64,000 nt of DNA from Armatimonadetes bacterium Uphvl-Ar1. GTDB lineage: Bacteria > Armatimonadota > Fimbriimonadia > Fimbriimonadales > Fimbriimonadaceae. Made by a program: the position numbers and the translations under genes. This document shows positions 1 to 64,000 of this stretch, piece after piece; position 1 is the stretch's first letter, and each line of letters starts with the position of its first letter. Under the pieces are notes generated by a model. It had not been told where the DNA came from, did not search any database, and worked only from the letters and a program-made list of their open reading frames with translations. The stretch lies in NCBI GenBank assembly GCA_002162075.1, contig CP021423.1:2604001-2668000 (forward strand), in the 5' to 3' direction.

Positions 1-1448
1 GCTTTGAAAGCCAAGACCGGTCGCGGCTTTGACAATCCAATTTCAACTGTCTCATCTGGCGCCAATTCCGGCTGATCCGACCAGTACTTGCGGAAGGAAA
101 CTGTACTCCGAAGGAATGTGGAACTCCCCAACGTATCAGAGAACTTCGCTACATTGCCACCAATCTTGGTAATGTTGCTGTAACCGGGTTCCAAAGTCAG
201 CCTCAATGACTGTCCTTGCACCGGCTCAACTGACGGGGCTGCTGTTGTAATTTCGCCGCTCAAATTCAGCATGATGAGGTCACCATCCTGCTGAACAAAG
301 TCTTCAGTTGTCGTCGTGCGCAATGTAATCGTTTTGGTTGACTTCGCGGTCAAACCAACTGATGCCCGCGTTGTTTCTGTTAATTCACGACCGAAACGAA
401 GCTCAAAGCCCGTTTGTCGCTCGTCAAAAGAATCTTCCGTGTCGCCACTCGATCCCAAGAACCCGTTGCCCGTAAAGTTGTACACAACTCGACTGTAAAT
501 GCTCGCCGACATCGAGGTGCCAATTGCATCCATAAACCGATTGGAGAACGCAACCCGAGCGCTCGGACCGCCTCCAACCGTCGCCATTTCAAGTTCCAGA
601 CCAAGCGTCTGACCCATGCCCCGGAAGTTGTTTTCCGTGAAGCTCGCCGTTCCCACCAAACGACTCTGCGGGTCAAGCGCAACCCCCGCATTCAAAATTG
701 CGGTTCGTGCTTCCTTAAAGTTCAGTGTCAGATCAACCACTTCGGGGCGAGCACCAACGTCTTGGCGCCCTCCGACATCTTCAAACCAATACGTGTAGTA
801 AAGCTCCTCCATATCTCGAGTGATTTTCTGAATGTTAAACGGCTCGCCTGGTCTTGTTTTCATCACCCGTCGAATTGTCTCCGGCTTAGTTCGGCTCAAT
901 CCGTTCAAGGTGATATCGCCAACCACCGATTCCAAAATCTTTACGTTCAGCGTGCCTTCCGATTCCGCCAGCGGCCCGAATTGTTCGAAGTTGATGATGT
1001 ACCCCTTATCTGAGTACTTCTTTCGAATGGCTGTCGTGATGACCTGCGCCTTGTTGTTATTCCAAATCTGACCCAACTCTTGCTGTTCTTCAATCAAAGG
1101 CAACAAATCTTCATCTTTGAAGATCGTATTCCCCTCGATCCGGATTTCCTTGATGAGCGGATACTCCTTAATCTGGACAACCAAGTCTGCTTCTGTATCC
1201 CCAACATCCCGTCGCAATATCTGGACGGAACTAAAAAATCCGAGATTGAAAATTTCTTCCTCATCTCGGACAATTGCCGCCTGGTCAACGGGTTGGCCTG
1301 TCTTCAGCCGCATCACTCCCTGAATGCCAATATCGTTTACGTTCTTTAAACCCTCAATCGTAACGGTACGCACCGTTCTCGTGGTCTGCGCCATAGCTGC
1401 CCCGGCCAGCGCAACCAATGCTATTAATGAAATGAATCTTTGCGTCAA
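1..1448 (-). CDS. bamA: BamA/Omp85 outer membrane assembly factor, 3' end cut by window edge
   Basis: Inserts beta-barrel proteins into the outer membrane. The frame is open to base 1, so the last part of the barrel lies outside the window. An AGAGGG ribosome site five bases before a TTG at 1448 fixes the start. The frame then begins with a signal peptide ending 'GAAMAQT' near residue 21. POTRA-type repeats follow at roughly residues 23-250, recognisable by strands such as 'IKEIRIEGNTIFKDEDLL'. Barrel-type alternating sequence starts near residue 260 ('FTENNFRGMGQTL'). tamB lies 90 bases upstream on the same strand, the classic partner. There is no ATG near the start, so an ATG-only gene caller would miss the N-terminus. 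Family assignment is firm; the number of POTRA repeats is approximate. Confidence 0.9.
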   Translation of the reverse strand, partial: MTQRFISLIALVALAGAAMAQTTRTVRTVTIEGLKNVNDIGIQGVMRLKTGQPVDQAAIVRDEEEIFNLGFFSSVQILRRDVGDTEADLVVQIKEYPLIKEIRIEGNTIFKDEDLLPLIEEQQELGQIWNNNKAQVITTAIRKKYSDKGYIINFEQFGPLAESEGTLNVKILESVVGDITLNGLSRTKPETIRRVMKTRPGEPFNIQKITRDMEELYYTYWFEDVGGRQDVGARPEVVDLTLNFKEARTAILNAGVALDPQSRLVGTASFTENNFRGMGQTLGLELEMATVGGGPSARVAFSNRFMDAIGTSMSASIYSRVVYNFTGNGFLGSSGDTEDSFDERQTGFELRFGRELTETTRASVGLTAKSTKTITLRTTTTEDFVQQDGDLIMLNLSGEITTAAPSVEPVQGQSLRLTLEPGYSNITKIGGNVAKFSDTLGSSTFLRSTVSFRKYWSDQPELAPDETVEIGLSKPRPVLAFK

Positions 1449-1538
1449 GTGTGCCCTCTACCTGTTCTGATTGCTAGTTTAGACGGATGTGTCTCCGTCG
1501 CGTTATATCGCAGTAGGGACTTATCAACAAACCTTCCC

Positions 1539-4500
1539 CTAAAAACGGGTTGTCCAGGTCACGCCCACCTTCCAAGGCAACGTTTCCGTAGTTGAAATAT
1601 TGAACCGAGCACGAGATAGGAAGGGATCACGCGAAGGAGGACGGTAGCTGAGTCTCAGCTCAAATTTCAGCGGGTCATTCCCCTGTTGCGTGATCTGTCG
1701 CGATGCTTCCAAATACAATCCACGCGACATTTCTCGCCCCCCCCGTGCAATCGCACCATCGAACGGATTGTAATCCAATGCCAAATAGTCCAAATCCAAA
1801 GCCCGCGCCAGGCTTGTCGTCCACCCTTGCGTCAGGGTCGGAATCGCCAACGAGAAAATACTGCCCGTAAGTTGACTGCGATCAGTCCCCAAGGCTGAAC
1901 CAATCAACGACTCAATGAAATCGCGCTGACCAACAATCGCTCGAATCTCTTCAATTGACAAATCTGGCGGATCAGAAGTGCCATTGATTCGTACACCCTC
2001 TGGATTCAATAAGTTACCCTGAACTTGCAAATTTAATCGATAAGTCTGATATTCCCCACCCGATCTTCTCGCTGTGACGACCGTCCAACCTGACAAGTCA
2101 ATTTCCGCCCGCGCCTCACCGCCAAAACCAGATGTGACCAAAACTGTCCCCTCTTCCAAATTGACGCGGCTCGAAGGCAATGTCAAACTTCCCGATTCAA
2201 CCGTAAAAGGTGCCCGGATTTCAAGCGCCGAAAGTGATCCATTCAAGACCGTCGCCCCATTCAAACGCATATTTACAAGCGAAACATTGAGCTGAGAACC
2301 TGGAAGCGCTTCCAGTCTAAAATTGTCAAACCGGGGGTTGATTGCGAGCTCACCCGAACCACCACCTTCCGGAAAAGCAGGCGGCAGAGTGACATTTAAG
2401 TTTTGCCCCGTCAACCCACCTTGGATCACAGGTTCACCAACAGACCCTGCCAGCCGAACCTCTCCACTCAACGTTCCCGTAGTGGGGCTAGTTGCTTCAA
2501 AGAAAGCTGGTTCGCCAGCCCGCGCGGCGGGATTCGCCAATCGGATCTTTTCTGCAAACGCAAATCGATCAAATTTCAACGACGTCCCATCAAATGATGC
2601 ATCCATCAGGGCATCTAACGTAAAGTCTCCCTGTAAAAACTTCTGCAAATTAAGATCAGCAACAACGGCAATTGTTCCCCCAAGCGATCCATCTGCCGAA
2701 CCAGAAACCTTGACCGCCGATTCCGTCAACTCAACCGTCATCTTGGCGTTCTGGAGGGCTAAGTCTGTTCCATCAATTGCCAACCGTCCGCCCCCTCCGT
2801 CCGACCCCAAAAAGCTTGCTGAACCAGAAAGCTTAAACCCATCTCGATCCCCTGCCACCCCAAATCGCCCGGAAACTACCCCCTCGCTCCGTTCCAGATT
2901 AACCCCCGTCAAATACTCCGAAAATAGCTTGAGATCTCTACGTCCTAGATTCAAATCAGCCGTTGCCTGACCGGAAGGATTCTCGGCTAAAGCGGAGAGG
3001 GGATCATTACCACCAAATCTCCTTCAATTCCTCGGAACTTCAATTTCCCCAAAATATCAAACTGGTCGTTCGCAAATTCAATCCCGCTCAGATTAGCTTC
3101 AATAGGCAAGTCAATAAGTCTGCCCTCCTCCCCTCTAATCTGGACCCCCGAAACCTCCGCACTCGCCTGGCCAACCAAGTTCTTGGTGTCCCCCTCAACA
3201 ATAAAGTCAGCATTCACATCGGCATGAAACTCCGGTACATCCTCAGCCAAAAGTGATAGTACATAGGGATCAAATTCTACAAATCGTCCGGTTATGGAGA
3301 CGAAATCTGATTCTTCACTTCTCTTCCAATCTCCCTTAATCGTTGCAAGCGATTCCCGCCCGTCTTCTTCTGCCGGAATACGCCATTCCAGTTTTGCCAG
3401 CGTCACTTCGTTTGCCGACCCCACCCCCTGCAACTCAATATTCCCCAACTGCCTTCCGAGCGACTCAAACTTCTGCCCAACCAAACTTCGTACATCAACC
3501 CGCCAATCTTCGCCAGATTTATTGAAGGCAATTTCTGCTGAAACCAGTCCTTCCAAATCTCGCACCACCCGCTCACTTTGAATATCCGGCAATCGAATCT
3601 GACGACTTGCCGCCCGCAACACCCCGGCAACCTCCAAATTGGTAACCCAAAGCTCCCCTCTTACATCCCCAGATTCCAACCCATAGATTGCTTCTGGCAC
3701 CTCAACCAATCCTTGCAAGGAGCTCAAACCACCGCTTAGCGTGACCAAGCCGTCGCGAATCCCGACTTGCAAAACACCTGAACCAGCATCAAAGTCGTTG
3801 ACCTCAGTTCCCTCAAATCGAAGAGTTGAACTGCCAACCCACGCCCCCGTCGCATCTGTTTCAAAAATCCCCTCGCCGTCCACCTCCCCCGCAAGCTCAA
3901 CTAACTCCTGATCAACGGGCAATTTGTCTAACGGTAAATTCTCTATTGCAAATTCCACCCTCCCGGTGCCCGATGCGATTCCAACCATGCCGCTTGCTGA
4001 TACTGTCCCAGCTCCAATTTTAGCGACCGCATTCTCAAACTGCACCTGGCTTCCGTTTACCTTGAGATCAGCGACAACCCCTGCAAGCTCAACTCCTTCA
4101 ACAAGGATGTCCCGTCCCGTCATCCGGCCCGATAGCAATGGTTCTGAAATCGTTCCCGAGAGCGTCACCTCTTCCGCCCCAATCTTCCCGACGATGGGTA
4201 ATTGAGGAACCAAATCAGCTACAAACAGATCGTTGCCACGCAAAAGCCCAGTCAACCGTTGACTATCCAACTCCAACTGGACATTTCCCGTAATCGCTCC
4301 CAGACCATAAGCGACATTTAAATCTCTCGCTGTCACTTGGTTACCCGAATAAATCAGAGTCGCCGTTCCTTTCGGAATCGAAACTTCTCCGACCGAAACA
4401 TCCAGAACCGTCGAATCAATCATAACAATTGGTTCTGCTACCCTTCCCGTGATCCGGCCCGATCCGTAACCAACCCCCGGACTTGATCTTGCCAAGCCGA

Positions 4501-6126
4501 TAAGTCCATTCCTGCCAGATCAACTTCCAAATCAAGCGTCTGCGAATCAGTCAAGATTCGGCCGGTTAGACTCGCTGTGCCTGTCGGCCCACTCAAAACG
4601 CCTCGTTCTACTTGGGCGACATTATTCTTCCAAAGCACCCTCCCATCAACATCTCCCAGCAAAACATCTCTGTCCGATAGGTTCAGATTTGCCACACCCG
4701 TCAAATCAACCATCACTTCCGGTTTCGCCGGCGTTCCCGAAATCAAAGCCTGACTTCTGCCTGCCACGACGACCTTGCCTGATTCAAACGGAAATTCCAA
4801 CCGCACCAACCGATCACCGTCTGTCAGCAGAATTCCCGTGACAAAGTTTCCGCGGAAATTCTCTGTCACCCAACCACTCACCGGTGTCCCTCGCCAAACT
4901 GCCTTGTCCACCACGACGCTCACGACTTCCGAATTAGCGATCACGTTGCCACCCAACTTCTGCGCCGATTCCCCCGCAAATCGCAAATCTCCCAATGTCC
5001 AGTTCCCGTTGAATGAAAACTTCTCGTTCAGGATCGATGCCGAACCATCAAACACGCCTCGCTCAAACCCCACATCTCTAGGGATCGCCCGCCGGACAAC
5101 TGGCCACAAAGTCGCCGGACGGCTCACTTCGACCCGCAACTTCCCCGATGCCGCAAATTTGTCTTTCCAACTGATTGGCCCGTCCCAAGTCAAACTCTGA
5201 CCAACTCCGGCGACTCTTGCCGACAAATCCATTGCCCCTGGGTACAGATCGATTTTTGCCGTGACCGCAGACCGATCAAGGAAATCAGGGTGCCTCACCC
5301 CCACACCCGTGACCGCCAAACTTCCTCGATAATCTCCGAGTCCTTTTGCATCGCCCGACAACACCAAATTGCCTTCGGCACTGAGCGATTCAGCTTGCCA
5401 CGGCTTCAGTTCAGTTACAAGCTCTTTCGGTAACCACCGCTCCAAAGTCGGGCGAGCTTGCCGCAGGTTCAGCCGCATCTCTGTCAGGTCAATTCGATAG
5501 CGATTTTCCAAATCGATTTGCCCACCAAGACGTGAAGAAAGCGTATTTCCCCATTCCAGATCCGAGGCAATGACGTTGAGCATTCCGTCGGTCGAAAAAT
5601 CCACATTCCGTAGTACAAACTCATCGACCAATTGCGGACTCTGACTCTCATCAATCAGCCTGACTCTGGCTCGGTTCAGGGTCACGAAAATCGGTTGGGG
5701 CACCGCGTTAGGGTCATCGGGTGGGAGCAAGTCAAATGCCGTAAATGAACCATCCGTACGCCGTCGAATCGTAGCATCCACATCTAAGAGCTGAACCTGA
5801 ACTGTTCCCGCAAGTCTTTGAACCCGAACCTTTTTAACTCGCCCAATTTCCTCACCATTCAAACCAAGAACGGCAACCTCGTACGCCTCAACACTTTGGG
5901 TGACCGGATCAATTGAATAGCTCTCCGACTTCAGACGCACTGCACCGTTTCGACCCATGTAAGTGAAATCAAAACCCGTCCCAGGAGCCGCCAAAACCTC
6001 CAAGCACCCAAAGAGATAAAGCCCGGACATAAAGAGCAATATCAAAGCCGGGATCCAAGCGACCAAAAGCCGCCCAACTCCCAAAAAACCGCGCCAAACC
6101 GCGTCTTTGACTCGCTTCAAACTCAA
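1539..6126 (-). CDS. tamB: TamB-like translocation/assembly module protein (DUF490), split by two apparent frameshifts
   Basis: Inner-membrane-anchored periplasmic protein of the TamB/AsmA type, thought to bridge the envelope for outer-membrane protein or lipid transport. The N-terminus has one membrane anchor (about residues 20-45, 'LLVAWIPALILLFMSGLYLF') followed by a very long beta-rich repeat region. The C-terminal DUF490-like end finishes with a terminal Phe ('VGVTWTTRF'). The frame breaks twice: at a run of five C (4474-4478) and between about 3003 and 3020. Adding one base at each gives an uninterrupted protein of about 1529 residues, within the family's range. The unbroken pieces are 4438-6126, 2987-4495 and 1539-2954. 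bamA follows directly. The breaks look like consensus errors, but a real pseudogene cannot be excluded from sequence alone. Confidence 0.82.
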
Positions 6127-6145
6127 AATCTAAACCTAAGACGCG

Positions 6146-6619
6146 TCAACCTCTTTCATCAGTCCTCGAATCCACCAAGTATTGTGAGAAATGTTCGACA
6201 TGGTAACTGTCGTGCCCCACCAGAATCATGCACAGATCACCCACCGTGAGTTCGCCAATCTGTGGGTGATTCACCCCCACTGTAAAATCCTCAATGCTCT
6301 TAACCAAATCCACAGTGATTCGCCGCTCATCCGAAAATTTTTGCGCTTCTTCCACCGGATCACTCTCAGCGTAGTTCATTTCGACCGCTCTGGCTTCTTC
6401 GTCGAGCGGTGTTATCGTTGCCCCTGGCTCCCGGAGAGCAAGCTCAATTCGCCCCCGCATGATCGGCTCCCAATCTGCCATGTGCGCGACCGCCTCCCGA
6501 AAGCTAAACCGATCCTCATCTGTGACCCGATCCCAATCTGATGGGTCAATCGCCATGACGATTCGCTCAATTGTCTGAGGTGACGCTTCAAGTGCCGGAA
6601 TCAAATAAGGGTTCGTCAT
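6146..6619 (-). CDS. DinB-like four-helix protein
   Basis: 157 residues, the usual size of the DinB/YfiT-like superfamily of metal-binding four-helix proteins, many of which are thiol-dependent transferases. Possible metal ligands are the histidine in 'AVAHMADWE' (about residue 46) and those in 'GHDSYHVEHFSQYL' near the C-terminus, matching the family's spaced His pattern. The start codon overlaps the stop of the upstream MFS gene by four bases, so the two are probably co-translated. The substrate is unknown. Confidence 0.72.
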   Translation of the reverse strand: MTNPYLIPALEASPQTIERIVMAIDPSDWDRVTDEDRFSFREAVAHMADWEPIMRGRIELALREPGATITPLDEEARAVEMNYAESDPVEEAQKFSDERRITVDLVKSIEDFTVGVNHPQIGELTVGDLCMILVGHDSYHVEHFSQYLVDSRTDERG

Positions 6620-7806
6620 GCCTCCAGTTTAGCCGCCCTGGGCAGGGCCAGCGGAGCCATGAACGCAACCAAAACACAAATGCCACCCGCAAACAAATAT
6701 GGCAGCGGTGACCAAAAATCGAAGAGGGCTCCCCCCACGAGCGGACCAAGCATAAACCCAACACTCCGTGCCGATTGGATAACCCCAAAAACCTCGCCTT
6801 GCCGATCCTCACTCACCGCCTTACTGCACAGCCCATTAACCGTAGGATTGGCCACGCTCGTCCCCACTGCATAAAGAAAACTCGCCAAAAACAACCCGGA
6901 CAAGCCTGGCGCAAACGGGGTCATTGCCAAACCGATCCCTTGTAGCAAATATGAACCGACCAACAAAACCGGATCTTTTACATATTTGATAATCACCCCC
7001 AAAACCACCGCTTGAATCACCAAACCAATCACTGCCTCAAAGCTAAAAAGCATCCCAAATTCTCTCTGTCCATAACTCCAAGTCTGATCCAAGAGCCGAG
7101 CAAATGTCCCCTCCAAAGCGGAGAGGGAAAACCAAGCCGCGCCCGCCAATACAACGAGCGGCAGCAACCTAGGAAACTCCCTAACCAGAGGGCCAAACCC
7201 AAACTTCCGCCGAGTCCCGACTTCTGCCGCCCGGCCGAAGTGACCAAACCTCCACACCAAAAAAGCCCCCGTCAAGGACATTCCCATACCAATCCATCCC
7301 ACCCACTGAGACCCCAGATACTCCGCCACAAAACCACCAATCGCTGGCCCACAAATCAAACCAACGCTCTGCGCCGCACTCATCTTCCCGAGGGCTGCCG
7401 TCCTGACCTCCTCCCTCGAACCATCCGCAATACTCGCTTGGGCAACCGCAACATTCGCACCTCCCAGACCCGCAAGGATACGACTCAAAAGCAAAATTGG
7501 ACTTGACCATGCGATGGCATAAATCCCCATGCTCAGAGCGCTCAGTAATGTACAGCCCAAGAACACCCGCTTTCGGCCCCAAACATCACTCTTGGCTCCC
7601 CATATCGGACTGACAAAAAACTGCACTATGAACATGCTCGACAATATAAATCCAATCAAAACCCCAACCGACAAGAACGGTGGCAACTGCCAATTTTCCC
7701 GCTCCAAAAACGCCTCCGCCCGAAGCTGAATATCCGGAATAATCATCGTGAAACCCGCCAGATCCAATCCCACCGCAACGATGAGTGGCCAAGTCCCCCG
7801 ATTCAT
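6616..7806 (-). CDS. Major facilitator superfamily transporter (drug/metabolite exporter type)
   Basis: 396 residues with about twelve hydrophobic segments. The N-terminal half contains MFS motif A, 'GAKSDVWGRKRVFLG' (about residues 75-89), between TM2 and TM3, and 'RILAGLGGANVAVAQA' as the TM4 motif. The arrangement resembles the TetA/multidrug H+ antiporter group, so export of a small molecule is the best guess; the substrate cannot be read from the sequence. It is the first gene of a two-gene unit with the DinB-like gene (ATGA overlap at 6616-6619). Confidence 0.85.
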   Translation of the reverse strand: MNRGTWPLIVAVGLDLAGFTMIIPDIQLRAEAFLERENWQLPPFLSVGVLIGFILSSMFIVQFFVSPIWGAKSDVWGRKRVFLGCTLLSALSMGIYAIAWSSPILLLSRILAGLGGANVAVAQASIADGSREEVRTAALGKMSAAQSVGLICGPAIGGFVAEYLGSQWVGWIGMGMSLTGAFLVWRFGHFGRAAEVGTRRKFGFGPLVREFPRLLPLVVLAGAAWFSLSALEGTFARLLDQTWSYGQREFGMLFSFEAVIGLVIQAVVLGVIIKYVKDPVLLVGSYLLQGIGLAMTPFAPGLSGLFLASFLYAVGTSVANPTVNGLCSKAVSEDRQGEVFGVIQSARSVGFMLGPLVGGALFDFWSPLPYLFAGGICVLVAFMAPLALPRAAKLEA

Positions 7807-7861
7807 CGGGCAAGTCTAACCCAACACGTCAATCCCTAGTTCAACCTCGTTGCACTAAAGT

Positions 7862-8551
7862 TCACCAAGCTGGCTTATCCGTTCCCACTGGCTGGAAGAA
7901 GAAACATCCACTGGTCATCTTCTCCGGCACCATTTTGAAATCGGTAGGCTCGGATTCTTTCCCCGTCATTTCACTCAAGAGTTTGTTCAACTCCGTAAGC
8001 ATTGCCCTGCTGTAACCCGGCCAAACCTTCTGAATCACACCCTCTCGGTCAAAAAGATAAACGTAAACTGATTGCTTCGCACCAAAAGCTCGAAATACTT
8101 TGTCATCGGTACTCGAAAGAATCGGATATGGCACCATGAAGTCCGTCTTGAACTTCTTCCCCCCTTTAGCATCGACATCAATAATCCCAAAAAACTTCAC
8201 TGCTGGCCCGTAGTACAGCGACATACTGGTCCAAAAGGGTTGAGATTCAATTGAGCATGGACATCCATCTTTAGTCATCACCAAAACCGATGGTTGACCA
8301 CCTATCAAACCACTTGAACCCATCTCAATCCCCTCACTATCCACCAATGAAAATTCTGGCCCTTTTTTACCAATAAAGGATTCCGCGTTGACCTCCATTT
8401 CTTTGGTCACGGGATGCCGTGGTACCTCTTGGATGTTGTACGAATTGCTCTCAACCCCGACCGCCATTGGTTCCCGATTCATGATTACAAGAGACACACC
8501 GACTAAACCAACCGTCAAAATTCCAACAACAATCGGGAGCGGCTTCACCAT
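7862..8551 (-). CDS. Membrane-anchored thioredoxin-fold/redoxin protein
   Basis: 229 residues: an N-terminal membrane anchor or uncleaved signal (about residues 5-25), then an AhpC/TSA-like redoxin fold starting 'GKKGPEFSLVDSEG'. A cysteine pair in 'KDGCPCSIESQPFW' (about residues 95-97) follows the first beta strand, where redoxins carry their active cysteine. It probably acts as a periplasmic peroxiredoxin or thiol reductase. It is divergent from the selenoprotein gene 61 bases away, which is also a thioredoxin-fold redox protein, so the two may share a redox function. Confidence 0.7.
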   Translation of the reverse strand: MVKPLPIVVGILTVGLVGVSLVIMNREPMAVGVESNSYNIQEVPRHPVTKEMEVNAESFIGKKGPEFSLVDSEGIEMGSSGLIGGQPSVLVMTKDGCPCSIESQPFWTSMSLYYGPAVKFFGIIDVDAKGGKKFKTDFMVPYPILSSTDDKVFRAFGAKQSVYVYLFDREGVIQKVWPGYSRAMLTELNKLLSEMTGKESEPTDFKMVPEKMTSGCFFFQPVGTDKPAW

Positions 8552-8612
8552 GACTTAATTCTACGTTGCAATCGCAGCTCGCAGTGGGGATGAAACCTGC
8601 CAAAATAGGGCC

Positions 8613-8849
8613 ATGAACAAACTCACTATCGAATATTGCGTCCGCTGAAACTACATGCCTCACGCCGCCAGGTTGGCGGAACTCTTTCTCACCGAATTCA
8701 ATCTCGAAACCGAGTACATCAAAGGCGATCACGGAATCCTTGAAGTCAAACACGGCGACGAAATCGTCTACACAAATCGCCAAAATCTCGGCTACAAACC
8801 CACAAATGAAGAAGCCCGAGCCGCGATGCAAGCCCACCTCAATAGGTAA
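8613..8849 (+). CDS. SelW/Rdx-type selenoprotein, in-frame TGA = selenocysteine
   Basis: A 78-residue protein if the TGA at 8646-8648 is read as selenocysteine (codon 12). It begins 'MNKLTIEYCVRU', then 'NYMPHAARLAELFLTEF', giving the CxxU redox motif of the SelT/SelW/SelH (Rdx) thioredoxin-fold family right after the first beta strand. The tyrosine, proline and alanine positions after U also match the family. The rest ('GILEVKHGDEIVYTNRQ') fits its beta-beta-alpha end. A G+C-rich hairpin at the position expected for a bacterial SECIS lies downstream of the TGA. The family is thought to be a small thiol/selenol oxidoreductase. A standard gene caller would start at 8655 and lose the active site. 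It requires selA, selB, selC and selD elsewhere in the genome; none are in this window. Confidence 0.85.
8646..8680 (+). promoter_or_regulatory. Putative bacterial SECIS element of the SelW-like gene
   Basis: After the TGA (8646-8648) the RNA can form a five-pair all-G/C stem, 8665-8669 (CCGCC) with 8675-8679 (GGCGG), closing an AGGUU loop. The loop has a G in its first two bases and begins 22 bases after the UGA, within the spacing known for bacterial SECIS elements, which recruit SelB. The fold was seen by eye; no energy was computed. Confidence 0.6.
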
Positions 8850-8923
8850 CAAAGCCCCGGTATCAAAAAAATCTGACACCCAATCCCTGCCTAAACGTAA
8901 TCATCCATAGGGCACCTACCATT

Positions 8924-10075
8924 ATGAAAGCCGGAAGCGTCATCCTCGTCGGTCTCGGATTGTTCGGCACTGTATTTGCCGCCAGTCTCCTCGCGTTTAA
9001 CTTTGCCAATCTCGGTGCGGTCAATTCCAAATCCCCTATCATCGTCAATACCAATTCGGCCCCAACCCTCGCCGTTCAAAACGCAGCCAAGGCCCTCCCC
9101 GATTTCACCGCCGCTGCTGAGCAGATCCTCCCGAGTATCGTCAGTATCACAACCCTTGCCGAAGGAGAAAACTGGTTCGGTGAGCGATTCGTCCAGCCCT
9201 CTGGTTCAGGCTCAGGAGTCGTCCTCAGCAAATCGGGACACATCGTCACCAATAATCACGTCGTCACTTCCGGAGGGCGTCGGATGGCCGACCGAATAAT
9301 CGTCAAGTTCAGCGACGGAGAAACATCTGAAGCCAAAGTCATTGGCACCGACCCCCGTTCCGATATCGCCGTTCTCAAAGTGGAGCGTAAGGATCTCACA
9401 CCGATCGCGGTCGGAGATTCGGAGGCTCTTAAGGTCGGTCAATGGGTCGTCGCCGCCGGAAATCCGCTCGGATTCGAACAAACCGTCAGTGTCGGAATAG
9501 TCTCCAGCAAGGGCCGACCCCTCAAAACCGACGACTACGCAATTTTTGTTGACGGCATTCAAACTGATGCCGCCATCAACCAAGGCAACTCCGGTGGTGC
9601 CCTCTGCGATGCCCAAGGTCGCCTTGTTGGGATCAACACCATGATCGCATCTACCGACCAGGGCAGCATCGGGATCGGTTTCGCCATCCCCGTCAACCGA
9701 GTACAAGAAGTCGTAGATGAAATCCTCAAATTCGGAGCCGCTCGATACGGTCGTATCGGGATCGCCGTTCGGTCTGATTCCAGCATTCTTGGTCTCAGCC
9801 AAATCCGGGATCGTCTCCGCCGCCAAGTAGGTGCCGAAAAAGACCCTCCCAGCCAAGGCGTTATCGTAAGTCAGGTCTACCAAGGCCCAGCTGCGGAAGC
9901 CGGAATTCGGCCCCTCGATGTCATCACCAAAATTGACAGCAAACCCATGTCCTCAACCGAAGACTATCAGGTTTTTATGGCAGACAAGAAGCCGGGGCAA
10001 ACCCTCAAAATCGAGTACTGGTCACGCGGCGAAACCCGATCAGCCAATCTCACATTAGTCGACGCGCAAATCTAA
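8924..10075 (+). CDS. htrA: HtrA/DegP-family periplasmic serine protease
   Basis: 383-residue trypsin-like protease with one PDZ domain. An N-terminal membrane segment (residues 4-30) targets it to the periplasm. The catalytic triad is visible: His112 in 'VTNNHVV', Asp147 in 'DPRSDIAVL' and Ser223 in 'QGNSGGAL'. The PDZ domain covers about residues 285-380 ('GVIVSQVYQGPAAEAGI'). The length and single PDZ resemble the DegS/HhoA group. These proteases remove or sense misfolded envelope proteins. The gene stands alone, 74 bases after the selenoprotein. Confidence 0.93.
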   Translation: MKAGSVILVGLGLFGTVFAASLLAFNFANLGAVNSKSPIIVNTNSAPTLAVQNAAKALPDFTAAAEQILPSIVSITTLAEGENWFGERFVQPSGSGSGVVLSKSGHIVTNNHVVTSGGRRMADRIIVKFSDGETSEAKVIGTDPRSDIAVLKVERKDLTPIAVGDSEALKVGQWVVAAGNPLGFEQTVSVGIVSSKGRPLKTDDYAIFVDGIQTDAAINQGNSGGALCDAQGRLVGINTMIASTDQGSIGIGFAIPVNRVQEVVDEILKFGAARYGRIGIAVRSDSSILGLSQIRDRLRRQVGAEKDPPSQGVIVSQVYQGPAAEAGIRPLDVITKIDSKPMSSTEDYQVFMADKKPGQTLKIEYWSRGETRSANLTLVDAQI

Positions 10076-10114
10076 AAATGGCCCTTGGCCCGCTTTTTGC
10101 CTTTGACTTCTTGC

Positions 10115-10252
10115 GTGAAGCGCACAACTCTTTTCCTTGCGATCAGCACCCTTTCACTCATCCTTGGGGGATGCGGCGGCAATGACCCCCTGAAAACAAC
10201 CATCGACCCTGGGCACACAACAACCATCACCACCCATCACATCAGCAATTGA
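10115..10252 (+). CDS. Very small putative lipoprotein
   Basis: A 45-codon frame starting with GTG at 10115 (or in-frame TTG at 10103). It begins 'MKRTTLFLAISTLSLILGGC', a textbook lipoprotein signal: basic N-terminus, hydrophobic core and an LGGC lipobox at residues 17-20. The mature part is only 25 residues and ends in a Thr/His-rich tail. There is no clear ribosome site. It overlaps the 3' end of the convergent sirtuin gene by 16 bases. It could be a real small lipoprotein or the remnant of a longer gene; no function can be given. Confidence 0.45.
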   Translation: MKRTTLFLAISTLSLILGGCGGNDPLKTTIDPGHTTTITTHHISN

Positions 10253-10980
10253 ACTAATTCTGGCAATATCTCTTCACTTAATCCTGTCCAGTTCACGATT
10301 CCATTCCCGCCCCGAGCCTCTTGATTCACTCGGATCACCCCACACCCTCTGCGAGCCGCTTCTTCCGTGAACCCATAGCTCACCACTCCACTTGTTCCAA
10401 CCTCTACAAAAACCTCATCTCCAGCTAAACCCTCAATCACCTCGAAAGGAGCGCGCCACGGATATTCCCCAAACCAAACAACATTCGGACGCGCCATCTC
10501 CCCACTTACCAGCCTGGGCAAAGTCTCATAGTCAAACTCCTCGGGCCAATCCCGATCATTCACTTCACAAACTTCTCCCGATTCCACTCCCCTCATTTCC
10601 AAAATATTCCCATGCAGCCGCAGAGCCGGAACCCCTACCCGATCCAAGAGATCATCAACATTGCTGGTCAAAACTACACCCCCCAATTCTGCCATCGCCT
10701 GATGCCCCGCATTCGGTTCGGCCCCTCTCACCGCCCTGATCCGCATGGCATACCAATTCCAAACTAAAACCGGATTACTCGTAAACCCTTCTCGCAAAGC
10801 CAAACTCGCCGCGTCTTGACCCTGATAGTAGCCACCTGCCCCCCGGAATGTCGGAATTCCGCTTGCTGCACTCAGCCCCGCCCCTGCCAAGACCACAACT
10901 TTCGACCAATTTCGGCTCGAAATCAGGCGTAGAACAGCATCAGGCACCATCTCCTCAGGATACACTCGCCTCAACCACAA
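10237..10980 (-). CDS. SIR2-family NAD-dependent deacylase lacking the zinc cysteines
   Basis: 247 residues with the sirtuin NAD-binding signatures: 'AGAGLSAASGIPTFRG' (about residues 32-47), 'TSNVDDLLDRVG' (TQNxD equivalent), the catalytic-type histidine in 'LRLHGN', and 'RPNVVWFGE'. The usual Cys-x2-Cys ... Cys-x2-Cys zinc ribbon between the histidine and 'RPNVVWFGE' is missing; only one cysteine is present there. Family knowledge says zinc stabilises classic CobB sirtuins, so this belongs to a divergent zinc-independent group or has another acyl or ADP-ribosyl activity. The start may also be the internal ATG giving 'MVPDAVL' (residue 11). It is divergent from the GYF protein, with start codons almost touching. 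Confidence 0.78.
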   Translation of the reverse strand: MWLRRVYPEEMVPDAVLRLISSRNWSKVVVLAGAGLSAASGIPTFRGAGGYYQGQDAASLALREGFTSNPVLVWNWYAMRIRAVRGAEPNAGHQAMAELGGVVLTSNVDDLLDRVGVPALRLHGNILEMRGVESGEVCEVNDRDWPEEFDYETLPRLVSGEMARPNVVWFGEYPWRAPFEVIEGLAGDEVFVEVGTSGVVSYGFTEEAARRGCGVIRVNQEARGGNGIVNWTGLSEEILPELVQLLM

Positions 10981-10981
10981 C

Positions 10982-11779
10982 GTGTTCTATCTCCAACGCT
11001 CCGGATCGCAAGATCAAGAAGGCCCTTACAGTTTTGAATACCTCCGCGACCGCGTGCGCGAAGGAACCATTTTTGCCGAAGACCTCCTCATTCCCGCTGA
11101 AGGCGGCACCCCATTCCCTGTCCGCGATGTTTTCGAATGGCGTGAATTCACCCAGCCTGCACCCCAGTCCACCCCAACCGAATCATCCCCCTATCAACCC
11201 CCGAACACCCCACCCCTTGCTGGGCCGAAATCGTCAAACGCCGGAGTCTCGAAAGGCAGTATCGCGATTATCGCGACAATCATCCTGATCTCCCTTTGTT
11301 GTATCCCGGGGCTCATCGTGAGCCGTGGCCTCGGTTCCAGTCTCCGTGGCGGCGGCCCCCAATCCACCGTAATGACCGGCGTCGATAGCGTTGATGCCAT
11401 CGCCGTACTCCGCCGAATCTCTAACGCCAGCATCCTCTATAGCAACGACTGGGACGGCTTCTATCCTGATAAATTCGACGACGGAACCCTTTGGCAATCT
11501 CAAATCCGGGGCTATCTCGAACCCGGCACGCCATTCGAACTCGGCCCAGGAAAAGCTGTTGAAGCCAATCCCAATCTCGCCGAAATCCGCCGGGGATCGA
11601 TCATCGATCCCAACCAAACTCTCCTCCATTTCATCCGCGAACCCATCCTCGGCGACCAGTCCGCCGTCTCCAATTCCGATGGCCGAGCCGGCTACGTCGA
11701 TTCACAAAAACTGTCCGAGTCAATCACCCGCAACATCTACAACGTCCCCATCGACGGCGGCTACCGCCGCCGACGATAA
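10982..11779 (+). CDS. GYF_2-domain (DUF4339) membrane protein with pilin-like extracytoplasmic part
   Basis: 265 residues from a GTG start. The first 60 residues form a GYF_2-like domain ('QEGPYSFEYLRDRVREGTI'), a protein-interaction module. A proline-rich linker follows, then a single membrane helix at about residues 93-115 ('GSIAIIATIILISLCC'). The external region contains 'AVLRRISNASILYSNDWDGF' and resembles the soluble part of DUF1559/type II pseudopilin-like proteins. The C-terminus is basic ('YRRRR'). Function unknown. The domain order suggests a cytoplasmic binding module coupled to an envelope sensor or assembly factor. Confidence 0.6.
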   Translation: MFYLQRSGSQDQEGPYSFEYLRDRVREGTIFAEDLLIPAEGGTPFPVRDVFEWREFTQPAPQSTPTESSPYQPPNTPPLAGPKSSNAGVSKGSIAIIATIILISLCCIPGLIVSRGLGSSLRGGGPQSTVMTGVDSVDAIAVLRRISNASILYSNDWDGFYPDKFDDGTLWQSQIRGYLEPGTPFELGPGKAVEANPNLAEIRRGSIIDPNQTLLHFIREPILGDQSAVSNSDGRAGYVDSQKLSESITRNIYNVPIDGGYRRRR

Positions 11780-11904
11780 ATACTCCACAGTCATCCAATA
11801 CGTAATTATTAAAATTGTCCGCTCGTCTTCCACGCGTATGCGGGGACCCAGCAATCCAAAAACTTTGTGCGGAAGGCTCACTTCAGTACCCCACTTGAAT
11901 CGAT

Positions 11905-14306
11905 TCAAACCAAATTGTTCGGGTCCACATCAATCAAAACCCGCATCTCGGCTGACCCCAATCCCGCCAAAGCTTCCGCCACCGGCCCAACATCCGCCCC
12001 CGGAGCCAGCTTCACCAAGACGTGCCGCCGATACAAATTACTGAGCTTTGACAAGGGGCAATCCACTGGCCCCAAAACCTCTCCATCCGCCAAGACCTTT
12101 CGCAGCTTCTGACCCCCAACCGCCGAAAGTTCATAAACCGCCCGCTCATCTGGCCCTGTAAACACCACATTCACTAACCGCCGGAACGGCGGATAGCCCG
12201 CCTTCTCTCGCTCCAAAATCAAAGTCGAATAAAACCCCTCAAAGTCATGCGACTGTGCCATCACCACCGCCGGATGATCGGGCGAAAGCGTCTGAATGAC
12301 AACCTGACCCGCCCGCGCGCCCCGTCCCGCCCGACCCGCCACTTGACTCAATAGCTGGAACGTCCGCTCACTCGCCCGAAAATCCGGAATCGACAAACTA
12401 ATATCCGCCGCAATCACCCCCACCAGCGTCACATTCGGGAAGTCCAGCCCCTTCGCCACCATTTGCGTCCCGACCAAAACGTTCAGCTCGCCCGTCCGGA
12501 ATCGCGCAATCGTATCTTCCAAAACCCCCTTCCGACGCGCAATGTCCCGGTCAAGTCGCGCCACCCTCGCTCCCTCAAAATCCGTCCCCACCGACTCCTC
12601 AACCCGCTCCGCCCCAATCCCGAACGCCTTCACCCGCTCGCCCCCACAACTATCACACACTTCCGGTGCCGGCATCGAGAAATCACAGTGATGACACCGC
12701 AATTTCTTGTCCTTTCGGTGTAATGCCAAAGCGACCGCGCAATGTGGACACTCGTATCGCTTCCCGCAATCCCGGCACACCACAAAAGGCGCAAACGCCC
12801 GCCGATTCAAGAACAAAATCACCTGCTCTTCCCGCCCCAAAGCCCGCTCAATCCCCTCCCTCAACCTCGGCGAAAAGACGCCCGCCGACCGATCCTTGTA
12901 CCCTTCCCGCAAATCCTCTATGAACACTTCCGGCAACTGCGCACTTGCCGCCCGAACTGGCAACCGCAACAACCGCATTCCCCCGTTCAAAGCCGCATAA
13001 AAACTCTCAACGCTCGGTGTTGCACTCCCCATCACAACCGGACAACCGAACCGCTCCGCCAAAAACACCGCTAGCTGTTTAGTGTGATACCTAGGCGCAT
13101 TTTCTTGCTTATAACTCGCCTCATGTTCCTCGTCCACCACGATCAACCCCAAGTTCGATAGTGGGGCAAACAGGGCACTCCTTGGCCCCAAAACCACCGG
13201 AGCCTCACCACTAGCCACCCGCATCCAATTGTCCATTCGCTCTCTCGGTGACAAATTGCTGTGGAGAACCGCCACCCGATCCCCAAACCGATCCCGCAAC
13301 TGCGCAACCACCTGCGCCGTAAGGGCAATCTCAGGCACCAAATACAGCACCTGCTTCCCTCGCCCCAACGCCTCCTCAGCGCACCGGAGAAACACCTCCG
13401 TTTTCCCCGACCCCGTGATGCCATAAAGCAAAAACTGCTCCGACCTCTCCCCTCGAATCGCCGCCTGAATCAAATCAATCGCCGCTTGCTGATGCTCATT
13501 CGGGGTCGGCGGAGTTTTGATTTGGTGAGCCCCCGCCTCCGGCTCCACCAGGAGCCCCTCGTTCACCAATGCCTTGAGCGTTGCATCACTCACCTGCCCC
13601 AGCATCTTGATCTCCTCTTTGCTTAGGGCAACCCCCTCCGAACCCTGCAACCTCATCAAGGTCACCACCTGCGCTGGTCGCTTCTTAGCGTGCTTGCGGA
13701 TGTAAGCATCCACTTGCGCACTGTCCGCCGTTAGCTGGAACCGCCCCCCGGAATCTCCCCGCACGGTTTCCATCTTCACCCGTGTCACCAGTTCCACTGC
13801 GCCTCGCTTTCGCAGTGCCTTCAGCGAGTTCATCGTCCCTTGCGGAATCGGACGCGTCTTGCTCTCCTCTAGGGGTCCGCCCGCCAGCGACCGCATGATC
13901 TCCTCCTGCGCCGTGTTGAGGTCATCCCACTCTTTGCCCTCGACAATGCGCCACTCCTTAACCAGCCGATCCTTGATCCCCGGCGGCGTCGCCAAACTCA
14001 AACACGTCGGCACCGTGCTCAGGGTCTGCTTCGCCGTTTCATGCACCAAATCCACCACTGCTTCCGGCAGCGACAGATTCCCCACCTTCGCCCCTAATCC
14101 TTTGAGGGATGCCACCGGAAACCCAAGCTCAAGATCAAAAATCTCTTTGATTGCTAGGACATAGCCGACCGTCTGCCTCGGCCCCAGCGGTACCATATAC
14201 GCCTCTCCAACGCGCACCCCCTGCGTCGCCCGGTAGGTATAAACTGCCTCCGCCCCGCCATCCGCGAGTCGAGCCCCACCTCCGCAATCAGTATCCGCTC
14301 CGCCAT
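11905..14306 (-). CDS. priA: Primosomal replication restart helicase PriA, one apparent frameshift near the N-terminus
   Basis: Restarts stalled replication forks by 3'-5' unwinding and primosome loading. Seen: Walker A 'GITGSGKTEVF', DEEH box 'VVDEEHEASYKQ', the zinc-binding cysteines 'CRDCGKRYECPHC' and 'CHHCDF...CDSCG', and 'GTQMVAKGLDFPNVTLVG'. The N-terminal 3'-DNA-binding domain is interrupted: an ATG at 14306 opens 'MAERILIAEVGLDSRMAG' in one frame and the rest ('AVYTYRATQGVRVGEAY') is in another. One extra base at the four-C run 14253-14256 joins them into about 800 residues. Without it the first available ATG or GTG falls inside the DNA-binding domain (about 14217). A consensus error is the likely cause. 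Confidence 0.9.
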
Positions 14307-14354
14307 CCTAGACCCGTTACTTTACATCTATCGCCTGGGATTCCTAGACGACCT

Positions 14355-14390
14355 ATCCCCTACTTGCTCACCGCCGCCATCAATCTTCAT
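14355..14390. repeat. Imperfect direct repeat, copy 1
   Basis: The first 15 bases (ATCCCCTACTTGCTC) are identical to 15296-15310, and the next 21 are closely similar to 15311-15330. It spans the stop codon of the FGE-like gene, while copy 2 covers the last codons of the ABC-fusion gene. The two copies bracket the FGE-like gene. Confidence 0.6.
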
Positions 14391-15189
14391 TGCTTAGTTC
14401 AAATGGTTTCATCTTATCTATCTTCAGGGGATCATTTTTGATCACTAATCTGATTCCAACTGGATCCGAAGGGGTTTCTGAAACGAGTTCCCTTCCTATA
14501 CGATTCCAGACCTGCATGAATACAGAACCAACTCCTAGCCCGCGCGCCACATAAAACGCATCACTCGCCCTCAAGTTTATCGTTGGAGGCTCGGGATTCA
14601 ATACTGGCTGGTCGGGATACGGATAATACTCGCCCCGTGTCATTTCTCCTACGTTTCCACACATGTCGTAAAGGCCATAACCATTTGGAGCATAGCTCCC
14701 AACTTCTCTTATCGGATCATCTATAACTGCCGCGCGATCCTTGATAAATTTCGCCCCCCAAGGAAAATCCATCTGATTCAATCCACCACGAGCCGCATAC
14801 TCCCACTGTGCTTCAGACGGCAAATCAAACTGAAGCTCTGATTTCTTGTTCAACCACGACAAATACTCTTCGACTTCAATCCGCGAAACTCCTCTAATCG
14901 GTTTTTGTGAGACCCCCGTAACTTTTCTCTTTGTTGCCTTCTGAAACTCGGCATATTGGGCTTCGGTCACTTCTTTGGTCATGATCCAAAAAGAATCTAG
15001 TGACACTTCATGAATTGGAGACGCCAACTCGTGACCCATCAAAAATATCCCCTGCGGTATCTCAACAAACTCATATCCCTGAACTTGCGTTTGGGGCAAT
15101 ACAAGAGGTGGCCTTTCTTTGAGCGGTTCAGTACAACCTCCCAACAAAACAAATATGAACACTACTGCCGCTAACTTGATTGATACCAT
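14380..15189 (-). CDS. Formylglycine-generating-enzyme-like (SUMF1 fold) lipoprotein
   Basis: 269 residues. The strong site GGAGGAAG, two bases before the ATG at 15189, sets the start. A lipoprotein signal ends in 'VLLGGC' (about residue 19), so it is membrane-tethered outside the cytoplasm. The rest is the FGE/SUMF1-type C-type-lectin-like fold: 'FVEIPQGIFLMG', 'FWIMTKEVTEAQYAEF', 'LPSEAQWEYAARGG', 'NGYGLYDMCGNVGEMT'. The usual RGGSW motif is altered ('VARGLGVGSVF'), and the active cysteine pair of true FGE near the C-terminus is not seen. It is therefore probably a non-catalytic or ligand-binding member, not a sulfatase activator. It sits between the direct repeats at 14355 and 15296. Confidence 0.78.
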   Translation of the reverse strand: MVSIKLAAVVFIFVLLGGCTEPLKERPPLVLPQTQVQGYEFVEIPQGIFLMGHELASPIHEVSLDSFWIMTKEVTEAQYAEFQKATKRKVTGVSQKPIRGVSRIEVEEYLSWLNKKSELQFDLPSEAQWEYAARGGLNQMDFPWGAKFIKDRAAVIDDPIREVGSYAPNGYGLYDMCGNVGEMTRGEYYPYPDQPVLNPEPPTINLRASDAFYVARGLGVGSVFMQVWNRIGRELVSETPSDPVGIRLVIKNDPLKIDKMKPFELSNED

Positions 15190-15295
15190 CGCTTCCTCCT
15201 CGATTGTTCGTTGTAACATTCCAATTCCTGCAAAACACGATTAAGAGCGAGAACTCCAAAGAAATTAGTGGGAAATTGTTGAAAAGCCAAATCAA

Positions 15296-15330
15296 ATCCC
15301 CTACTTGCTCGCTGCCGCCGTGAACTTCAT
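15296..15330. repeat. Imperfect direct repeat, copy 2
   Basis: Partner of 14355-14390, starting with the same 15 bases. It covers the last nine codons and the stop of the ABC binding-protein/permease gene and the bases just after it. Roughly 28 of 35 positions match copy 1. Confidence 0.6.
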
Positions 15331-17720
15331 CCGCGTCAAATGCTTGATCTGGATCATCGTAAACCCAATCAAAATCGCCCCCAAAACCCAAGCCGCCGCC
15401 GTCGCATAACCAAACTTCAAGAACATAAACGCGTTCTCCCAAACCTCCAAACCGATCACCCGCGTAGCCCTGTTTGGCCCCCTCCTGTCAAAATAAAGAT
15501 GTTCTCCATCGCCTTAAACCCGGCGATGAACACCCCAAGGAAGTTGATCAGCATCAATGCCTTGAGCCCCGGGAAAGTGATAAACCGAATCTTGTGCCAC
15601 CAGCTCGCCCCGTCCAAATCCGCCGCTTCGTACCGCTCATCCGGAATGTTCTTCAATGCCGCCAAATACAGAATCGAACCCGGCCCAGCCCCCGCCCAAA
15701 TCCCCGGAATCACCACCGCCAGCATCGCCAGTTCCGGCGAACCCAGCCAGTCCAAGGCCAGCGGCACATGTTCAATCCCCCGGATCGCCGAGACCCACTC
15801 CAAAGGAATGTTCAACAGTGAATTCAAAACCCCCACTTCCGACTTGTCATAAATCTGCCGCCACAAAAACGCAATCACAATCGGACTCGTCATCGCCGGC
15901 AAGTAGAAAACCGTCCGGAACAGCAACTTAAATCGAGGAATCTCGTTGAGCGCAATCGCCAGGAATATGGGCAAAAAGAACCCAATCCCAATCGTCAGCC
16001 CGACATAGATAAAGCTGTTCATCAGAGACTTCCAGAAAATCGGCTGAGTAAAAACATCAATAAAATTGTCGAGCCCGACAAAACTCGCCCCCTGCAAAAC
16101 CCGGTAATCCTGAAACGCAATCACCAGCCCCTTCAGGAGCGGATAGTAAGCCCACACGAGCAAACTCACGACCGCCGGTGCAAGACACCACCCAATAAAC
16201 CGCAACGCCCTCGCCCGATCCGCCCCTTTCGGCAACCGATCATCCACCATTTCCAGCTCCTTCGCCGCATTCTTAAACGCCCGAAAGACCAAAACTCCAC
16301 CGATGAGCGTCACCGCAATCAGAATTCCCAAGGCCCAAGTCCGGCGGACTTGCATCACTTCTTTGGGCGTGTAGCCCAGTAAAACCTGGTCCATCTCCCC
16401 TTGAACCTGCCGCAAAATGTCAATCGTCGGTCGGTCTGGCTCAACCCGAGCCAAATCCATCGCCGTGTCCAACACTGTGTAAACCTGGGCGCAATTCCGC
16501 CCGTACGGCTCCGGCTTCCCGCTCGAGAACAGCTTCTTATTTGCCTCGATGTAGCCTGGGTCAACCGTCGCCACCAGCTTTTCGTAGCCAAACTTCTGTA
16601 GCAAATCCGGATTAACCAAATTCGCCATTCCAAAGTCCACAAACTTATCTGTCGAAATCTTCGCCGCCTTTTGGCTTACAAAGAACTCAATAAACTTCCA
16701 ACACGCCTCTAGCTTTTTCGGGTCTTTGACGTTGGCATTGATCGCCCACATCCCCGCATTGATCTCATTGAAGCTTCCCGCTGGCCCCGCTGGCATCGGC
16801 GCAATTCCGATCAAGCTCGGCGGAATTGAACTCGTACTCAGCACCGTATCTTGCGAGTAACTGAACCACATGCTCACCTTCCCCGCCGCTATGTCTTGCG
16901 AATAGGTTGTGACGACACTCGCCATCGGCCCAAACGATTTGCCATCTTTTTGCCACTTCTCAGTAGTCAATTTCCGATAGAAATCTAGGGCCGTCGCCCC
17001 TTCCGGAGTCGCTACCGTCGCCCGCCAAACCCCACTCTCCGTTGGCTGAACCACTTCGCCGCCCGCTTGCCACAGCAGGTTTATCCAGTGATAAGCTTGA
17101 CCCTGGGGATTCCCACTAAACGCAAAACCCGACCGCCCAGGTGCCGATTCGGTAAGTCTCTGCCCATATTCATAGAATTCCGCCCAAGTCTTGGGTGGCT
17201 TTCTTGGGTCAAGCCCCGCTTCCACAAAGTGATCCTTTCGGTAATAAAGCCCCTGCGCGACCTGGAAGAATGGCAGGGAGTAAATCTTCCCGTCGTAGCT
17301 CTTAATGATGTCCAAAATCGTTGGATTAACCAACGCCATCACGGAGGGGTCTTTGGCGATCAAATCATCAAGCGGCCGACAAAACCCTTGGTCGATATAG
17401 TTGTAGTACTGCCGAAAGTTCACATAAAAAACATCCGGAGCCGTGTCCCCCGCCATAGACATCAAGAAGTTACTTTCGGCTTTCTCACCGGGCAACTCCA
17501 AGCCACCAGCGTTAACCACCCGGACTTCCGGATGCATTCGGTGGAACTCATCAAAAACCGCCCGCCGCGCCAACGACCTGGGATCGGTGGCATTGGGCGC
17601 CGGCAAACCCAAGGTCGCCGCCATCATCCGAATGGTAGTCGGTTCGCCATCGCCCATGTCCCCTTGGCCCATGCACAGCGACGCCAGTCCGATCAACAGC
17701 AGACCAATCCACTTGCGCAT
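15301..17720 (-). CDS. Fused sugar ABC transporter: substrate-binding protein plus MalF-type permease (one apparent frameshift)
   Basis: Import system for a sugar or oligosaccharide combining two normally separate subunits. Residues 1-20 are a signal peptide. Residues about 28-450 are an extracellular solute-binding domain of the MalE class ('FDEFHRMHPEVRVVNAGG', 'RKPPKTWAEFYEYGQ'). A membrane helix near 465-487 leads into a MalF-type permease with about six helices, and the EAA loop 'YEAADLDGASWWHKIRFITF' marks the ATPase contact. The frame stops early at 15456. Adding one base to the five-C run 15478-15482 extends it by about 50 residues, through a normal last helix ('AAAWVLGAILIGFTMIQIKH') to a stop at 15301, about 806 residues in all. 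No MalG-type permease or ATPase gene is adjacent. Confidence 0.85.
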
Positions 17721-17760
17721 AGGAGTTCATTATACGCCCCCTTCTGCACCGTCAAACATG

Positions 17761-17794
17761 AAAACCCCCGAATCGACCAACATCAATTCGGGGG
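17761..17794 (-). terminator. Intrinsic terminator after the first PEP-CTERM gene
   Basis: A nine-pair stem (17765-17773, CCCCCGAAT, with 17786-17794) and a 12-base loop. On the minus strand it is followed by four T (17764-17761). It lies 22 bases beyond the stop of the PEP-CTERM gene 17817-18432. Confidence 0.8.
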
Positions 17795-17816
17795 AGATTC
17801 AAGGATGCAAAGTGCC

Positions 17817-18432
17817 TTAGCGGCGGTTGCGTCGCCGGGCCGCGGCGGCAGCAGCGAGTCCAAGGATCGCGATTGTTGCCGGCTCCGGCACAACTTCAGC
17901 CGAGGTGGTCATACTCGCCGTATAGCTTGAGACCCCTCCTAAGATCGACGGGTTTGCAAAGGAGTAGTTGACAACTTCTGAAGTCAACAATCCTGCATAG
18001 GCAGCAATTGCTGAACCACTAAAGCTCACGTTATTCGCCGTAAAATCAGACGCCGAAGCAGCAACCGGTTCGATAACCGATGCTGAACTAAAGTTGATTT
18101 GGAACAGCGGGTTATTGATATCCGAATCGTAATATCGAATCTCGCCTGCGCCAAGCGTGTGAATTGTAAACGGCCCTGCATTGTTGGTACTCAGAATGGC
18201 AACTGGTGACATCGCCATCAAGACGTTTGAGTACGTACCCGATGCAATTGGTACCGAGAGTGTTAAGCCGGGGTTCGTCCATCCTGCATTGACGACGCTG
18301 TTGGCGACATCAATCGAAAACACGGTCGGGGAACCCGATGACGGATCCTGATGGATTGCAATCGTCACCGCTTGGGCCGACGATACAGAAACAAATGGCA
18401 CTGGCTAAGACCAGCATCTGCTTTAGCTTCAT
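17817..18432 (-). CDS. PEP-CTERM secreted/surface protein, first of two tandem paralogues (one apparent frameshift in the signal peptide)
   Basis: About 204 residues. The C-terminus is a PEP-CTERM sorting signal: 'VPEPATIAILGLAAAAAA' followed by 'RRRNRR', recognised by an exosortase that anchors or releases the protein at the envelope. An AGGAG site before ATG 18432 begins 'MKLKQMLVLASAI', but the frame then runs out. The mature protein is read in another frame from a GTG at 18401. Removing one T from the three-base run at 18393-18395 gives a complete signal peptide ending 'VSVSSAQA', matching 'VVASAQAVTIA' of the neighbour. This is the only error here that needs a base removed. It shares its whole layout with 18611-19191. 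Exosortase is not in the window. Confidence 0.8.
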
Positions 18433-18546
18433 TTGTGCTCCTCTCTTTCTTTGGCCCGATCAAAAAACCGGAAACCAACCCCCACACTTTATCAGGTCCG
18501 TGCCCAACTGAGAAGCCGAAATGCACCCAAATCCACAATCCTTAAC

Positions 18547-18584
18547 AAAAAAGCCAGCAGAAATACCTGATTCCTGCTGGCTTT
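18547..18584 (-). terminator. Intrinsic terminator after the second PEP-CTERM gene
   Basis: An eleven-pair perfect stem (18550-18560, AAAGCCAGCAG, with 18574-18584) and a 13-base loop. On the minus strand it ends in a run of six T (18552-18547). It lies 26 bases beyond the stop at 18611, so the two tandem PEP-CTERM genes are probably separate transcripts. Confidence 0.88.
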
Positions 18585-18610
18585 ACCGCTCACTGAGAGC
18601 TTGAGGTTGC

Positions 18611-19191
18611 TCAGTTTCGCTTTCGTCGGGCAAATGCCGCAAGGCCAAGCCCAAGAACTGCCATCGTCGCTGGCTCCGGAACAACATCTGCAGATGAAGT
18701 GAATGATGCCGTGTAGCTCACGCCATCGTTGCCAAATGAAACCGGATTGGCAAAGCTAAACGAGAATTGCTCGTTGTCGAATACGTAGCCTGCAACCGCC
18801 GATCCAGAGAACGTCACATTTTGCCCCGAAACGAAGCTTCCTCCGAATCCAAACGGTGCGAAAATGGAAGCCGAGTTAAAGTCAACTTGGAAAATCGGAT
18901 TTGCAAGGCTGGTCGTGTAGAACTTTACAGTTCCACTGTTTAAGACCCCGGGCTCGATGCAGTCACCAAAGCCATATCCATCTTAACATCGTTGAACGTC
19001 AAATTCGCGACTGGAACATGAAGGGTGAGGCCCGTCCCCATCCAACTTCCCGAAACTGATGTGCTGGGATTAACAAAGAACAAAGGCGTTGAACCGTTGG
19101 CGGCTGGGTCAAAGTGAGTAGCAATTGTGACTGCTTGTGCTGAAGCTACAACACCAGTCAAAACAACGAAGACGAGAGCGTTTTTGAGCAT
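18611..19191 (-). CDS. PEP-CTERM secreted/surface protein, second tandem paralogue (one apparent frameshift)
   Basis: About 193 residues after repair. A signal peptide 'MLKNALVFVVLTGVVASAQA' starts at ATG 19191 with GGAAAA just upstream. The C-terminal sorting signal is 'VPEPATMAVLGLGLAAFA' then 'RRKRN'. The frame is broken at a four-C run (18946-18949). One added base joins 'VTASSPG' to 'VLNSGTVKFYTTSLANPIFQ' and continues to the PEP-CTERM end. The repaired sequence aligns along its whole length with the paralogue at 17817-18432 ('NPLFQINFSSAS' versus 'NPIFQVDFNSAS'), which supports the repair. It is divergent from recA across 232 bases. Confidence 0.82.
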
Positions 19192-19331
19192 GATTTTCCT
19201 TTCCGTAAAGATTCGCCGAAGCGAAAAGTTTTGATTCACCAATGTGAACCAACACCAATATATCAGGAAACTGCATCCAAATAGTGCATGAATAGGCAGA
19301 TGTGAGTTCAATTGAGCGAAATTTAACGTCA

Positions 19332-19349
19332 AAGCAAGTAAAATTGCTT
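19332..19349. promoter_or_regulatory. Perfect inverted repeat in the recA / PEP-CTERM divergent region
   Basis: AAGCAA (19332-19337) and TTGCTT (19344-19349) form a perfect six-base inverted repeat with a six-base A-rich spacer, 92 bases before the recA start. It has the size of a dimeric repressor site. It could be a LexA-type SOS box in this lineage, but it does not match the known E. coli or B. subtilis boxes, so it is only a candidate. Confidence 0.35.
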
Positions 19350-19389
19350 AAAATAATTTTCTCGTCTACATTTTCAATGAGCCTTTATG

Positions 19390-19395
19390 TATACT
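19390..19395 (+). promoter_or_regulatory. recA: Candidate -10 element of recA
   Basis: TATACT, five of six matches to TATAAT. A weak -35-like TACATT lies 17 bases upstream (19367-19372). Transcription starting about seven bases later would leave out the ATG at 19397 and leave the GTG at 19424 as the start. Confidence 0.4.
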
Positions 19396-19423
19396 GATGT
19401 TCACCACAAAGGAGAAAATTCAA

Positions 19424-20482
19424 GTGCCCCCAGAAAAAAATCCAAACGCAGACCGAGAAAAAGCTCTCGAACTCGCCCTTCAACAGATTGAGAAATCCTT
19501 CGGGAAAGGATCCGTTATGCAACTTGGAGGTCAAAAAGCCGACAAAATCGCCGCTATTCCCACCGGATCGCTCGCTCTCGATGTCGCTCTTGGTATCGGT
19601 GGAATTCCCCGCTCGCGAATCATCGAGATCTACGGAGCAGAGTCCAGCGGAAAAACCACCGTCTCCCTTCAAATTATCGCCGAAGCCCAAAAACTTGGTG
19701 GAATGGCACTCTTCATTGATGCTGAGCACGCCCTTGACCTCGAATATGCAAAAGTCCTCGGCGTTGATACCGACCGACTCTACGTCTCACAACCTAACAC
19801 GGGCGAAGAAGCTCTCGAAATCATGGAAGGCATGATCCGGAGCGGAGCCATGGATATTGTCGTTCTTGACTCCGTCGCAGCCCTTGTCCCAAAAGCTGAA
19901 ATCGAAGGTGACATGGGAGACTCCCATGTCGGACTTCAAGCTCGGATGATGTCGCAAGCCATGCGAAAAATTGGCGGCGTCGTCAATAAAACAAAAACCT
20001 CTGTCGTTTTCATCAACCAAATCCGCGAAAAAATCGGTGTGATGTTCGGCAACCCCGAAACAACCCCGGGAGGAAGAGCATTGAAATTCTGGGCAAGCTG
20101 TCGGTTGGAAGTCCGCCGAGGTGAGTTCCTGAAGAACGGAACCGAAGCTTTTGGAGCCAGGACAAAAGTCAAAGTTGTCAAGAACAAAGTCGCGCCTCCT
20201 TTCCGTCAAGCCGAATTTGACATCATTTTTGGCAAAGGAATCAGCACATCCGGTGATATTCTCGATCTCGCCGTCCAAAATGAAATTGTCAACCGCGCTG
20301 GAACTTACTATAACTACGGAGAAACTCGGCTCGGTCAGGGCCGAGATAACGCCAAAAATTTCCTTGAGGAGAACCCAACTTTGATGACCGAAATCGATCA
20401 GAAAGTAAGAGGGCACCTTGGACTTCCAACAACCCCAATCGCTCCGGTCGAGTTCGAAGCTCTCGTTTCTATCGAAGAGTAA
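19424..20482 (+). CDS. recA: Recombinase RecA
   Basis: 352 residues. Central homologous-recombination and SOS ATPase that forms filaments on single-stranded DNA. Seen: Walker A 'GAESSGKT', '[20 protein letters not shown]', the loop-2 signature '[20 protein letters not shown]', and the short C-terminal domain. I chose GTG at 19424 because GGAG lies nine bases before it (19411-19414). An in-frame ATG at 19397 would add nine residues but has no ribosome site and overlaps the probable -10 region. recX follows after nine bases. Confidence 0.96.
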
Positions 20483-20491
20483 CTAATCTCC

Positions 20492-20935
20492 ATGAATGAG
20501 CAAAGGTCAGCCTGGGAAGCCGCCCTCAAGTGGCTCGAGCGGGCTGACCGCTCTGAAGCAGAACTATCCAATTATCTCGCCTCAAAAGGCTACTCAGAAG
20601 CAGAAGTTCATGAAGTTCTGCTCAAGGTCAAGAAATTCAATTACATAAACAACCACAACCTCAAAGCACGACTAGAAGCCCACTTGAGTAGTCAACTCTC
20701 CGGGCCCCTCAAAATTCAAGAACACCTTACCAAACGAGGACTAGATGCCGAAATTGAGAGTCCGCCGGGGCAAGCGGAAGCACTTCAACTCCTCAACAAG
20801 AAGTTTGTGTCAATTCGATTGACGCAAGACCCCAAAAAAATTGCTCGAGCCGCAAGATTTCTAGCCGCAAAAGGGTACACCGAAGAAGACATTGAGCAAG
20901 CCATCCAAGCCTTTTTCACCCAAATAGATTGGTAA
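20492..20935 (+). CDS. recX: RecA regulatory protein RecX
   Basis: 147 residues, all helical, with the RecX repeat pattern: 'ALKWLERADRSEAELSNYLA' at the start and the last repeat 'AARFLAAKGYTEEDIEQAIQ'. RecX binds the RecA filament and tunes its activity. Its place nine bases after recA is the standard arrangement and supports the call. Its end overlaps one candidate start of the next gene. Confidence 0.9.
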   Translation: MNEQRSAWEAALKWLERADRSEAELSNYLASKGYSEAEVHEVLLKVKKFNYINNHNLKARLEAHLSSQLSGPLKIQEHLTKRGLDAEIESPPGQAEALQLLNKKFVSIRLTQDPKKIARAARFLAAKGYTEEDIEQAIQAFFTQIDW

Positions 20936-20955
20936 ATCCGAGTACCATCACCGCC

Positions 20956-21728
20956 GTGGAGCAATACCGCATCCTTTTTCTTGGTGACATTGTCGGAAAA
21001 CCCGGTCGGGACGCCGTACTCGAAGAACTCCCCCTCCTCAAACAAGAATTTCAGCCTACATTTCTCATCGTCAACGGCGAGAACAGTGCGGCCGGGGTTG
21101 GAATCACCCCCAAGATCGCCGACGAACTCTTCAAAGCCGGAGTTGATTGCATAACTCTGGGAAACCATGCCTTCAACAAGCGGGAAATCCTCCCTTACTT
21201 GGAACAGAATTCAAAATTATAAGACCCATCAATTATCCCGCATCCACTCCGGGCAAAGGTCTTTGTTATTTGCAACATAAAGGGATAGAACTCGCTGTTA
21301 TCAACATAGGTGGACGCGTTTTCATGGATGGATTCGATGACCCATTTGCTGAATTTGACCGCCTCGACAAACAAATCCAAACTCCCCACCGCTTCTTTGA
21401 TTTCCATGCCGAAGCAACCAGCGAAAAGGTCGCTTTTGGGTTTCATGCCGATGGCCGAGCCTCGGCCGTCGTCGGAACCCACACCCATATCCAAACTGCT
21501 GACGAAAAAATTCTTCCTGGCGGAACCGCATACATAACGGATGTTGGAATGTGTGGGCCATTCCCAAGTGTCATTGGGATGGATCATCGCATCATTCTCC
21601 AAAAATTCAGGACATCAATGCCAACTCGATTTGAAGTTGCTGATCAACCTGGTGTAATCTGTGGAGTGGTAGTAGACGTCAAAGTCTCTGATGGTCAAGC
21701 CGTGAGGATTGAACGTATCCAACGCTAA
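20956..21728 (+). CDS. ymdB: YmdB-family metallophosphoesterase (TIGR00282 type), one apparent frameshift
   Basis: About 257 residues after repair. A calcineurin-like phosphodiesterase; B. subtilis YmdB hydrolyses 2',3'-cyclic nucleotides and controls biofilm choice. Metal-site motifs: 'LGDIVGKPGRDAV', 'NGENSAAGVG', 'LGNHAFNK', and further on 'GTHTHIQTADEKILPGGTAY'. The frame breaks after 'EQNSK' at the four-A run 21213-21216. One extra A continues as 'IIRPINYPAS'. A GTG at 20956 gives 'MEQYRILFLGDIVG', the family's usual beginning; a TTG at 20929 overlapping recX is the alternative. It follows recA-recX closely. Confidence 0.85.
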
Positions 21729-21756
21729 CCAACAAATCCAAGGTGACAACAAGCGA

Positions 21757-22704
21757 ATGAAAAAACAACTCCTTGCCATCGCGATCAGCGGACTCGCTGC
21801 TTTTGCGTCGGCTCAGTCAATTTATGAACCCACCCGCTCAGCAGAAGCCCAGGGCATGTCGCTCGTTGGCTGGGGCAGCGGAACCATTGCCGAATCTGAC
21901 GAAGTCGTTCAAGAAGGAGGTAACTCCATCCGAATTTCAAGTCGAAATTTCTTCCAAGGTGGGAAAATCATGTTCTCGAATCCAGTTGATTTGAGCGGCG
22001 CCATTACCCAAAAAGAAAACTTGATCAGATTCTCCATTAATATTCCCGATGGCTCGGCTTCTGCCGGCGGAGGAGCAGGCGGTCGAGGTGGTGCCCAAGG
22101 CGGAGAAGGCGAAGGCGGAGGAGCCATGGGTGGCCTGGGTGCACCAGGTTCCGGAGGACGATCAGGTGGGGGACAAGCTGGACCAGCTCCCCAAACTATC
22201 GCCGCAACGAAGATTCGAGTGGTGATCACCACAACGGACGGCAAACACGCTGAAGCCTATCTTGACCTCACAACTTCACTGAAAGACCCCAGTGGATGGA
22301 TGAATGTTGGCATCCCCCTTGTCGCCATCAATGGATTTGCGGCCTCCAACCAGCAGATCAAATCGATTGCGATCAGCAGCGACAGCACCGCAACGATCTA
22401 TCTCGGCGGAGCAAATGTGATCAAGGACGGCACCCCAGTCTTTGCCGAACCTAACGTACGCGAACTCAACCTCGCTTTCGGAGATGAATTCACATTCGCC
22501 GCCGCTGGCTCCGCCGGAGCCACCCCCGTCAAATTCCTTTGGGATTTTGACGCCGCCGATGGCATTTCCGCCGACGCAGAGGGCCAGACCGTCAAGCGAA
22601 GATTCCGCAAAGATGGAACCTTTACCGTAACCTTGACTGCAGTTGATATCTACGGACTCAAACAACCGTATCGAACAACAATCCAAGTCATCGTTAATCC
22701 ATAA
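21757..22704 (+). CDS. Secreted protein with glycine-rich linker and C-terminal PKD domain
   Basis: 315 residues. The start at 21757 gives the signal peptide 'MKKQLLAIAISGLAAFASAQ'; an upstream in-frame ATG (21709) would bury it. A beta-rich N-terminal half follows, then a linker of about 45 residues that is almost all Gly, Ala, Ser and Glu (bases about 22070-22195). A second beta-rich part comes next ('MNVGIPLVAINGFAASNQ', resembling a carbohydrate-binding-like fold), and a PKD-type domain ends the protein ('KFLWDFDAADG', 'TFTVTLTAVDIYG'). It is probably an exported surface or matrix protein. Function unknown. Confidence 0.7.
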   Translation: MKKQLLAIAISGLAAFASAQSIYEPTRSAEAQGMSLVGWGSGTIAESDEVVQEGGNSIRISSRNFFQGGKIMFSNPVDLSGAITQKENLIRFSINIPDGSASAGGGAGGRGGAQGGEGEGGGAMGGLGAPGSGGRSGGGQAGPAPQTIAATKIRVVITTTDGKHAEAYLDLTTSLKDPSGWMNVGIPLVAINGFAASNQQIKSIAISSDSTATIYLGGANVIKDGTPVFAEPNVRELNLAFGDEFTFAAAGSAGATPVKFLWDFDAADGISADAEGQTVKRRFRKDGTFTVTLTAVDIYGLKQPYRTTIQVIVNP

Positions 22705-22711
22705 TCTCCCA

Positions 22712-23596
22712 ATGTCATTCGCTGGCGACCCGCACCCCTCTACGGATCAGGCGCGGGTTGCCCCACCGGAATCCAATCTCCACAAACGCGTCAGAACCGC
22801 CCTCGTCGGCGGATCCCTTACTCTCGCCGTCATCCTTGCCAGTAGCGAAATACCTCTCTACATCCTCGTTTTCGCCATCATTTATGTCGCTGCCTCCGAA
22901 ATGACTTCATTGTTTGGCGGAACTAAGCCAATCATCGCCACCTTCGCTCTTCTCGCCGCAACTGCCCTGACCCTCACCGCCGGAATTGTAATCCCGATCC
23001 CATTAGTAGCCCTCGTCGCCGTGTTGGTCGGCACAGCCGGCATCCTCATCAGACTCAAAAAGAAGTGTCCCAGCCGCACGGATGCCCTTGCCCTTGGCTG
23101 GCTTGCCGGCCCAATTGCCTGTGCCATCTGGCTCCATTCTGAATCAGCTGACGCCACCCGCTTCTTTTCGCCGAATCTCCTAGCCCTCGTTGCCCTCCCT
23201 ATCTGGCTCGGCGACACAGCCGCATATTTCGTCGGAAAAGCCATAGGCAAGACCCCACTGGCCCCCAAGATCAGCCCCAAAAAGACCGTCGAAGGGGCCG
23301 CCGCCAACTTGGTTACTTGCATTGCAAGCTCTTACTTAATCGGGATAATCCTGAACCAAAACCTGCAAAACCCAATCCCTCAGACCGCCATTCTTGGCGT
23401 TGGACTAATAACTGGGACACTAGGACAAGCTGGCGACCTCCTCCAAAGTGCGCTCAAGCGGAGCTCTGGCATCAAAGATTCCGGGAACTTCTTACCCGGA
23501 CATGGTGGCATCCTCGACCGACTCGATTCATTTCTCTTTGCCTGTGTGCCCGCCAGCATTATCCTCTGGATTTATGCGTCGAAAAGTTTCACGTGA
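22712..23596 (+). CDS. cdsA: Phosphatidate cytidylyltransferase CdsA
   Basis: 294 residues. Makes CDP-diacylglycerol from phosphatidic acid and CTP in the inner membrane, the branch point of phospholipid synthesis. About eight membrane helices. The CdsA signature is complete near the C-terminus: 'SALKRSSGIKDSGNFLPGHG' followed by 'GILDRLDS'. The start at 22712 is seven bases after the previous stop; an earlier in-frame ATG (22643) lies inside the PKD gene. The stop codon TGA is part of the first parS site. Confidence 0.93.
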   Translation: MSFAGDPHPSTDQARVAPPESNLHKRVRTALVGGSLTLAVILASSEIPLYILVFAIIYVAASEMTSLFGGTKPIIATFALLAATALTLTAGIVIPIPLVALVAVLVGTAGILIRLKKKCPSRTDALALGWLAGPIACAIWLHSESADATRFFSPNLLALVALPIWLGDTAAYFVGKAIGKTPLAPKISPKKTVEGAAANLVTCIASSYLIGIILNQNLQNPIPQTAILGVGLITGTLGQAGDLLQSALKRSSGIKDSGNFLPGHGGILDRLDSFLFACVPASIILWIYASKSFT

Positions 23597-23600
23597 AACA
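23585..23600. other. parS: parS centromere site 1 (overlaps the cdsA stop)
   Basis: AGTTTCACGTGAAACA contains the 14-base palindrome GTTTCACGTGAAAC, the core of the widely conserved ParB-binding parS site. The TGA inside it is the stop codon of cdsA. Confidence 0.85.
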
Positions 23601-23608
23601 CTAAGCCC

Positions 23609-23631
23609 TGGTCCACCTCATGGTGGGACCA
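23609..23631. other. Hairpin between the two parS sites
   Basis: TGGTCC-ACC (23609-23617) can pair with GGT-GGACCA (23622-23631) around a TCAT loop, with one bulged G (23625). There is no T run, so it is unlikely to be an intrinsic terminator. Its right arm GGTGGGACCA recurs at 23802, 27050 and 27285. Confidence 0.5.
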
Positions 23632-23650
23632 ATCCCCATTCTTGTCGGCC

Positions 23651-23666
23651 TGTTTCACGTGAAACA
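23651..23666. other. parS: parS centromere site 2
   Basis: TGTTTCACGTGAAACA is a perfect 16-base palindrome and matches the canonical ParB-binding parS consensus. Its centre lies 66 bases from that of site 1. Confidence 0.92.
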
Positions 23667-23714
23667 TCCCCGGTAAACTCCTCGAGTCTACACGACAGGT
23701 AGGCGGAGAACAGA

Positions 23715-26303
23715 ATGACAGAACAGAAAGGCTACAGCCCCCAGGGCGTAGAATCAAAATGGTACGAGTCGTGGCGCAACGCTGGACTCTTCAAACCAAA
23801 CGGTGGGACCAGTAACTATTGCATAACGATCCCCCACCAAATATCACTGGTTCCCTCCATATGGGGCATGCCCTCTGCTATAGCGTCCAAGACCTCCTTG
23901 GTCGCTACCACCGAATGCTCGGTGAGCAGGTTCTCATTCTTCCTGGTCAAGACCACGCCGGCATTGCCACACAAAGTGTCGTTGCCAAAAACCTCAAGAA
24001 GTCCGGGGTGAATCCCCACTCGCTCAGCCGAGAGGAGTTCGTTGCTAAGGTCTGGGAGTGGCGCGAAGAAAGTGGAAATCAAATCCTCAAGCAGTCCGAG
24101 GCCTTGGGGAGCGCATTCGACTGGTCGCGAACTCGCTTTACACTGGATCCCGAATACGCAGATGCGGTTCTCAAGGTCTTCATCGAGTGGTTTGACAAAG
24201 GCTTGATCTACAAAGGTCTTCGAGTAGTAAATTGGGATTCAACCCTCCAAACGAGCGTCAGCGACATCGAAACAGAGCGGGAGGAAATCAACGGCAAGCT
24301 CTACCACATTCTATATCCATTCTCAGATGGCAGCGGGAGTATCACCATCGCCACGACTCGGCCCGAAACAATGCTTGCCGACGTAGCCGTTGCCGTGCAT
24401 CCTGATGACAAGCGGTACCACGGTCTCGTCGGAAAGTTGATTAGGCTCCCCCTGTCTCAACGCGAAATCCCCCTAATTGCCGACGAATATCCCGATCCCG
24501 AATTTGGTACCGGGGCTGTCAAAATCACGCCCGCCCATGACGCCAACGACTTCGAAGTGGGTCAAAGACACAACCTGCCCATCCCCATCATGCTCACACC
24601 CGACGGAAAAGTCAGCGAAATCGGGGGCAAATACGCCGGACTCACTCGCCAGGAGGCTCGGAAAGTAATCATTGCTGACCTAGAAGCCGAAGGTTCTCTC
24701 CTGAAAATTGAGGATCATAAAATTGCGGTTCAGATCAGTCAACGAAGCGGAGAAGTCATTGAGCCCTTGCCAGTGAGCAGTGGTTTGTTGATCAAAAATC
24801 TCTCGCCTCAGATGCAATTCGAGTCGTAGAATCCGGCGAAATCACATTCCACCCCCGCGCTACAAAGAAGTTTACTTGGAGTGGATGAACAACATTCGTG
24901 ACTGGTGCATTTCCCGACAACTCATGTGGGGCCACCGCATCCCAATCTACTACACCGAATCAGGTCGCGCCATCGCCGCCATGAGCCTACAAGAAGCAGA
25001 GATCAAAGCACGCGAACCAATTGTCAAGCAAGAAGAAGATGTCCTCGATACTTGGTTTAGTAGCGGACTCTGGCCGTTCGTGACCCTCGGCTGGCCAGAA
25101 GAAACGGAAGACATCAAACAGTTCTTCCCAACTTCTGTCCTCATCACCGCGCGGGACATCATCTTCCTCTGGGTGAGCCGCATGATCATGATGTCGCTCT
25201 ATTTTAAGCAAGATATCCCCTTCAAAGATGTCTATATCCATGCAACCGTGCTGAACGAAAGAGGGCAAAGGATGAGCAAAAGCCTCGGCACCGGGGTTGA
25301 TCCAATGGATGTTATCAACTCTAAAGGAGCCGATGCCCTCAGATTCACACTCCTCAGTCAGTCTGGCTATAACCAGGACATCCGCTACTCAGACCGCAAA
25401 ACCGAAGACGCCCGTAATTTCTGCAACAAAATCTTCAATGCCAGCAAATTCATCGTCATGAATCTGGATGGTTTCGACCAAAAGGCGGAAGTTCAACTCA
25501 CGGTTCTGGACAAATGGCTCCTCAGTCGCCTAGCGCGGTGCGAACAGACCGTTCGCAGAGCCTATCAGTCCTACGATATTCAGTCCGGCATGCATGCTCT
25601 CTACCAGTTCTTCTGGAGCGAGTTGTGCGACTGGTATATCGAACAGTCGAAAGTACGCCTTCAAGATCCAGAACAGAGGCAGGCTCCTCAATGGGTTCTC
25701 AATCAAGCACTCACAATCTTTCTGAAGATTCTTCATCCTGCAATGCCCTTCATATCCGAAGAGGTATATGCAACGTTGCCGATTGAAAACAAGAAGCCCC
25801 ACCTGATGGAGGAATCCTGGCCGCAAATACCATCCGATTGGTTGGACCAAGAGTCAGAAAACCTTGTTGAAAATTGGATCGAAATGACTCGGTCCGTTCG
25901 TGCCCTGCGAGCCGATGCCGGCTTTGGGCCCATCAAACAACTACCCAAACTGTTTGTTCAAGGACATCTTGGGGAAGGCGAGGATTTAATTCGAGCCCAA
26001 TCTTGGTTTGCCGCGATCGAGCAGGGTATTCCAAGCCAAACCCATGTGACAACCACAGTTTCCGGGGTTGATTTTCATATTCCGCTAGATGGTGTCGATG
26101 TCGAAAAAGAACTCGCTCGAACAGAAAAGGAACTTGAAAAGTCAAATGCTGAACTGGAAAAACTTGAAGCCCGGCTCAGCAATCCAAGCTTCACCGAGCG
26201 CGCCAAGCCCGAGATCGTTGAACGCGAGCGAGAGACTGCTACAAATCTTCGCCTAACGGTTGAAAAACTCCAGCAGAGAAAAGCTCTGTTCACCAAGAAG
26301 TAA
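23715..26303 (+). CDS. valS: Valyl-tRNA synthetase, three apparent frameshifts
   Basis: Class I aminoacyl-tRNA synthetase of about 863 residues once repaired. Seen: 'HIGH'-type motif 'PPPNITGSLHMGHA', editing-domain motif 'TTRPETMLADVAVAVHPDD', 'MSKSLGTGVDP' (KMSKS), and the C-terminal coiled coil ('EKELARTEKELEKSNAELEK'). The frame breaks at a five-C run (23831-23835), near 24773-24776 (one G missing before AGCAG), and at a five-C run (24852-24856). One added base at each gives a continuous family-typical sequence. As the enzyme is essential and no other copy is seen here, consensus errors are the likely explanation. Its 3' end overlaps convergent comEC by 51 bases. Confidence 0.92.
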
Positions 26304-28447
26304 CTCAACCCCACCACTCTTTTTGGGGCGGAACGACACAGTTCCGTCCCAATCTGTTCGCTGAATTCTGGCTCCAATTGCATCGCTTCTCTCAACAACC
26401 GAGGCATCCGGGTGACCCCAAATATTATTGCGCCCACAACTAAACACGACGTGCTTCGGTTGATGATAGCTCAACCAAGAAGCCGACGTAGAATCAGCAC
26501 TGCCGTGGTGTCCCGCCTTCAGAATCGTCGCGGGAGGAACACCGTCTCGCATCCACTGAGTCTCCAGAAAACTTGGCGCATCCCCCGAGAATCCGAATAC
26601 TTCCCCAATTGCTGAAACTGCGATGTAAGGAGATCCTAAGTTATCATCCCCGCCCGAGCCCGGTGTAACATTAAGTTCGACTGGGCCAATAGTGAGGCGC
26701 TCTGAATCCAAAATGACCACGAATTGATCTCGTTTGAATCCCAAGGATGTGTAATAGCGCTCCTCTGCCTCACTCATACCAAATGGTCGGACCAAGATTA
26801 ATCGATCAATTGAAGTCCGCCTCAATAATGCCTCCAATCCACCATAGTGGTCACGGTCAAAATGAGTAATCACCACTGCATCCAGGTGTCGAACCCCACG
26901 GCGCCAGAGTGCCGGCCAAACGAGCCGCTCACCCGCATCCAAGTACTCATTTTTTGGACCAGCATCTATTAGAATAGAAGTGCCATCTTGAACAATCAAA
27001 GTCGAATCACCTTGTCCCACTTGAAGAAAGTCCACTCGGTCCACCACGCGGTGGGACCAGAGATCAAGTCCGAGTAAGAGGATGAAACAAACACCCAATA
27101 CCCACCTCGGATTCACTTTTTCCATCCTCCAATGACAATTATCAAACCATACAGTCCCACCACTCCAGCAACCGAATACGCCGGAACTACGAGCTCTGCT
27201 CCCTGAGAAGAACCCCCTACTTCAACAATCCGGTTGACGACACTTGCCAAGCCATCAATTCCTATCCAAAGAGTAGAACCAATTGGTGGGACCAGTATTT
27301 CAACTATCCAAACCAATAAGCTGAGTATAACCAGCAAGCCAACGAGCGGAGCCGCCACAACATTCCCAATAATCCCGACCCAACTGACAACTCCAAACAC
27401 TGAGCCCAGCAACTGATAACTCGCACAAGTTGCAATCAACGTCGGAGCAACAAGACGAACTCCCCATTTCCATCCATCCCATCGCTGGGGAGTAATTGCC
27501 CAAACGAGTCCAAAGGTCGTTAACATCGAGAGTTGAAATCCCAAATCCACCAAGACCGTCGGATCTAAGACCAAATTCACTACACCCGCAAGGGCCACTG
27601 CCGAAACTCCATCGGCCTCCCGTCGAAAAGCGTACGCCGGCAATGCGATACCCGCCATCAAAACTGCCCTCAAAATTGGAGGGCGGAAACCGGCTGCCGC
27701 CGCAAACAAACACAATATCCCCAAAACTAACCCAATCTGAACCATTCTCGGCATCGGGAAAAGCGAGAATAGCCCCATCAGCATCCCCGCAACGACCACA
27801 ACGTGGAACCCACTCGCGCTGAGGAGGTGAATCACCCCAAACCGCCGATAAGCCGCCCAGTCGTCCTGATCAAGACCGTCCGTCTGATTAAAGCAAACAC
27901 CCCGCACAATCGCCGCAGATCGCTCACTAAGCCCCCCAGAAGCCGATTCTCGAAAGCTAGCGGCAATCTGATCTCCCCACCGCCACAAGACGAAGCCTTC
28001 ATCTTCCAATTCAAATCTCTCAATCTCGATCACCCCAACCGAACCCCGGGAATAACCCGCAACCTCGCTTAATGCGCGAATCTTTCCAGAAAAACTCCCT
28101 CGATCACCTCGGTGAATTCCCCCTGCATCCGGCAAAATCAACCGATATCGCTTACCTTCAAACTCTCCCCAAGCTAACCTCGAATCCTGACCGTATTCCG
28201 GTACCGTCGAAACCACCAAATTACCCGCAACCTCTTTTCGCTCCATTTCAAGCTCCGGAATAGGCGGCATGAGCAAAAAACCTGTCACGAAACCAGCGAC
28301 CCCAAACCCCAGAAACTTCCATCGCCAAATCAATAAACACAGGAACGGAAAGGCAACCCAAGGCCAACTCCCAAAGACCAGCCCACCCCCGCACATCATC
28401 CCGAACAGAAGCGCAAGCATCGGTCGCTGAGCCAACTGCTCCCGCAT
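26253..28447 (-). CDS. comEC: ComEC/Rec2 DNA-uptake channel protein, one apparent frameshift (or a natural two-gene split)
   Basis: Inner-membrane channel for single-stranded DNA in natural transformation. The first part (27113-28447, 444 residues) has the N-terminal DUF4131-like region and the Competence domain helices ('LLSASGFHVVVVAGMLMGLF', 'GFRPPILRAVLMAG'). The second part (26253-27125, 290 residues) has one more helix and the metallo-beta-lactamase domain ('FLQVGQGDSTLIVQDG', 'THFDRDHYGG', 'KAGHHGSADSTSASWL'). The frames meet at a five-T run (27117-27121). One added base gives a single protein of about 731 residues, the normal ComEC size. A real split with a 13-base overlap is possible, but the only ribosome site (GGAGG) touches the ATG. 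Confidence 0.88.
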
Positions 28448-28459
28448 AATTCCCTCACA

Positions 28460-28765
28460 CTATCGTAACATTTCTGGCTTTCGAGATCGATGCAAAACCC
28501 GAATTTCTCGAAAAAGCTGCTCGCCCGCCATTTCATTCAAACGTTCAAGAATCGCTCCTTGCGACATTCGGATCTCTTGAGCCCAAGCCGAACCACTTGC
28601 CTCGACCCACAACACCCCGTGGTCATAGCGATCTGCCACCGAATGCTGACCCAAAATCTCACCCACCGCCGTCGGCCACTGACGCATCACCATATTCGCC
28701 CGAGCCGCATTGGGCACATCTCCATCCGCGAAAACCGTTCCCAGAACATCCGACAATCGCTTCAT
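28460..28765 (-). CDS. dciA: DciA-like DUF721 protein (helicase-loader type)
   Basis: 101 residues with the DUF721 core 'MRQWPTAVGEILGQHS' and 'HGVLWVEASGSAWAQEIRM', including the conserved Trp-Ala-Gln-Glu. DciA loads the replicative helicase in bacteria without DnaC/DnaI; small DUF721 proteins next to recF are probably its counterparts. The start overlaps the recF stop by four bases, so recF and dciA are translationally coupled, as in many genomes near the origin. Confidence 0.85.
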   Translation of the reverse strand: MKRLSDVLGTVFADGDVPNAARANMVMRQWPTAVGEILGQHSVADRYDHGVLWVEASGSAWAQEIRMSQGAILERLNEMAGEQLFREIRVLHRSRKPEMLR

Positions 28766-29841
28766 TCTTCCTCGACCTGCCCCGACTGTACCCGGAACAC
28801 TTTCGCTGCTCCAATCAAAGAATCCCCAGCTTGTTCACTTTCTGTACAAGTGATAAAAACCTGCCCACCTGCCCCCATCGCAACCTCAACGAGTGCCTTT
28901 CTGCGCTCCTGATCAAGGTCACTAAAGATATCATCGAGCAGGAGCAACGGTGGAAAACCTAATGTTGCTTGAGCCGCATGCATCACCGCAATCTTGAGAG
29001 AAATGACCGCTGTCCGCTGCTGACCCTGACTCCCAAATAGCCGCACAGACCGACCATCAATTGTCAATTCCAGGTCATCCCGATGCGGTCCAAAGAGCGT
29101 TGCTCCCCGTGCGATCTCACGCCGTCGCTCCATGGCAAACTGAATCGCCAAGTCACCCGGTTCTTTGGTGACATACTCCAAACTCAAAGTCTCGGCTCTC
29201 CCCATGGCCGCGTGAGTCTCCACCGCAAAAGGGCGCAGAGTTTCCAGCCAGCTTGCTCTGATATGCCGCATTTGCTCACCGGCGGCCACCATTTGAACCT
29301 CCCAACTCTCAAAAACTTCGTCGGATACGAACCGCTCCTGAGCCATTTTCAGTAATGCGTTCCGCTGTTGCAAAGCCCGCTTGTAAGCTGAAAAGGCTTT
29401 CAGATAAGCCGGGAAAATCTGGCTCAACTCCGTGTCCAGCATCAGTCGCCGGGCCGCCGGATCACCGGTTGCCAAAGTCAAATCCCCCGACCAAAAAACC
29501 ACACTAGGCAATCGACCAATCAAATCACTTGCCCTCGGCAAACCTGAAGTGTTGATCAGTGCCCGTTTTCTCTTTCCATGCCCCAAATCAACACCCAACT
29601 CAGTTCCGGTGGGGGCCACCTCGCCCCGCACCTGTGCAGATTCCGAGCCATCTTGAATCGCCTCCCCGTCTCGCGATCCCCTCAAGACTTGGCTGGATGA
29701 AAGCAAGTAGATTGACTCCAACAAACTTGTCTTCCCCTGAGCATTCTTCCCCGAAAAAATGTTGATACTCGGAGAAAATTCAAGGCGCATCGTCGCCAAG
29801 TTGCGATACCCCTCAACTCCCAGACTCTCAAGCCAGATCAC
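28762..29841 (-). CDS. recF: DNA replication/repair protein RecF
   Basis: 359 residues. ABC-type ATPase that loads RecA at gaps. Seen: Walker A 'GKNAQGKTSLLE', the RecF start 'WLESLGVEGYRNLATMRLEF', a signature-like 'FGSQGQQRTAVISLKIA' and Walker B 'PLLLLDDIFSDLD'. It is the first gene of the minus-strand unit recF-dciA-comEC. dnaA and dnaN, the usual upstream neighbours, are not present: the gene on the other side of the 237-base gap is an RDD protein. Confidence 0.93.
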   Translation of the reverse strand: MIWLESLGVEGYRNLATMRLEFSPSINIFSGKNAQGKTSLLESIYLLSSSQVLRGSRDGEAIQDGSESAQVRGEVAPTGTELGVDLGHGKRKRALINTSGLPRASDLIGRLPSVVFWSGDLTLATGDPAARRLMLDTELSQIFPAYLKAFSAYKRALQQRNALLKMAQERFVSDEVFESWEVQMVAAGEQMRHIRASWLETLRPFAVETHAAMGRAETLSLEYVTKEPGDLAIQFAMERRREIARGATLFGPHRDDLELTIDGRSVRLFGSQGQQRTAVISLKIAVMHAAQATLGFPPLLLLDDIFSDLDQERRKALVEVAMGAGGQVFITCTESEQAGDSLIGAAKVFRVQSGQVEEE

Positions 29842-30078
29842 TGGGCTTTCCCCATCCTAGTTTTAAAACAACTCTCTTGATAACAAAATAAACTAATTAT
29901 TGTAGAGAGTGGAAACTGGCAGAAAACTCTCACAAACCGCTTTAAGTTTTGAATCCAAATGAACCCAAGTAGTGCACGTAGATTGACCTCGAAAAACCCT
30001 GGTGAAAAAGAGGGGAAAAGAACCCGGCTTTTCCCCCATCCATTTCCTCCCCTGCCAATCCCCATCTTTTCTCCAGTT
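29842..30078. other. Intergenic region upstream of recF
   Basis: 237 bases, A+T-rich near recF, with an inverted repeat ACTCTCT ... AGAGAGT around 29870-29910 and a purine stretch near 30009-30022. A single TTTTACACA (around 30075) fits the relaxed DnaA-box pattern. I see no cluster of DnaA boxes, no tRNA and no convincing small gene. It probably holds the recF promoter. Confidence 0.5.
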
Positions 30079-30834
30079 TTACACAAGGTTTTTCATCCGT
30101 CCAAATTTCATGACCACCGCCTCCATTTGGTAGATCGGATGCACATTCGGCAATGGGGAAATGTGCTGCCGCTCACGGAACGGTTCCCAAATTGAAACGA
30201 TGCTTTTGTGTTGTTCATCAATCGGCAAAAAGGGAAAACGATCGCATAGCCGCTTAATCGCCTGATACTCCGGAACGGTCATTCCTGCCAACTCACCTAC
30301 CGAATACTCCAGAGGATGAATCCCTACTTTGTACGGGGCAGGGGTGAATCCCTGTAACACTTCATTTGCCTGGACCACCACTGTCCCCGAAATAATGTCG
30401 CCCAACCGCTGGGATCGCTCATTCAAAAACATCGTCACAAAGCCCACCCCATAAAATCCCGGAACGAAATCCGCGACCCGAAGAATATTTCGGAAAAACG
30501 CTGCTCTCCATCCCACTGGAGTTCCATCAACATGGACAACCTGGATACGTACCATCCGTTTGCCGAGGGTCTGACCTTGCCAAAGTGCTTCGCAGATAAT
30601 GAAGTAAGCAAAGATTCCGAAGGTAAAAAAGACCGCCGCCACAAGTGCAATCAAACCTGGCGTGATAATCATCCCCGCAATTCCGAGGAGTAATCCAAAA
30701 ATCATATAAACCACACCAACAATAAGAAGGTCAACAAGATGCGCCCCTATCCGCGCCCCATATCCCGCATGCTGATATGAAATCACGACCTTTTCCGGCG
30801 TCAGCACCAAATACCGATCGTTCACAAGTATCAT
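30079..30834 (-). CDS. RDD-family membrane protein
   Basis: 251 residues from ATG 30834 ('MILVNDRYLVLTPEKVVISY'); an ATG at 30855 with GGGAGG upstream would add seven residues. The RDD domain is clear: 'AGYGARIGAHLVDLLIVGVV', 'QGQTLGKRMVRIQVV', 'RVADFVPGFYGVGF', with about three membrane helices. A soluble C-terminal tail of about 100 residues follows. RDD proteins are poorly understood; some act as Na+/H+ antiporters. It is divergent from the DUF58 gene, whose start lies in the same CATG. RDD and DUF58 genes are frequent neighbours. Confidence 0.82.
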   Translation of the reverse strand: MILVNDRYLVLTPEKVVISYQHAGYGARIGAHLVDLLIVGVVYMIFGLLLGIAGMIITPGLIALVAAVFFTFGIFAYFIICEALWQGQTLGKRMVRIQVVHVDGTPVGWRAAFFRNILRVADFVPGFYGVGFVTMFLNERSQRLGDIISGTVVVQANEVLQGFTPAPYKVGIHPLEYSVGELAGMTVPEYQAIKRLCDRFPFLPIDEQHKSIVSIWEPFRERQHISPLPNVHPIYQMEAVVMKFGRMKNLV

Positions 30835-30853
30835 CGTACCTGGCAGACCCCGC

Positions 30854-32164
30854 ATGATCCTCCCGACCACCCGCCTCTGGATCGCATTTGGCCTGGGCAT
30901 TCTCATTGCTCTCGGTGGCATGGTCGCGCCTGGATTAGAGCAATTTGTCCTTCCATATAATATCTTTCTCGTAATCTTGTGGTACCTCACCGGACGCCTC
31001 GCCAAAAAGTGGGATGTCGTCCGCATCACACGACAAACTGACCCCGTCCTCAGTGTCCGTGTCAAAAACACAATCACTCTCAATGTCGAAAATAATCTCC
31101 AAATTCCCATTACGATCCAAATCCGCGATGAAGTCCCCGAAAACTCAATCGCCGAAGGCAACGAGTTCCGCCTGAAACTCTCCGGGCGGAGCAAGAAATC
31201 CCATTCGTACAGACTCACCCCAACATCCCGCGGAGAATGGGAATTCCGAGGAACATACATTCGCTATCCGGCCCTCCTTGGGCTCGCGCAGATCGAAAAA
31301 CAAATTCTCCCGCCTAATCCCGTTCGCATCTATCCCAATGTCAAAGCAATTGAAGAATTTGAGCTACTCAAACAATCCGGACACCTCAACCACTTAGGAA
31401 TGCGCCAATCCCGTCAAAAGGGACTCGGAATGGAGTTCGAATCATTGCGCGACTACAACGATGACGACTTCCGGAAAATTGACTGGAAGGCATCCGCCCG
31501 TCGGAACAAACTTGTCGTTCGTAACTTTGAGCAAGAAACAAACCAAGGCGTTGTTGTCTGTGTTGACGTCGGGCGACACATGCTCGGCGAAGTAGAAGGT
31601 GTCCGCAAGTTAGACCACTGTCTCGATACCGCACTCCTGTTCATCCACGCCGCGCAACGCGCGGGGGATCAAGTCGGGTTGATGCTTTTTGATGACTCCG
31701 TCCAAAACTATATCGCTCCTCGGAGGGGCAAAGCCCAAGTCGCCCGAGTTTTAGAAGCGCTTTACGACGCTCAGGCCCAACCGGTACAGCCAAACTACAA
31801 CGCTGCATTTAGCTTTCTCGCTACCCGATGGAAAAAGCGTTCACTGGTCGTAATTTTTACCGATGCCGAAAACGCAGACCAAGCCGCCGTATTGACAACC
31901 GCATTGGCCCAAATCCGTCGTCGCCACCTCGTCTACGTTGTGCGTGTCTCAGATCCCAAACTCCGAGAATTCCTCAACGCCGAAGTCACTGGTGAACAAG
32001 AACTGTTCGATCAAGCCGCTGCCCTTTGGTACATCGGCGACCGCAAGCGTGCCGAAATAGCTCTTCGAAACGCGGGAATCAATAGTCTCGAAGCTGAACC
32101 CCAAGATCTCGCTCGCCAACTTGTGACCGCATATCTCCGGGTGAAGCGATTGAGCTTGATCTGA
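30854..32164 (+). CDS. DUF58-domain protein (MoxR-associated type)
   Basis: 436 residues. Two membrane helices at the N-terminus (about residues 8-50), a beta-rich region, then the DUF58 signature 'LRDYNDDDFRKIDWKASARR' and a von Willebrand A-like fold ('GVVVCVDVGRHMLGE', 'RSLVVIFTDAEN'). DUF58 proteins usually work with a MoxR AAA+ ATPase in envelope or chaperone functions, but no moxR is present here. Its tail ends four bases before the convergent gene at 32168. Confidence 0.85.
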   Translation: MILPTTRLWIAFGLGILIALGGMVAPGLEQFVLPYNIFLVILWYLTGRLAKKWDVVRITRQTDPVLSVRVKNTITLNVENNLQIPITIQIRDEVPENSIAEGNEFRLKLSGRSKKSHSYRLTPTSRGEWEFRGTYIRYPALLGLAQIEKQILPPNPVRIYPNVKAIEEFELLKQSGHLNHLGMRQSRQKGLGMEFESLRDYNDDDFRKIDWKASARRNKLVVRNFEQETNQGVVVCVDVGRHMLGEVEGVRKLDHCLDTALLFIHAAQRAGDQVGLMLFDDSVQNYIAPRRGKAQVARVLEALYDAQAQPVQPNYNAAFSFLATRWKKRSLVVIFTDAENADQAAVLTTALAQIRRRHLVYVVRVSDPKLREFLNAEVTGEQELFDQAAALWYIGDRKRAEIALRNAGINSLEAEPQDLARQLVTAYLRVKRLSLI

Positions 32165-32167
32165 CTT

Positions 32168-33433
32168 TTACTCCCAACTCTCTGGCCCATAAGCCGTAAC
32201 ATCGGGATGCCGAATGACAATCCCAACCGACAGCCCTTGACGCATGAGATCGCGAACGGCAAGGTGATTCTCTATCGCGGCTTGGTCCGGCGTTTGGTGC
32301 TCACCATGTCCCACTTGGCTGCACCGACTCGGCAAGGCTCCCTTCAGATCAATGACTTGGATTCCCAATCGCTTCCAGTTGACAAGAACGTTTTGCCGCC
32401 AAAACACTCCCGCAAACGAATGCCAACACACCGGTGTTCCCGATCCACCAACGCGATCGGCAAGCTCACCCGGTATGTCCGATAGGTCAACCTCCGCACC
32501 AAGGACAAGGCCAGACGCCTTCGCTGCATCCATGACCAATCGAACGGCATCAAAGTCTCCTTGCCCAGGGGCCGACCAAGGAATTTTCGCTTCAGCCGGA
32601 ATCAAGACCACTTCGCCGCGCTTCAGCTTCAGTCCGCTCACGTTTTTCGCTTCCGCTGGCCAACTTCCAAGAGTTTGGCCCTGTAACCCCGACCACGGCA
32701 TAAGTGAACTTAAAGCTTGCATTCGCCCAGAAACGACCAATTTCCCAGACCCATCCACCCGAAACCAACCATCCGGTAACTCGACCACCCGGTTGGGCCG
32801 CAACGACCAATTGAGTTGATCTCTCGTGAACACTCCACTCGGATAGCCCGAATCACCTTGATTGATCGCTGAGATACGCACTGGAAAATTGCTGCCGTTT
32901 CTTACCGTGACTTTCTGGCAAACCTGCGGCTCACGATCCACCATTTGATAAGTGACTTCAATCATCAACCCCGAATAGTCGCGGCTTGCCCACATGAATC
33001 GCACTCCCATTCCCCGCGGGGGCCAAACATAATTCGTTTGCGGAATTTGCCGCACATCAAATGGTTTGGCGAAAAGTTGGCCCCTCGCTCCTACTCGTAT
33101 CCAGCGAGGGTTTTCCGCACCAATGGCAAACTTCTCACCGTTCAACACCAGTTTGAGCGGTGGCAATCCAACTCCCTCTTTCCCGCTCGCTTTCCTGTGA
33201 AAGAAAATGGGCTTACCAAAGTCCTGCAAACTCATCCGAAATTGGACTACCCCATTGTCCAAAGCAACTTCGTCGTCAGATCCTCCGCGAAAAACCTTTG
33301 CCAGAGATTTAGCTTTGAGGGAGTCTGCGTCCGCCTGAGTAATCACCGGCGCCGAGCTCACGGCGGGATACAGTTCAAACGACTTTGCGAAATCCTGCCC
33401 ATTCATCCCAAGAGCCAAAAAAACCGGAACCAT
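32168..33433 (-). CDS. Conserved protein, weak resemblance to alpha-galactosidase-like (GH27/36) proteins
   Basis: 421 residues from ATG 33433, chosen because AAAGGAGG lies two bases upstream; a longer frame to 33547 has no ribosome site and would run into fadD. The first half is beta-rich ('YSGLMIEVTYQMVDREPQVC', 'QKVTVRNGSNFPVRI'), like the N-terminal supersandwich of GH36 enzymes or aldose-mutarotase-like folds. The second half looks alpha/beta ('ASGLVLGAEVDLSDIP', 'RLGIQVIDLKG'). I see no clear catalytic Asp pair in the family's motifs. Function unproven; treat as hypothetical. Confidence 0.5.
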   Translation of the reverse strand: MVPVFLALGMNGQDFAKSFELYPAVSSAPVITQADADSLKAKSLAKVFRGGSDDEVALDNGVVQFRMSLQDFGKPIFFHRKASGKEGVGLPPLKLVLNGEKFAIGAENPRWIRVGARGQLFAKPFDVRQIPQTNYVWPPRGMGVRFMWASRDYSGLMIEVTYQMVDREPQVCQKVTVRNGSNFPVRISAINQGDSGYPSGVFTRDQLNWSLRPNRVVELPDGWFRVDGSGKLVVSGRMQALSSLMPWSGLQGQTLGSWPAEAKNVSGLKLKRGEVVLIPAEAKIPWSAPGQGDFDAVRLVMDAAKASGLVLGAEVDLSDIPGELADRVGGSGTPVCWHSFAGVFWRQNVLVNWKRLGIQVIDLKGALPSRCSQVGHGEHQTPDQAAIENHLAVRDLMRQGLSVGIVIRHPDVTAYGPESWE

Positions 33434-33536
33434 CGCCTCCTTTGACGCACGAACTCCCTCAATCGTCAATCTATCCCCAAATTTTTGTCTTACTTGGCAC
33501 CATAACCATAACCAAAACGTACAATAACGAAAGTTT

Positions 33537-35258
33537 ATGTCCAACATTCAACCGGCAAAGTCGCTGGCGGCCCAACTCCAACTCTCCGTCCAGAAATTCC
33601 CGTCCAAAGTTAGTCATATGGTGCCCAGCGGCAAGGAGTTCAGGTCTTTCACTTATTCTGAATTCGAACAACTTGTCTTTGAACGGGCACAGGCGATCCA
33701 GGCCCTCGGGGCCGAGCGCGGAGACCGGGTCGCCATCATCGGAGAAACATCATTCGATTGGGCTCTCGCCGATTGGGCATGCCAAATGCTCGGAATTACG
33801 AGCGTCCCCATCTACCCAACGCTGCCTCCAGACCAAGCCCAGTACATCGCCAATGACGCGCAGGTTAAATTTGCCCTCTGTAGTGATAAGAAGCAAGCAA
33901 GCAAGCTCGAATGTCCAACCTACGTCTGGAATGAAGGAGAAGGTGACTTTTATCCCGCTTATGCCTCTGGGAGTACCCTAACTCGAGAGCAAATCAACCA
34001 GCTAGCGGAGGATATTCAACCATCAGAACTGGCCACTTTGATCTACACGAGCGGAACAACTGGTCAACCCAAAGGTGTCATGTTGACCCAACTCAACTTC
34101 ACTCACATGAACGCTCATGTCACCGAATCGCTCCCTCTCAGTGAAACCGATATCTTCCTGAGTTGGCTACCCCTCGCCCACGTTTTTGAGCGGTATGCCG
34201 GACACTTTGTCCCTGTGAGCTTAGGCGCAACCATCGCCTATGCAAATGGCCTCACCACCATTGGCAGTGACATGGCGAAAGTCAAACCCACCGTCGTCCT
34301 CTGTGTTCCTCGATTCCTCGAGAGCATGCGGGCGAAAATCCTCGACGGTGTTGCCAAAGCTCCCCCAATCCGCCAAAAACTGTTCCAACTCGCCCTGAGC
34401 CAAGGCACCGCCAAAAACCAGGGCAAACCAGCCCCTTTGGCTGGATTGCTTGACAAAATTGTGGGTTCAAAAATTCGCGAAAGAACGGGCGGAAGCCTCA
34501 GATTCTTTGTAAGCGGCGGTGCCGCCCTTCCCCCGCACACGAGTGAATTTTTCCGCGCCTTAAACGTCGAAGTTCTCCAAGGTTACGGACTCACCGAAAC
34601 CACTGCTGCAAGTTCCGTCAATCTTCCTGGTGCAAACAAACCTTGGACAGTCGGTCGCCCCATCTCGGGTGTGGAAATGACAATTGCAACAGATGGTGAA
34701 ATTCTTATCCGAGGGAATTCCGTCATGGCCGGGTATTACAACCTCCCGGAAGCAACCAAGGAAGCTATCGACGCCGAAGGCTGGTTCCACACCGGCGATA
34801 TCGGAGAATGGGAGGGAGAATTTATCAAAATCACGGATCGGAAGAAAGATCTTCTTGTCCTCGGCAACGGCAAGAATGTCGCCCCCCAACCCGTCGAAAA
34901 CAAACTCAAAGAGAGCGAATTCATCGCCGAAGCCATGCTCCTTGGCGATGGAATGGAGCACTGCGTGGCTCTCATTATTCCGGAATTTGATCGAATTCAA
35001 ACTTGGCTTAAATCACAGGGCGTCACCGAGACCGACACCGCCAAGATTGTCGAGCGGGAAGATGTCCGTAACCTTATCCGGGCCGAAATAGAAAAAACAA
35101 ACAAAACCGTCGCCGACTACGAGCGTGTTCGCCGACACGTTCTCGTGCCAAAAGCATTTAGCGTAGACGACGGTGAACTCACCCCGAGCATGAAAGTCCG
35201 CCGAAAAGTTGTCAAGGAAAAATACGCCGACCTGATTGACTCCATGCGGAAAAAGTAA
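33537..35258 (+). CDS. AMP-forming long-chain acyl-CoA synthetase
   Basis: 573 residues of the ANL adenylating superfamily. Seen: P-loop 'LIYTSGTTGQPKGVML', 'GYGLTETTAASSVN', 'GWFHTGDIGEWEG', 'ITDRKKDLLVLGNGKNVAPQ' and the C-terminal lysine region 'LTPSMKVRRKVV'. The layout, with 'SWLPLAHVFER', is that of FadD-like fatty-acid ligases, which activate fatty acids with ATP and CoA. ATG start at 33537. It ends one base before convergent ribE. Confidence 0.9.
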   Translation: MSNIQPAKSLAAQLQLSVQKFPSKVSHMVPSGKEFRSFTYSEFEQLVFERAQAIQALGAERGDRVAIIGETSFDWALADWACQMLGITSVPIYPTLPPDQAQYIANDAQVKFALCSDKKQASKLECPTYVWNEGEGDFYPAYASGSTLTREQINQLAEDIQPSELATLIYTSGTTGQPKGVMLTQLNFTHMNAHVTESLPLSETDIFLSWLPLAHVFERYAGHFVPVSLGATIAYANGLTTIGSDMAKVKPTVVLCVPRFLESMRAKILDGVAKAPPIRQKLFQLALSQGTAKNQGKPAPLAGLLDKIVGSKIRERTGGSLRFFVSGGAALPPHTSEFFRALNVEVLQGYGLTETTAASSVNLPGANKPWTVGRPISGVEMTIATDGEILIRGNSVMAGYYNLPEATKEAIDAEGWFHTGDIGEWEGEFIKITDRKKDLLVLGNGKNVAPQPVENKLKESEFIAEAMLLGDGMEHCVALIIPEFDRIQTWLKSQGVTETDTAKIVEREDVRNLIRAEIEKTNKTVADYERVRRHVLVPKAFSVDDGELTPSMKVRRKVVKEKYADLIDSMRKK

Positions 35259-35259
35259 C

Positions 35260-35838
35260 TCAGCTTCGTGCGCTCAAGAGTTTTTCGACGTGCTTGGCGA
35301 GCACGTCAAATTCAACGTTCACTCTCGATCCTACCGAGAGTGATCCAAGCGTAGTCACATCAAACGTGTGAGGGATAACCGCAACTTCAAACTGACCCGC
35401 CTGTGGTGAAACCACCGTCAAAGAAACCCCCTGAATCGTCACCGAACCCTTATCAATCAAATATCGATCTCCATCGATCCCCACTTCAAAGCGAAATGTC
35501 CAACTCCCCGCCAACTCTTCAATTCCGATGACCGAGCCCACTTGATCAACATGCCCTTGAACAATATGCCCCCCGAAACGATCCATCGGTCGCATCGCGC
35601 GTTCCCAATTGACTCGGTCTCCAACCACAAGATCACCTAACGAAGTCCGGGCAAATGTCTCTTCTGAAACATCAAATCCGACCGCATCACCGCAAGAAAT
35701 CACTGTCAAACACACACCGTTAATTGCAACACTTTCCCCGAGTTCCAGCGGACTGTCGAGCTCCGGAACAGACACCTTGAGCCGCATCCCTTCACGCTCC
35801 ACAACTGCTGGGCACGCCTGAACCAATCCCGTAAACAT
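35260..35838 (-). CDS. ribE: Riboflavin synthase (alpha chain)
   Basis: 192 residues. Converts two lumazines to riboflavin. Starts 'MFTGLV' at 35838 with AGGAG four bases upstream; the longer frame to 35922 is not needed. Two similar half-domains: 'GESVAINGVCLTV' in the first and 'KGSVTIQGVSLTVV' in the second, joined by 'DRFGGHIVQGHVD'. The gene stands alone: no ribD, ribBA or ribH nearby, and no FMN riboswitch motifs upstream. Confidence 0.93.
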   Translation of the reverse strand: MFTGLVQACPAVVEREGMRLKVSVPELDSPLELGESVAINGVCLTVISCGDAVGFDVSEETFARTSLGDLVVGDRVNWERAMRPMDRFGGHIVQGHVDQVGSVIGIEELAGSWTFRFEVGIDGDRYLIDKGSVTIQGVSLTVVSPQAGQFEVAVIPHTFDVTTLGSLSVGSRVNVEFDVLAKHVEKLLSARS

Positions 35839-35972
35839 CGCTCCTATTCTAACGGCTATTTCAACCGTGCCAATTCGATCATCTCCAAAAATCCTAGCAA
35901 CTGTTCGGATAACCCCCCGCAAGTTTCAGGCCAATCATCATCCCCAGGCCCCCCAGGAAGGGGAGACGAATC

Positions 35973-37358
35973 ATGCGTAACGGACTACGACAAAGAACTG
36001 GCACTCGGCAAAGCCAAACCCAAAGGGTTGACCCCAAGGTCGTCCTCGGAAGCCATATGCTCCAGCTATCGGGAATTGAACTCGAACAGCTCATCCAATC
36101 CGAACTCATGGAAAACCCAGCCCTTGAACGGATGGATGATTTTGAGGACTCCATTAGCATCGAAGAGATTCTTCAGTCTGTTGCCCCCCAAGAACTGAAA
36201 CCTGGAAGCACCGACCGTGAAGTGCAACGGAGCCTCCCCAATGACTCCCCCGATGTGGACTGGCTCGATCTCGCTTCGTCCAACGATTCGCTCTGGGACC
36301 ACCTCCTTGGCCAAATGCGTGTCCAAGTCGAAGAACACCAGCAAGACTTGGTGACCTACTTTGTTGGTTCCGTAAATGACAGAGGCTATCTCACTTGCAC
36401 CGTGGAAGATGCCGCCCTAGACTGCCAAACGAGCCTTGAAGAAGCCGAAGCCGTTCTCGAAAAGCTCCGCACTTGTGAGCCCGCCGGTGTTGGTGCTCTT
36501 GATCTCCGCGACTGTCTCACTCTTCAACTCCGTTCCGCCGACACCGATGCTGAAAGACTTGCTCGAATCATCCTTAAAAAGAACTGGGAAGAGCTTGTTG
36601 CCCGAGATAAACGAGCAATCTGCCGCATCTACAGCATCGACGAAAACACTGCCGAAGACGCTTTTGAGGTTATCCTCGGACTCAATCCATTTCCTGGCGA
36701 ATCATTTTCGCGGCACAACTCATCAGGCACTACAAAACATAAAACAATTCCCGCCCAGCCTGACATCATCATCACGCTTGAAGAAGCCGGGTATCTCATT
36801 GAAGTTCCTGGAGCGTCTCCTATCCATCTCCGCGTCAATCCAGAATACGAAAAGCGACAATCCAAGCTCAAAAAAGTACGCCGCGCTGATCCTGCCGAAG
36901 TGCGCCACCTCAACGAATTTGTTGATCGCGCCCACCGTTTCATCGATGCTCTGACTCAGCGTCGTCAACAACTCGCCCGGATCGGCAAATATCTCGTCGA
37001 AAATCAAGGCGGATTCGTCCGAACTGGCGAGTATCGGTTCCTAGTCCCCCTCACCCGGAGCCAAGTCGCCAAAGACCTCAACGTCCACGAGAGCACCATC
37101 AGCCGAGCAACCGCCGGCAAGTTCGTGCAAATCGTCAACGGCGATACGGTTAACTTTGAGGTCTTCTTCAAGCCAGCTCTTCGAATCCAAAAAATGATCG
37201 AAGAAATTTTGGAATCCGAGAATCCTTCGAGCCCCCTCAGTGATGAACGTATCGCTCAAATGCTCGAAGATAAAGGGGTTTCGGTTGCTCGGCGGACGGT
37301 CAACAAGTACCGCGACCGCACCAAACTCCTCAGTAGCCGCCTTCGTCGCTCCGGGTGA
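35973..37358 (+). CDS. rpoN: RNA polymerase sigma-54 factor RpoN
   Basis: 461 residues. Directs transcription from -24/-12 promoters with AAA+ activators. AAGGGGAG eight bases upstream of ATG 35973 supports the start. Region I has the pattern 'MLQLSGIELEQLIQSELMEN'. The core-binding region includes 'RDCLTLQLR', and the helix-turn-helix is 'LTRSQVAKDLNVHESTISRA'. The RpoN box 'ARRTVNKYR' near the C-terminus has Asn where most have Ala. No activator gene is in the window. Confidence 0.94.
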   Translation: MRNGLRQRTGTRQSQTQRVDPKVVLGSHMLQLSGIELEQLIQSELMENPALERMDDFEDSISIEEILQSVAPQELKPGSTDREVQRSLPNDSPDVDWLDLASSNDSLWDHLLGQMRVQVEEHQQDLVTYFVGSVNDRGYLTCTVEDAALDCQTSLEEAEAVLEKLRTCEPAGVGALDLRDCLTLQLRSADTDAERLARIILKKNWEELVARDKRAICRIYSIDENTAEDAFEVILGLNPFPGESFSRHNSSGTTKHKTIPAQPDIIITLEEAGYLIEVPGASPIHLRVNPEYEKRQSKLKKVRRADPAEVRHLNEFVDRAHRFIDALTQRRQQLARIGKYLVENQGGFVRTGEYRFLVPLTRSQVAKDLNVHESTISRATAGKFVQIVNGDTVNFEVFFKPALRIQKMIEEILESENPSSPLSDERIAQMLEDKGVSVARRTVNKYRDRTKLLSSRLRRSG

Positions 37359-37373
37359 GAGCGTTTGGGGCGC

Positions 37374-38354
37374 CTACCACCGAATCAAGTTAGCGCCCCA
37401 GACCAATCCTGCCCCAAAGCCCACGGTCAAAACGATATCGCCGGGCTTAAGCCGCCCATCCCGCTCCGCTTCAAACAAGGCTAACGGGATCGAGCCCGCC
37501 GAAGTATTCCCGTACTTTTCAATGTTCAAGAAAACCTTGTCCGAATCGAGCCCAATCTTCTTCGCTGCGCTCTCAATAATGCGCACATTCGCTTGGTGGG
37601 GAACAAATAGGGACACATCTTCCGCTGTCATTCCGGCCTTTTCTAGCACCTTGCTGCAAGCGTCACCCAGGGCATTTACGGCAAAACGATATGTCTCGCT
37701 CCCGTTCATATAAAGGTAAGGCGATTCCTGCTCTTCAAGTGGCATAAATGGGGGATATTTCGTGCGACCGCTCAGCATGGAGATGTGGAATCCTCCCGAT
37801 CCATCGCTGAAAAGCACAGTTTCCAAAACCCCGCGGTCTGTGCCCTCGGTTGCCGAAATCACCGCCGCCCCTGCAGCATCTCCAAACAAAACGCAAGTCG
37901 AACGATCCGACCAATCTACATACTTTGTTAAGGTATCAACCCCAACCACCAAAATATGCTTTGCCTGACCAGATCGAATCAATCCGTCTGCGACGGAGAG
38001 ACTGTAAATAAAACCCGCACAGGCTGCTCCAAGGTCAAACGCTGCGCACTGAGCCCCAATCTTGTCTTGAACCAAACAAGCAACTGATGGAAAAACAAAA
38101 TCACCACTTACGGTCGCTACAATGACGAAATCAAGATCCGCCGCCGAGATCCCTGCTGCCGCAATTGCCTCGTTCGCCGCTTTAATCGAAAGATCAGACG
38201 CTAATTCGTCCTCTGCGCACACCCGACGCTCTCGAATCCCCGTTCGAGAATGAATCCACTCATCGTTCGTGTCAACGATCTTTTCCAGATCGAAGTTGGT
38301 CATGATTTTGTTGGGCACTCCATGCCCCATTCCCGTTATTACCGATCGAATCAT
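37374..38354 (-). CDS. fabH: Beta-ketoacyl-ACP synthase III (FabH)
   Basis: 326 residues. Starts fatty-acid synthesis by condensing acetyl-CoA with malonyl-ACP. Catalytic residues are visible: Cys in 'DLGAACAGFIYSL' (about residue 111), His in 'FVPHQANVRI' and Asn in 'EKYGNTSAGSIPLAL'. The start overlaps the plsX stop by four bases, the usual plsX-fabH coupling. Confidence 0.95.
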   Translation of the reverse strand: MIRSVITGMGHGVPNKIMTNFDLEKIVDTNDEWIHSRTGIRERRVCAEDELASDLSIKAANEAIAAAGISAADLDFVIVATVSGDFVFPSVACLVQDKIGAQCAAFDLGAACAGFIYSLSVADGLIRSGQAKHILVVGVDTLTKYVDWSDRSTCVLFGDAAGAAVISATEGTDRGVLETVLFSDGSGGFHISMLSGRTKYPPFMPLEEQESPYLYMNGSETYRFAVNALGDACSKVLEKAGMTAEDVSLFVPHQANVRIIESAAKKIGLDSDKVFLNIEKYGNTSAGSIPLALFEAERDGRLKPGDIVLTVGFGAGLVWGANLIRW

Positions 38355-39349
38355 TCTGCTTGAGTTCCTGACAATTGATGCGCAACCCGTTCCCGAGTTG
38401 TTCCAACCACGTCCGCTTCAACACACTTGGCTGCATTCATGAGCGCATTATGAATCGCTTTTGCGTTGCTGCGTCCATGACTAATAATGCAAATACCGTT
38501 CAAGCCGAGGAGTGGCGAACCCCCATACTCAGCGTAGTCCATCTTATCTTTGAGCGGGCGCAAGGCGTTCTTCATGGGCAAAAAGAGTGCCTTTGCCGGA
38601 CCCTGAGGCACAGCCGCACGAATCTCATCCATGATGAATTCCGCTACACCTTCGCAAGCTTTTAACAAGATATTCCCAACAAATGCATCGCAAACCACAA
38701 CATCGACTGGTTTCTTAAAGATGTCCTTCCCCTCGATGTTCCCGGCAAACCAAGCATTCTCCGAAAGCAAGCCGTAGGCAGCTTTGGCAAAGGCGTTGCC
38801 TTTGGCTGGCTCTTCTCCGATATTCAAAAGGTGAGCTGTCGCTTGCTTTCTCCCCATCACCTGTTCAGCATAGGCTCTGCCCATGATCGCAAATTCCACC
38901 ATGTGCTCCGGGTCAACGTCCGGTGAAGCCCCAGCATCAAGTAGCAAAAATCGGCCGTGTTGACAAGGAAAGACTGTCGCAATCGCCGGCCGATGGATTC
39001 CCTCAATCTGTCGCCAAGCGAGCAAAGCCGCCGCTGTGCACGCCCCTGTATTCCCCGCCGAAACCATTGCGTCCGCTTCTCCTTCTTTAACAAGTCGAGC
39101 CGAAACGGAAATCGAAGAATCCTTCTTCTGGCGTAATGCCGTTGTTGGCGTTTCGTCCATGTCAATTACTTGGCTTGCCGGGATCACGCGGATATTTTTT
39201 GGTACCGATCCAGGCAAGAACTTGTTGATTTCTTCTGGAATCCCCACAAGCAGAATTTCACCATCAATTAAAGGGGCTGCCGAAACCGCACCCGCTACGA
39301 TGGGTTCAGGGGCATGATCGCCCCCCATGGCATCAAGCGCAATTCTCAA
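38351..39349 (-). CDS. plsX: Phosphate acyltransferase PlsX
   Basis: 332 residues. Makes acyl-phosphate from acyl-ACP for phospholipid synthesis. The family start 'LRIALDAMGGDHAPEPIV' begins at a TTG (39349) that overlaps the upstream stop as TTGA, with GGAG nine bases before it. A longer frame up to 39463 would run far into yceD and is rejected. Other motifs: 'MVSAGNTGACTAAAL' and 'YGGSPLLGLNGICIISHG'. Coupled to fabH downstream and yceD upstream. Confidence 0.93.
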   Translation of the reverse strand: MRIALDAMGGDHAPEPIVAGAVSAAPLIDGEILLVGIPEEINKFLPGSVPKNIRVIPASQVIDMDETPTTALRQKKDSSISVSARLVKEGEADAMVSAGNTGACTAAALLAWRQIEGIHRPAIATVFPCQHGRFLLLDAGASPDVDPEHMVEFAIMGRAYAEQVMGRKQATAHLLNIGEEPAKGNAFAKAAYGLLSENAWFAGNIEGKDIFKKPVDVVVCDAFVGNILLKACEGVAEFIMDEIRAAVPQGPAKALFLPMKNALRPLKDKMDYAEYGGSPLLGLNGICIISHGRSNAKAIHNALMNAAKCVEADVVGTTRERVAHQLSGTQAE

Positions 39350-39870
39350 TCTTGTGTACTCCGGAACTGTTCTAAGACTTGCATCGCGGGGTGCCCTCCA
39401 TTTGATTCTAACGAATCTGTCGAGACGGTCTTTGGACAAGAAGTATCCCAACTTCCACTGCAAAGCGGCTGGGTCGGATAATTCACGAGCAACCCCTGTC
39501 GGCAGTAAGAGTCCAGAATCAATCCGTTCTTGTCAAACAACGGATAAGCCTCATCGCACACAACTTCTGCGTAACCGTCCGAAGCGTAACAGCTTGGGAT
39601 GCCCTTTACGGGGAAATCATCGTCCATACGGAATTCAACATCGTATTCCAGCGGTTCTCCACAGCGGGCACATTCCACTACAACCCTTGTTTTGAATTCA
39701 GCTTCAACAATCAGCGCGTTACCTGTGCTGACAGCTTCAATCCAGCCTGCCAGCGGTGCCAACAAATCGATATCTTCCTCTTCGTCCAAATCCGTTTCGA
39801 TGTCAAACGCCAATCGTTTGCCCGGATTTTGAACCGCCTCGTTCAAATCTACCAAACCATGACGTTTCAT
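39346..39870 (-). CDS. YceD-like DUF177 protein
   Basis: 174 residues from ATG 39870 ('MKRHGLVDLNEAVQNPG'). The DUF177 core is present: 'VVVECARCGEPLEYDVEF' and 'GLILDSYCRQGLLVNYPTQP'. In most YceD proteins the tail has a four-cysteine zinc motif (CxxDCxGLCxxCG); here only two cysteines remain ('PLCSGSWDTSC'), followed by 'MQVLEQFR'. YceD is linked to 23S rRNA and ribosome metabolism and normally precedes rpmF, which is absent: plsX starts directly in the stop codon. Confidence 0.78.
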   Translation of the reverse strand: MKRHGLVDLNEAVQNPGKRLAFDIETDLDEEEDIDLLAPLAGWIEAVSTGNALIVEAEFKTRVVVECARCGEPLEYDVEFRMDDDFPVKGIPSCYASDGYAEVVCDEAYPLFDKNGLILDSYCRQGLLVNYPTQPLCSGSWDTSCPKTVSTDSLESNGGHPAMQVLEQFRSTQD

Positions 39871-39966
39871 TGCCCCATATTCTACCAACCTGAAAATTGC
39901 GCACTTTACCGCAACCGGGTCAACTTCTTCCAAATGCAACCAAATATGATTCTGGGGAACAGCTTT

Positions 39967-40833
39967 ATGGTCTCAACTTGTACAAGTAGCCGGCAAAACG
40001 AATCTGCATTGCGGAGCGTTGTCTTCAAAGCTCTCGATCATAAGGTCGTATTTTCAACTGTGTCAAAACTCAGCACAATTATCAACAACGAATTGATTTC
40101 CCCAGTAATGATCACACGATTGGTTGTCCCAACCCCAGAATTCGAGACAACAATCAAGAATGGTTTGAAGGCAGGCATCTATACCGAAGAGCCAATTGAA
40201 TTCCCAGACCTGCGACAAGCGTTTAGTGCAATCGATCAAGAAACTACTTGGGAACTTACGATAAAGGCAGGGCTTGAAACTATATCGAGGCCGCTATTGA
40301 ACCAGTCCGGCCTCAGTCTACGGGAGTTTTTGCGCCACTCATTTGCTACCGCTGCTGGTTGCGCAAGCATCGCAGAATTCCTCGACCTTCCCAAGCACCA
40401 ATTCATCGTGGCAGGTCTTTTCCATAATATTGGAATCCCAGTTCTGGCAAATTCTTTCCCCGATAGTTACAAGACATTTCAGAATGTTTTGCCTGGATCG
40501 AGCTCTTTTCTGGAAGATTTAGAGCGAAACGAATTTGGGTTCACCCACGAGGATGCCGGAGCAGTTTTTCTCATGGCCGCAACATCTCCAGATAACTCTT
40601 GGAAATCTGCGTCCAATCACCACTCTCCCGATGAAACAAACGATTTGATCACTGCGTCAGTGCGAGTGTGTAGCAACGTGGCCCATCAAGTTGGCTGCAC
40701 CCTCGGATTCGCAAATGCCTGCAACAAACTGCATCCATCGCTCATTCCAGGGATTGGTCTTAACGATCACGCACTATCAAAAATTGCACAGGCAATGGCG
40801 ACTGCATCCAGCCAGGCGTCAAAAATTACCTAA
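39967..40833 (+). CDS. HDOD-domain protein
   Basis: 288 residues from ATG 39967, preceded by GGGGA at nine bases; earlier in-frame ATGs (39829, 39934, 39946) lack this. An HDOD fold is indicated by 'VFKALDHKVVFSTVSKLSTI' and the HD-like stretch 'REFLRHSFATAAGCASIAEF' with 'HQFIVAGLFHNIGIPVLA'. HDOD domains regulate signalling and often lack phosphodiesterase activity; here 'FHNIG' replaces the HD pair. No receiver or GGDEF partner is attached. Role unknown. Confidence 0.75.
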   Translation: MVSTCTSSRQNESALRSVVFKALDHKVVFSTVSKLSTIINNELISPVMITRLVVPTPEFETTIKNGLKAGIYTEEPIEFPDLRQAFSAIDQETTWELTIKAGLETISRPLLNQSGLSLREFLRHSFATAAGCASIAEFLDLPKHQFIVAGLFHNIGIPVLANSFPDSYKTFQNVLPGSSSFLEDLERNEFGFTHEDAGAVFLMAATSPDNSWKSASNHHSPDETNDLITASVRVCSNVAHQVGCTLGFANACNKLHPSLIPGIGLNDHALSKIAQAMATASSQASKIT

Positions 40834-40844
40834 CTCTCCTCTTA

Positions 40845-40867
40845 AATCGTGACAAATTGTTACGATT
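40845..40867. promoter_or_regulatory. Near-perfect 23-base inverted repeat upstream of the lipoprotein-Dop-UBact-PrcB operon
   Basis: The left arm AATCGTGACAA and the reverse complement of the right arm TTGTTACGATT agree at 10 of 11 positions around a central A. It lies 109 bases before the lipoprotein start. No T run follows, so it looks like a dimeric repressor operator more than a terminator of the HDOD gene, which ends 12 bases earlier. Confidence 0.45.
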
Positions 40868-40975
40868 CTGAACGAAGTCGCGCATTCTAGCCGTCGTTTG
40901 GTGTACGCTCTGGCAACGAGCGCATAGAGGTCGTCAGGCTCCCGTGCGCCCAAGTCAGCAACAGTGAGTGAGTGA

Positions 40976-42304
40976 ATGCAGGATTTTGCTTTTAAAAAGT
41001 GGTGGATTCCCTTCGTAGCGGGTGCCTTTGTCGTAGGCTGCGCTGGGGGCGTTGGAAATACCGCCAGCACATCTGGAGGTGCAACAACCGGAACAACTGG
41101 AACTAGTGGCACAACTGGGACAACCGCAACAACTGGAACCACCGGCGTAACCCGGTCCGTTCCGACCGTGACCCTTCCGTCCAACCGAGCCGAAGTCAGA
41201 GTATCCATTCTCTCCGGTCAAGGGCGACGAATCCCCGGCTCGCTCTATGCGCAGCTCAACGGATTCCGGATGAGAATCGGCGGGACTGATATCATCCCCA
41301 CCGACTTCATTGGTTCAACCGATGGCATCAACGTCCAACTCGACGGCTACACGACCAACAAATTCAGCTTCTCCCAAGACATGGGCTCAAGCCTGGGCAA
41401 AAGTTATCAGTTCTTGAGCTTCGACATGACCAAAATGTTTGAAGAGCAATTGGACGGATCGTTGAATCAAATTTTCAATGGCTCTTTCCCGCTCCAAAAT
41501 ATTCCCGTCGAAGTCCCAGTGGTTCCGGGACGAGAGAGCACTGTCCAAGTCTTCTTGAACAACGCCGCACTTGGCTTTGACTTCTTGTTCGACCGACCGA
41601 CATTTGATCAGAACGAATTCGATTTCGAGAATGCGCTCACAGGTGCAAACCGTATTCAAGGGTTCTTGAGTGACATGATTTCCTTCGACATTTCGAGCGT
41701 CGCAACCCGACCTGGAATGGCATCAGGAGGCGCAGCCGACAAATTCATGATCTCTGGTGATGCGATGGGTATCTCCCGCTCTGCTGGTTTCGATGGCTCC
41801 TTCGACTTGTTCAGTCCGAACTTCATCGAGTCGGGCGTTACGACCAACCCGGTTCAACTTCCGGATGGCGTCGCACCTGGAACCTACAACGTTCTTGAGC
41901 CAGATCCATCCGTAATCCCGCCCGCAGTCGTTCGAATCACCGCCCTCCAGGGCACGTGGCGCGACGTCAACAGCGTGATCACCAACATGGGTACTTCCGG
42001 AATTGTGGTCTTCCCGACCAGCCGCCCCGGACAACCCCAGATGGCCGTTGCCTACGTTCGCTCAGGGAACACGTTCACCGAGCTTTACTTCGGCGAAGTG
42101 ACCATCGGAGCAACGACGGGCACTGTTACGCTCTGGCCAATCAGCCAAGCTAACGTCGATGCCGGAAGTCGAACAGGTGGATTCACCGGAACGCTCAGCA
42201 ATCTGACCATCACCGCTGGCACGACCAAAGATGGCGACTACACCCTCACGGGTGCGCCGGGTAGCCTAGCTGCCACTGGTGTCTTCGTCGTTTACTCCCG
42301 ATAA
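40976..42304 (+). CDS. Large putative lipoprotein with Thr-Thr-Gly linker
   Basis: 442 residues. N-terminal lipoprotein signal 'KKWWIPFVAGAFVVGC' with Cys at about residue 22, then a low-complexity linker of TTG/TSG triplets (bases 41080-41155). The rest is a beta-rich domain without recognisable motifs ('RAEVRVSILSGQGRRIPG', 'TWRDVNSVITNMGTSGIVVF'). Its 3' end overlaps dop by 26 bases, so it appears to be the first gene of the dop-ubact-prcB transcript. Whether it is functionally linked to protein turnover is unknown. Confidence 0.7.
   Translation: MQDFAFKKWWIPFVAGAFVVGCAGGVGNTASTSGGATTGTTGTSGTTGTTATTGTTGVTRSVPTVTLPSNRAEVRVSILSGQGRRIPGSLYAQLNGFRMRIGGTDIIPTDFIGSTDGINVQLDGYTTNKFSFSQDMGSSLGKSYQFLSFDMTKMFEEQLDGSLNQIFNGSFPLQNIPVEVPVVPGRESTVQVFLNNAALGFDFLFDRPTFDQNEFDFENALTGANRIQGFLSDMISFDISSVATRPGMASGGAADKFMISGDAMGISRSAGFDGSFDLFSPNFIESGVTTNPVQLPDGVAPGTYNVLEPDPSVIPPAVVRITALQGTWRDVNSVITNMGTSGIVVFPTSRPGQPQMAVAYVRSGNTFTELYFGEVTIGATTGTVTLWPISQANVDAGSRTGGFTGTLSNLTITAGTTKDGDYTLTGAPGSLAATGVFVVYSR
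41080..41155 (+). repeat. Low-complexity tandem repeat encoding Thr-Thr-Gly
   Basis: About eight degenerate copies of the nine-base unit ACAACTGGA/ACAACCGGC. It is coding and forms the surface linker of the lipoprotein. A similar Thr/Gly/Ser tail is encoded at 63435-63530. Confidence 0.8.
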
Positions 42305-43757
42305 ACAAACACGTTCGATCCTCGCTGGTATTGATACCGAATACGGTTTCACCATCGAGGGTCGAGACGTTACCAATCAAGCTGATGACAGCATGGCCTT
42401 CGTCCGTCACTCACCGGATGAAGGTCTTCTTATGTGGGATTACCAATCCGAAAACCCTCGCCGAGACATGCGCGGGTTTCAAGTCAACCATCTGACTTTT
42501 GACGCTCAAGATGCTGAGTTTGACGGAGGACGATCCCGTCCGCCTGCGGCCGAAGAAAGATCAGACCGAGCCCTCCCAAACGGGGCCCGATTTTATAACG
42601 ATCATGGTCATCCCGAATACGCCACCCCTGAATCCTGGAGCCTGGCGGATCTGGTCGCCCACGAACAACTCGGAGACCAAGTTGTTCTCAATGCGGCACG
42701 GGCCCTGAGCCAAAAGCTGAACCGAGAAGTCCAAGTCTACAAAAACAACACCGACTTCCATGGTGCCTCATGGGGAACTCACGAGAGCTATCTCACTCCC
42801 CGCAAGCATGAATTTAACGATCTCGCCCGAGCCATAATCCCCATGCTCATTGCCCGCCAAGTGCTCACCGGGGCGGGAAAGGTGGGCTCCGAATCCAAGG
42901 GTCCAGTCAAATTCCAAATCACTCAACGCGCTGACTTCTTTGTCGAGCCGATGAATGTCGAAACCCTTTCTCGCCGCCCTGTTTTCAATACACGCGACGA
43001 GCCCCATGCTGATTCTAGCAAGTGGCGTCGCCTTCATGTGATCTCGGGCGATAGCAACATGCATCCTGGCTGCACGCGCCGCAAAGTCGGACTCGTCAAA
43101 CTTGCATTGATTCTCCTCGACCAAGATCGTGTCCCCCAATGGGAAATCCCTGACCCCGTTACTTCTTTCCAACTTGTGAGTCGTGATGCAGTTGGGGAAG
43201 GTCGAGTTGAACTAGAAGCCCGATCTTGGACAACCCCCCGCCAAATCCTGGAATCCTACTGTGATGCTGCAGATCACGCAGAAATCGCCGATCCTGAAAT
43301 TCTTGAATTGCTATCGGAAACCCGAACTCTCCTTGAAGCCCGGCACTCCAACCCCGATAACTTCTGGCCCCATGTCGACTGGGCGGCTAAGCTCTGGCTT
43401 CTCAATCAATTCGCCGATTCAGAAGGTCAGTGGGAGCAGTCAGCAATGCAAGCCCTCGACCTCCAATATCACCTTCTCGACCGAGAAGACGGCCTGTACT
43501 ATGGCCTATCAAGTGCGGGACTTCTCTGCGGGAACGACGTTCATCCATCAGCTCATGGCTTACCCCCCAATGGTTCCCGAGCAGTCGCCCGTGCGGCATT
43601 TATCCAGAATTTTCCAGAGCAGATCGAAACTCTCTCCTGGGGCCAAATCCGCCTCAAATCAGGAGAATCGATCACCCTCGATCCAAGTCTCTGGTACGAA
43701 CAGGGCCTCCTTGACGTAGAATCAATCGAAGAACTCACCCGAAGGCTCTCCCAATGA
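42279..43757 (+). CDS. dop: Dop-type (PafA/Dop family) deamidase/depupylase
   Basis: 492 residues of the carboxylate-amine-ligase-like family that handles Pup and UBact. Motifs: 'GIDTEYGFTIEG' (nucleotide/Mg site), 'GARFYNDHGHPEYATPE' with the catalytic Asp, 'YKNNTDFHGASWGTHESYL', 'SGDSNMHPGCTRRKVG'. The 'HGASWGTHE' version matches Dop ('KGASYGTHE') better than PafA ('AGNSYGCHE'). Dop deamidates the C-terminal Gln of the tag to Glu and removes the tag from substrates. The GTG start at 42279 overlaps the lipoprotein gene. The stop overlaps the UBact start (ATGA), and UBact here ends in Gln, so Dop activity is needed. The ligase PafA is not in the window. Confidence 0.88.
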   Translation: MSSSFTPDKQTRSILAGIDTEYGFTIEGRDVTNQADDSMAFVRHSPDEGLLMWDYQSENPRRDMRGFQVNHLTFDAQDAEFDGGRSRPPAAEERSDRALPNGARFYNDHGHPEYATPESWSLADLVAHEQLGDQVVLNAARALSQKLNREVQVYKNNTDFHGASWGTHESYLTPRKHEFNDLARAIIPMLIARQVLTGAGKVGSESKGPVKFQITQRADFFVEPMNVETLSRRPVFNTRDEPHADSSKWRRLHVISGDSNMHPGCTRRKVGLVKLALILLDQDRVPQWEIPDPVTSFQLVSRDAVGEGRVELEARSWTTPRQILESYCDAADHAEIADPEILELLSETRTLLEARHSNPDNFWPHVDWAAKLWLLNQFADSEGQWEQSAMQALDLQYHLLDREDGLYYGLSSAGLLCGNDVHPSAHGLPPNGSRAVARAAFIQNFPEQIETLSWGQIRLKSGESITLDPSLWYEQGLLDVESIEELTRRLSQ

Positions 43758-43936
43758 TTTACGCCGATCGAAAACAAGCACCCATGCCATCCGAACCCCA
43801 GCGCAAGCTCGGTGACGACGGTGGCCCGTCCAAGCCAGATATCGAACGTCCGACCGCTCCCAATGAACTTCTCAAGCGCATGAAAAATATTGATCCTGAC
43901 CAAGCGAAAAAGTATCGCCAACGATCTGGTCAATGA
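43754..43936 (+). CDS. ubact: Ubiquitin-like protein UBact (Pup homologue)
   Basis: 60 residues. A small disordered tag attached to proteins for proteasomal breakdown. The C-terminal half, 'ELLKRMKNIDPDQAKKYRQR' then 'SGQ', is the typical UBact sequence known from Armatimonadota, Nitrospirota and related Gram-negative lineages. The N-terminal half is hydrophilic and rich in Pro, Gly and Asp. It ends in Gly-Gln, so deamidation to Glu by the adjacent Dop is expected before ligation. Four-base overlaps on both sides tie it to dop and prcB. Confidence 0.93.
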   Translation: MIYADRKQAPMPSEPQRKLGDDGGPSKPDIERPTAPNELLKRMKNIDPDQAKKYRQRSGQ

Positions 43937-44664
43937 ATAAGACCCCAATCCAAGACTTTGCCGATCTAGTCGGCTTTCGTCCCCAGCCTGTGCCGCCCGA
44001 CCACGTTCATGGCACAACAGTTATTGCGTTGAGATACAACGAAGGGTGCTTAATCGTAGCCGACCGCCGCGCCACGATGGGCAACCTCATCATGTATGAA
44101 GGCGCAGAGAAAATTGAAATTCTCGATGACGAAACCGTAGTCGCGATTTCAGGAGCCTATGCGCGGAGCATCGAGGTCTGCCGGTACCTCAAGCACGCAT
44201 TCAAGTACTACGAGCGCCTCAACCAATTCGAAATCTCCGCAGAAGGAAAGCTGATGGAGATTTCCCGAGCATTGGCGGGCAATTTAGAGATCGCGATGCA
44301 AGGCGGAGTATTTCTTCCCATTGCCGCATCATATGACAAGCGTGCCGACAAATTTGGTGTCTATTTCTTCGATACAGCCGGCGCTCGGTTCATGGGTGCC
44401 GATTACGCCGCCGCGGGTTCTGGTTCAGAGCGAATCAGAGGTGTCTTTGAGTACATCGCTCGAACAAAAGGCCCTTGGTCAACCAGGCCTCGCGAAGAAG
44501 TTCTGGTCGACGCCGTTACACTATTAGAACTCGCAGCGGATATGGACAGTGCAACGAGTGGCGTCCGCCGTCATTTACCTGTTGTCGCAGAACTGAGCCG
44601 GGAAGGCGTCAAGCGGTATTCCGACGACCAAATCCTTGCTGCCGTACAGCAAATTCCTGTCTAG
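43933..44664 (+). CDS. prcB: Proteasome beta subunit PrcB
   Basis: 243 residues. Threonine protease of the 20S-type bacterial proteasome. A propeptide of 27 residues ends at Gly27, and mature Thr28 begins 'TTVIALRYNEGCLIVADRRA'. The Asp-Arg-Arg-Ala stretch and Lys in 'GAEKIEILDDETVVAISG' supply the rest of the active site. 'GSGSERIRGVFEYI' fits the family C-terminal half. The alpha subunit PrcA, which normally follows, is absent: the next gene is on the opposite strand after a strong terminator. Start overlaps the UBact stop (ATGA). Confidence 0.93.
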   Translation: MNKTPIQDFADLVGFRPQPVPPDHVHGTTVIALRYNEGCLIVADRRATMGNLIMYEGAEKIEILDDETVVAISGAYARSIEVCRYLKHAFKYYERLNQFEISAEGKLMEISRALAGNLEIAMQGGVFLPIAASYDKRADKFGVYFFDTAGARFMGADYAAAGSGSERIRGVFEYIARTKGPWSTRPREEVLVDAVTLLELAADMDSATSGVRRHLPVVAELSREGVKRYSDDQILAAVQQIPV

Positions 44665-44666
44665 GC

Positions 44667-44711
44667 AAAAAAACAGAACTCCCGTTTGAACTTGATCAAA
44701 CGGGAGTTCTG
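44667..44711 (-). terminator. Strong intrinsic terminator, probably bidirectional
   Basis: A 16-pair perfect stem (44674-44689 with 44696-44711) around a six-base loop, followed on the minus strand by seven T (44673-44667). It ends the outer-membrane protein gene 44726-45232. On the plus strand it also follows the prcB stop by nine bases. Confidence 0.93.
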
Positions 44712-44725
44712 ATGCTAAAGGTTTT

Positions 44726-45232
44726 TTAGAATCGGTAGCCGACGTAGAAACCAAGCGCGGTTGCGCGGGCTCCGTTCGCAGCGTCGCTGTAGTTGAAGTT
44801 GATTTCGCCGAACAAAGCGTCGCCGAATTCCATGCCGTATCCAACTCGAGCGGCCAAAACCGTCTTCGTGTTGGTCAGGTCAACAATTGCGACCCCAACG
44901 CCTGCTTGGAAGTAGCTTCGTCGAACCGCTTCATCGCCAACGTAGAATCGTTGGTTCAAAAGGATCGGGAAAGCGTTGCCTTTTGCTCCGGAACCGGATT
45001 TGCCCATCCAGTCGAAGGACAACACAGTGACGGCGTCTTCAGTCAACTTAAAGTCAACCGGAATGTCAACGCCAAACCCGATGAAACTCGGAGCGATGTC
45101 TCGCATCACCGAGTCAACCGGATAGACGTAGCCGAGTCGGAACGAAATGTTTGACGGCGGCGTGAGGTAGTTCACTTGGGCTGAGCTGATTGCCCCAAGG
45201 CCAATCGCTGCTAGCAGAGTCAGTTGCTTCAT
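44726..45232 (-). CDS. Small outer-membrane beta-barrel-like protein
   Basis: 168 residues. Signal peptide 'MKQLTLLAAIGLGAISSAQ', then about eight alternating beta strands ('NISFRLGYVYPVDSVM', 'VLAARVGYGMEFGDALFGEI'), ending in 'GFYVGYRF' with a C-terminal Phe, the usual BamA recognition signal. OmpA/OmpX-like size. Function unknown. Monocistronic, with its own terminator at 44667-44711. Confidence 0.72.
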   Translation of the reverse strand: MKQLTLLAAIGLGAISSAQVNYLTPPSNISFRLGYVYPVDSVMRDIAPSFIGFGVDIPVDFKLTEDAVTVLSFDWMGKSGSGAKGNAFPILLNQRFYVGDEAVRRSYFQAGVGVAIVDLTNTKTVLAARVGYGMEFGDALFGEINFNYSDAANGARATALGFYVGYRF

Positions 45233-45350
45233 GGTTTGCTCTTCCGTAATTCAGGAAAGCCCAATTGCCTTGGGCGCCCTCATTCTACTTGACGAGACGG
45301 CTCAGGTCAAACGAATGAGTCAATTTTATGGGCGGTACACTCAAATTTCA

Positions 45351-47339
45351 ATGCCAAATCTGCTTTTTGAGCTGGGATGTGAAGAAATGCCCGCGTCAGC
45401 CGTTGATCGAGCCACCGCCGATCTTCGTGACCAAATCACAATCCGACTCACCGAAGCAGGGCTTTCTTTCTCGGGCTCCGCCGCTCTTGGCACTCCTCGA
45501 AGACTGATCGTCAGCGTTACCGACCTCCCAGAGAGACAACTCGACCGCGAAGAAGAAGCCCGTGGTCCGCGTGCAGAAGCCGCTTTTGATGCCGATGGAA
45601 ATCCCACCAAAGCCCTTGAAGGCTTCTGCCGTGGTCAAGGTGTTTCTCCCAAGAGCGCAGTAACAAAAGATGGATATGTTTGGATCACCAAATCTATTCC
45701 GGGGCAATCCACCAGTGACTTGCTCGCTGAGCTCCTCCCCGAAGCTGTTAAGTCTCTCAAATTTGATAAAACCATGCGCTGGGGACTCGAAAAAGCCCGA
45801 TTCGTCCGCCCGATCCGCTGGATTCTTGCTCTCCTTGGCGAGGAACCAGTTCACTTCGAACTGTTTGGAGTCGCTTCGGGTCTCACATCCCGCGGCCATC
45901 GCTTTATGGCCCCCCATGAATTCATCCCCAACTCCTGGGACAACCACCTCGCCCTCCTCCGCGAACATTTTGTCGAACCCGATCCCGCTGAGCGACGCAA
46001 GCGGATCGTCGCCCAAGCCCAGTCCGTTGCTAGTGGATCCCCTGATCTCCCCGAAGCATTAGTCAACGAAAATGTCCATCTCACCGAGTGGCCCACCGCC
46101 CACGAAGGCACCTTTGCCGAATCATTCCTTGCTCTCCCTGATCCGGTTCTCGTAACCGCGATGGCCAAACACGAGCGGTTCTTCCCGGTTCGCGACCGAT
46201 CAGGAAAGATTCTCAACAAGTTCATATCAATCCGCAATAATGGCGACGAAGCAAAGGTCAAAGCCGGCAACGAATGGGTTTTAAACGCCCGATTTAATGA
46301 TGCTCAGTTCTTTTACCGAGAGGACCAAAAGCGAACGCTCGATGATTTCCTATCTGATACCGAACAAATGCTCTTCCAAGAGAAATTGGGAACAGTCCGC
46401 CAGCGTGCCGATCGTATCGCTCACCTAACGGTTGAAGTCAATCAAGCATTAGGTGGGATCAATAAGGACGATGCATTTCAAGCCGGACTCTATGCCAAAG
46501 CAGACCTCAGTACAGGTCTCGTCAGCGAGCTGAGCAGCCTTCAGGGAATCATCGGCGGCGAATATGCGCGGCGCGAAGGAATGCCCGAGGCGGTTGCTCA
46601 AGCAATTGGTTCACAATACGCGCTTCCTGATTCTCTCTCCGATGAAAATCGGTTGGGAGTTGCCCTTCTTTTGGCCGACCAACTCGACAAACTCGCCGGA
46701 TTCCTCGGTCTTGGACTCGTGCCCAAAGGCTCCAGCGACCCATTTGGCCTCCGCCGCGCTGCCAGCTTTATCATTCAAGGCTCATGGTTGACTGACGCTC
46801 ACTTAGACATCAAGATGCTGATCGAAAAAGCGACCGAGCAGTATAAAAATCAGAGCATTTCTCTCGATCTTTCCAAGACAGAAGAAGCCCTTGCCGACCT
46901 ATTCCGAGGTCGATATGAAGCACTTCTGCCGAATGTCGAACACGATGTTCACGCCGCCGCAGCATTGAGTGGTCACTGGCACCAAATATCACGTCCACGC
47001 GAATACCTTGCCCGTACCCAACTGCTGGCTGACATCAAACAATCGCCAGATACAGTGCAGACATACACTCGCCCTCTTAACATCCTATCCGCAGCACGGT
47101 CCAAGGGCGAACTCGCAAAAGCGATCATCAAACCTAATGAACTCACGCCAGAGGGGCAAGCACTGCACCAGGCCGTTTCTGAGAGGCTCCCTCTCAAAGA
47201 CGCGATTCATAATTTCTTCGAGTCAACGATGATCAATGATGAAGACTTGACGGTCAGAGCGCGCAATCTGACACTCCTTCAAATGGTGGAAGAACTCCTG
47301 CTTGAAATTGGTGATTTCACGAAACTTGTCATTGAATAG
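45351..47339 (+). CDS. glyS: Glycyl-tRNA synthetase beta subunit
   Basis: 662 residues. Together with GlyQ (alpha) charges tRNA-Gly. The family start 'MPNLLFELGCEEMPASAV' begins at 45351; an in-frame ATG at 45315 and the longer frame to 45231 are less likely. Other signatures: 'DKTMRWGLEKARFVRPIRWI', 'RDRSGKILNKFISIRNN', 'EYARREGMPEAVAQAI', 'SDPFGLRRAA'. glyQ is not adjacent; the upstream neighbour is divergent. Confidence 0.94.
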   Translation: MPNLLFELGCEEMPASAVDRATADLRDQITIRLTEAGLSFSGSAALGTPRRLIVSVTDLPERQLDREEEARGPRAEAAFDADGNPTKALEGFCRGQGVSPKSAVTKDGYVWITKSIPGQSTSDLLAELLPEAVKSLKFDKTMRWGLEKARFVRPIRWILALLGEEPVHFELFGVASGLTSRGHRFMAPHEFIPNSWDNHLALLREHFVEPDPAERRKRIVAQAQSVASGSPDLPEALVNENVHLTEWPTAHEGTFAESFLALPDPVLVTAMAKHERFFPVRDRSGKILNKFISIRNNGDEAKVKAGNEWVLNARFNDAQFFYREDQKRTLDDFLSDTEQMLFQEKLGTVRQRADRIAHLTVEVNQALGGINKDDAFQAGLYAKADLSTGLVSELSSLQGIIGGEYARREGMPEAVAQAIGSQYALPDSLSDENRLGVALLLADQLDKLAGFLGLGLVPKGSSDPFGLRRAASFIIQGSWLTDAHLDIKMLIEKATEQYKNQSISLDLSKTEEALADLFRGRYEALLPNVEHDVHAAAALSGHWHQISRPREYLARTQLLADIKQSPDTVQTYTRPLNILSAARSKGELAKAIIKPNELTPEGQALHQAVSERLPLKDAIHNFFESTMINDEDLTVRARNLTLLQMVEELLLEIGDFTKLVIE

Positions 47340-47894
47340 CTACGACAGCGGATACTTCTTAACGATTTGGAGAATCGTCTTGAATTCGTCCGTCCCAGCC
47401 TCACCAAGCCATTCATAAACCACACTTTCCGTATGGCAAACCCATGCCCCCGCGTCGCGCAACCGCTTCACCGCCAGTTTATATGCCTCCGCCGAGCGAC
47501 TGGTCACCCCGTCCATCGCTAAGAACACTTCGTATCCCGAGGCCAACAAGTCGAGTGCCGTCTGGCAAACACAAATGTGGGTTTCACATCCCACTAGAAT
47601 GACTTGCTGCGCCCCGGCGTCTTTGATCCGCCGCAAGAAATCAGGATTGCCACAGCAAGAAAACGCCATCTTCGCCAAAGCTGGACCTTCAATCATGTTG
47701 TCCAACTCTTCTTCCGTGCCTCCCATCCGCTCCGGGTACTGGACGGTTGCAACAACCGGCACATCGAGTTCTCTCGCGCATTCGACAAGGAACTTGATGC
47801 GCCCCAGCGTCTTTTCATATTCCAAACAACCGGACATGAATTTAGGTTGAACATCAACCACGACAACGATGGATTCTCCAGCAAAAATCCGCAT
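47340..47894 (-). CDS. Isochorismatase-like cysteine hydrolase
   Basis: 184 residues. Alpha/beta hydrolase of the isochorismatase/nicotinamidase family with the triad Asp in 'VVVDVQPKFM', Lys in 'ALAKMAFSC' and Cys in 'ILVGCETHICVCQTAL' (with the cis-peptide-type Val-Gly before it). The substrate cannot be told. ATG 47894 shares one base with the fahA stop (TGATG), so it is the last gene of the unknown-fahA-hydrolase operon. Confidence 0.85.
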   Translation of the reverse strand: MRIFAGESIVVVVDVQPKFMSGCLEYEKTLGRIKFLVECARELDVPVVATVQYPERMGGTEEELDNMIEGPALAKMAFSCCGNPDFLRRIKDAGAQQVILVGCETHICVCQTALDLLASGYEVFLAMDGVTSRSAEAYKLAVKRLRDAGAWVCHTESVVYEWLGEAGTDEFKTILQIVKKYPLS

Positions 47895-49141
47895 CAGTTC
47901 ACCGCCGGCAAAATTTCTCCTAAACACTCGCCAAAGCCAACTCGGAACCCATCACCCTGGGCAAAAGCACGCATTGTTAAGACGTCACCATCCTCCAAGA
48001 ATGTCCGCGATCCTCCTCCGGCGAGTTCGATCGGCTTTGTCCCGCGCCATGTCAACTCAAGCATCGATCCATAACTTCCGGGCTCTGGCCCAGATATCGT
48101 TCCACTCGCATACAAATCACCAAACTCAATCGGCGTTCCATTGCTCGTTTGGTGGGCAATCTGCTGGCTCATCGACCAGTATAAGTGCATCGTATTACTT
48201 TCACAGATTCTTTCGCCATTCAACAAAACCTCCAAAGCAATATCAAAGTGCTGCTGACCCTGCCTCCTGAGGTGAGGGAGCACTTCTGGGTCTTGCTCCA
48301 TCCCCTCAATTCGGAACGGCTCTAGTGCGTCCATTGTCACCAACCACGGTGAAACCGAAGTCGCAAATGATTTGCTCAAGAATGGGCCAAGTGGTTGATA
48401 TTCCCAGCGTTGAATGTCTCTCGCTGACCAATCATTAACAATAACCATCCCCAGAACGTGCTCTTCAGCCGCTTTGCAGTTGATTCGCTTGCCCATCTCG
48501 TTCCCTTCGGCAATATAAAAACCCATTTCTAACTCAAAATCCATCTCTTTGGTTGGTCCATAGGTCGGCATTTCATCATCTGCCCCTTTCGTTTGACCTT
48601 TTGGCCGAATGATCTTCGTTCCGCTCGCTACAACGCTAGAACTCCGACCGTTGTAACCGACTGGCAAGTGCCGATAATTCGGCAACAAAGGAGCCATATC
48701 CGGTCGGAACATCTTTCCAACATTACTCGCATGTTCGATTCCAGAATAGAAGTCAATAAAGGATGTCGGCGGAATTGGAACCGTAAGCACCAGATTCTTT
48801 CGATCCAACACCGCCGTCTTGCGCAACTTGGTGTTGTCCTTCAACTCGGTTGAACCGTCAACCAACAACTCAAAGATCCGTTTGCGCAACGCCGAAAGGG
48901 ATTCTTTATCAAGACCCAAAAATCCGTCCAGCCAAGGAAACTCCTCCTCGTCTAGCAACCCCGTTTCCATAAGCACAGGCAAGTCCAAGGCAAATTCCCC
49001 GATTGCGCAGACCATTCCTTCACCTCGTCCCTTGTGAACCGCCACGGCAAAGGGCAAGTTCTGGATCGGAAAATCAGAATCGGAAGCAACTTCTATCCAA
49101 GATCGCGCATCTGCCGGAACAACGAACGGTGTCATGGTCAC
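47894..49141 (-). CDS. fahA: Fumarylacetoacetase
   Basis: 415 residues. Last step of tyrosine/homogentisate breakdown, cleaving fumarylacetoacetate to fumarate and acetoacetate. Seen: N-terminal SH3-like domain ('LPFAVAVHKGRGEGMVCAIG'), 'DFYSGIEHASNVGKMFRP', metal-site motifs 'DFELEMGFYIAEGNEMG' and 'VLGMVIVNDWSARDIQRWEY', and 'LGPFLSKSFATSVSPWLV'. The start overlaps the upstream gene's stop by four bases. Homogentisate dioxygenase and HPPD are not in the window. Confidence 0.94.
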   Translation of the reverse strand: MTMTPFVVPADARSWIEVASDSDFPIQNLPFAVAVHKGRGEGMVCAIGEFALDLPVLMETGLLDEEEFPWLDGFLGLDKESLSALRKRIFELLVDGSTELKDNTKLRKTAVLDRKNLVLTVPIPPTSFIDFYSGIEHASNVGKMFRPDMAPLLPNYRHLPVGYNGRSSSVVASGTKIIRPKGQTKGADDEMPTYGPTKEMDFELEMGFYIAEGNEMGKRINCKAAEEHVLGMVIVNDWSARDIQRWEYQPLGPFLSKSFATSVSPWLVTMDALEPFRIEGMEQDPEVLPHLRRQGQQHFDIALEVLLNGERICESNTMHLYWSMSQQIAHQTSNGTPIEFGDLYASGTISGPEPGSYGSMLELTWRGTKPIELAGGGSRTFLEDGDVLTMRAFAQGDGFRVGFGECLGEILPAVN

Positions 49142-50115
49142 CAGTATCCCAGCTTTTTCAATCCGTCTACCGGCTCATCCACGCTACAGCTGCCAAATCC
49201 ACCAAACCAGTCTTGGAACAACTCGATGTCTTGATCCGACAATTCATTCGCGCCCACAGCAATCCGATCATCCGTCAACTTAATCAGCTTTCCATCTTCA
49301 ATCATCAAAATTCGCTCAATTTCGGAAGTCGGAATATCACCCGCCAAGGCAAAGGCACTCGCCAAGCAAATATTCAAAAAGCCGTGCCGATGAACCCCGA
49401 GATCTGCATCCAAGTGACGCAAAGGGTCATGCAAACCCGCCGTCATCTTGAACGGAATTTCAATGCTCACCGCCGTATGAATGAAATGAGCCACATCTGC
49501 GACAGAGGGGAAGAGATCCGCTGTCACCCCACCCGTCCGCGCCTTCGCACCAAAATTGGGATTCACCGCCGCCAGATCATGCAAAGAATCCTCCAAATGA
49601 GAATTCCAAGCAAATTCAACATATACATCATCAACTAAATCTCCCAAACCAGCCCGATCAATCGCCTTCAACGCTCTATGGATTGGCCCGTCTTCATGGG
49701 CCGAAACCTTTACTTCATATGCCCCAAATTCAAGGTTTACACACCCTTCCATCCTCTGGATATCACGCTCAAGGCTCGCCATGGTCTTGTCTGGCTCCTC
49801 CAACGGATTTCCAATGACGGAAACTCCAAAACCCTCAATCCCTTTTCGCCGACACAACGCATCCAAATCTTGAAGTTTGTTGCTCGGACAAACAAATAAA
49901 TCCACCATCCAACTCCGGTCATCTTTTAGCCCGACAAACTCGGCGAGGGCTGCCTCTAGCTCGAGTTTCGCCGGCGGGAAAAGCCCCGCATAATTCACCA
50001 TTCCGTCAAGCAACTGTGTCAGCAGTTTGTTCACACTGGGAAGTTTATCCCCATCGCTACCCCAAAGTCGGTACAATTTTAGTTCTGTTGCGCCACGATG
50101 ATGTGTCGTTTCCAT
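49138..50115 (-). CDS. Conserved protein of unknown function, first gene of the fahA operon
   Basis: Up to 325 residues; GTG 50034 or ATG 50001 are shorter possible starts and would leave more promoter space before the divergent regulator. The distinctive motif 'MVNYAGLFPPAKLELEAALA' opens the conserved part. Later stretches look like an alpha/beta barrel ('GFGVSVIGNPLEEPDKTM', 'TGGVTADLFPSVADVAHFIH', 'IPFKMTAGLHDPLRH'). The regular strand-helix alternation and 'KMTAGLH' suggest a TIM-barrel enzyme. Coupling to fahA (ATGA overlap) suggests a role in aromatic amino-acid catabolism, but no activity can be assigned. Confidence 0.6.
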   Translation of the reverse strand: METTHHRGATELKLYRLWGSDGDKLPSVNKLLTQLLDGMVNYAGLFPPAKLELEAALAEFVGLKDDRSWMVDLFVCPSNKLQDLDALCRRKGIEGFGVSVIGNPLEEPDKTMASLERDIQRMEGCVNLEFGAYEVKVSAHEDGPIHRALKAIDRAGLGDLVDDVYVEFAWNSHLEDSLHDLAAVNPNFGAKARTGGVTADLFPSVADVAHFIHTAVSIEIPFKMTAGLHDPLRHLDADLGVHRHGFLNICLASAFALAGDIPTSEIERILMIEDGKLIKLTDDRIAVGANELSDQDIELFQDWFGGFGSCSVDEPVDGLKKLGYW

Positions 50116-50132
50116 GGAAAACCAAGGTGCAA

Positions 50133-50702
50133 ATGATGCGTGTTTTGATTGCGGACGATGATCCGATTATTCGTCTTGACCTCCGACAAATGCTTGAGAG
50201 TCTCGGCTATGAGGTGGCTGCCGAAGCCGAAGATGGGCTCGTGGCGGTCAATTTGGCAAAATCAGAAACCCCTGATGTCTGTTTGTTTGACGTCAAAATG
50301 CCAAATCTCGACGGCATAGATGCGGCAACCCAAGTCGCCGAAGCAGGAATCGCTCCAGTCGTTCTTCTCACCGCATATAGTGACCAAGAACTCATCAATC
50401 GGGCCAAAGAAGCAGGTGTCTTCGGTTATCTCGTCAAACCGTTCAAGCCCAGTGATCTCACCCCCGCGATCGAAGTTGCGCGAAGTCGATTTGAATCAAA
50501 CATCGCGTTAAGTAAGGAAATCTCCGACCTCAGCGAACGTCTCGAAGCCCGGCGTGCAATTGAAAAGGCAAAGGGAATTCTGATGCGCGAACACAGTCTC
50601 GACGAAGCAGAAGCCTATCGCCGAATTCAAACCCAGTCCATGAACGCCCGCAAGTCAATGAAGGAAGTCGCCGATGCGATTATCCTTGCCAGTGATGTCT
50701 AA
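50133..50702 (+). CDS. Response regulator with ANTAR RNA-binding domain
   Basis: 189 residues; AAGG five bases before ATG 50133 sets the start (a second ATG follows at 50136). Receiver domain: acidic 'LIADDDP', phospho-acceptor Asp53 in 'CLFDVKMPN', Lys102 in 'YLVKPF'. C-terminal ANTAR domain from about residue 130 ('RRAIEKAKGILMREH', 'MNARKSMKEVADAI'). ANTAR proteins bind tandem hairpins in mRNA leaders and prevent termination. No histidine kinase is adjacent, and I see no ANTAR target in the neighbouring leaders. Confidence 0.9.
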   Translation: MMRVLIADDDPIIRLDLRQMLESLGYEVAAEAEDGLVAVNLAKSETPDVCLFDVKMPNLDGIDAATQVAEAGIAPVVLLTAYSDQELINRAKEAGVFGYLVKPFKPSDLTPAIEVARSRFESNIALSKEISDLSERLEARRAIEKAKGILMREHSLDEAEAYRRIQTQSMNARKSMKEVADAIILASDV

Positions 50703-50758
50703 GCGACTGGTTAGGGCTAAGTCATAACATTCGACAGATTCATTTCGTAGAATCCATC

Positions 50759-52135
50759 GTGCCCAAAACCGCCCTCGTTTGGCTTCGCCGCGACCTCCGG
50801 CTCCGTGACCACACCGCCCTTGCCCAAGCGACTGCAACCCACGAAACCGTCCACATCGCTTTCGTCTACGACACAAATATCCTCGATCAACTTACCAACA
50901 AACACGACCGCCGCCTTCAATTCATTCACCAATCTCTCGAAGAAATTCAGCGTAAAACCAGCTGCCTCATAACCCTTCACGGCGATCCAATTGACCTCAT
51001 TCCCCAACTTGCGGACGAACTCAAGGTCGACACTGTCATCGCTGCCCATGATGACGATCCTTACGCAATCACACGGGATCAATCCGTTCGGACCAAACTG
51101 CAAAGTAGATTCGTCACCGTTCTCGACCACCTTATCCGCGAAAAAAGGGAGATACTCAAAGATGACGGCACCCCCTACCGAGTTTTCACCCCTTATTCTC
51201 GCGCTTGGCGAAACTCAATAACCCCTCGCGACTTCAGCGAGCGAACTCCTGATCTCACCAAAATCAAACCACCTAGCCAATTCAAAACCGGCCGGATCGG
51301 CAACCACAAGTTAACAGAAATCGGATTCCACCCGACAGAGATCTGGCTAGCCCCTGGTGAAGACGCGGCACTTCAACGACTCCACGACTTTCTTCCGAAA
51401 ATCTCTGACTACTCTCACAATAGGAACGATCCGGCAAAAGAGGGTACAAGTGGCCTTAGTGTCCATCTCCGATTCGGCACGATCAGTATCCGCGAGTGCT
51501 TTCGCGCCGCTCAATCTCAGCTAGCATCAACCAAATGGGAGACAGAACTGATTTGGCGAGAGTTCTATCACATGCTCCTTGCAAACTTCCAGGAACTCGG
51601 AGAAGGCAAAACATTCCAACCATCTACAAACGATATCAACTGGCCGGGCGACCCCAGCCATTTCGAAGTATGGAAAGCCGGTCAGACTGGCTATCCCCTC
51701 GTTGATGCCGCGATGCGGTGCTTCAACGCCACCGGGTGGATGCATAATCGGCTCCGCATGGTCGTCGCCATGTTTCTCACGAAAGATCTGCTCATCGATT
51801 GGCGATTGGGTGAACAATACTTCGCCGAAAATCTACTGGATTTCGAGCTCGCCTCAAATAACGGCGGGTGGCAATGGTCTGCTTCAACGGGAGCCGATGC
51901 CCAGCCTTACTTCCGCATTTTCAACCCCATCCTCCAAAGTGCAAAGTTTGATCCACAAGGCACATTCATCCGAGAATGGGTACCCGAACTCACCACGTTT
52001 GACAACCAGAGTATCCACTGGCCGTTCCAGCCGGACGGCACCCGAACCCTCGAAACACCCCCCAACTATCCCGATCCGATCGTCATCCACAAAGACCAAA
52101 AAGACAAAGCGATCTCCTTATTCAAGAAGCCCTAA
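50759..52135 (+). CDS. phr: Deoxyribodipyrimidine photolyase (cryptochrome/photolyase family)
   Basis: 458 residues from a GTG start ('MPKTALVWLRRDLRLRD'). Uses light to repair pyrimidine dimers. N-terminal antenna domain (1-130) and C-terminal FAD domain: 'TSGLSVHLRFGTISIRECF', 'ELIWREFYHMLLANF', 'GYPLVDAAMRCFNATGWMHN' and 'GWQWSASTGADAQPYFRIFN'. The last Asn and Asp positions fit class I CPD photolyases. Alone after the ANTAR regulator (56-base gap); the stop overlaps the convergent small gene by four bases. Confidence 0.94.
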   Translation: MPKTALVWLRRDLRLRDHTALAQATATHETVHIAFVYDTNILDQLTNKHDRRLQFIHQSLEEIQRKTSCLITLHGDPIDLIPQLADELKVDTVIAAHDDDPYAITRDQSVRTKLQSRFVTVLDHLIREKREILKDDGTPYRVFTPYSRAWRNSITPRDFSERTPDLTKIKPPSQFKTGRIGNHKLTEIGFHPTEIWLAPGEDAALQRLHDFLPKISDYSHNRNDPAKEGTSGLSVHLRFGTISIRECFRAAQSQLASTKWETELIWREFYHMLLANFQELGEGKTFQPSTNDINWPGDPSHFEVWKAGQTGYPLVDAAMRCFNATGWMHNRLRMVVAMFLTKDLLIDWRLGEQYFAENLLDFELASNNGGWQWSASTGADAQPYFRIFNPILQSAKFDPQGTFIREWVPELTTFDNQSIHWPFQPDGTRTLETPPNYPDPIVIHKDQKDKAISLFKKP

Positions 52136-52410
52136 CCCAATTTTCGTTGTTCACCGGGCTGCAAGAGACACTTCTGGCACGCCCGATTCTTCAACTCATG
52201 ATCAATAATCCTGAGAGTTAAGCCTGAGTCTTCCAAAGATCGCAACTCGCTCTGCAGTTGGAGCACCGCACCAACAATGCAATCGAGTCGATTTTGGAGC
52301 TCAATGCAATCCACACCTCGATTCAGATCCAAAACCAAAAGAACCGCTTGGTCGTGGATTTGCCGTGTTTCTCGGTGGATTGCTCTTTGGAAAATATGAA
52401 CATCCGACAT
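52132..52410 (-). CDS. Small protein of unknown family with CxxC, paralogue of the next gene
   Basis: About 92 residues from ATG 52410 (a longer frame to 52452 exists). Two helices with the pattern 'QAVLLVLDLNRG', 'LQNRLDCIVGAVLQLQSELR', then a tail with 'CQKC'. The central 45 residues align with the gene at 52474-52701 (LLVLD, Gly, Q-x-RL, GA, QL, S-x-E). It might be a small metal- or redox-responsive helical-bundle protein, but it does not carry a full CsoR or other known signature. I do not recognise the family. Confidence 0.5.
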   Translation of the reverse strand: MSDVHIFQRAIHRETRQIHDQAVLLVLDLNRGVDCIELQNRLDCIVGAVLQLQSELRSLEDSGLTLRIIDHELKNRACQKCLLQPGEQRKLG

Positions 52411-52473
52411 AGTGCAATTATCAATAAAGGGGTCAAGATGCCACATAGTCAAAATTGTTCAACTAACCGCAAG

Positions 52474-52701
52474 CTAAGTGATCCTCTTTTCATGCTCAGG
52501 TGACTCCAAATACCCCTCGAGCTGAATCATTGCACCCGTCATCGAACTCAACCTGCGCTGGATGTCTTGACTGGATGAACCCTGCTTTACGTCCAAAACG
52601 AGCAACTCCGCTAATTGCAAAACATTCTTGGCCATTCGATCAACTAAGTCCGATGAATCCCCCTTCTTAAGGAAATGCTTTGCCACAAGTGCCATAGGCA
52701 T
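52474..52701 (-). CDS. Small helical protein of unknown family, tandem paralogue of 52132-52410
   Basis: 75 residues ('MPMALVAKHFLKKG', 'LAELLVLDVKQG', 'IQRRLSSMTGAMIQLEGYLE'). Same core as its neighbour but without the cysteine tail. Separated from it by 63 bases on the same strand, consistent with tandem duplication. No ribosome site stands out; a second ATG at 52695 is possible. Function unknown. Confidence 0.5.
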   Translation of the reverse strand: MPMALVAKHFLKKGDSSDLVDRMAKNVLQLAELLVLDVKQGSSSQDIQRRLSSMTGAMIQLEGYLESPEHEKRIT

Positions 52702-52801
52702 AGTCTAAGTGAACAAGAAAAAATCACAAAGAGTAAATCTTGCGGTATTCACAACAGGCCCAATCCAGATCAACCCCCAAAACCAGCCATAATTTCCCCC
52801 G

Positions 52802-53467
52802 ATGCAACGCCCGAATCCCTGGTACCGATTCGTCGCCTGGTTCTTCCGATATGTCGTCTATGGAAGCCTAGGCGGAGTCCGCGTGATCAATGCCGACAGA
52901 GTCCCGCAATCTGGACCGATTCTCATCGCTCCGATCCATTTCAGCACCGCCGACCCACCTCTCATGGGGGCCGCCTGCCCCCGCCCTCTGCGATTCATGG
53001 CAAAGAAAGAACTGTTCTTCTTTCCTCTCAAGTACTTCATCCGCAGCGTTGGAGCATTTCCGGTAAGTCGAGGAGAAGGCGATACTGCCGCTGTTCGACT
53101 CACTCTGGACCAATTGAAACTCGGGAATGGCGTTCTGATTTTCCCCGAAGGAACTCGAGGTGATGGCAAAACCCTAGGCAGCATTCAACTCGGATTAGCC
53201 ATGATTGCCAAAAAAAGTGGCGCAATGATCGTTCCCGTTGGTATCAACGGTACCCAGAGAATGCTCCCAAAGGGACAAGCCATTCCCAAACGAGCTAAAC
53301 TCGTCGTCTCGTTCGGGCACCCATTCAGCTATGAAGAGGTCGCAGTTTCGTCAAACGAAAGAGAAAACCGCAACCTTTTCGTTCAAGAACTAACCAAAAG
53401 GTTACTTGCCGCCGCTGAGGAAACAGGCCTGCATCTTGAACTACCTAAAACCGACGCTGAAAGCTAA
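52802..53467 (+). CDS. plsC: 1-acyl-glycerol-3-phosphate acyltransferase (PlsC family)
   Basis: 221 residues. Adds the second acyl chain to make phosphatidic acid. Contains the HX4D motif in 'APIHFSTADPPLMG' (about residues 46-51), 'FIRSVGAFPVSRGEGD', the 'FPEGTRGDG' block III and 'IVPVGINGT'. One N-terminal hydrophobic segment. With plsX and cdsA also in this window, most of the phosphatidate path is represented. The 3' end overlaps a convergent gene by 23 bases. Confidence 0.92.
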   Translation: MQRPNPWYRFVAWFFRYVVYGSLGGVRVINADRVPQSGPILIAPIHFSTADPPLMGAACPRPLRFMAKKELFFFPLKYFIRSVGAFPVSRGEGDTAAVRLTLDQLKLGNGVLIFPEGTRGDGKTLGSIQLGLAMIAKKSGAMIVPVGINGTQRMLPKGQAIPKRAKLVVSFGHPFSYEEVAVSSNERENRNLFVQELTKRLLAAAEETGLHLELPKTDAES

Positions 53468-54068
53468 ACCCAACTGTTGGATCGCCCTCGCGGAACAAAT
53501 ACTTAAGCGATGCCCCCTGAAAAGGCACAATCTCGACTCCCGCCGTGACCGAGTTCCGATCCGCCTCCCCAATCAGTCGAAACTCTTGTGAGAAAGGCAA
53601 CGAAACACTGTAGAAAATGCCTCCTCCATCCCGACTCCACCCGCCAACCGTCAATATCGTCGGAACATTTTGGTTCAAATCGCCCCAATTTCCAAAATAG
53701 TAACTAATCGCCGCATAAGCCGCAATCTCCCCCCGGGTCTGATCAGTGACGTCCAGAACCCCGAAACTAATCCCGGGCGCAATGTCAGTGATTGGACTCA
53801 GATAGTTATAACTGATATTCAATCCTGGCGTGATCTTGTCTGAATCAATGCTCTCACCGGAGATTTCAATCTCAAAGTTCTGAGTCAAACCATATCCGAT
53901 CCAACCAAAGGCAATATCGCGGCTCGGAGTTGAAAGGAGTTCAAGCTTGACAACGCCTTCCGGAACTTTTCGGCCCTGGGGAGTCGTGATCAATCGATCT
54001 GCTATTACCTCAGCCGGAACCAAGAGCAGCAATGCAACCAAAACCGAAACGTGCGCCTTCACAGTCAA
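53445..54068 (-). CDS. Putative outer-membrane beta-barrel protein
   Basis: 207 residues. Signal peptide to about residue 23 ('VSVLVALLLLVPAEVIA'), then regular amphipathic strands ('IAFGWIGYGLTQNFEIEISG', 'IAAYAAISYYFGNWG', 'GIFYSVSLPFSQEF'), ending 'VGFSFQRRF' with terminal Phe. No further family recognised. Its ATG overlaps the stop of the acyl-CoA dehydrogenase gene (ATGA), so it is the last gene of the glcD-glcE operon, which is unexpected for an outer-membrane protein. Confidence 0.62.
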   Translation of the reverse strand: MTVKAHVSVLVALLLLVPAEVIADRLITTPQGRKVPEGVVKLELLSTPSRDIAFGWIGYGLTQNFEIEISGESIDSDKITPGLNISYNYLSPITDIAPGISFGVLDVTDQTRGEIAAYAAISYYFGNWGDLNQNVPTILTVGGWSRDGGGIFYSVSLPFSQEFRLIGEADRNSVTAGVEIVPFQGASLKYLFREGDPTVGFSFQRRF

Positions 54069-55147
54069 ACTGTACCTCGGCTAACCAAGCGGTTAAGCGA
54101 CGCTTCCATAATATCTTGAGTTTGTGCGCTCACGGTGTAGACCAATGCTTCACGATAAACTCTTTGTGCGGCGTGGTGAATACTATTCGCTGCACCAGAA
54201 GAAGCAACAACTCCAGCATGGGCGCATCGAGCCGCCAAGTCAATTGCCCAAGCCCGGGCGCGGAGTCGTGATTCCAAGTCTTCCTCATTCTCCAGTATCT
54301 TCTCTCGGCAACGACCCAGCTCTTCATCGAGTGCGACCCATGCCTCATGAATGAATAACGCCCCTCGATGTCCGTACGCTTGGTGAACGATATCCAATCC
54401 TGCTCGTGCGCATCCCAAGGCGAACCAAGCTTGGAGGGTCACGTTTATCATGTCGTTATTCGCGAGCCAACCTGCGGGCTTTATGAAAGCAACCCGATCA
54501 GCCGGAAGTAACCAATTGGTTAATGTGGCCTCCATAGTTTGTGGACTTTCCATTGCCGCCAGCCGCATCGGGCCCTGAAACGTGATCGCACCGCCATGTT
54601 GCTCTGAATCGATAAACGGAACAATGCCAAAAACGGAATCCCCACTCGGCAAAGCTGCTCCGATTAAAAATTCTTGATAAAACGAATGCCCCGTAACCCA
54701 TGGCACTAATCCATCCAGCCGATATCCCCCATCAACTTCTCTCGCCCGCATGATGGGTTCCCCTGGTCGCCTGAGTTGGCTAAAGCCAATTCCCACCAAG
54801 TGATCATCCGCCATTCTCGGCAGGTAATCCTGCTTCAATTCACCTGAACCCCACTTCGAAATCATGCTCACTGCACTTTGGTGCTGTGTTTGCAAGAATG
54901 CGAGAGATCCGCTTCGACGCGCTACTGCCTCTTGAAACATCCGAAAGGAAGTTTCATCCAATTCCGGACCCCCAAACTCCGCCGGTCGACGCAGCGCCAT
55001 TAATTTCCGATCACGCAAACCCTTGAGCGCGACCCGCAGTTCCTCAACATCTCCATCGATCAAATTCGCCCTCGGTGCAACGTGGTTGACCAAAAACTCC
55101 TCCGCTACCTCCAATTCGTGAGTTATTGCTTCCATCCCTCTGTCCAT
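54065..55147 (-). CDS. Acyl-CoA dehydrogenase-like flavoprotein
   Basis: 360 residues; the start may instead be ATG 55135. The acyl-CoA dehydrogenase fold is seen as N-terminal helices with 'LMALRRPAEFGGPELDETSF', the substrate/FAD loop 'LVGIGFSQLRRPGEPIMRAR', middle beta domain 'GYRLDGLVPWVTGHSF', and C-terminal helices ending 'YTVSAQTQDIMEASLNRLV'. The usual catalytic Glu is not clearly placed, so it may be a DszC/monooxygenase-like or redox-silent relative. Coupled to glcE (overlap 25 bases). Confidence 0.75.
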   Translation of the reverse strand: MDRGMEAITHELEVAEEFLVNHVAPRANLIDGDVEELRVALKGLRDRKLMALRRPAEFGGPELDETSFRMFQEAVARRSGSLAFLQTQHQSAVSMISKWGSGELKQDYLPRMADDHLVGIGFSQLRRPGEPIMRAREVDGGYRLDGLVPWVTGHSFYQEFLIGAALPSGDSVFGIVPFIDSEQHGGAITFQGPMRLAAMESPQTMEATLTNWLLPADRVAFIKPAGWLANNDMINVTLQAWFALGCARAGLDIVHQAYGHRGALFIHEAWVALDEELGRCREKILENEEDLESRLRARAWAIDLAARCAHAGVVASSGAANSIHHAAQRVYREALVYTVSAQTQDIMEASLNRLVSRGTV

Positions 55148-55851
55148 ACTCCATTGGGGTCGAGTGTATTTTTTAAATTTTGACGATACCGCGCCGAAAT
55201 GGGATCAACTATTCCAAATCGGACTCCGCCTGGCCCCAAACCCCAACCAGAAGGTGGAATGTCTAGTTTACGATCAGACCAAATCCATCGTCCCGATGCA
55301 TCCATGATTCCATAATCCGCGGCGAACCCCTTCGGGACACGATGAATCCACGTCGGCCCATCAAATATTGGTAACTCATGTTCTCTGGGCTTCGATGCAA
55401 GGGGACTCAGTCGAAAGCCAATTTCCAGGATTTCGGCGAGCGAACCCCGTGAACCAACCATCATGCGATGCAAGTCAAATCCTGCCACACTTTTGACCAC
55501 CCCTGCCCCAGAAGTTACAATTTCGCCGGAAGCCAACCGCATCTTCATCCCAATCACCCAGTCACGGATTGCACCAACCGACTCTTGATGAAAGTGAGGA
55601 AGCCCCAATCCAACCAAACCTCCGACCGTTTCACCAGGATAACCCAGCCAACCCCGATTCCTCACAATGGGCATGCACAGCCCGTCTAGCGCCAAAAGCT
55701 CTGTCAGATCATCCAAACGCACACGAGATCCCACTCGGACAACCAGGTCGTCGGGCCGGTAGTCAACCACTTGGTCAAAATCTTCAATTCGATGAATGTC
55801 TGTGCATTCAGGCAACCAAACTGCTCCCGTTCCAAACCCCGAAACCCTCAT
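55123..55851 (-). CDS. glcE: GlcE-like FAD-binding subunit of glycolate oxidase
   Basis: 242 residues from ATG 55851, which overlaps the glcD stop (ATGA). FAD_binding_4 (PCMH-type) domain: 'DYRPDDLVVRVGSRVRLDDL', 'YPGETVGGLVGLGLPH', 'RDWVIGMKMRLASGEIVTSG' and 'AGFDLHRMMVGSRGSLAEIL'. GlcE is the second flavin subunit that works with GlcD. The iron-sulfur subunit GlcF, normally next, is missing; the acyl-CoA dehydrogenase-like gene takes its place. Confidence 0.82.
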   Translation of the reverse strand: MRVSGFGTGAVWLPECTDIHRIEDFDQVVDYRPDDLVVRVGSRVRLDDLTELLALDGLCMPIVRNRGWLGYPGETVGGLVGLGLPHFHQESVGAIRDWVIGMKMRLASGEIVTSGAGVVKSVAGFDLHRMMVGSRGSLAEILEIGFRLSPLASKPREHELPIFDGPTWIHRVPKGFAADYGIMDASGRWIWSDRKLDIPPSGWGLGPGGVRFGIVDPISARYRQNLKNTLDPNGVWTEGWKQ

Positions 55852-57302
55852 GTTGCGGCTCCTCGCCACCTCATCTTGTGTTCAATGCAACCCTTCGCAT
55901 CTGGGATGATCTTGCAGGGATTGCAACCCTCACCAGCTTCAAAAACCCCCCGCATCTTTCCATGAACCTCAAGGGTTAATGAGTCAAACATTGTGCGTAG
56001 CAGATCTGCTTTTTCCACGCCCACTCCGTGCTCTCCCGTTACCGAACCCCCCAACTCCAAACACTTCTCAATGATTTTCTCCCCGGCCCGAATAACTGCT
56101 TCAACTTTTCCCTCCTCCCGTTCATCAAAGTAAAAGATGGGGTGTAAATTCCCGTCTCCGGCATGAAAAATGTTCGCCACACCGATCCCTTCTTCCTCAG
56201 CAACTCGGTAAACCGTTTCTAACATTTCCGGCAACCGACTTGGCGGAATAACGCCATCGTGTGTCACCACGGTCGGAGCCAATCGTCCGAGGGCACCAAC
56301 CCCTTTCTTCCGCGCTGTCCACAGTTTTGCTCGCGCTTGCTCATCACCCGCTACCCGCACCTCGATCGCGCCTCCGTCGCGTCCAATCTGGATCATTTCC
56401 TCCAGCTCCCGCAAGGCGATGCCGCTAACTCCATCCGTCTCGACCAAAAGCATCGCCGCCGTCCCCTCGGGATACTCCAGTTCAAACCCCGCCTTCACTG
56501 CAGACAAAACGTTTGCGTCCATCATCTCCAGGGCGGCTGGCGTCACGCCACTCCGCACCATTGCCCCAACACACTTTGAAGCCTCAACAACCGAACGGAA
56601 GCATAAAGTAGCCGTTGCCACTTCCTGAGGATTTTTCGTTAACTTGACCCAGGCTTCCGTAACAATTCCAACTGTTCCTTCACTGCCAACGACCAAACTG
56701 AGCAGATCCTCATCGCCACCACATGGCCCTCCAAGCTGAACGACCTCCCCACGGGCGGACACCATTTTGACTCCCAGCACATGCTGAGCCGTGACTCCGT
56801 ATTTAAGCGTGTGAGGCCCCCCCGAATTCATCGCAATATTGCCGCCAAGCGTGGAAACGCTCTGGCTACTCGGGTCGGGAGCAAAATGATATCCAAATGG
56901 TTGAACCGCTTTGCTCAGTTTTAAGTTTGCAATCCCCGCCTGTGCGTGGAGCCACTCCTCCTCAATCGAGAAAGACAAAATATTGGTCAACTTCTTGGTG
57001 CTGATCACAACTCCACCCAAAGCGGGCATCGCCCCTCCGCTCAGCCCTGTTCCCGCGCCCCGTGGTGTGATCGGAATCTCATTCTCAAAGCACCACTTGA
57101 CCACCAAAGCAACGTCTTCGGTCGATTGCGGAACAACAACAACAACTGGCGCATTGCGTTCAACCGTATAGGCATCACTCGAATAAACGCGGCGAACGGC
57201 TTCACCCCCCAAAATTGAATCAGCTCCAATCAACTCCGCCAAAGCCTTTTCAATTCTCGCCGAGTCTTCCACCACCACTTCATTGTATCCGAGTAACATC
57301 AC
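55848..57302 (-). CDS. glcD: Glycolate oxidase subunit GlcD / FAD-linked oxidase
   Basis: 484 residues (GTG 57302 or ATG 57299). Oxidises glycolate or a similar 2-hydroxy acid. N-terminal FAD domain: 'VVVVVPQSTEDVALVVKWCF', 'PRGAGTGLSGGA', 'LGGNIAMNSGGPHTLKYGVT', 'LVVGSEGTVGIVTEAWVKLT'. C-terminal FAD-oxidase domain: 'VANIFHAGDGNLHPIFYFD' and 'GGSVTGEHGVGVEKADLL'. First gene of glcD-glcE-dehydrogenase-outer-membrane protein; divergent from tmk with the starts about four bases apart. Confidence 0.93.
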   Translation of the reverse strand: MMLLGYNEVVVEDSARIEKALAELIGADSILGGEAVRRVYSSDAYTVERNAPVVVVVPQSTEDVALVVKWCFENEIPITPRGAGTGLSGGAMPALGGVVISTKKLTNILSFSIEEEWLHAQAGIANLKLSKAVQPFGYHFAPDPSSQSVSTLGGNIAMNSGGPHTLKYGVTAQHVLGVKMVSARGEVVQLGGPCGGDEDLLSLVVGSEGTVGIVTEAWVKLTKNPQEVATATLCFRSVVEASKCVGAMVRSGVTPAALEMMDANVLSAVKAGFELEYPEGTAAMLLVETDGVSGIALRELEEMIQIGRDGGAIEVRVAGDEQARAKLWTARKKGVGALGRLAPTVVTHDGVIPPSRLPEMLETVYRVAEEEGIGVANIFHAGDGNLHPIFYFDEREEGKVEAVIRAGEKIIEKCLELGGSVTGEHGVGVEKADLLRTMFDSLTLEVHGKMRGVFEAGEGCNPCKIIPDAKGCIEHKMRWRGAAT

Positions 57303-57305
57303 CCC

Positions 57306-57905
57306 GTGTTCATCAGCTTCGAAGGCCCCGAAGGTGCCGGCAAATCCACCCTCATATCCCGACTCAAATCCGAACTTGAAGCGAACAATTACCCTGTACT
57401 CACAACTCGGGAACCCGGCGCGGGTGATCTCGGACGATCAATTCGCACACTCCTCCTTGAAGAAGGAGAAATGCCCGCGCTCAGCGAACTGTTCCTCTTC
57501 CTGGCAGATCGCGCTAATCACGTTCAAACCATCATTAAGCCCGCATTAGCTGAAGGACAAATAGTCCTGTGTGATCGTCACGCTGACTCCACCATCGTGT
57601 ATCAGGGCTATGCCCGTGGACTCGATTTGAACTTTCTTCGAGAAGCCAATCTCCAAGCCACACAAAATCTTCGACCAGATTTAATCATCCTCCTTGATCT
57701 TGATCCTGAAATTGGACTCGGGCGACAAACTTCTAAAGATCGCTTAGACAACGAATCTCTCGAATTTCATCAAAAGGTCAGAAATGGGTTTTTGAGCGAA
57801 TCTCTTCGCGAACCAGCACGATGGCAAAAAATAAATGCCGCCCAAAGTCCGGAAGAAGTCTTCCAAGACGTTTTGGCGGCACTCAAGCCCCGGCTGTCCC
57901 TTTAA
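57306..57905 (+). CDS. tmk: Thymidylate kinase
   Basis: 199 residues from GTG 57306. Phosphorylates dTMP to dTDP. P-loop 'FEGPEGAGKSTLI', dTMP-site 'REPGAGDLGRSIR', 'LCDRHADSTIVYQGYARG' (DRH/DRY motif) and LID region 'GRQTSKDRLDNES'. There is no SD sequence, probably because the divergent glcD start is only a few bases away. The 3' end overlaps convergent gdhA by four bases. Confidence 0.94.
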   Translation: MFISFEGPEGAGKSTLISRLKSELEANNYPVLTTREPGAGDLGRSIRTLLLEEGEMPALSELFLFLADRANHVQTIIKPALAEGQIVLCDRHADSTIVYQGYARGLDLNFLREANLQATQNLRPDLIILLDLDPEIGLGRQTSKDRLDNESLEFHQKVRNGFLSESLREPARWQKINAAQSPEEVFQDVLAALKPRLSL

Positions 57906-59152
57906 GGGAAGATTCCGCGCATCACAGTTGCTTCCGCAACTCGCTTGACACCGATAATCATGGCAGCTGTGCGCATGTCGGTATTGTGCTCGCGCATCGT
58001 ATGCGCTACCGCACCATAGCTGTGGCGCATAATCCGCGAGAGTCGTTCGTTGACCTGATCCTCTTCCCAGAAGAAGTTCTGCAAGTCCTGAACCCATTCG
58101 AAGTATGAACACACAACCCCGCCGGCGTTTGCCAAGATGTCCGGAACAACCAAAACACCCTTGTCGTGTAGGATTTTGTCTGCTTCCAAAGTGGTCGGAC
58201 CATTTGCGCCCTCCACAACAATTTTGGCTTTGACGGCATCAGCGTTCTTGTCAGTAATCTGAGCTTGGATCGCCGCCGGAATCAGGATATCGCAGTCCAG
58301 TGCTAGGAGTTCAGCATTCGAAATGTTGTCGCATTCTTTATAATTTTGAATGCCTCCATCAACTCCGGAATACTTGTCGTAAAGGTCTTGAATCGGCAAT
58401 CCATTAGCATTGAAAATCGCACCGCTCGTATCGCTGATCGCAATGACTTTTGCACCCTTTTGCTCTGCCAATCGTGCTGCCACGGAACCGACGTTGCCAA
58501 AGCCCTGAACAACAACTTTAGAACCCTCTAGGCTCATATTGTTGTTGTGGCAAGCTTCCTCAGTGCAAACAATCACGCCTCGACCTGTCGCCTCAACTCG
58601 TCCTTCTGATCCACCAAGCTCAATTGGTTTCCCGGTGACCACACCTGGAACCGTGTAGCCCGCCTGCATGGAATAGGTATCCATGATCCAGCTCATGACT
58701 TTGGCACTTGTTCCTACATCCGGTGCCGGAATGTCACTCCGCTCTCCGATGATGGAACTAATTTCAGAAGTAAACCGACGAGTGAGTTTTTCAAGTTCCC
58801 GATTACTCAACTCCTTAACGTTGCACTTAACTCCCCCTTTGGCTCCGCCGTAAGGAATATTAACAACTGCGCATTTCCAGGTCATCCACATCGCGAGGGC
58901 GGTTGTTTCACCAAGATCAACATCCGGGTGGTACCGAATTCCCCCCTTCGTTGGTCCTCGACTCTGGTTGTGCTGAACACGGTATCCCTCGAAGCACACA
59001 ACTTCGCCACTGTCCATAACAACGGGGAAATTGACGACCAGAGCGCGCTTAGGTCGCCCCAGAACCTCTATCAAACCCTCATCAAGATCAAGATAACCTG
59101 CAGCGTGTTCCAGCTGCTTTCGCGCCATTGCCTGTACGTCGTACTCGCTCAT
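57902..59152 (-). CDS. gdhA: Glutamate dehydrogenase (Glu/Leu/Phe/Val family)
   Basis: 416 residues from ATG 59152 ('MSEYDVQAMARKQLEHAAGY'); the longer frame to 59344 lies inside mreD and is rejected. Catalytic-domain motif 'SRGPTKGGIRYHPDVDLGET' and 'VVNIPYGGAKGGVKCN' with the active lysines; 'DIPAPDVGTSAKVMSWIMD'; Rossmann 'VVVQGFGNVGSVAARLAEQK'. Six-base-wide gap after mreD, so it is probably co-transcribed with mreBCD. Confidence 0.93.
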   Translation of the reverse strand: MSEYDVQAMARKQLEHAAGYLDLDEGLIEVLGRPKRALVVNFPVVMDSGEVVCFEGYRVQHNQSRGPTKGGIRYHPDVDLGETTALAMWMTWKCAVVNIPYGGAKGGVKCNVKELSNRELEKLTRRFTSEISSIIGERSDIPAPDVGTSAKVMSWIMDTYSMQAGYTVPGVVTGKPIELGGSEGRVEATGRGVIVCTEEACHNNNMSLEGSKVVVQGFGNVGSVAARLAEQKGAKVIAISDTSGAIFNANGLPIQDLYDKYSGVDGGIQNYKECDNISNAELLALDCDILIPAAIQAQITDKNADAVKAKIVVEGANGPTTLEADKILHDKGVLVVPDILANAGGVVCSYFEWVQDLQNFFWEEDQVNERLSRIMRHSYGAVAHTMREHNTDMRTAAMIIGVKRVAEATVMRGIFP

Positions 59153-59157
59153 TCTTG

Positions 59158-59634
59158 TCAAACCACCTTGGGCTGGAACAGTCTTACCACCAATGCGAAC
59201 ACCGGTAAGGCAACTACGCCGTTGTAGACCGCCGTCAGAATTGTAGCCCCAATCGCAGGCCCAAGTGGTGAAGGTGGGGCCAAGATAATCAAAACCATTT
59301 GAGCGATCAGGGTTCCCAGAGCAACCCAACCCGCTCCACCCCAAACTGAAGGCTCTGACTCACTTCTCGTTCCAACAAAATATCCCGCCAAGACCCGACT
59401 CACCGCATAGTGTGTCAATGAAGCTCCCGAGATCGCCCCGGTTAAAATTCCGCTCAAGAGGCCCAACGCTCCGCCCGCTGCTGGTCGCGAAACAAGGGCC
59501 AGCGATAACGCAACTACAAGCGGCAAGTTGATCTGCGCCCCCAGAATGAGATACCGATCCAAGAACCCCGCCTGAAAGACTGTCGCAACGACCAGCATCA
59601 AAATTGCTCCAATAACCGATAAGGCTTGCCTCAC
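59158..59634 (-). CDS. mreD: Rod shape-determining protein MreD
   Basis: 158 residues with about five membrane helices ('ALSVIGAILMLVVATVFQAG', 'LPLVVALSLALVSRP'). MreD is poorly conserved; the call rests on size, helix pattern and position straight after mreC (four-base overlap). Part of the elongasome that guides lateral wall synthesis. Confidence 0.85.
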   Translation of the reverse strand: MRQALSVIGAILMLVVATVFQAGFLDRYLILGAQINLPLVVALSLALVSRPAAGGALGLLSGILTGAISGASLTHYAVSRVLAGYFVGTRSESEPSVWGGAGWVALGTLIAQMVLIILAPPSPLGPAIGATILTAVYNGVVALPVFALVVRLFQPKVV

Positions 59635-60386
59635 TTCAGGATTGCCACCTCTTTTGTCATCCCTATTTGACTGGATGGCAGAATGTAGGCGCGTCTCACC
59701 CCATATTCGCGATCGTTAAAGTACTCTGAAACAAAACCAATGCGTATTCCTCTCGGAATGAATTCACTGTATCCTGTTGTAATCACTTCAGTGCCTGGGG
59801 CAATGTCCACATCTTCAAACACATCCATGACCAATCTGTCGCTTCGTTGCCCTTTTGCCAATCCAGGAACAGGAATGGGTGATCGCGCAATACAACCAAT
59901 TCTTACACCACTTGAGGTCAGCAAAACCGCCTGACATGTTCTTTCTGAAACCGTACTCACCAAAGCGAGTAAACCATTTGGTGTAACAACAGGAAGATTT
60001 GGCTTGATACCGTCTTGAGAACCACGGTTGAGAGTGATACGGTTGTCGTAAGGAACGTAGTGAACAATATCGGCATTGACCCTGCTTCTTCCAATTGTAT
60101 TGAGATTCAGCTTTTCTCTCAAATCAACAATTTGCTCCTCCATCCGCTCGGCTGAATCAATATAAACCTGAGCGGCGACAAGCTGTTGTCGAAGTGCCAA
60201 ATTTTCTGTCTTCAGGCGTTCTGCGTCTCCGATGCCAGCAAAGAAACGGTCAAAACCCTGAGAAAATCCATATGTTCTGATCACCATCGGCATGATGAAC
60301 GACCGAGCTAAGCCAGAAACAGGATCAACTACCCCTGCATTTCGTAATCGATTTTGCAAAGTTCCAAGCGCAACGCTCACCACCAA
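59631..60386 (-). CDS. mreC: Rod shape-determining protein MreC, start unclear
   Basis: About 251 residues from TTG 60386. Periplasmic coiled coil ('AERLKTENLALRQQLVAAQ') followed by the MreC beta domains ('DIVHYVPYDNRITLNRGSQD', 'VVTPNGLLALVSTVSERTCQ', 'VITTGYSEFIPRGIRIGFVS'). The TTG start would keep only half of the membrane anchor. In the same frame the sequence continues upstream through 'REWIWLIVLL', a complete anchor with a basic flank, but there is no ATG, GTG or TTG before a stop near 60480. An ATC at 60440 with GGAG nearby, or a one-base error, could supply the true start. Confidence 0.88.
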   Translation of the reverse strand: MVVSVALGTLQNRLRNAGVVDPVSGLARSFIMPMVIRTYGFSQGFDRFFAGIGDAERLKTENLALRQQLVAAQVYIDSAERMEEQIVDLREKLNLNTIGRSRVNADIVHYVPYDNRITLNRGSQDGIKPNLPVVTPNGLLALVSTVSERTCQAVLLTSSGVRIGCIARSPIPVPGLAKGQRSDRLVMDVFEDVDIAPGTEVITTGYSEFIPRGIRIGFVSEYFNDREYGVRRAYILPSSQIGMTKEVAILK

Positions 60387-60427
60387 TAAGACAATGAGCC
60401 AGATCCATTCGCGCCGCGGGGGATCGT

Positions 60428-61492
60428 TTAGCCTCTCGATGCGTTCTCCAGCATCCGACGAATCGCCGGATTCTCATTCAACAAATCTAGCATACGACCC
60501 GTTCCGATCGCTACACAACTCAGTGGATCACGAGCAATTAATACGGGCATCCCCGTCTCCTGTGAGATCAACCGGTCAAGGCCTCGAATCAATGCCCCGC
60601 CTCCCGCGATTACAATTCCGGTATTCATGCAGTCTGCCGCAAGTTCGGGCGGAGTTGCTTCCAATGTGAGCTTGACTGCTTCAACGATCTCATGAATGGG
60701 CTCATGAATGGCATCTCGAATCTCAACGCTAGTGATTTCTGCTTGTCGGGGCAAGCCAGAGATCAAGTCACGCCCCTTGATCGACATCGTGAGTTCTTCC
60801 TCCAGCGGATAGGCCGACCCAATTTCAATCTTAATCTGCTCTGCCGTTCTCTCACCGATAAACAGGTTATATGCGCGCCTGACGTAAGCTCCAATCGCAT
60901 CATCAATTTCATCCCCAGCTGTCCGTACAGACCGACTATGGACTATCCCCGCAAGCGATATGACCGCAACTTCGGTCGTTCCACCGCCAATATCAACGAT
61001 CATTGACCCAACAGGTTCCTCAATGGGCAACCCTGCCCCAATCGCAGCCGCCATCGGCTCTTCAATAACATAAGACTTATGTGCCCCCGCTTTCCTAGCC
61101 GCATCGAGCACAGCATCACGCTCAACTTCAGTTACACCGCTCGGAATCCCAACGACAACGGTTGTTTGGAGCGTCATTCCACGACTAGCCTTCTTGATGA
61201 AATGCTTGAGCATCGCCAAAGTCTGGTCAAAATCCGCGATGACTCCATCCTTCAAAGGGCGGATTGCAATGATGTTAGCCGGAGTCCGTCCCAGCATCCG
61301 CTTGGCTTCTTCACCAACAGCATAAACTTTGCCTGTGTCGCGATCAATCGCAACTACGCTGGGCTCCCGAATGATAACACCCCGTCCAGCTAAATGAACG
61401 AGAGTATTTGCTGTACCAAGATCAATGCCAATGTCTCGACGAAACCGCGAGGTCAAAGACTTCAACCAACTATTCGGATATTGGGAGCTCAC
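60428..61492 (-). CDS. mreB: Rod shape-determining protein MreB (bacterial actin)
   Basis: 354 residues from GTG 61492. Actin-like filament protein. Nucleotide-binding motifs: '[18 protein letters not shown]' (phosphate 1), '[20 protein letters not shown]' (phosphate 2) and '[18 protein letters not shown]' (adenosine). First gene of mreB-mreC-mreD-gdhA. A short membrane protein gene lies 21 bases upstream. Confidence 0.95.
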
Positions 61493-61513
61493 CTGAAAAT
61501 CAAACTATCCAGT

Positions 61514-61795
61514 TTAGTTCCCAGAAGATTGGATTCCCACCGGGCCCCGTCGACCGCTAGCTGGTCCGCCTGCTGCTGCGCCACCACCGCCCGCACCGGC
61601 AGCCGCACTACCAGCATTCGGCAGGGCATTTGCATAGACGACTGCTCCTTCAGCCGGCTGAACCTCGGTGAGGGGAACCGCCGCCGGAGCCGTCAATGCG
61701 ACCGGCTTGCGCTGCGTTAGCGCAAATGCAAGCGAAAAGCCAATCATAAAAACGATGGCCACGATGACGACGATCAAATTGGTTTGGTCCTTCAA
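61514..61795 (-). CDS. Small single-span membrane protein with Ala/Gly-rich tail
   Basis: 93 residues. One membrane helix at residues 8-27 ('IVVIVAIVFMIGFSLAFALT'), then a proline/alanine-rich stretch and a Gly/Ala/Ser tail. No family recognised. It lies directly upstream of mreB on the same strand (21-base gap), so it could be part of that transcript. Confidence 0.55.
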   Translation of the reverse strand: MKDQTNLIVVIVAIVFMIGFSLAFALTQRKPVALTAPAAVPLTEVQPAEGAVVYANALPNAGSAAAGAGGGGAAAGGPASGRRGPVGIQSSGN

Positions 61796-61884
61796 AGTTG
61801 ACTCCTGACGGTTCCTTCAGTTTAGCACGAAGAAGCATCATCTTTGATGCAACCTGCAAGCCAAAGGATACCGAACTCCCAAAT

Positions 61885-63417
61885 TTAATGTCGGAAGTGC
61901 CGCGTACCTGTCAGAACCATAGTGATTCCCAACTCGTCGGCCCGCGCGATGACCTCGTCATCCTTGACACTGCCACCTGGCTGAATCACTGCCTTGACCC
62001 CGGCTGCGGCTGCAGTCTCAATGCTATCGGGGAAGGGAAAGAAAGCATCGCTTCCCAAGGCACATCGCGGTGCCGTCTCACCTGCTTGCTCCAAAGCCAA
62101 CCGAACCGACTGAACCCGATTCATCTGGCCCGCACCAACCCCAAGCAACTGCCGATCATCCGTCAGCACAATTGCATTACTCTTTACATGAGGAATCATC
62201 CGCCAAGCCAATTTCATCGCCGCAAGTTCGTTGTCCGAAGGCTGACGTTTCGTCACGACTTGCCACTCATGTCCAGGATCCTCATCTGATCCCTGAATCA
62301 AAACGCCCCCGCGAATCGACCGAACAGTGAGATAAGACTCGGTAGGAGACGCAGATGCAACGAGCAATCGAACATTCTGGCCCCACCCTTTCCGATTCTT
62401 AAAAACCTCAATCGCCTCATTGGTAAACCCAAGTCCGATGACCACCTCCAAGAAGTTATTGGGCTGAGTCATCGCTTCCGCAGCCGCCAAATCAATCACC
62501 CCATGAAAAGCCGCTATCCCACCAAATGCAGAAATGGGATCACTCGATTTAGCCGCACTGTAGCTCTCAGCCATCGAGCCCATTTCTGCGGCTCCACAAG
62601 GATTCCCGTGCTTGATGATTGCGCAGGAGTTGGGCACCAAATCCATGACCAATTCCCAAGCCCCATCCGCATCAAGCAAGTTGTTGTAACTTAGCTCTTT
62701 ACCCCAAAGCTGTTCTGCTTGGGCAATCCCATTTTTTGCTAATGGATCAACATACAGCCCCGCGACCTGATGCGGATTCTCGCCGTACCGCATCGCGAGT
62801 TGTTTTCGAACGCCCATCGTCACTGTTCCAGAAAGCGGGTCAACCCCTGCCGCTTCACTAAGATATCGGGCAATAACAGAATCGTAATAAGCAGTGTGAC
62901 GGAAGGCTGCCGCACTTAATTCCATCCGGAGAGCATTGATACTTCCTGCACTCAGGGCGTCCCCGACACGGTCGTAGTCCGCCGGATCAACAACGATCGT
63001 CACATTATGAAAATTCTTGGCGGCCGCCCGAACCATTGCCGGTCCACCAATGTCAATCGACTCAATTGCCTCGTCCAAATCATGATCACCGGTGACCGTT
63101 TTTTCAAATGCATAGAGATTCACACAAACCAAGTCAATTCCGACAATGCCCGCTTGATCCATCTGTGTGAGGTGTGACTCCAATCGCCGATCACCCAAAA
63201 TTCCTCCGTGAACCATCGGATGGAGAGTCTTCACTCGGCCATCCAACATCTCAGGAAAGCCCGTGATGTCAGCGACATCAGTGACCGCAATGCCTGCTTC
63301 ACGTAGAGCTTTTGCCGTTCCGCCCGTACTCAGAATGTCAAAACCCAGCGAAACAAGTCGCTGGGCGAAGTCAACTACGCCACTCTTATCGGTCACACTG
63401 ATCAGGGCACGGGCCAT
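61885..63417 (-). CDS. purH: Bifunctional AICAR formyltransferase / IMP cyclohydrolase PurH
   Basis: 510 residues. Last two steps of IMP synthesis. N-terminal cyclohydrolase domain ('[18 protein letters not shown]', '[20 protein letters not shown]', '[15 protein letters not shown]'). C-terminal transformylase domain with the Lys-His pair in '[14 protein letters not shown]' and '[19 protein letters not shown]'. Normal family length. Probably its own transcript or following the gene at 63435. Confidence 0.96.
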
Positions 63418-63434
63418 GCCCCAATCCTACACCC

Positions 63435-64000
63435 CTAGCGATTCCCGCCGGGCCGACTGGTTCCACCAGTTGTTGCCCCCGTCGAATTTCCCGTTGCACC
63501 GGTTGTCGAACCTGTAGGTTCTCCCGTAGTTCCACCATCCGGATCAACAGTTGGAGGGTTTGGCTCTTCTTCCTTTTTGACTTTGACGGTTAGAGTTTTT
63601 TTCGTTTCCAATCCTTGATCATCAACGGCGGTTAAAGTGAAAACCGTATCTTCGGACACGATAAAGTCGCGCCGATCATCCATTGTCGTCAGCTCGTCCG
63701 TACGGTCACCGTAAGTCAGAGTCAAGCGGGCCGCCCCGGTGACCTGCCACCGGAGAGTCGTTCTGCCGATCAGCGGATCGACCTCCAGCGGATCACCAGA
63801 AAAACGACCGATTTGTGCCTTAGAGTCCTTCACAAATTTGACCGTAATTTTCTCCTTCACTTCCTGTCCTGCAGAATTGCGAACAATAAGGGTGTATTCC
63901 ATCGTCTTGACTCCCTTGCCCGGCAGATCATCCGGCGGAGATGGAACTTGGATACTTGTCGCCTTCGGATCAATTTGCCCAATCGGCTCTAAATAAGCAT
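63435..64000 (-). CDS. Surface protein with Ig/PKD-like repeats, 5' part cut by window edge
   Basis: The frame is open to base 64000, so the N-terminus is missing; an internal ATG at 63902 is not the true start. Visible: at least two beta-sandwich repeats of similar pattern ('TMEYTLIVRNSAGQEVKEKI', 'FTLTAVDDQGLETKKTLTVK'), the second with 'TTLRWQVTGAARLTLTYGDR'. A low-complexity Thr/Gly/Ser-rich C-terminal tail follows ('EPTGSTTGATGNSTGATTGG'). It is probably an exported protein; the tail resembles the linker in the lipoprotein at 40976. Function unknown. Confidence 0.65.
   Translation of the reverse strand, partial: AYLEPIGQIDPKATSIQVPSPPDDLPGKGVKTMEYTLIVRNSAGQEVKEKITVKFVKDSKAQIGRFSGDPLEVDPLIGRTTLRWQVTGAARLTLTYGDRTDELTTMDDRRDFIVSEDTVFTLTAVDDQGLETKKTLTVKVKKEEEPNPPTVDPDGGTTGEPTGSTTGATGNSTGATTGGTSRPGGNR

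Follow-up and report, generated by a model that had tools for sequence, protein, structure and literature searches.

A SelW-like (Rdx family) gene from the Armatimonadota with a predicted selenocysteine codon and a coding-region SECIS-like hairpin

Introduction

SelW-like selenoproteins were first described from bacteria in 2005, in a Sargasso Sea set (PMC1088965), and together with SelD they are the most widespread selenoproteins in the GOS data (PMC2398784). According to a 2026 review, what these proteins do in the cell, the SELENOW-like ones among them, is in almost every case largely uncharacterised (PMC13188914). Published rules for the bacterial SECIS (bSECIS) describe a stem of 4-16 bp, a loop of 3-9 nt with a G in its first two positions, a spacing of 16-37 nt, and an MFE of -7.5 or lower (PMC13188914). 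In the open-access literature searched, we found no relevant report of selenocysteine or a selenoprotein in Armatimonadetes/Armatimonadota, which is weak evidence of absence, and the phylum is not mentioned in the main text of a survey of 5,200 genomes (PMC5029168).

Here we describe a locus at positions 8613-8849 of a 64,000-nucleotide stretch of the genome of Armatimonadetes bacterium Uphvl-Ar1 (the window, that is, the whole stretch of DNA analysed). Based on sequence comparison, it almost certainly represents a SelW-like (Rdx family) selenoprotein gene, with selenocysteine (Sec) predicted to be inserted at an in-frame TGA. The locus shares with bacterial SelW-like genes (PF10262; PMC1088965, PMC2398784) a CxxU motif with one Sec, membership in the Rdx/SelW family, and, downstream of the in-frame UGA, a bSECIS whose apical loop is small and contains G; it differs in its host lineage, Armatimonadota (Fimbriimonadaceae). 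SelW-like proteins are an established bacterial selenoprotein family, and the Armatimonadota gene adds a member, not a new kind. Within the literature searched, it brings into selenium-utilisation surveys a phylum whose Sec system appears to be intact.

Results and Discussion

Reading frame and active-site codon

The frame that opens at ATG 8613 contains one in-frame TGA and, if this codon is read through, encodes 78 amino acids, beginning MNKLTIEYCVRUNYMPHAARL... (Table 1). As the original prediction stated, the TGA falls exactly at the U of a CxxU motif (EYCVRU), which we confirmed as codon 12, and the frame stays open to a normal stop, the TAA at 8847-8849. Translation with table 11 instead gives an open reading frame of 64 amino acids that starts at ATG 8655 and does not contain the CxxU motif, just as had been anticipated for standard annotation. 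The start at 8655 is an annotation gap, and standard annotation would truncate the gene at its active site.

Table 1. Positions of the selW-like gene, its elements, and its neighbours in the window
Feature	Position	Strand	Basis
selW-like gene (Rdx family)	8613..8849	+	PF10262 match; 78 aa with TGA as selenocysteine (predicted); near-identical gene in G006
CxxU redox motif, codons 9-12 (TGC GTC CGC TGA)	8637..8648	+	C9 and U12 invariant in 30 aligned homologues; present in 8 further TGA forms
In-frame TGA, predicted selenocysteine codon 12	8646..8648	+	TGA in 38/39 phylum Rdx matches; remaining one TGC
Standard-code ORF, 64 aa, internal ATG, without active site	8655..8849	+	Table-11 reading
Bacterial SECIS-like hairpin, 6-bp stem, 3-nt loop GGU (8671-8673)	8665..8679	+	Fold and covariation
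AhpC/TSA-redoxin family protein, divergent neighbour	7862..8551	-	Adjoins selW within genus only
HtrA/DegP-like trypsin-PDZ protease, downstream neighbour	8924..10075	+	Adjoins selW within genus only

The table-11 frame could in principle be the true gene, with ATG 8655 as the start, a product without CxxU, and the upstream frame serving as a 5' leader. We consider this very improbable, as homologues keep the pattern I-x-[YF]-C-x-x-U over codons 1-12, a near relative has synonymous changes at codons 5 and 10 (G006), no Met aligns with 8655 in many homologues, and the fold would lose strand 1.

Family, fold, and likely function

The full reading matches the Pfam Rdx family (PF10262) with 40.9 bits (E 2.4e-10), above the gathering cut-off of 22.6. 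It also gives near full-length matches to two NCBIfam models, TIGR02174 (CXXU_selWTH; 32.1 bits against a curated cut-off of 34.2) and NF041051 (SelTWH_Campy; 55.1 bits against a curated cut-off of 88). Because both of these scores lie below the curated cut-offs, routine name-based annotation may miss the gene.

We modeled the structure with AlphaFold2 on an alignment of 30 sequences, with the TGA entered as Cys, and obtained a model with a pLDDT of 95.6 and a pTM of 0.85. The best solved structures found with this model by Foldseek were 3dex, 2ojl, 2fa8, 2oka, 2obk, and 2p0g, followed by MIEN1 and mouse SelW. The PF10262 match and the resemblance of the model to solved SelW-family structures both place the protein among the SelW/Rdx proteins. 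SAV_2001 of Streptomyces avermitilis (3dex), 2fa8, 2p0g, and 2ojl have the same fold, belong to the same family, and are the best sequence and structure matches; in the alignments, the residue of 3dex and 2p0g that aligns with Sec of the Armatimonadota protein is Cys. Mouse SELENOW (2npb) shares the SelW fold (Foldseek E 4.1e-4) but is remote, with a TM of 0.61 by query length. The native mouse protein has a CxxU motif.

In the AlphaFold2 model, Cys9 is the last residue of strand 1 (residues 4-9) and the turn leading into helix 1 (residues 15-29) holds Sec12, which is where a redox CxxU pair would be expected to sit. Alignment and model agree that the CxxC/CxxU motif follows strand 1 of a thioredoxin-like fold. 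Based on this model, the product would most likely be a thiol/selenol oxidoreductase.

We also considered the flanking genes as hints to function and dropped them, as the AhpC/TSA-redoxin and HtrA genes stand beside selW only within the genus. Because we found the arrangement in the genus alone, we claim no functional link.

Conservation of the TGA among relatives

Rdx matches were found in 30 of 101 genomes centred on the source genome. All 30 contain exactly one TGA, and in the loci read out it occupies the CxxU position in every case. Across 291 genomes of the phylum there were 39 Rdx matches, 38 with a TGA, every one of them at this same CxxU position. The sole Cys form found in the phylum, in genome G158 (L049; G158:C22:51752-51976), reads CVPC with a TGC codon. 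Aligned at codon 12, the phylum homologues therefore have either U or, in this single case, Cys, and none has neither. The nearest relative, G006 of the same genus, has a near-identical gene that differs by 11 codon changes that are synonymous and 3 that are not. The TGA is also present in Rdx matches of other phyla, in Krumholzibacteriia (L067:3001-3213) and Mariniblastus (L069:3001-3219). By direct reading, a similar hairpin follows in the DNA of both, and in L069 it lies at the same place with a different sequence (CUGCAA GGC UUGCAG).

These comparisons bear on whether the locus is a pseudogene or contains a sequencing error, with a Cys codon (TGC/TGT) accidentally mutated to TGA. The TGA is one base from TGC or TGT, and the hairpin, judged from the single sequence, does not reach significance (see below), both of which would suit such an accident. 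However, 38 genomes from across the phylum share the TGA at this codon, as do the two loci of other phyla, and the changes in G006 are mostly synonymous. We give an accident next to no probability and regard it as already refuted, because the TGA is conserved across genera.

SECIS-like hairpin and its covariation

Downstream of the TGA, positions 8665-8670 pair with 8674-8679 (CCGCCA/UGGCGG) around a GGU loop at 8671-8673, with a folding energy of -9.9 kcal/mol. The original prediction described a G+C-only hairpin 22 bases downstream, with a G early in the loop. A hairpin is indeed there, and G is the first base of the loop; the 22 nt, however, is the distance from the TGA to the loop, while the foot of the hairpin lies at 16 nt, and the top pair is A-U, which leaves the five below it as G+C pairs. 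The fold agrees with all of the published bSECIS rules. Unlike the eukaryotic SECIS, which lies in the 3'-UTR, the Armatimonadota selW hairpin lies inside the coding region.

Taken as a single sequence, the hairpin is no stronger than shuffles (z -0.74, 45 nt). A mechanical filter (TGA, open frame, Cys at +/-3, and hairpin) yielded six candidates in the window, including selW, and an Rfam scan of 8400-9000 gave no match. The hairpin alone proves little; homology and covariation, both drawn from comparison of sequences, lift the predicted element above chance. The other window candidates from the filter were 5642+, 19141+, 57440-, 47470-, and 41725-.

Over 30 sequences, 96.7% of pair cells were paired, and neither this percentage nor the covariation score was reached by any of 500 shuffles. 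RNAalifold recovered the same six pairs; the top pair is missing in four homologues. Among the 38 TGA forms, all six pairs form in 30 and five in the other 8, and the first loop base is G in all 38. The second pair from the foot (8666/8678) links the third base of codon 18 to that of codon 22, codons that mostly encode Ala; it takes six types (CG, TA, GC, AT, TG, and GT) and is paired in 38 of 38. In G106 (L053), pairing is kept with a different stem sequence and different amino acids. When synonymous codons were redrawn, with codon frequencies taken solely from long open frames in the window, the mean number of pairs was 4.18 +/- 0.13, compared with 5.79 observed; in this test, as in the shuffle and co-occurrence tests, sequences were treated as independent and relatedness was ignored.

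The Cys form in G158 (L049) has only 2 of the 6 stem pairs, the hairpin having been lost. It is a natural control, with no SECIS-like hairpin predicted at that place where the codon is TGC. The family provides a clean case of a predicted SECIS within the coding region: synonymous positions covary, and the Cys homologue no longer has the hairpin.

Selenocysteine machinery

The in-frame TGA had been taken to imply a working selenocysteine system in the organism, and a search of the genome (2,985,450 bases in one contig, 98.8% complete) found selA, selB, selC, and selD. SelA scored 430.2 bits, SelB 351.7 bits, and SelD 347.7 bits, the last with an in-frame TGA of its own (CAGUASKLG). A single tRNA-Sec scored 73.9 bits, above the gathering score of 47, and ARAGORN likewise calls a tRNA-SeC with anticodon TCA (UCA). 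Among relatives, SelB was above cut-off in 24 of 24 near-complete genomes with a TGA-containing Rdx gene, compared with 30 of 57 without an Rdx match (Fisher p 6.6e-6, with relatives counted as if independent). A full SelB was missing from three TGA-Rdx genomes, whose completeness is 73-88%.

The presence of in-frame TGA codons in both selW and selD would also fit a general reassignment or read-through of TGA in this organism, without Sec. We judge this to be extremely unlikely given the complete selABCD set and a covarying hairpin that follows the TGA and is absent from the Cys form. Moreover, several homologous selW genes end in TGA, so TGA is still a stop codon in those relatives.

Under the selenoprotein reading, the ribosome would start at ATG 8613, and at UGA 8646 it would receive Sec-tRNA-Sec from SelB, which would bind the hairpin that this mRNA forms at 8665-8679. 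SelA would make the Sec-tRNA-Sec, using selenophosphate supplied by SelD. Translation would then run on to the TAA at 8847. For the product we predict the thioredoxin-like fold of SelW proteins, in which the strand-helix turn carries Cys9 and Sec12. It would most likely act as a thiol/selenol oxidoreductase via a Cys-Sec selenenylsulfide.

For the selenouridine synthase SelU, the genome gave only a partial match of 25 bits against a cut-off of 219.75. The best genome match for formate dehydrogenase (L058; G000:C1:1703586-1705631) is below the formate dehydrogenase cut-off and has no in-frame TGA; it is a formate dehydrogenase/nitrate reductase-like molybdoenzyme with the motif NGRLCMVSA, which we take to be the Cys form. 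Tentatively, and with rather less than even confidence, we suggest that in this lineage the whole Sec apparatus may be kept mainly for SelD and SelW, without the usual Sec-formate dehydrogenase or selenouridine trait. If so, SelW would be the main Sec customer in an otherwise minimal selenoproteome.

Another genome of the same genus, G001 (99% complete), has SelB and a TGA-containing selD and gave no Rdx match, so a genome can keep the Sec system without having selW. The selD of the source genome (L010:1501-2424; G000:C1:2772333-2773256) is a selenoprotein gene too, in which the TGA is followed by a strong hairpin (AAUUGGG-CCCGA-CCCAAUU). In most relatives, selD likewise contains a TGA.
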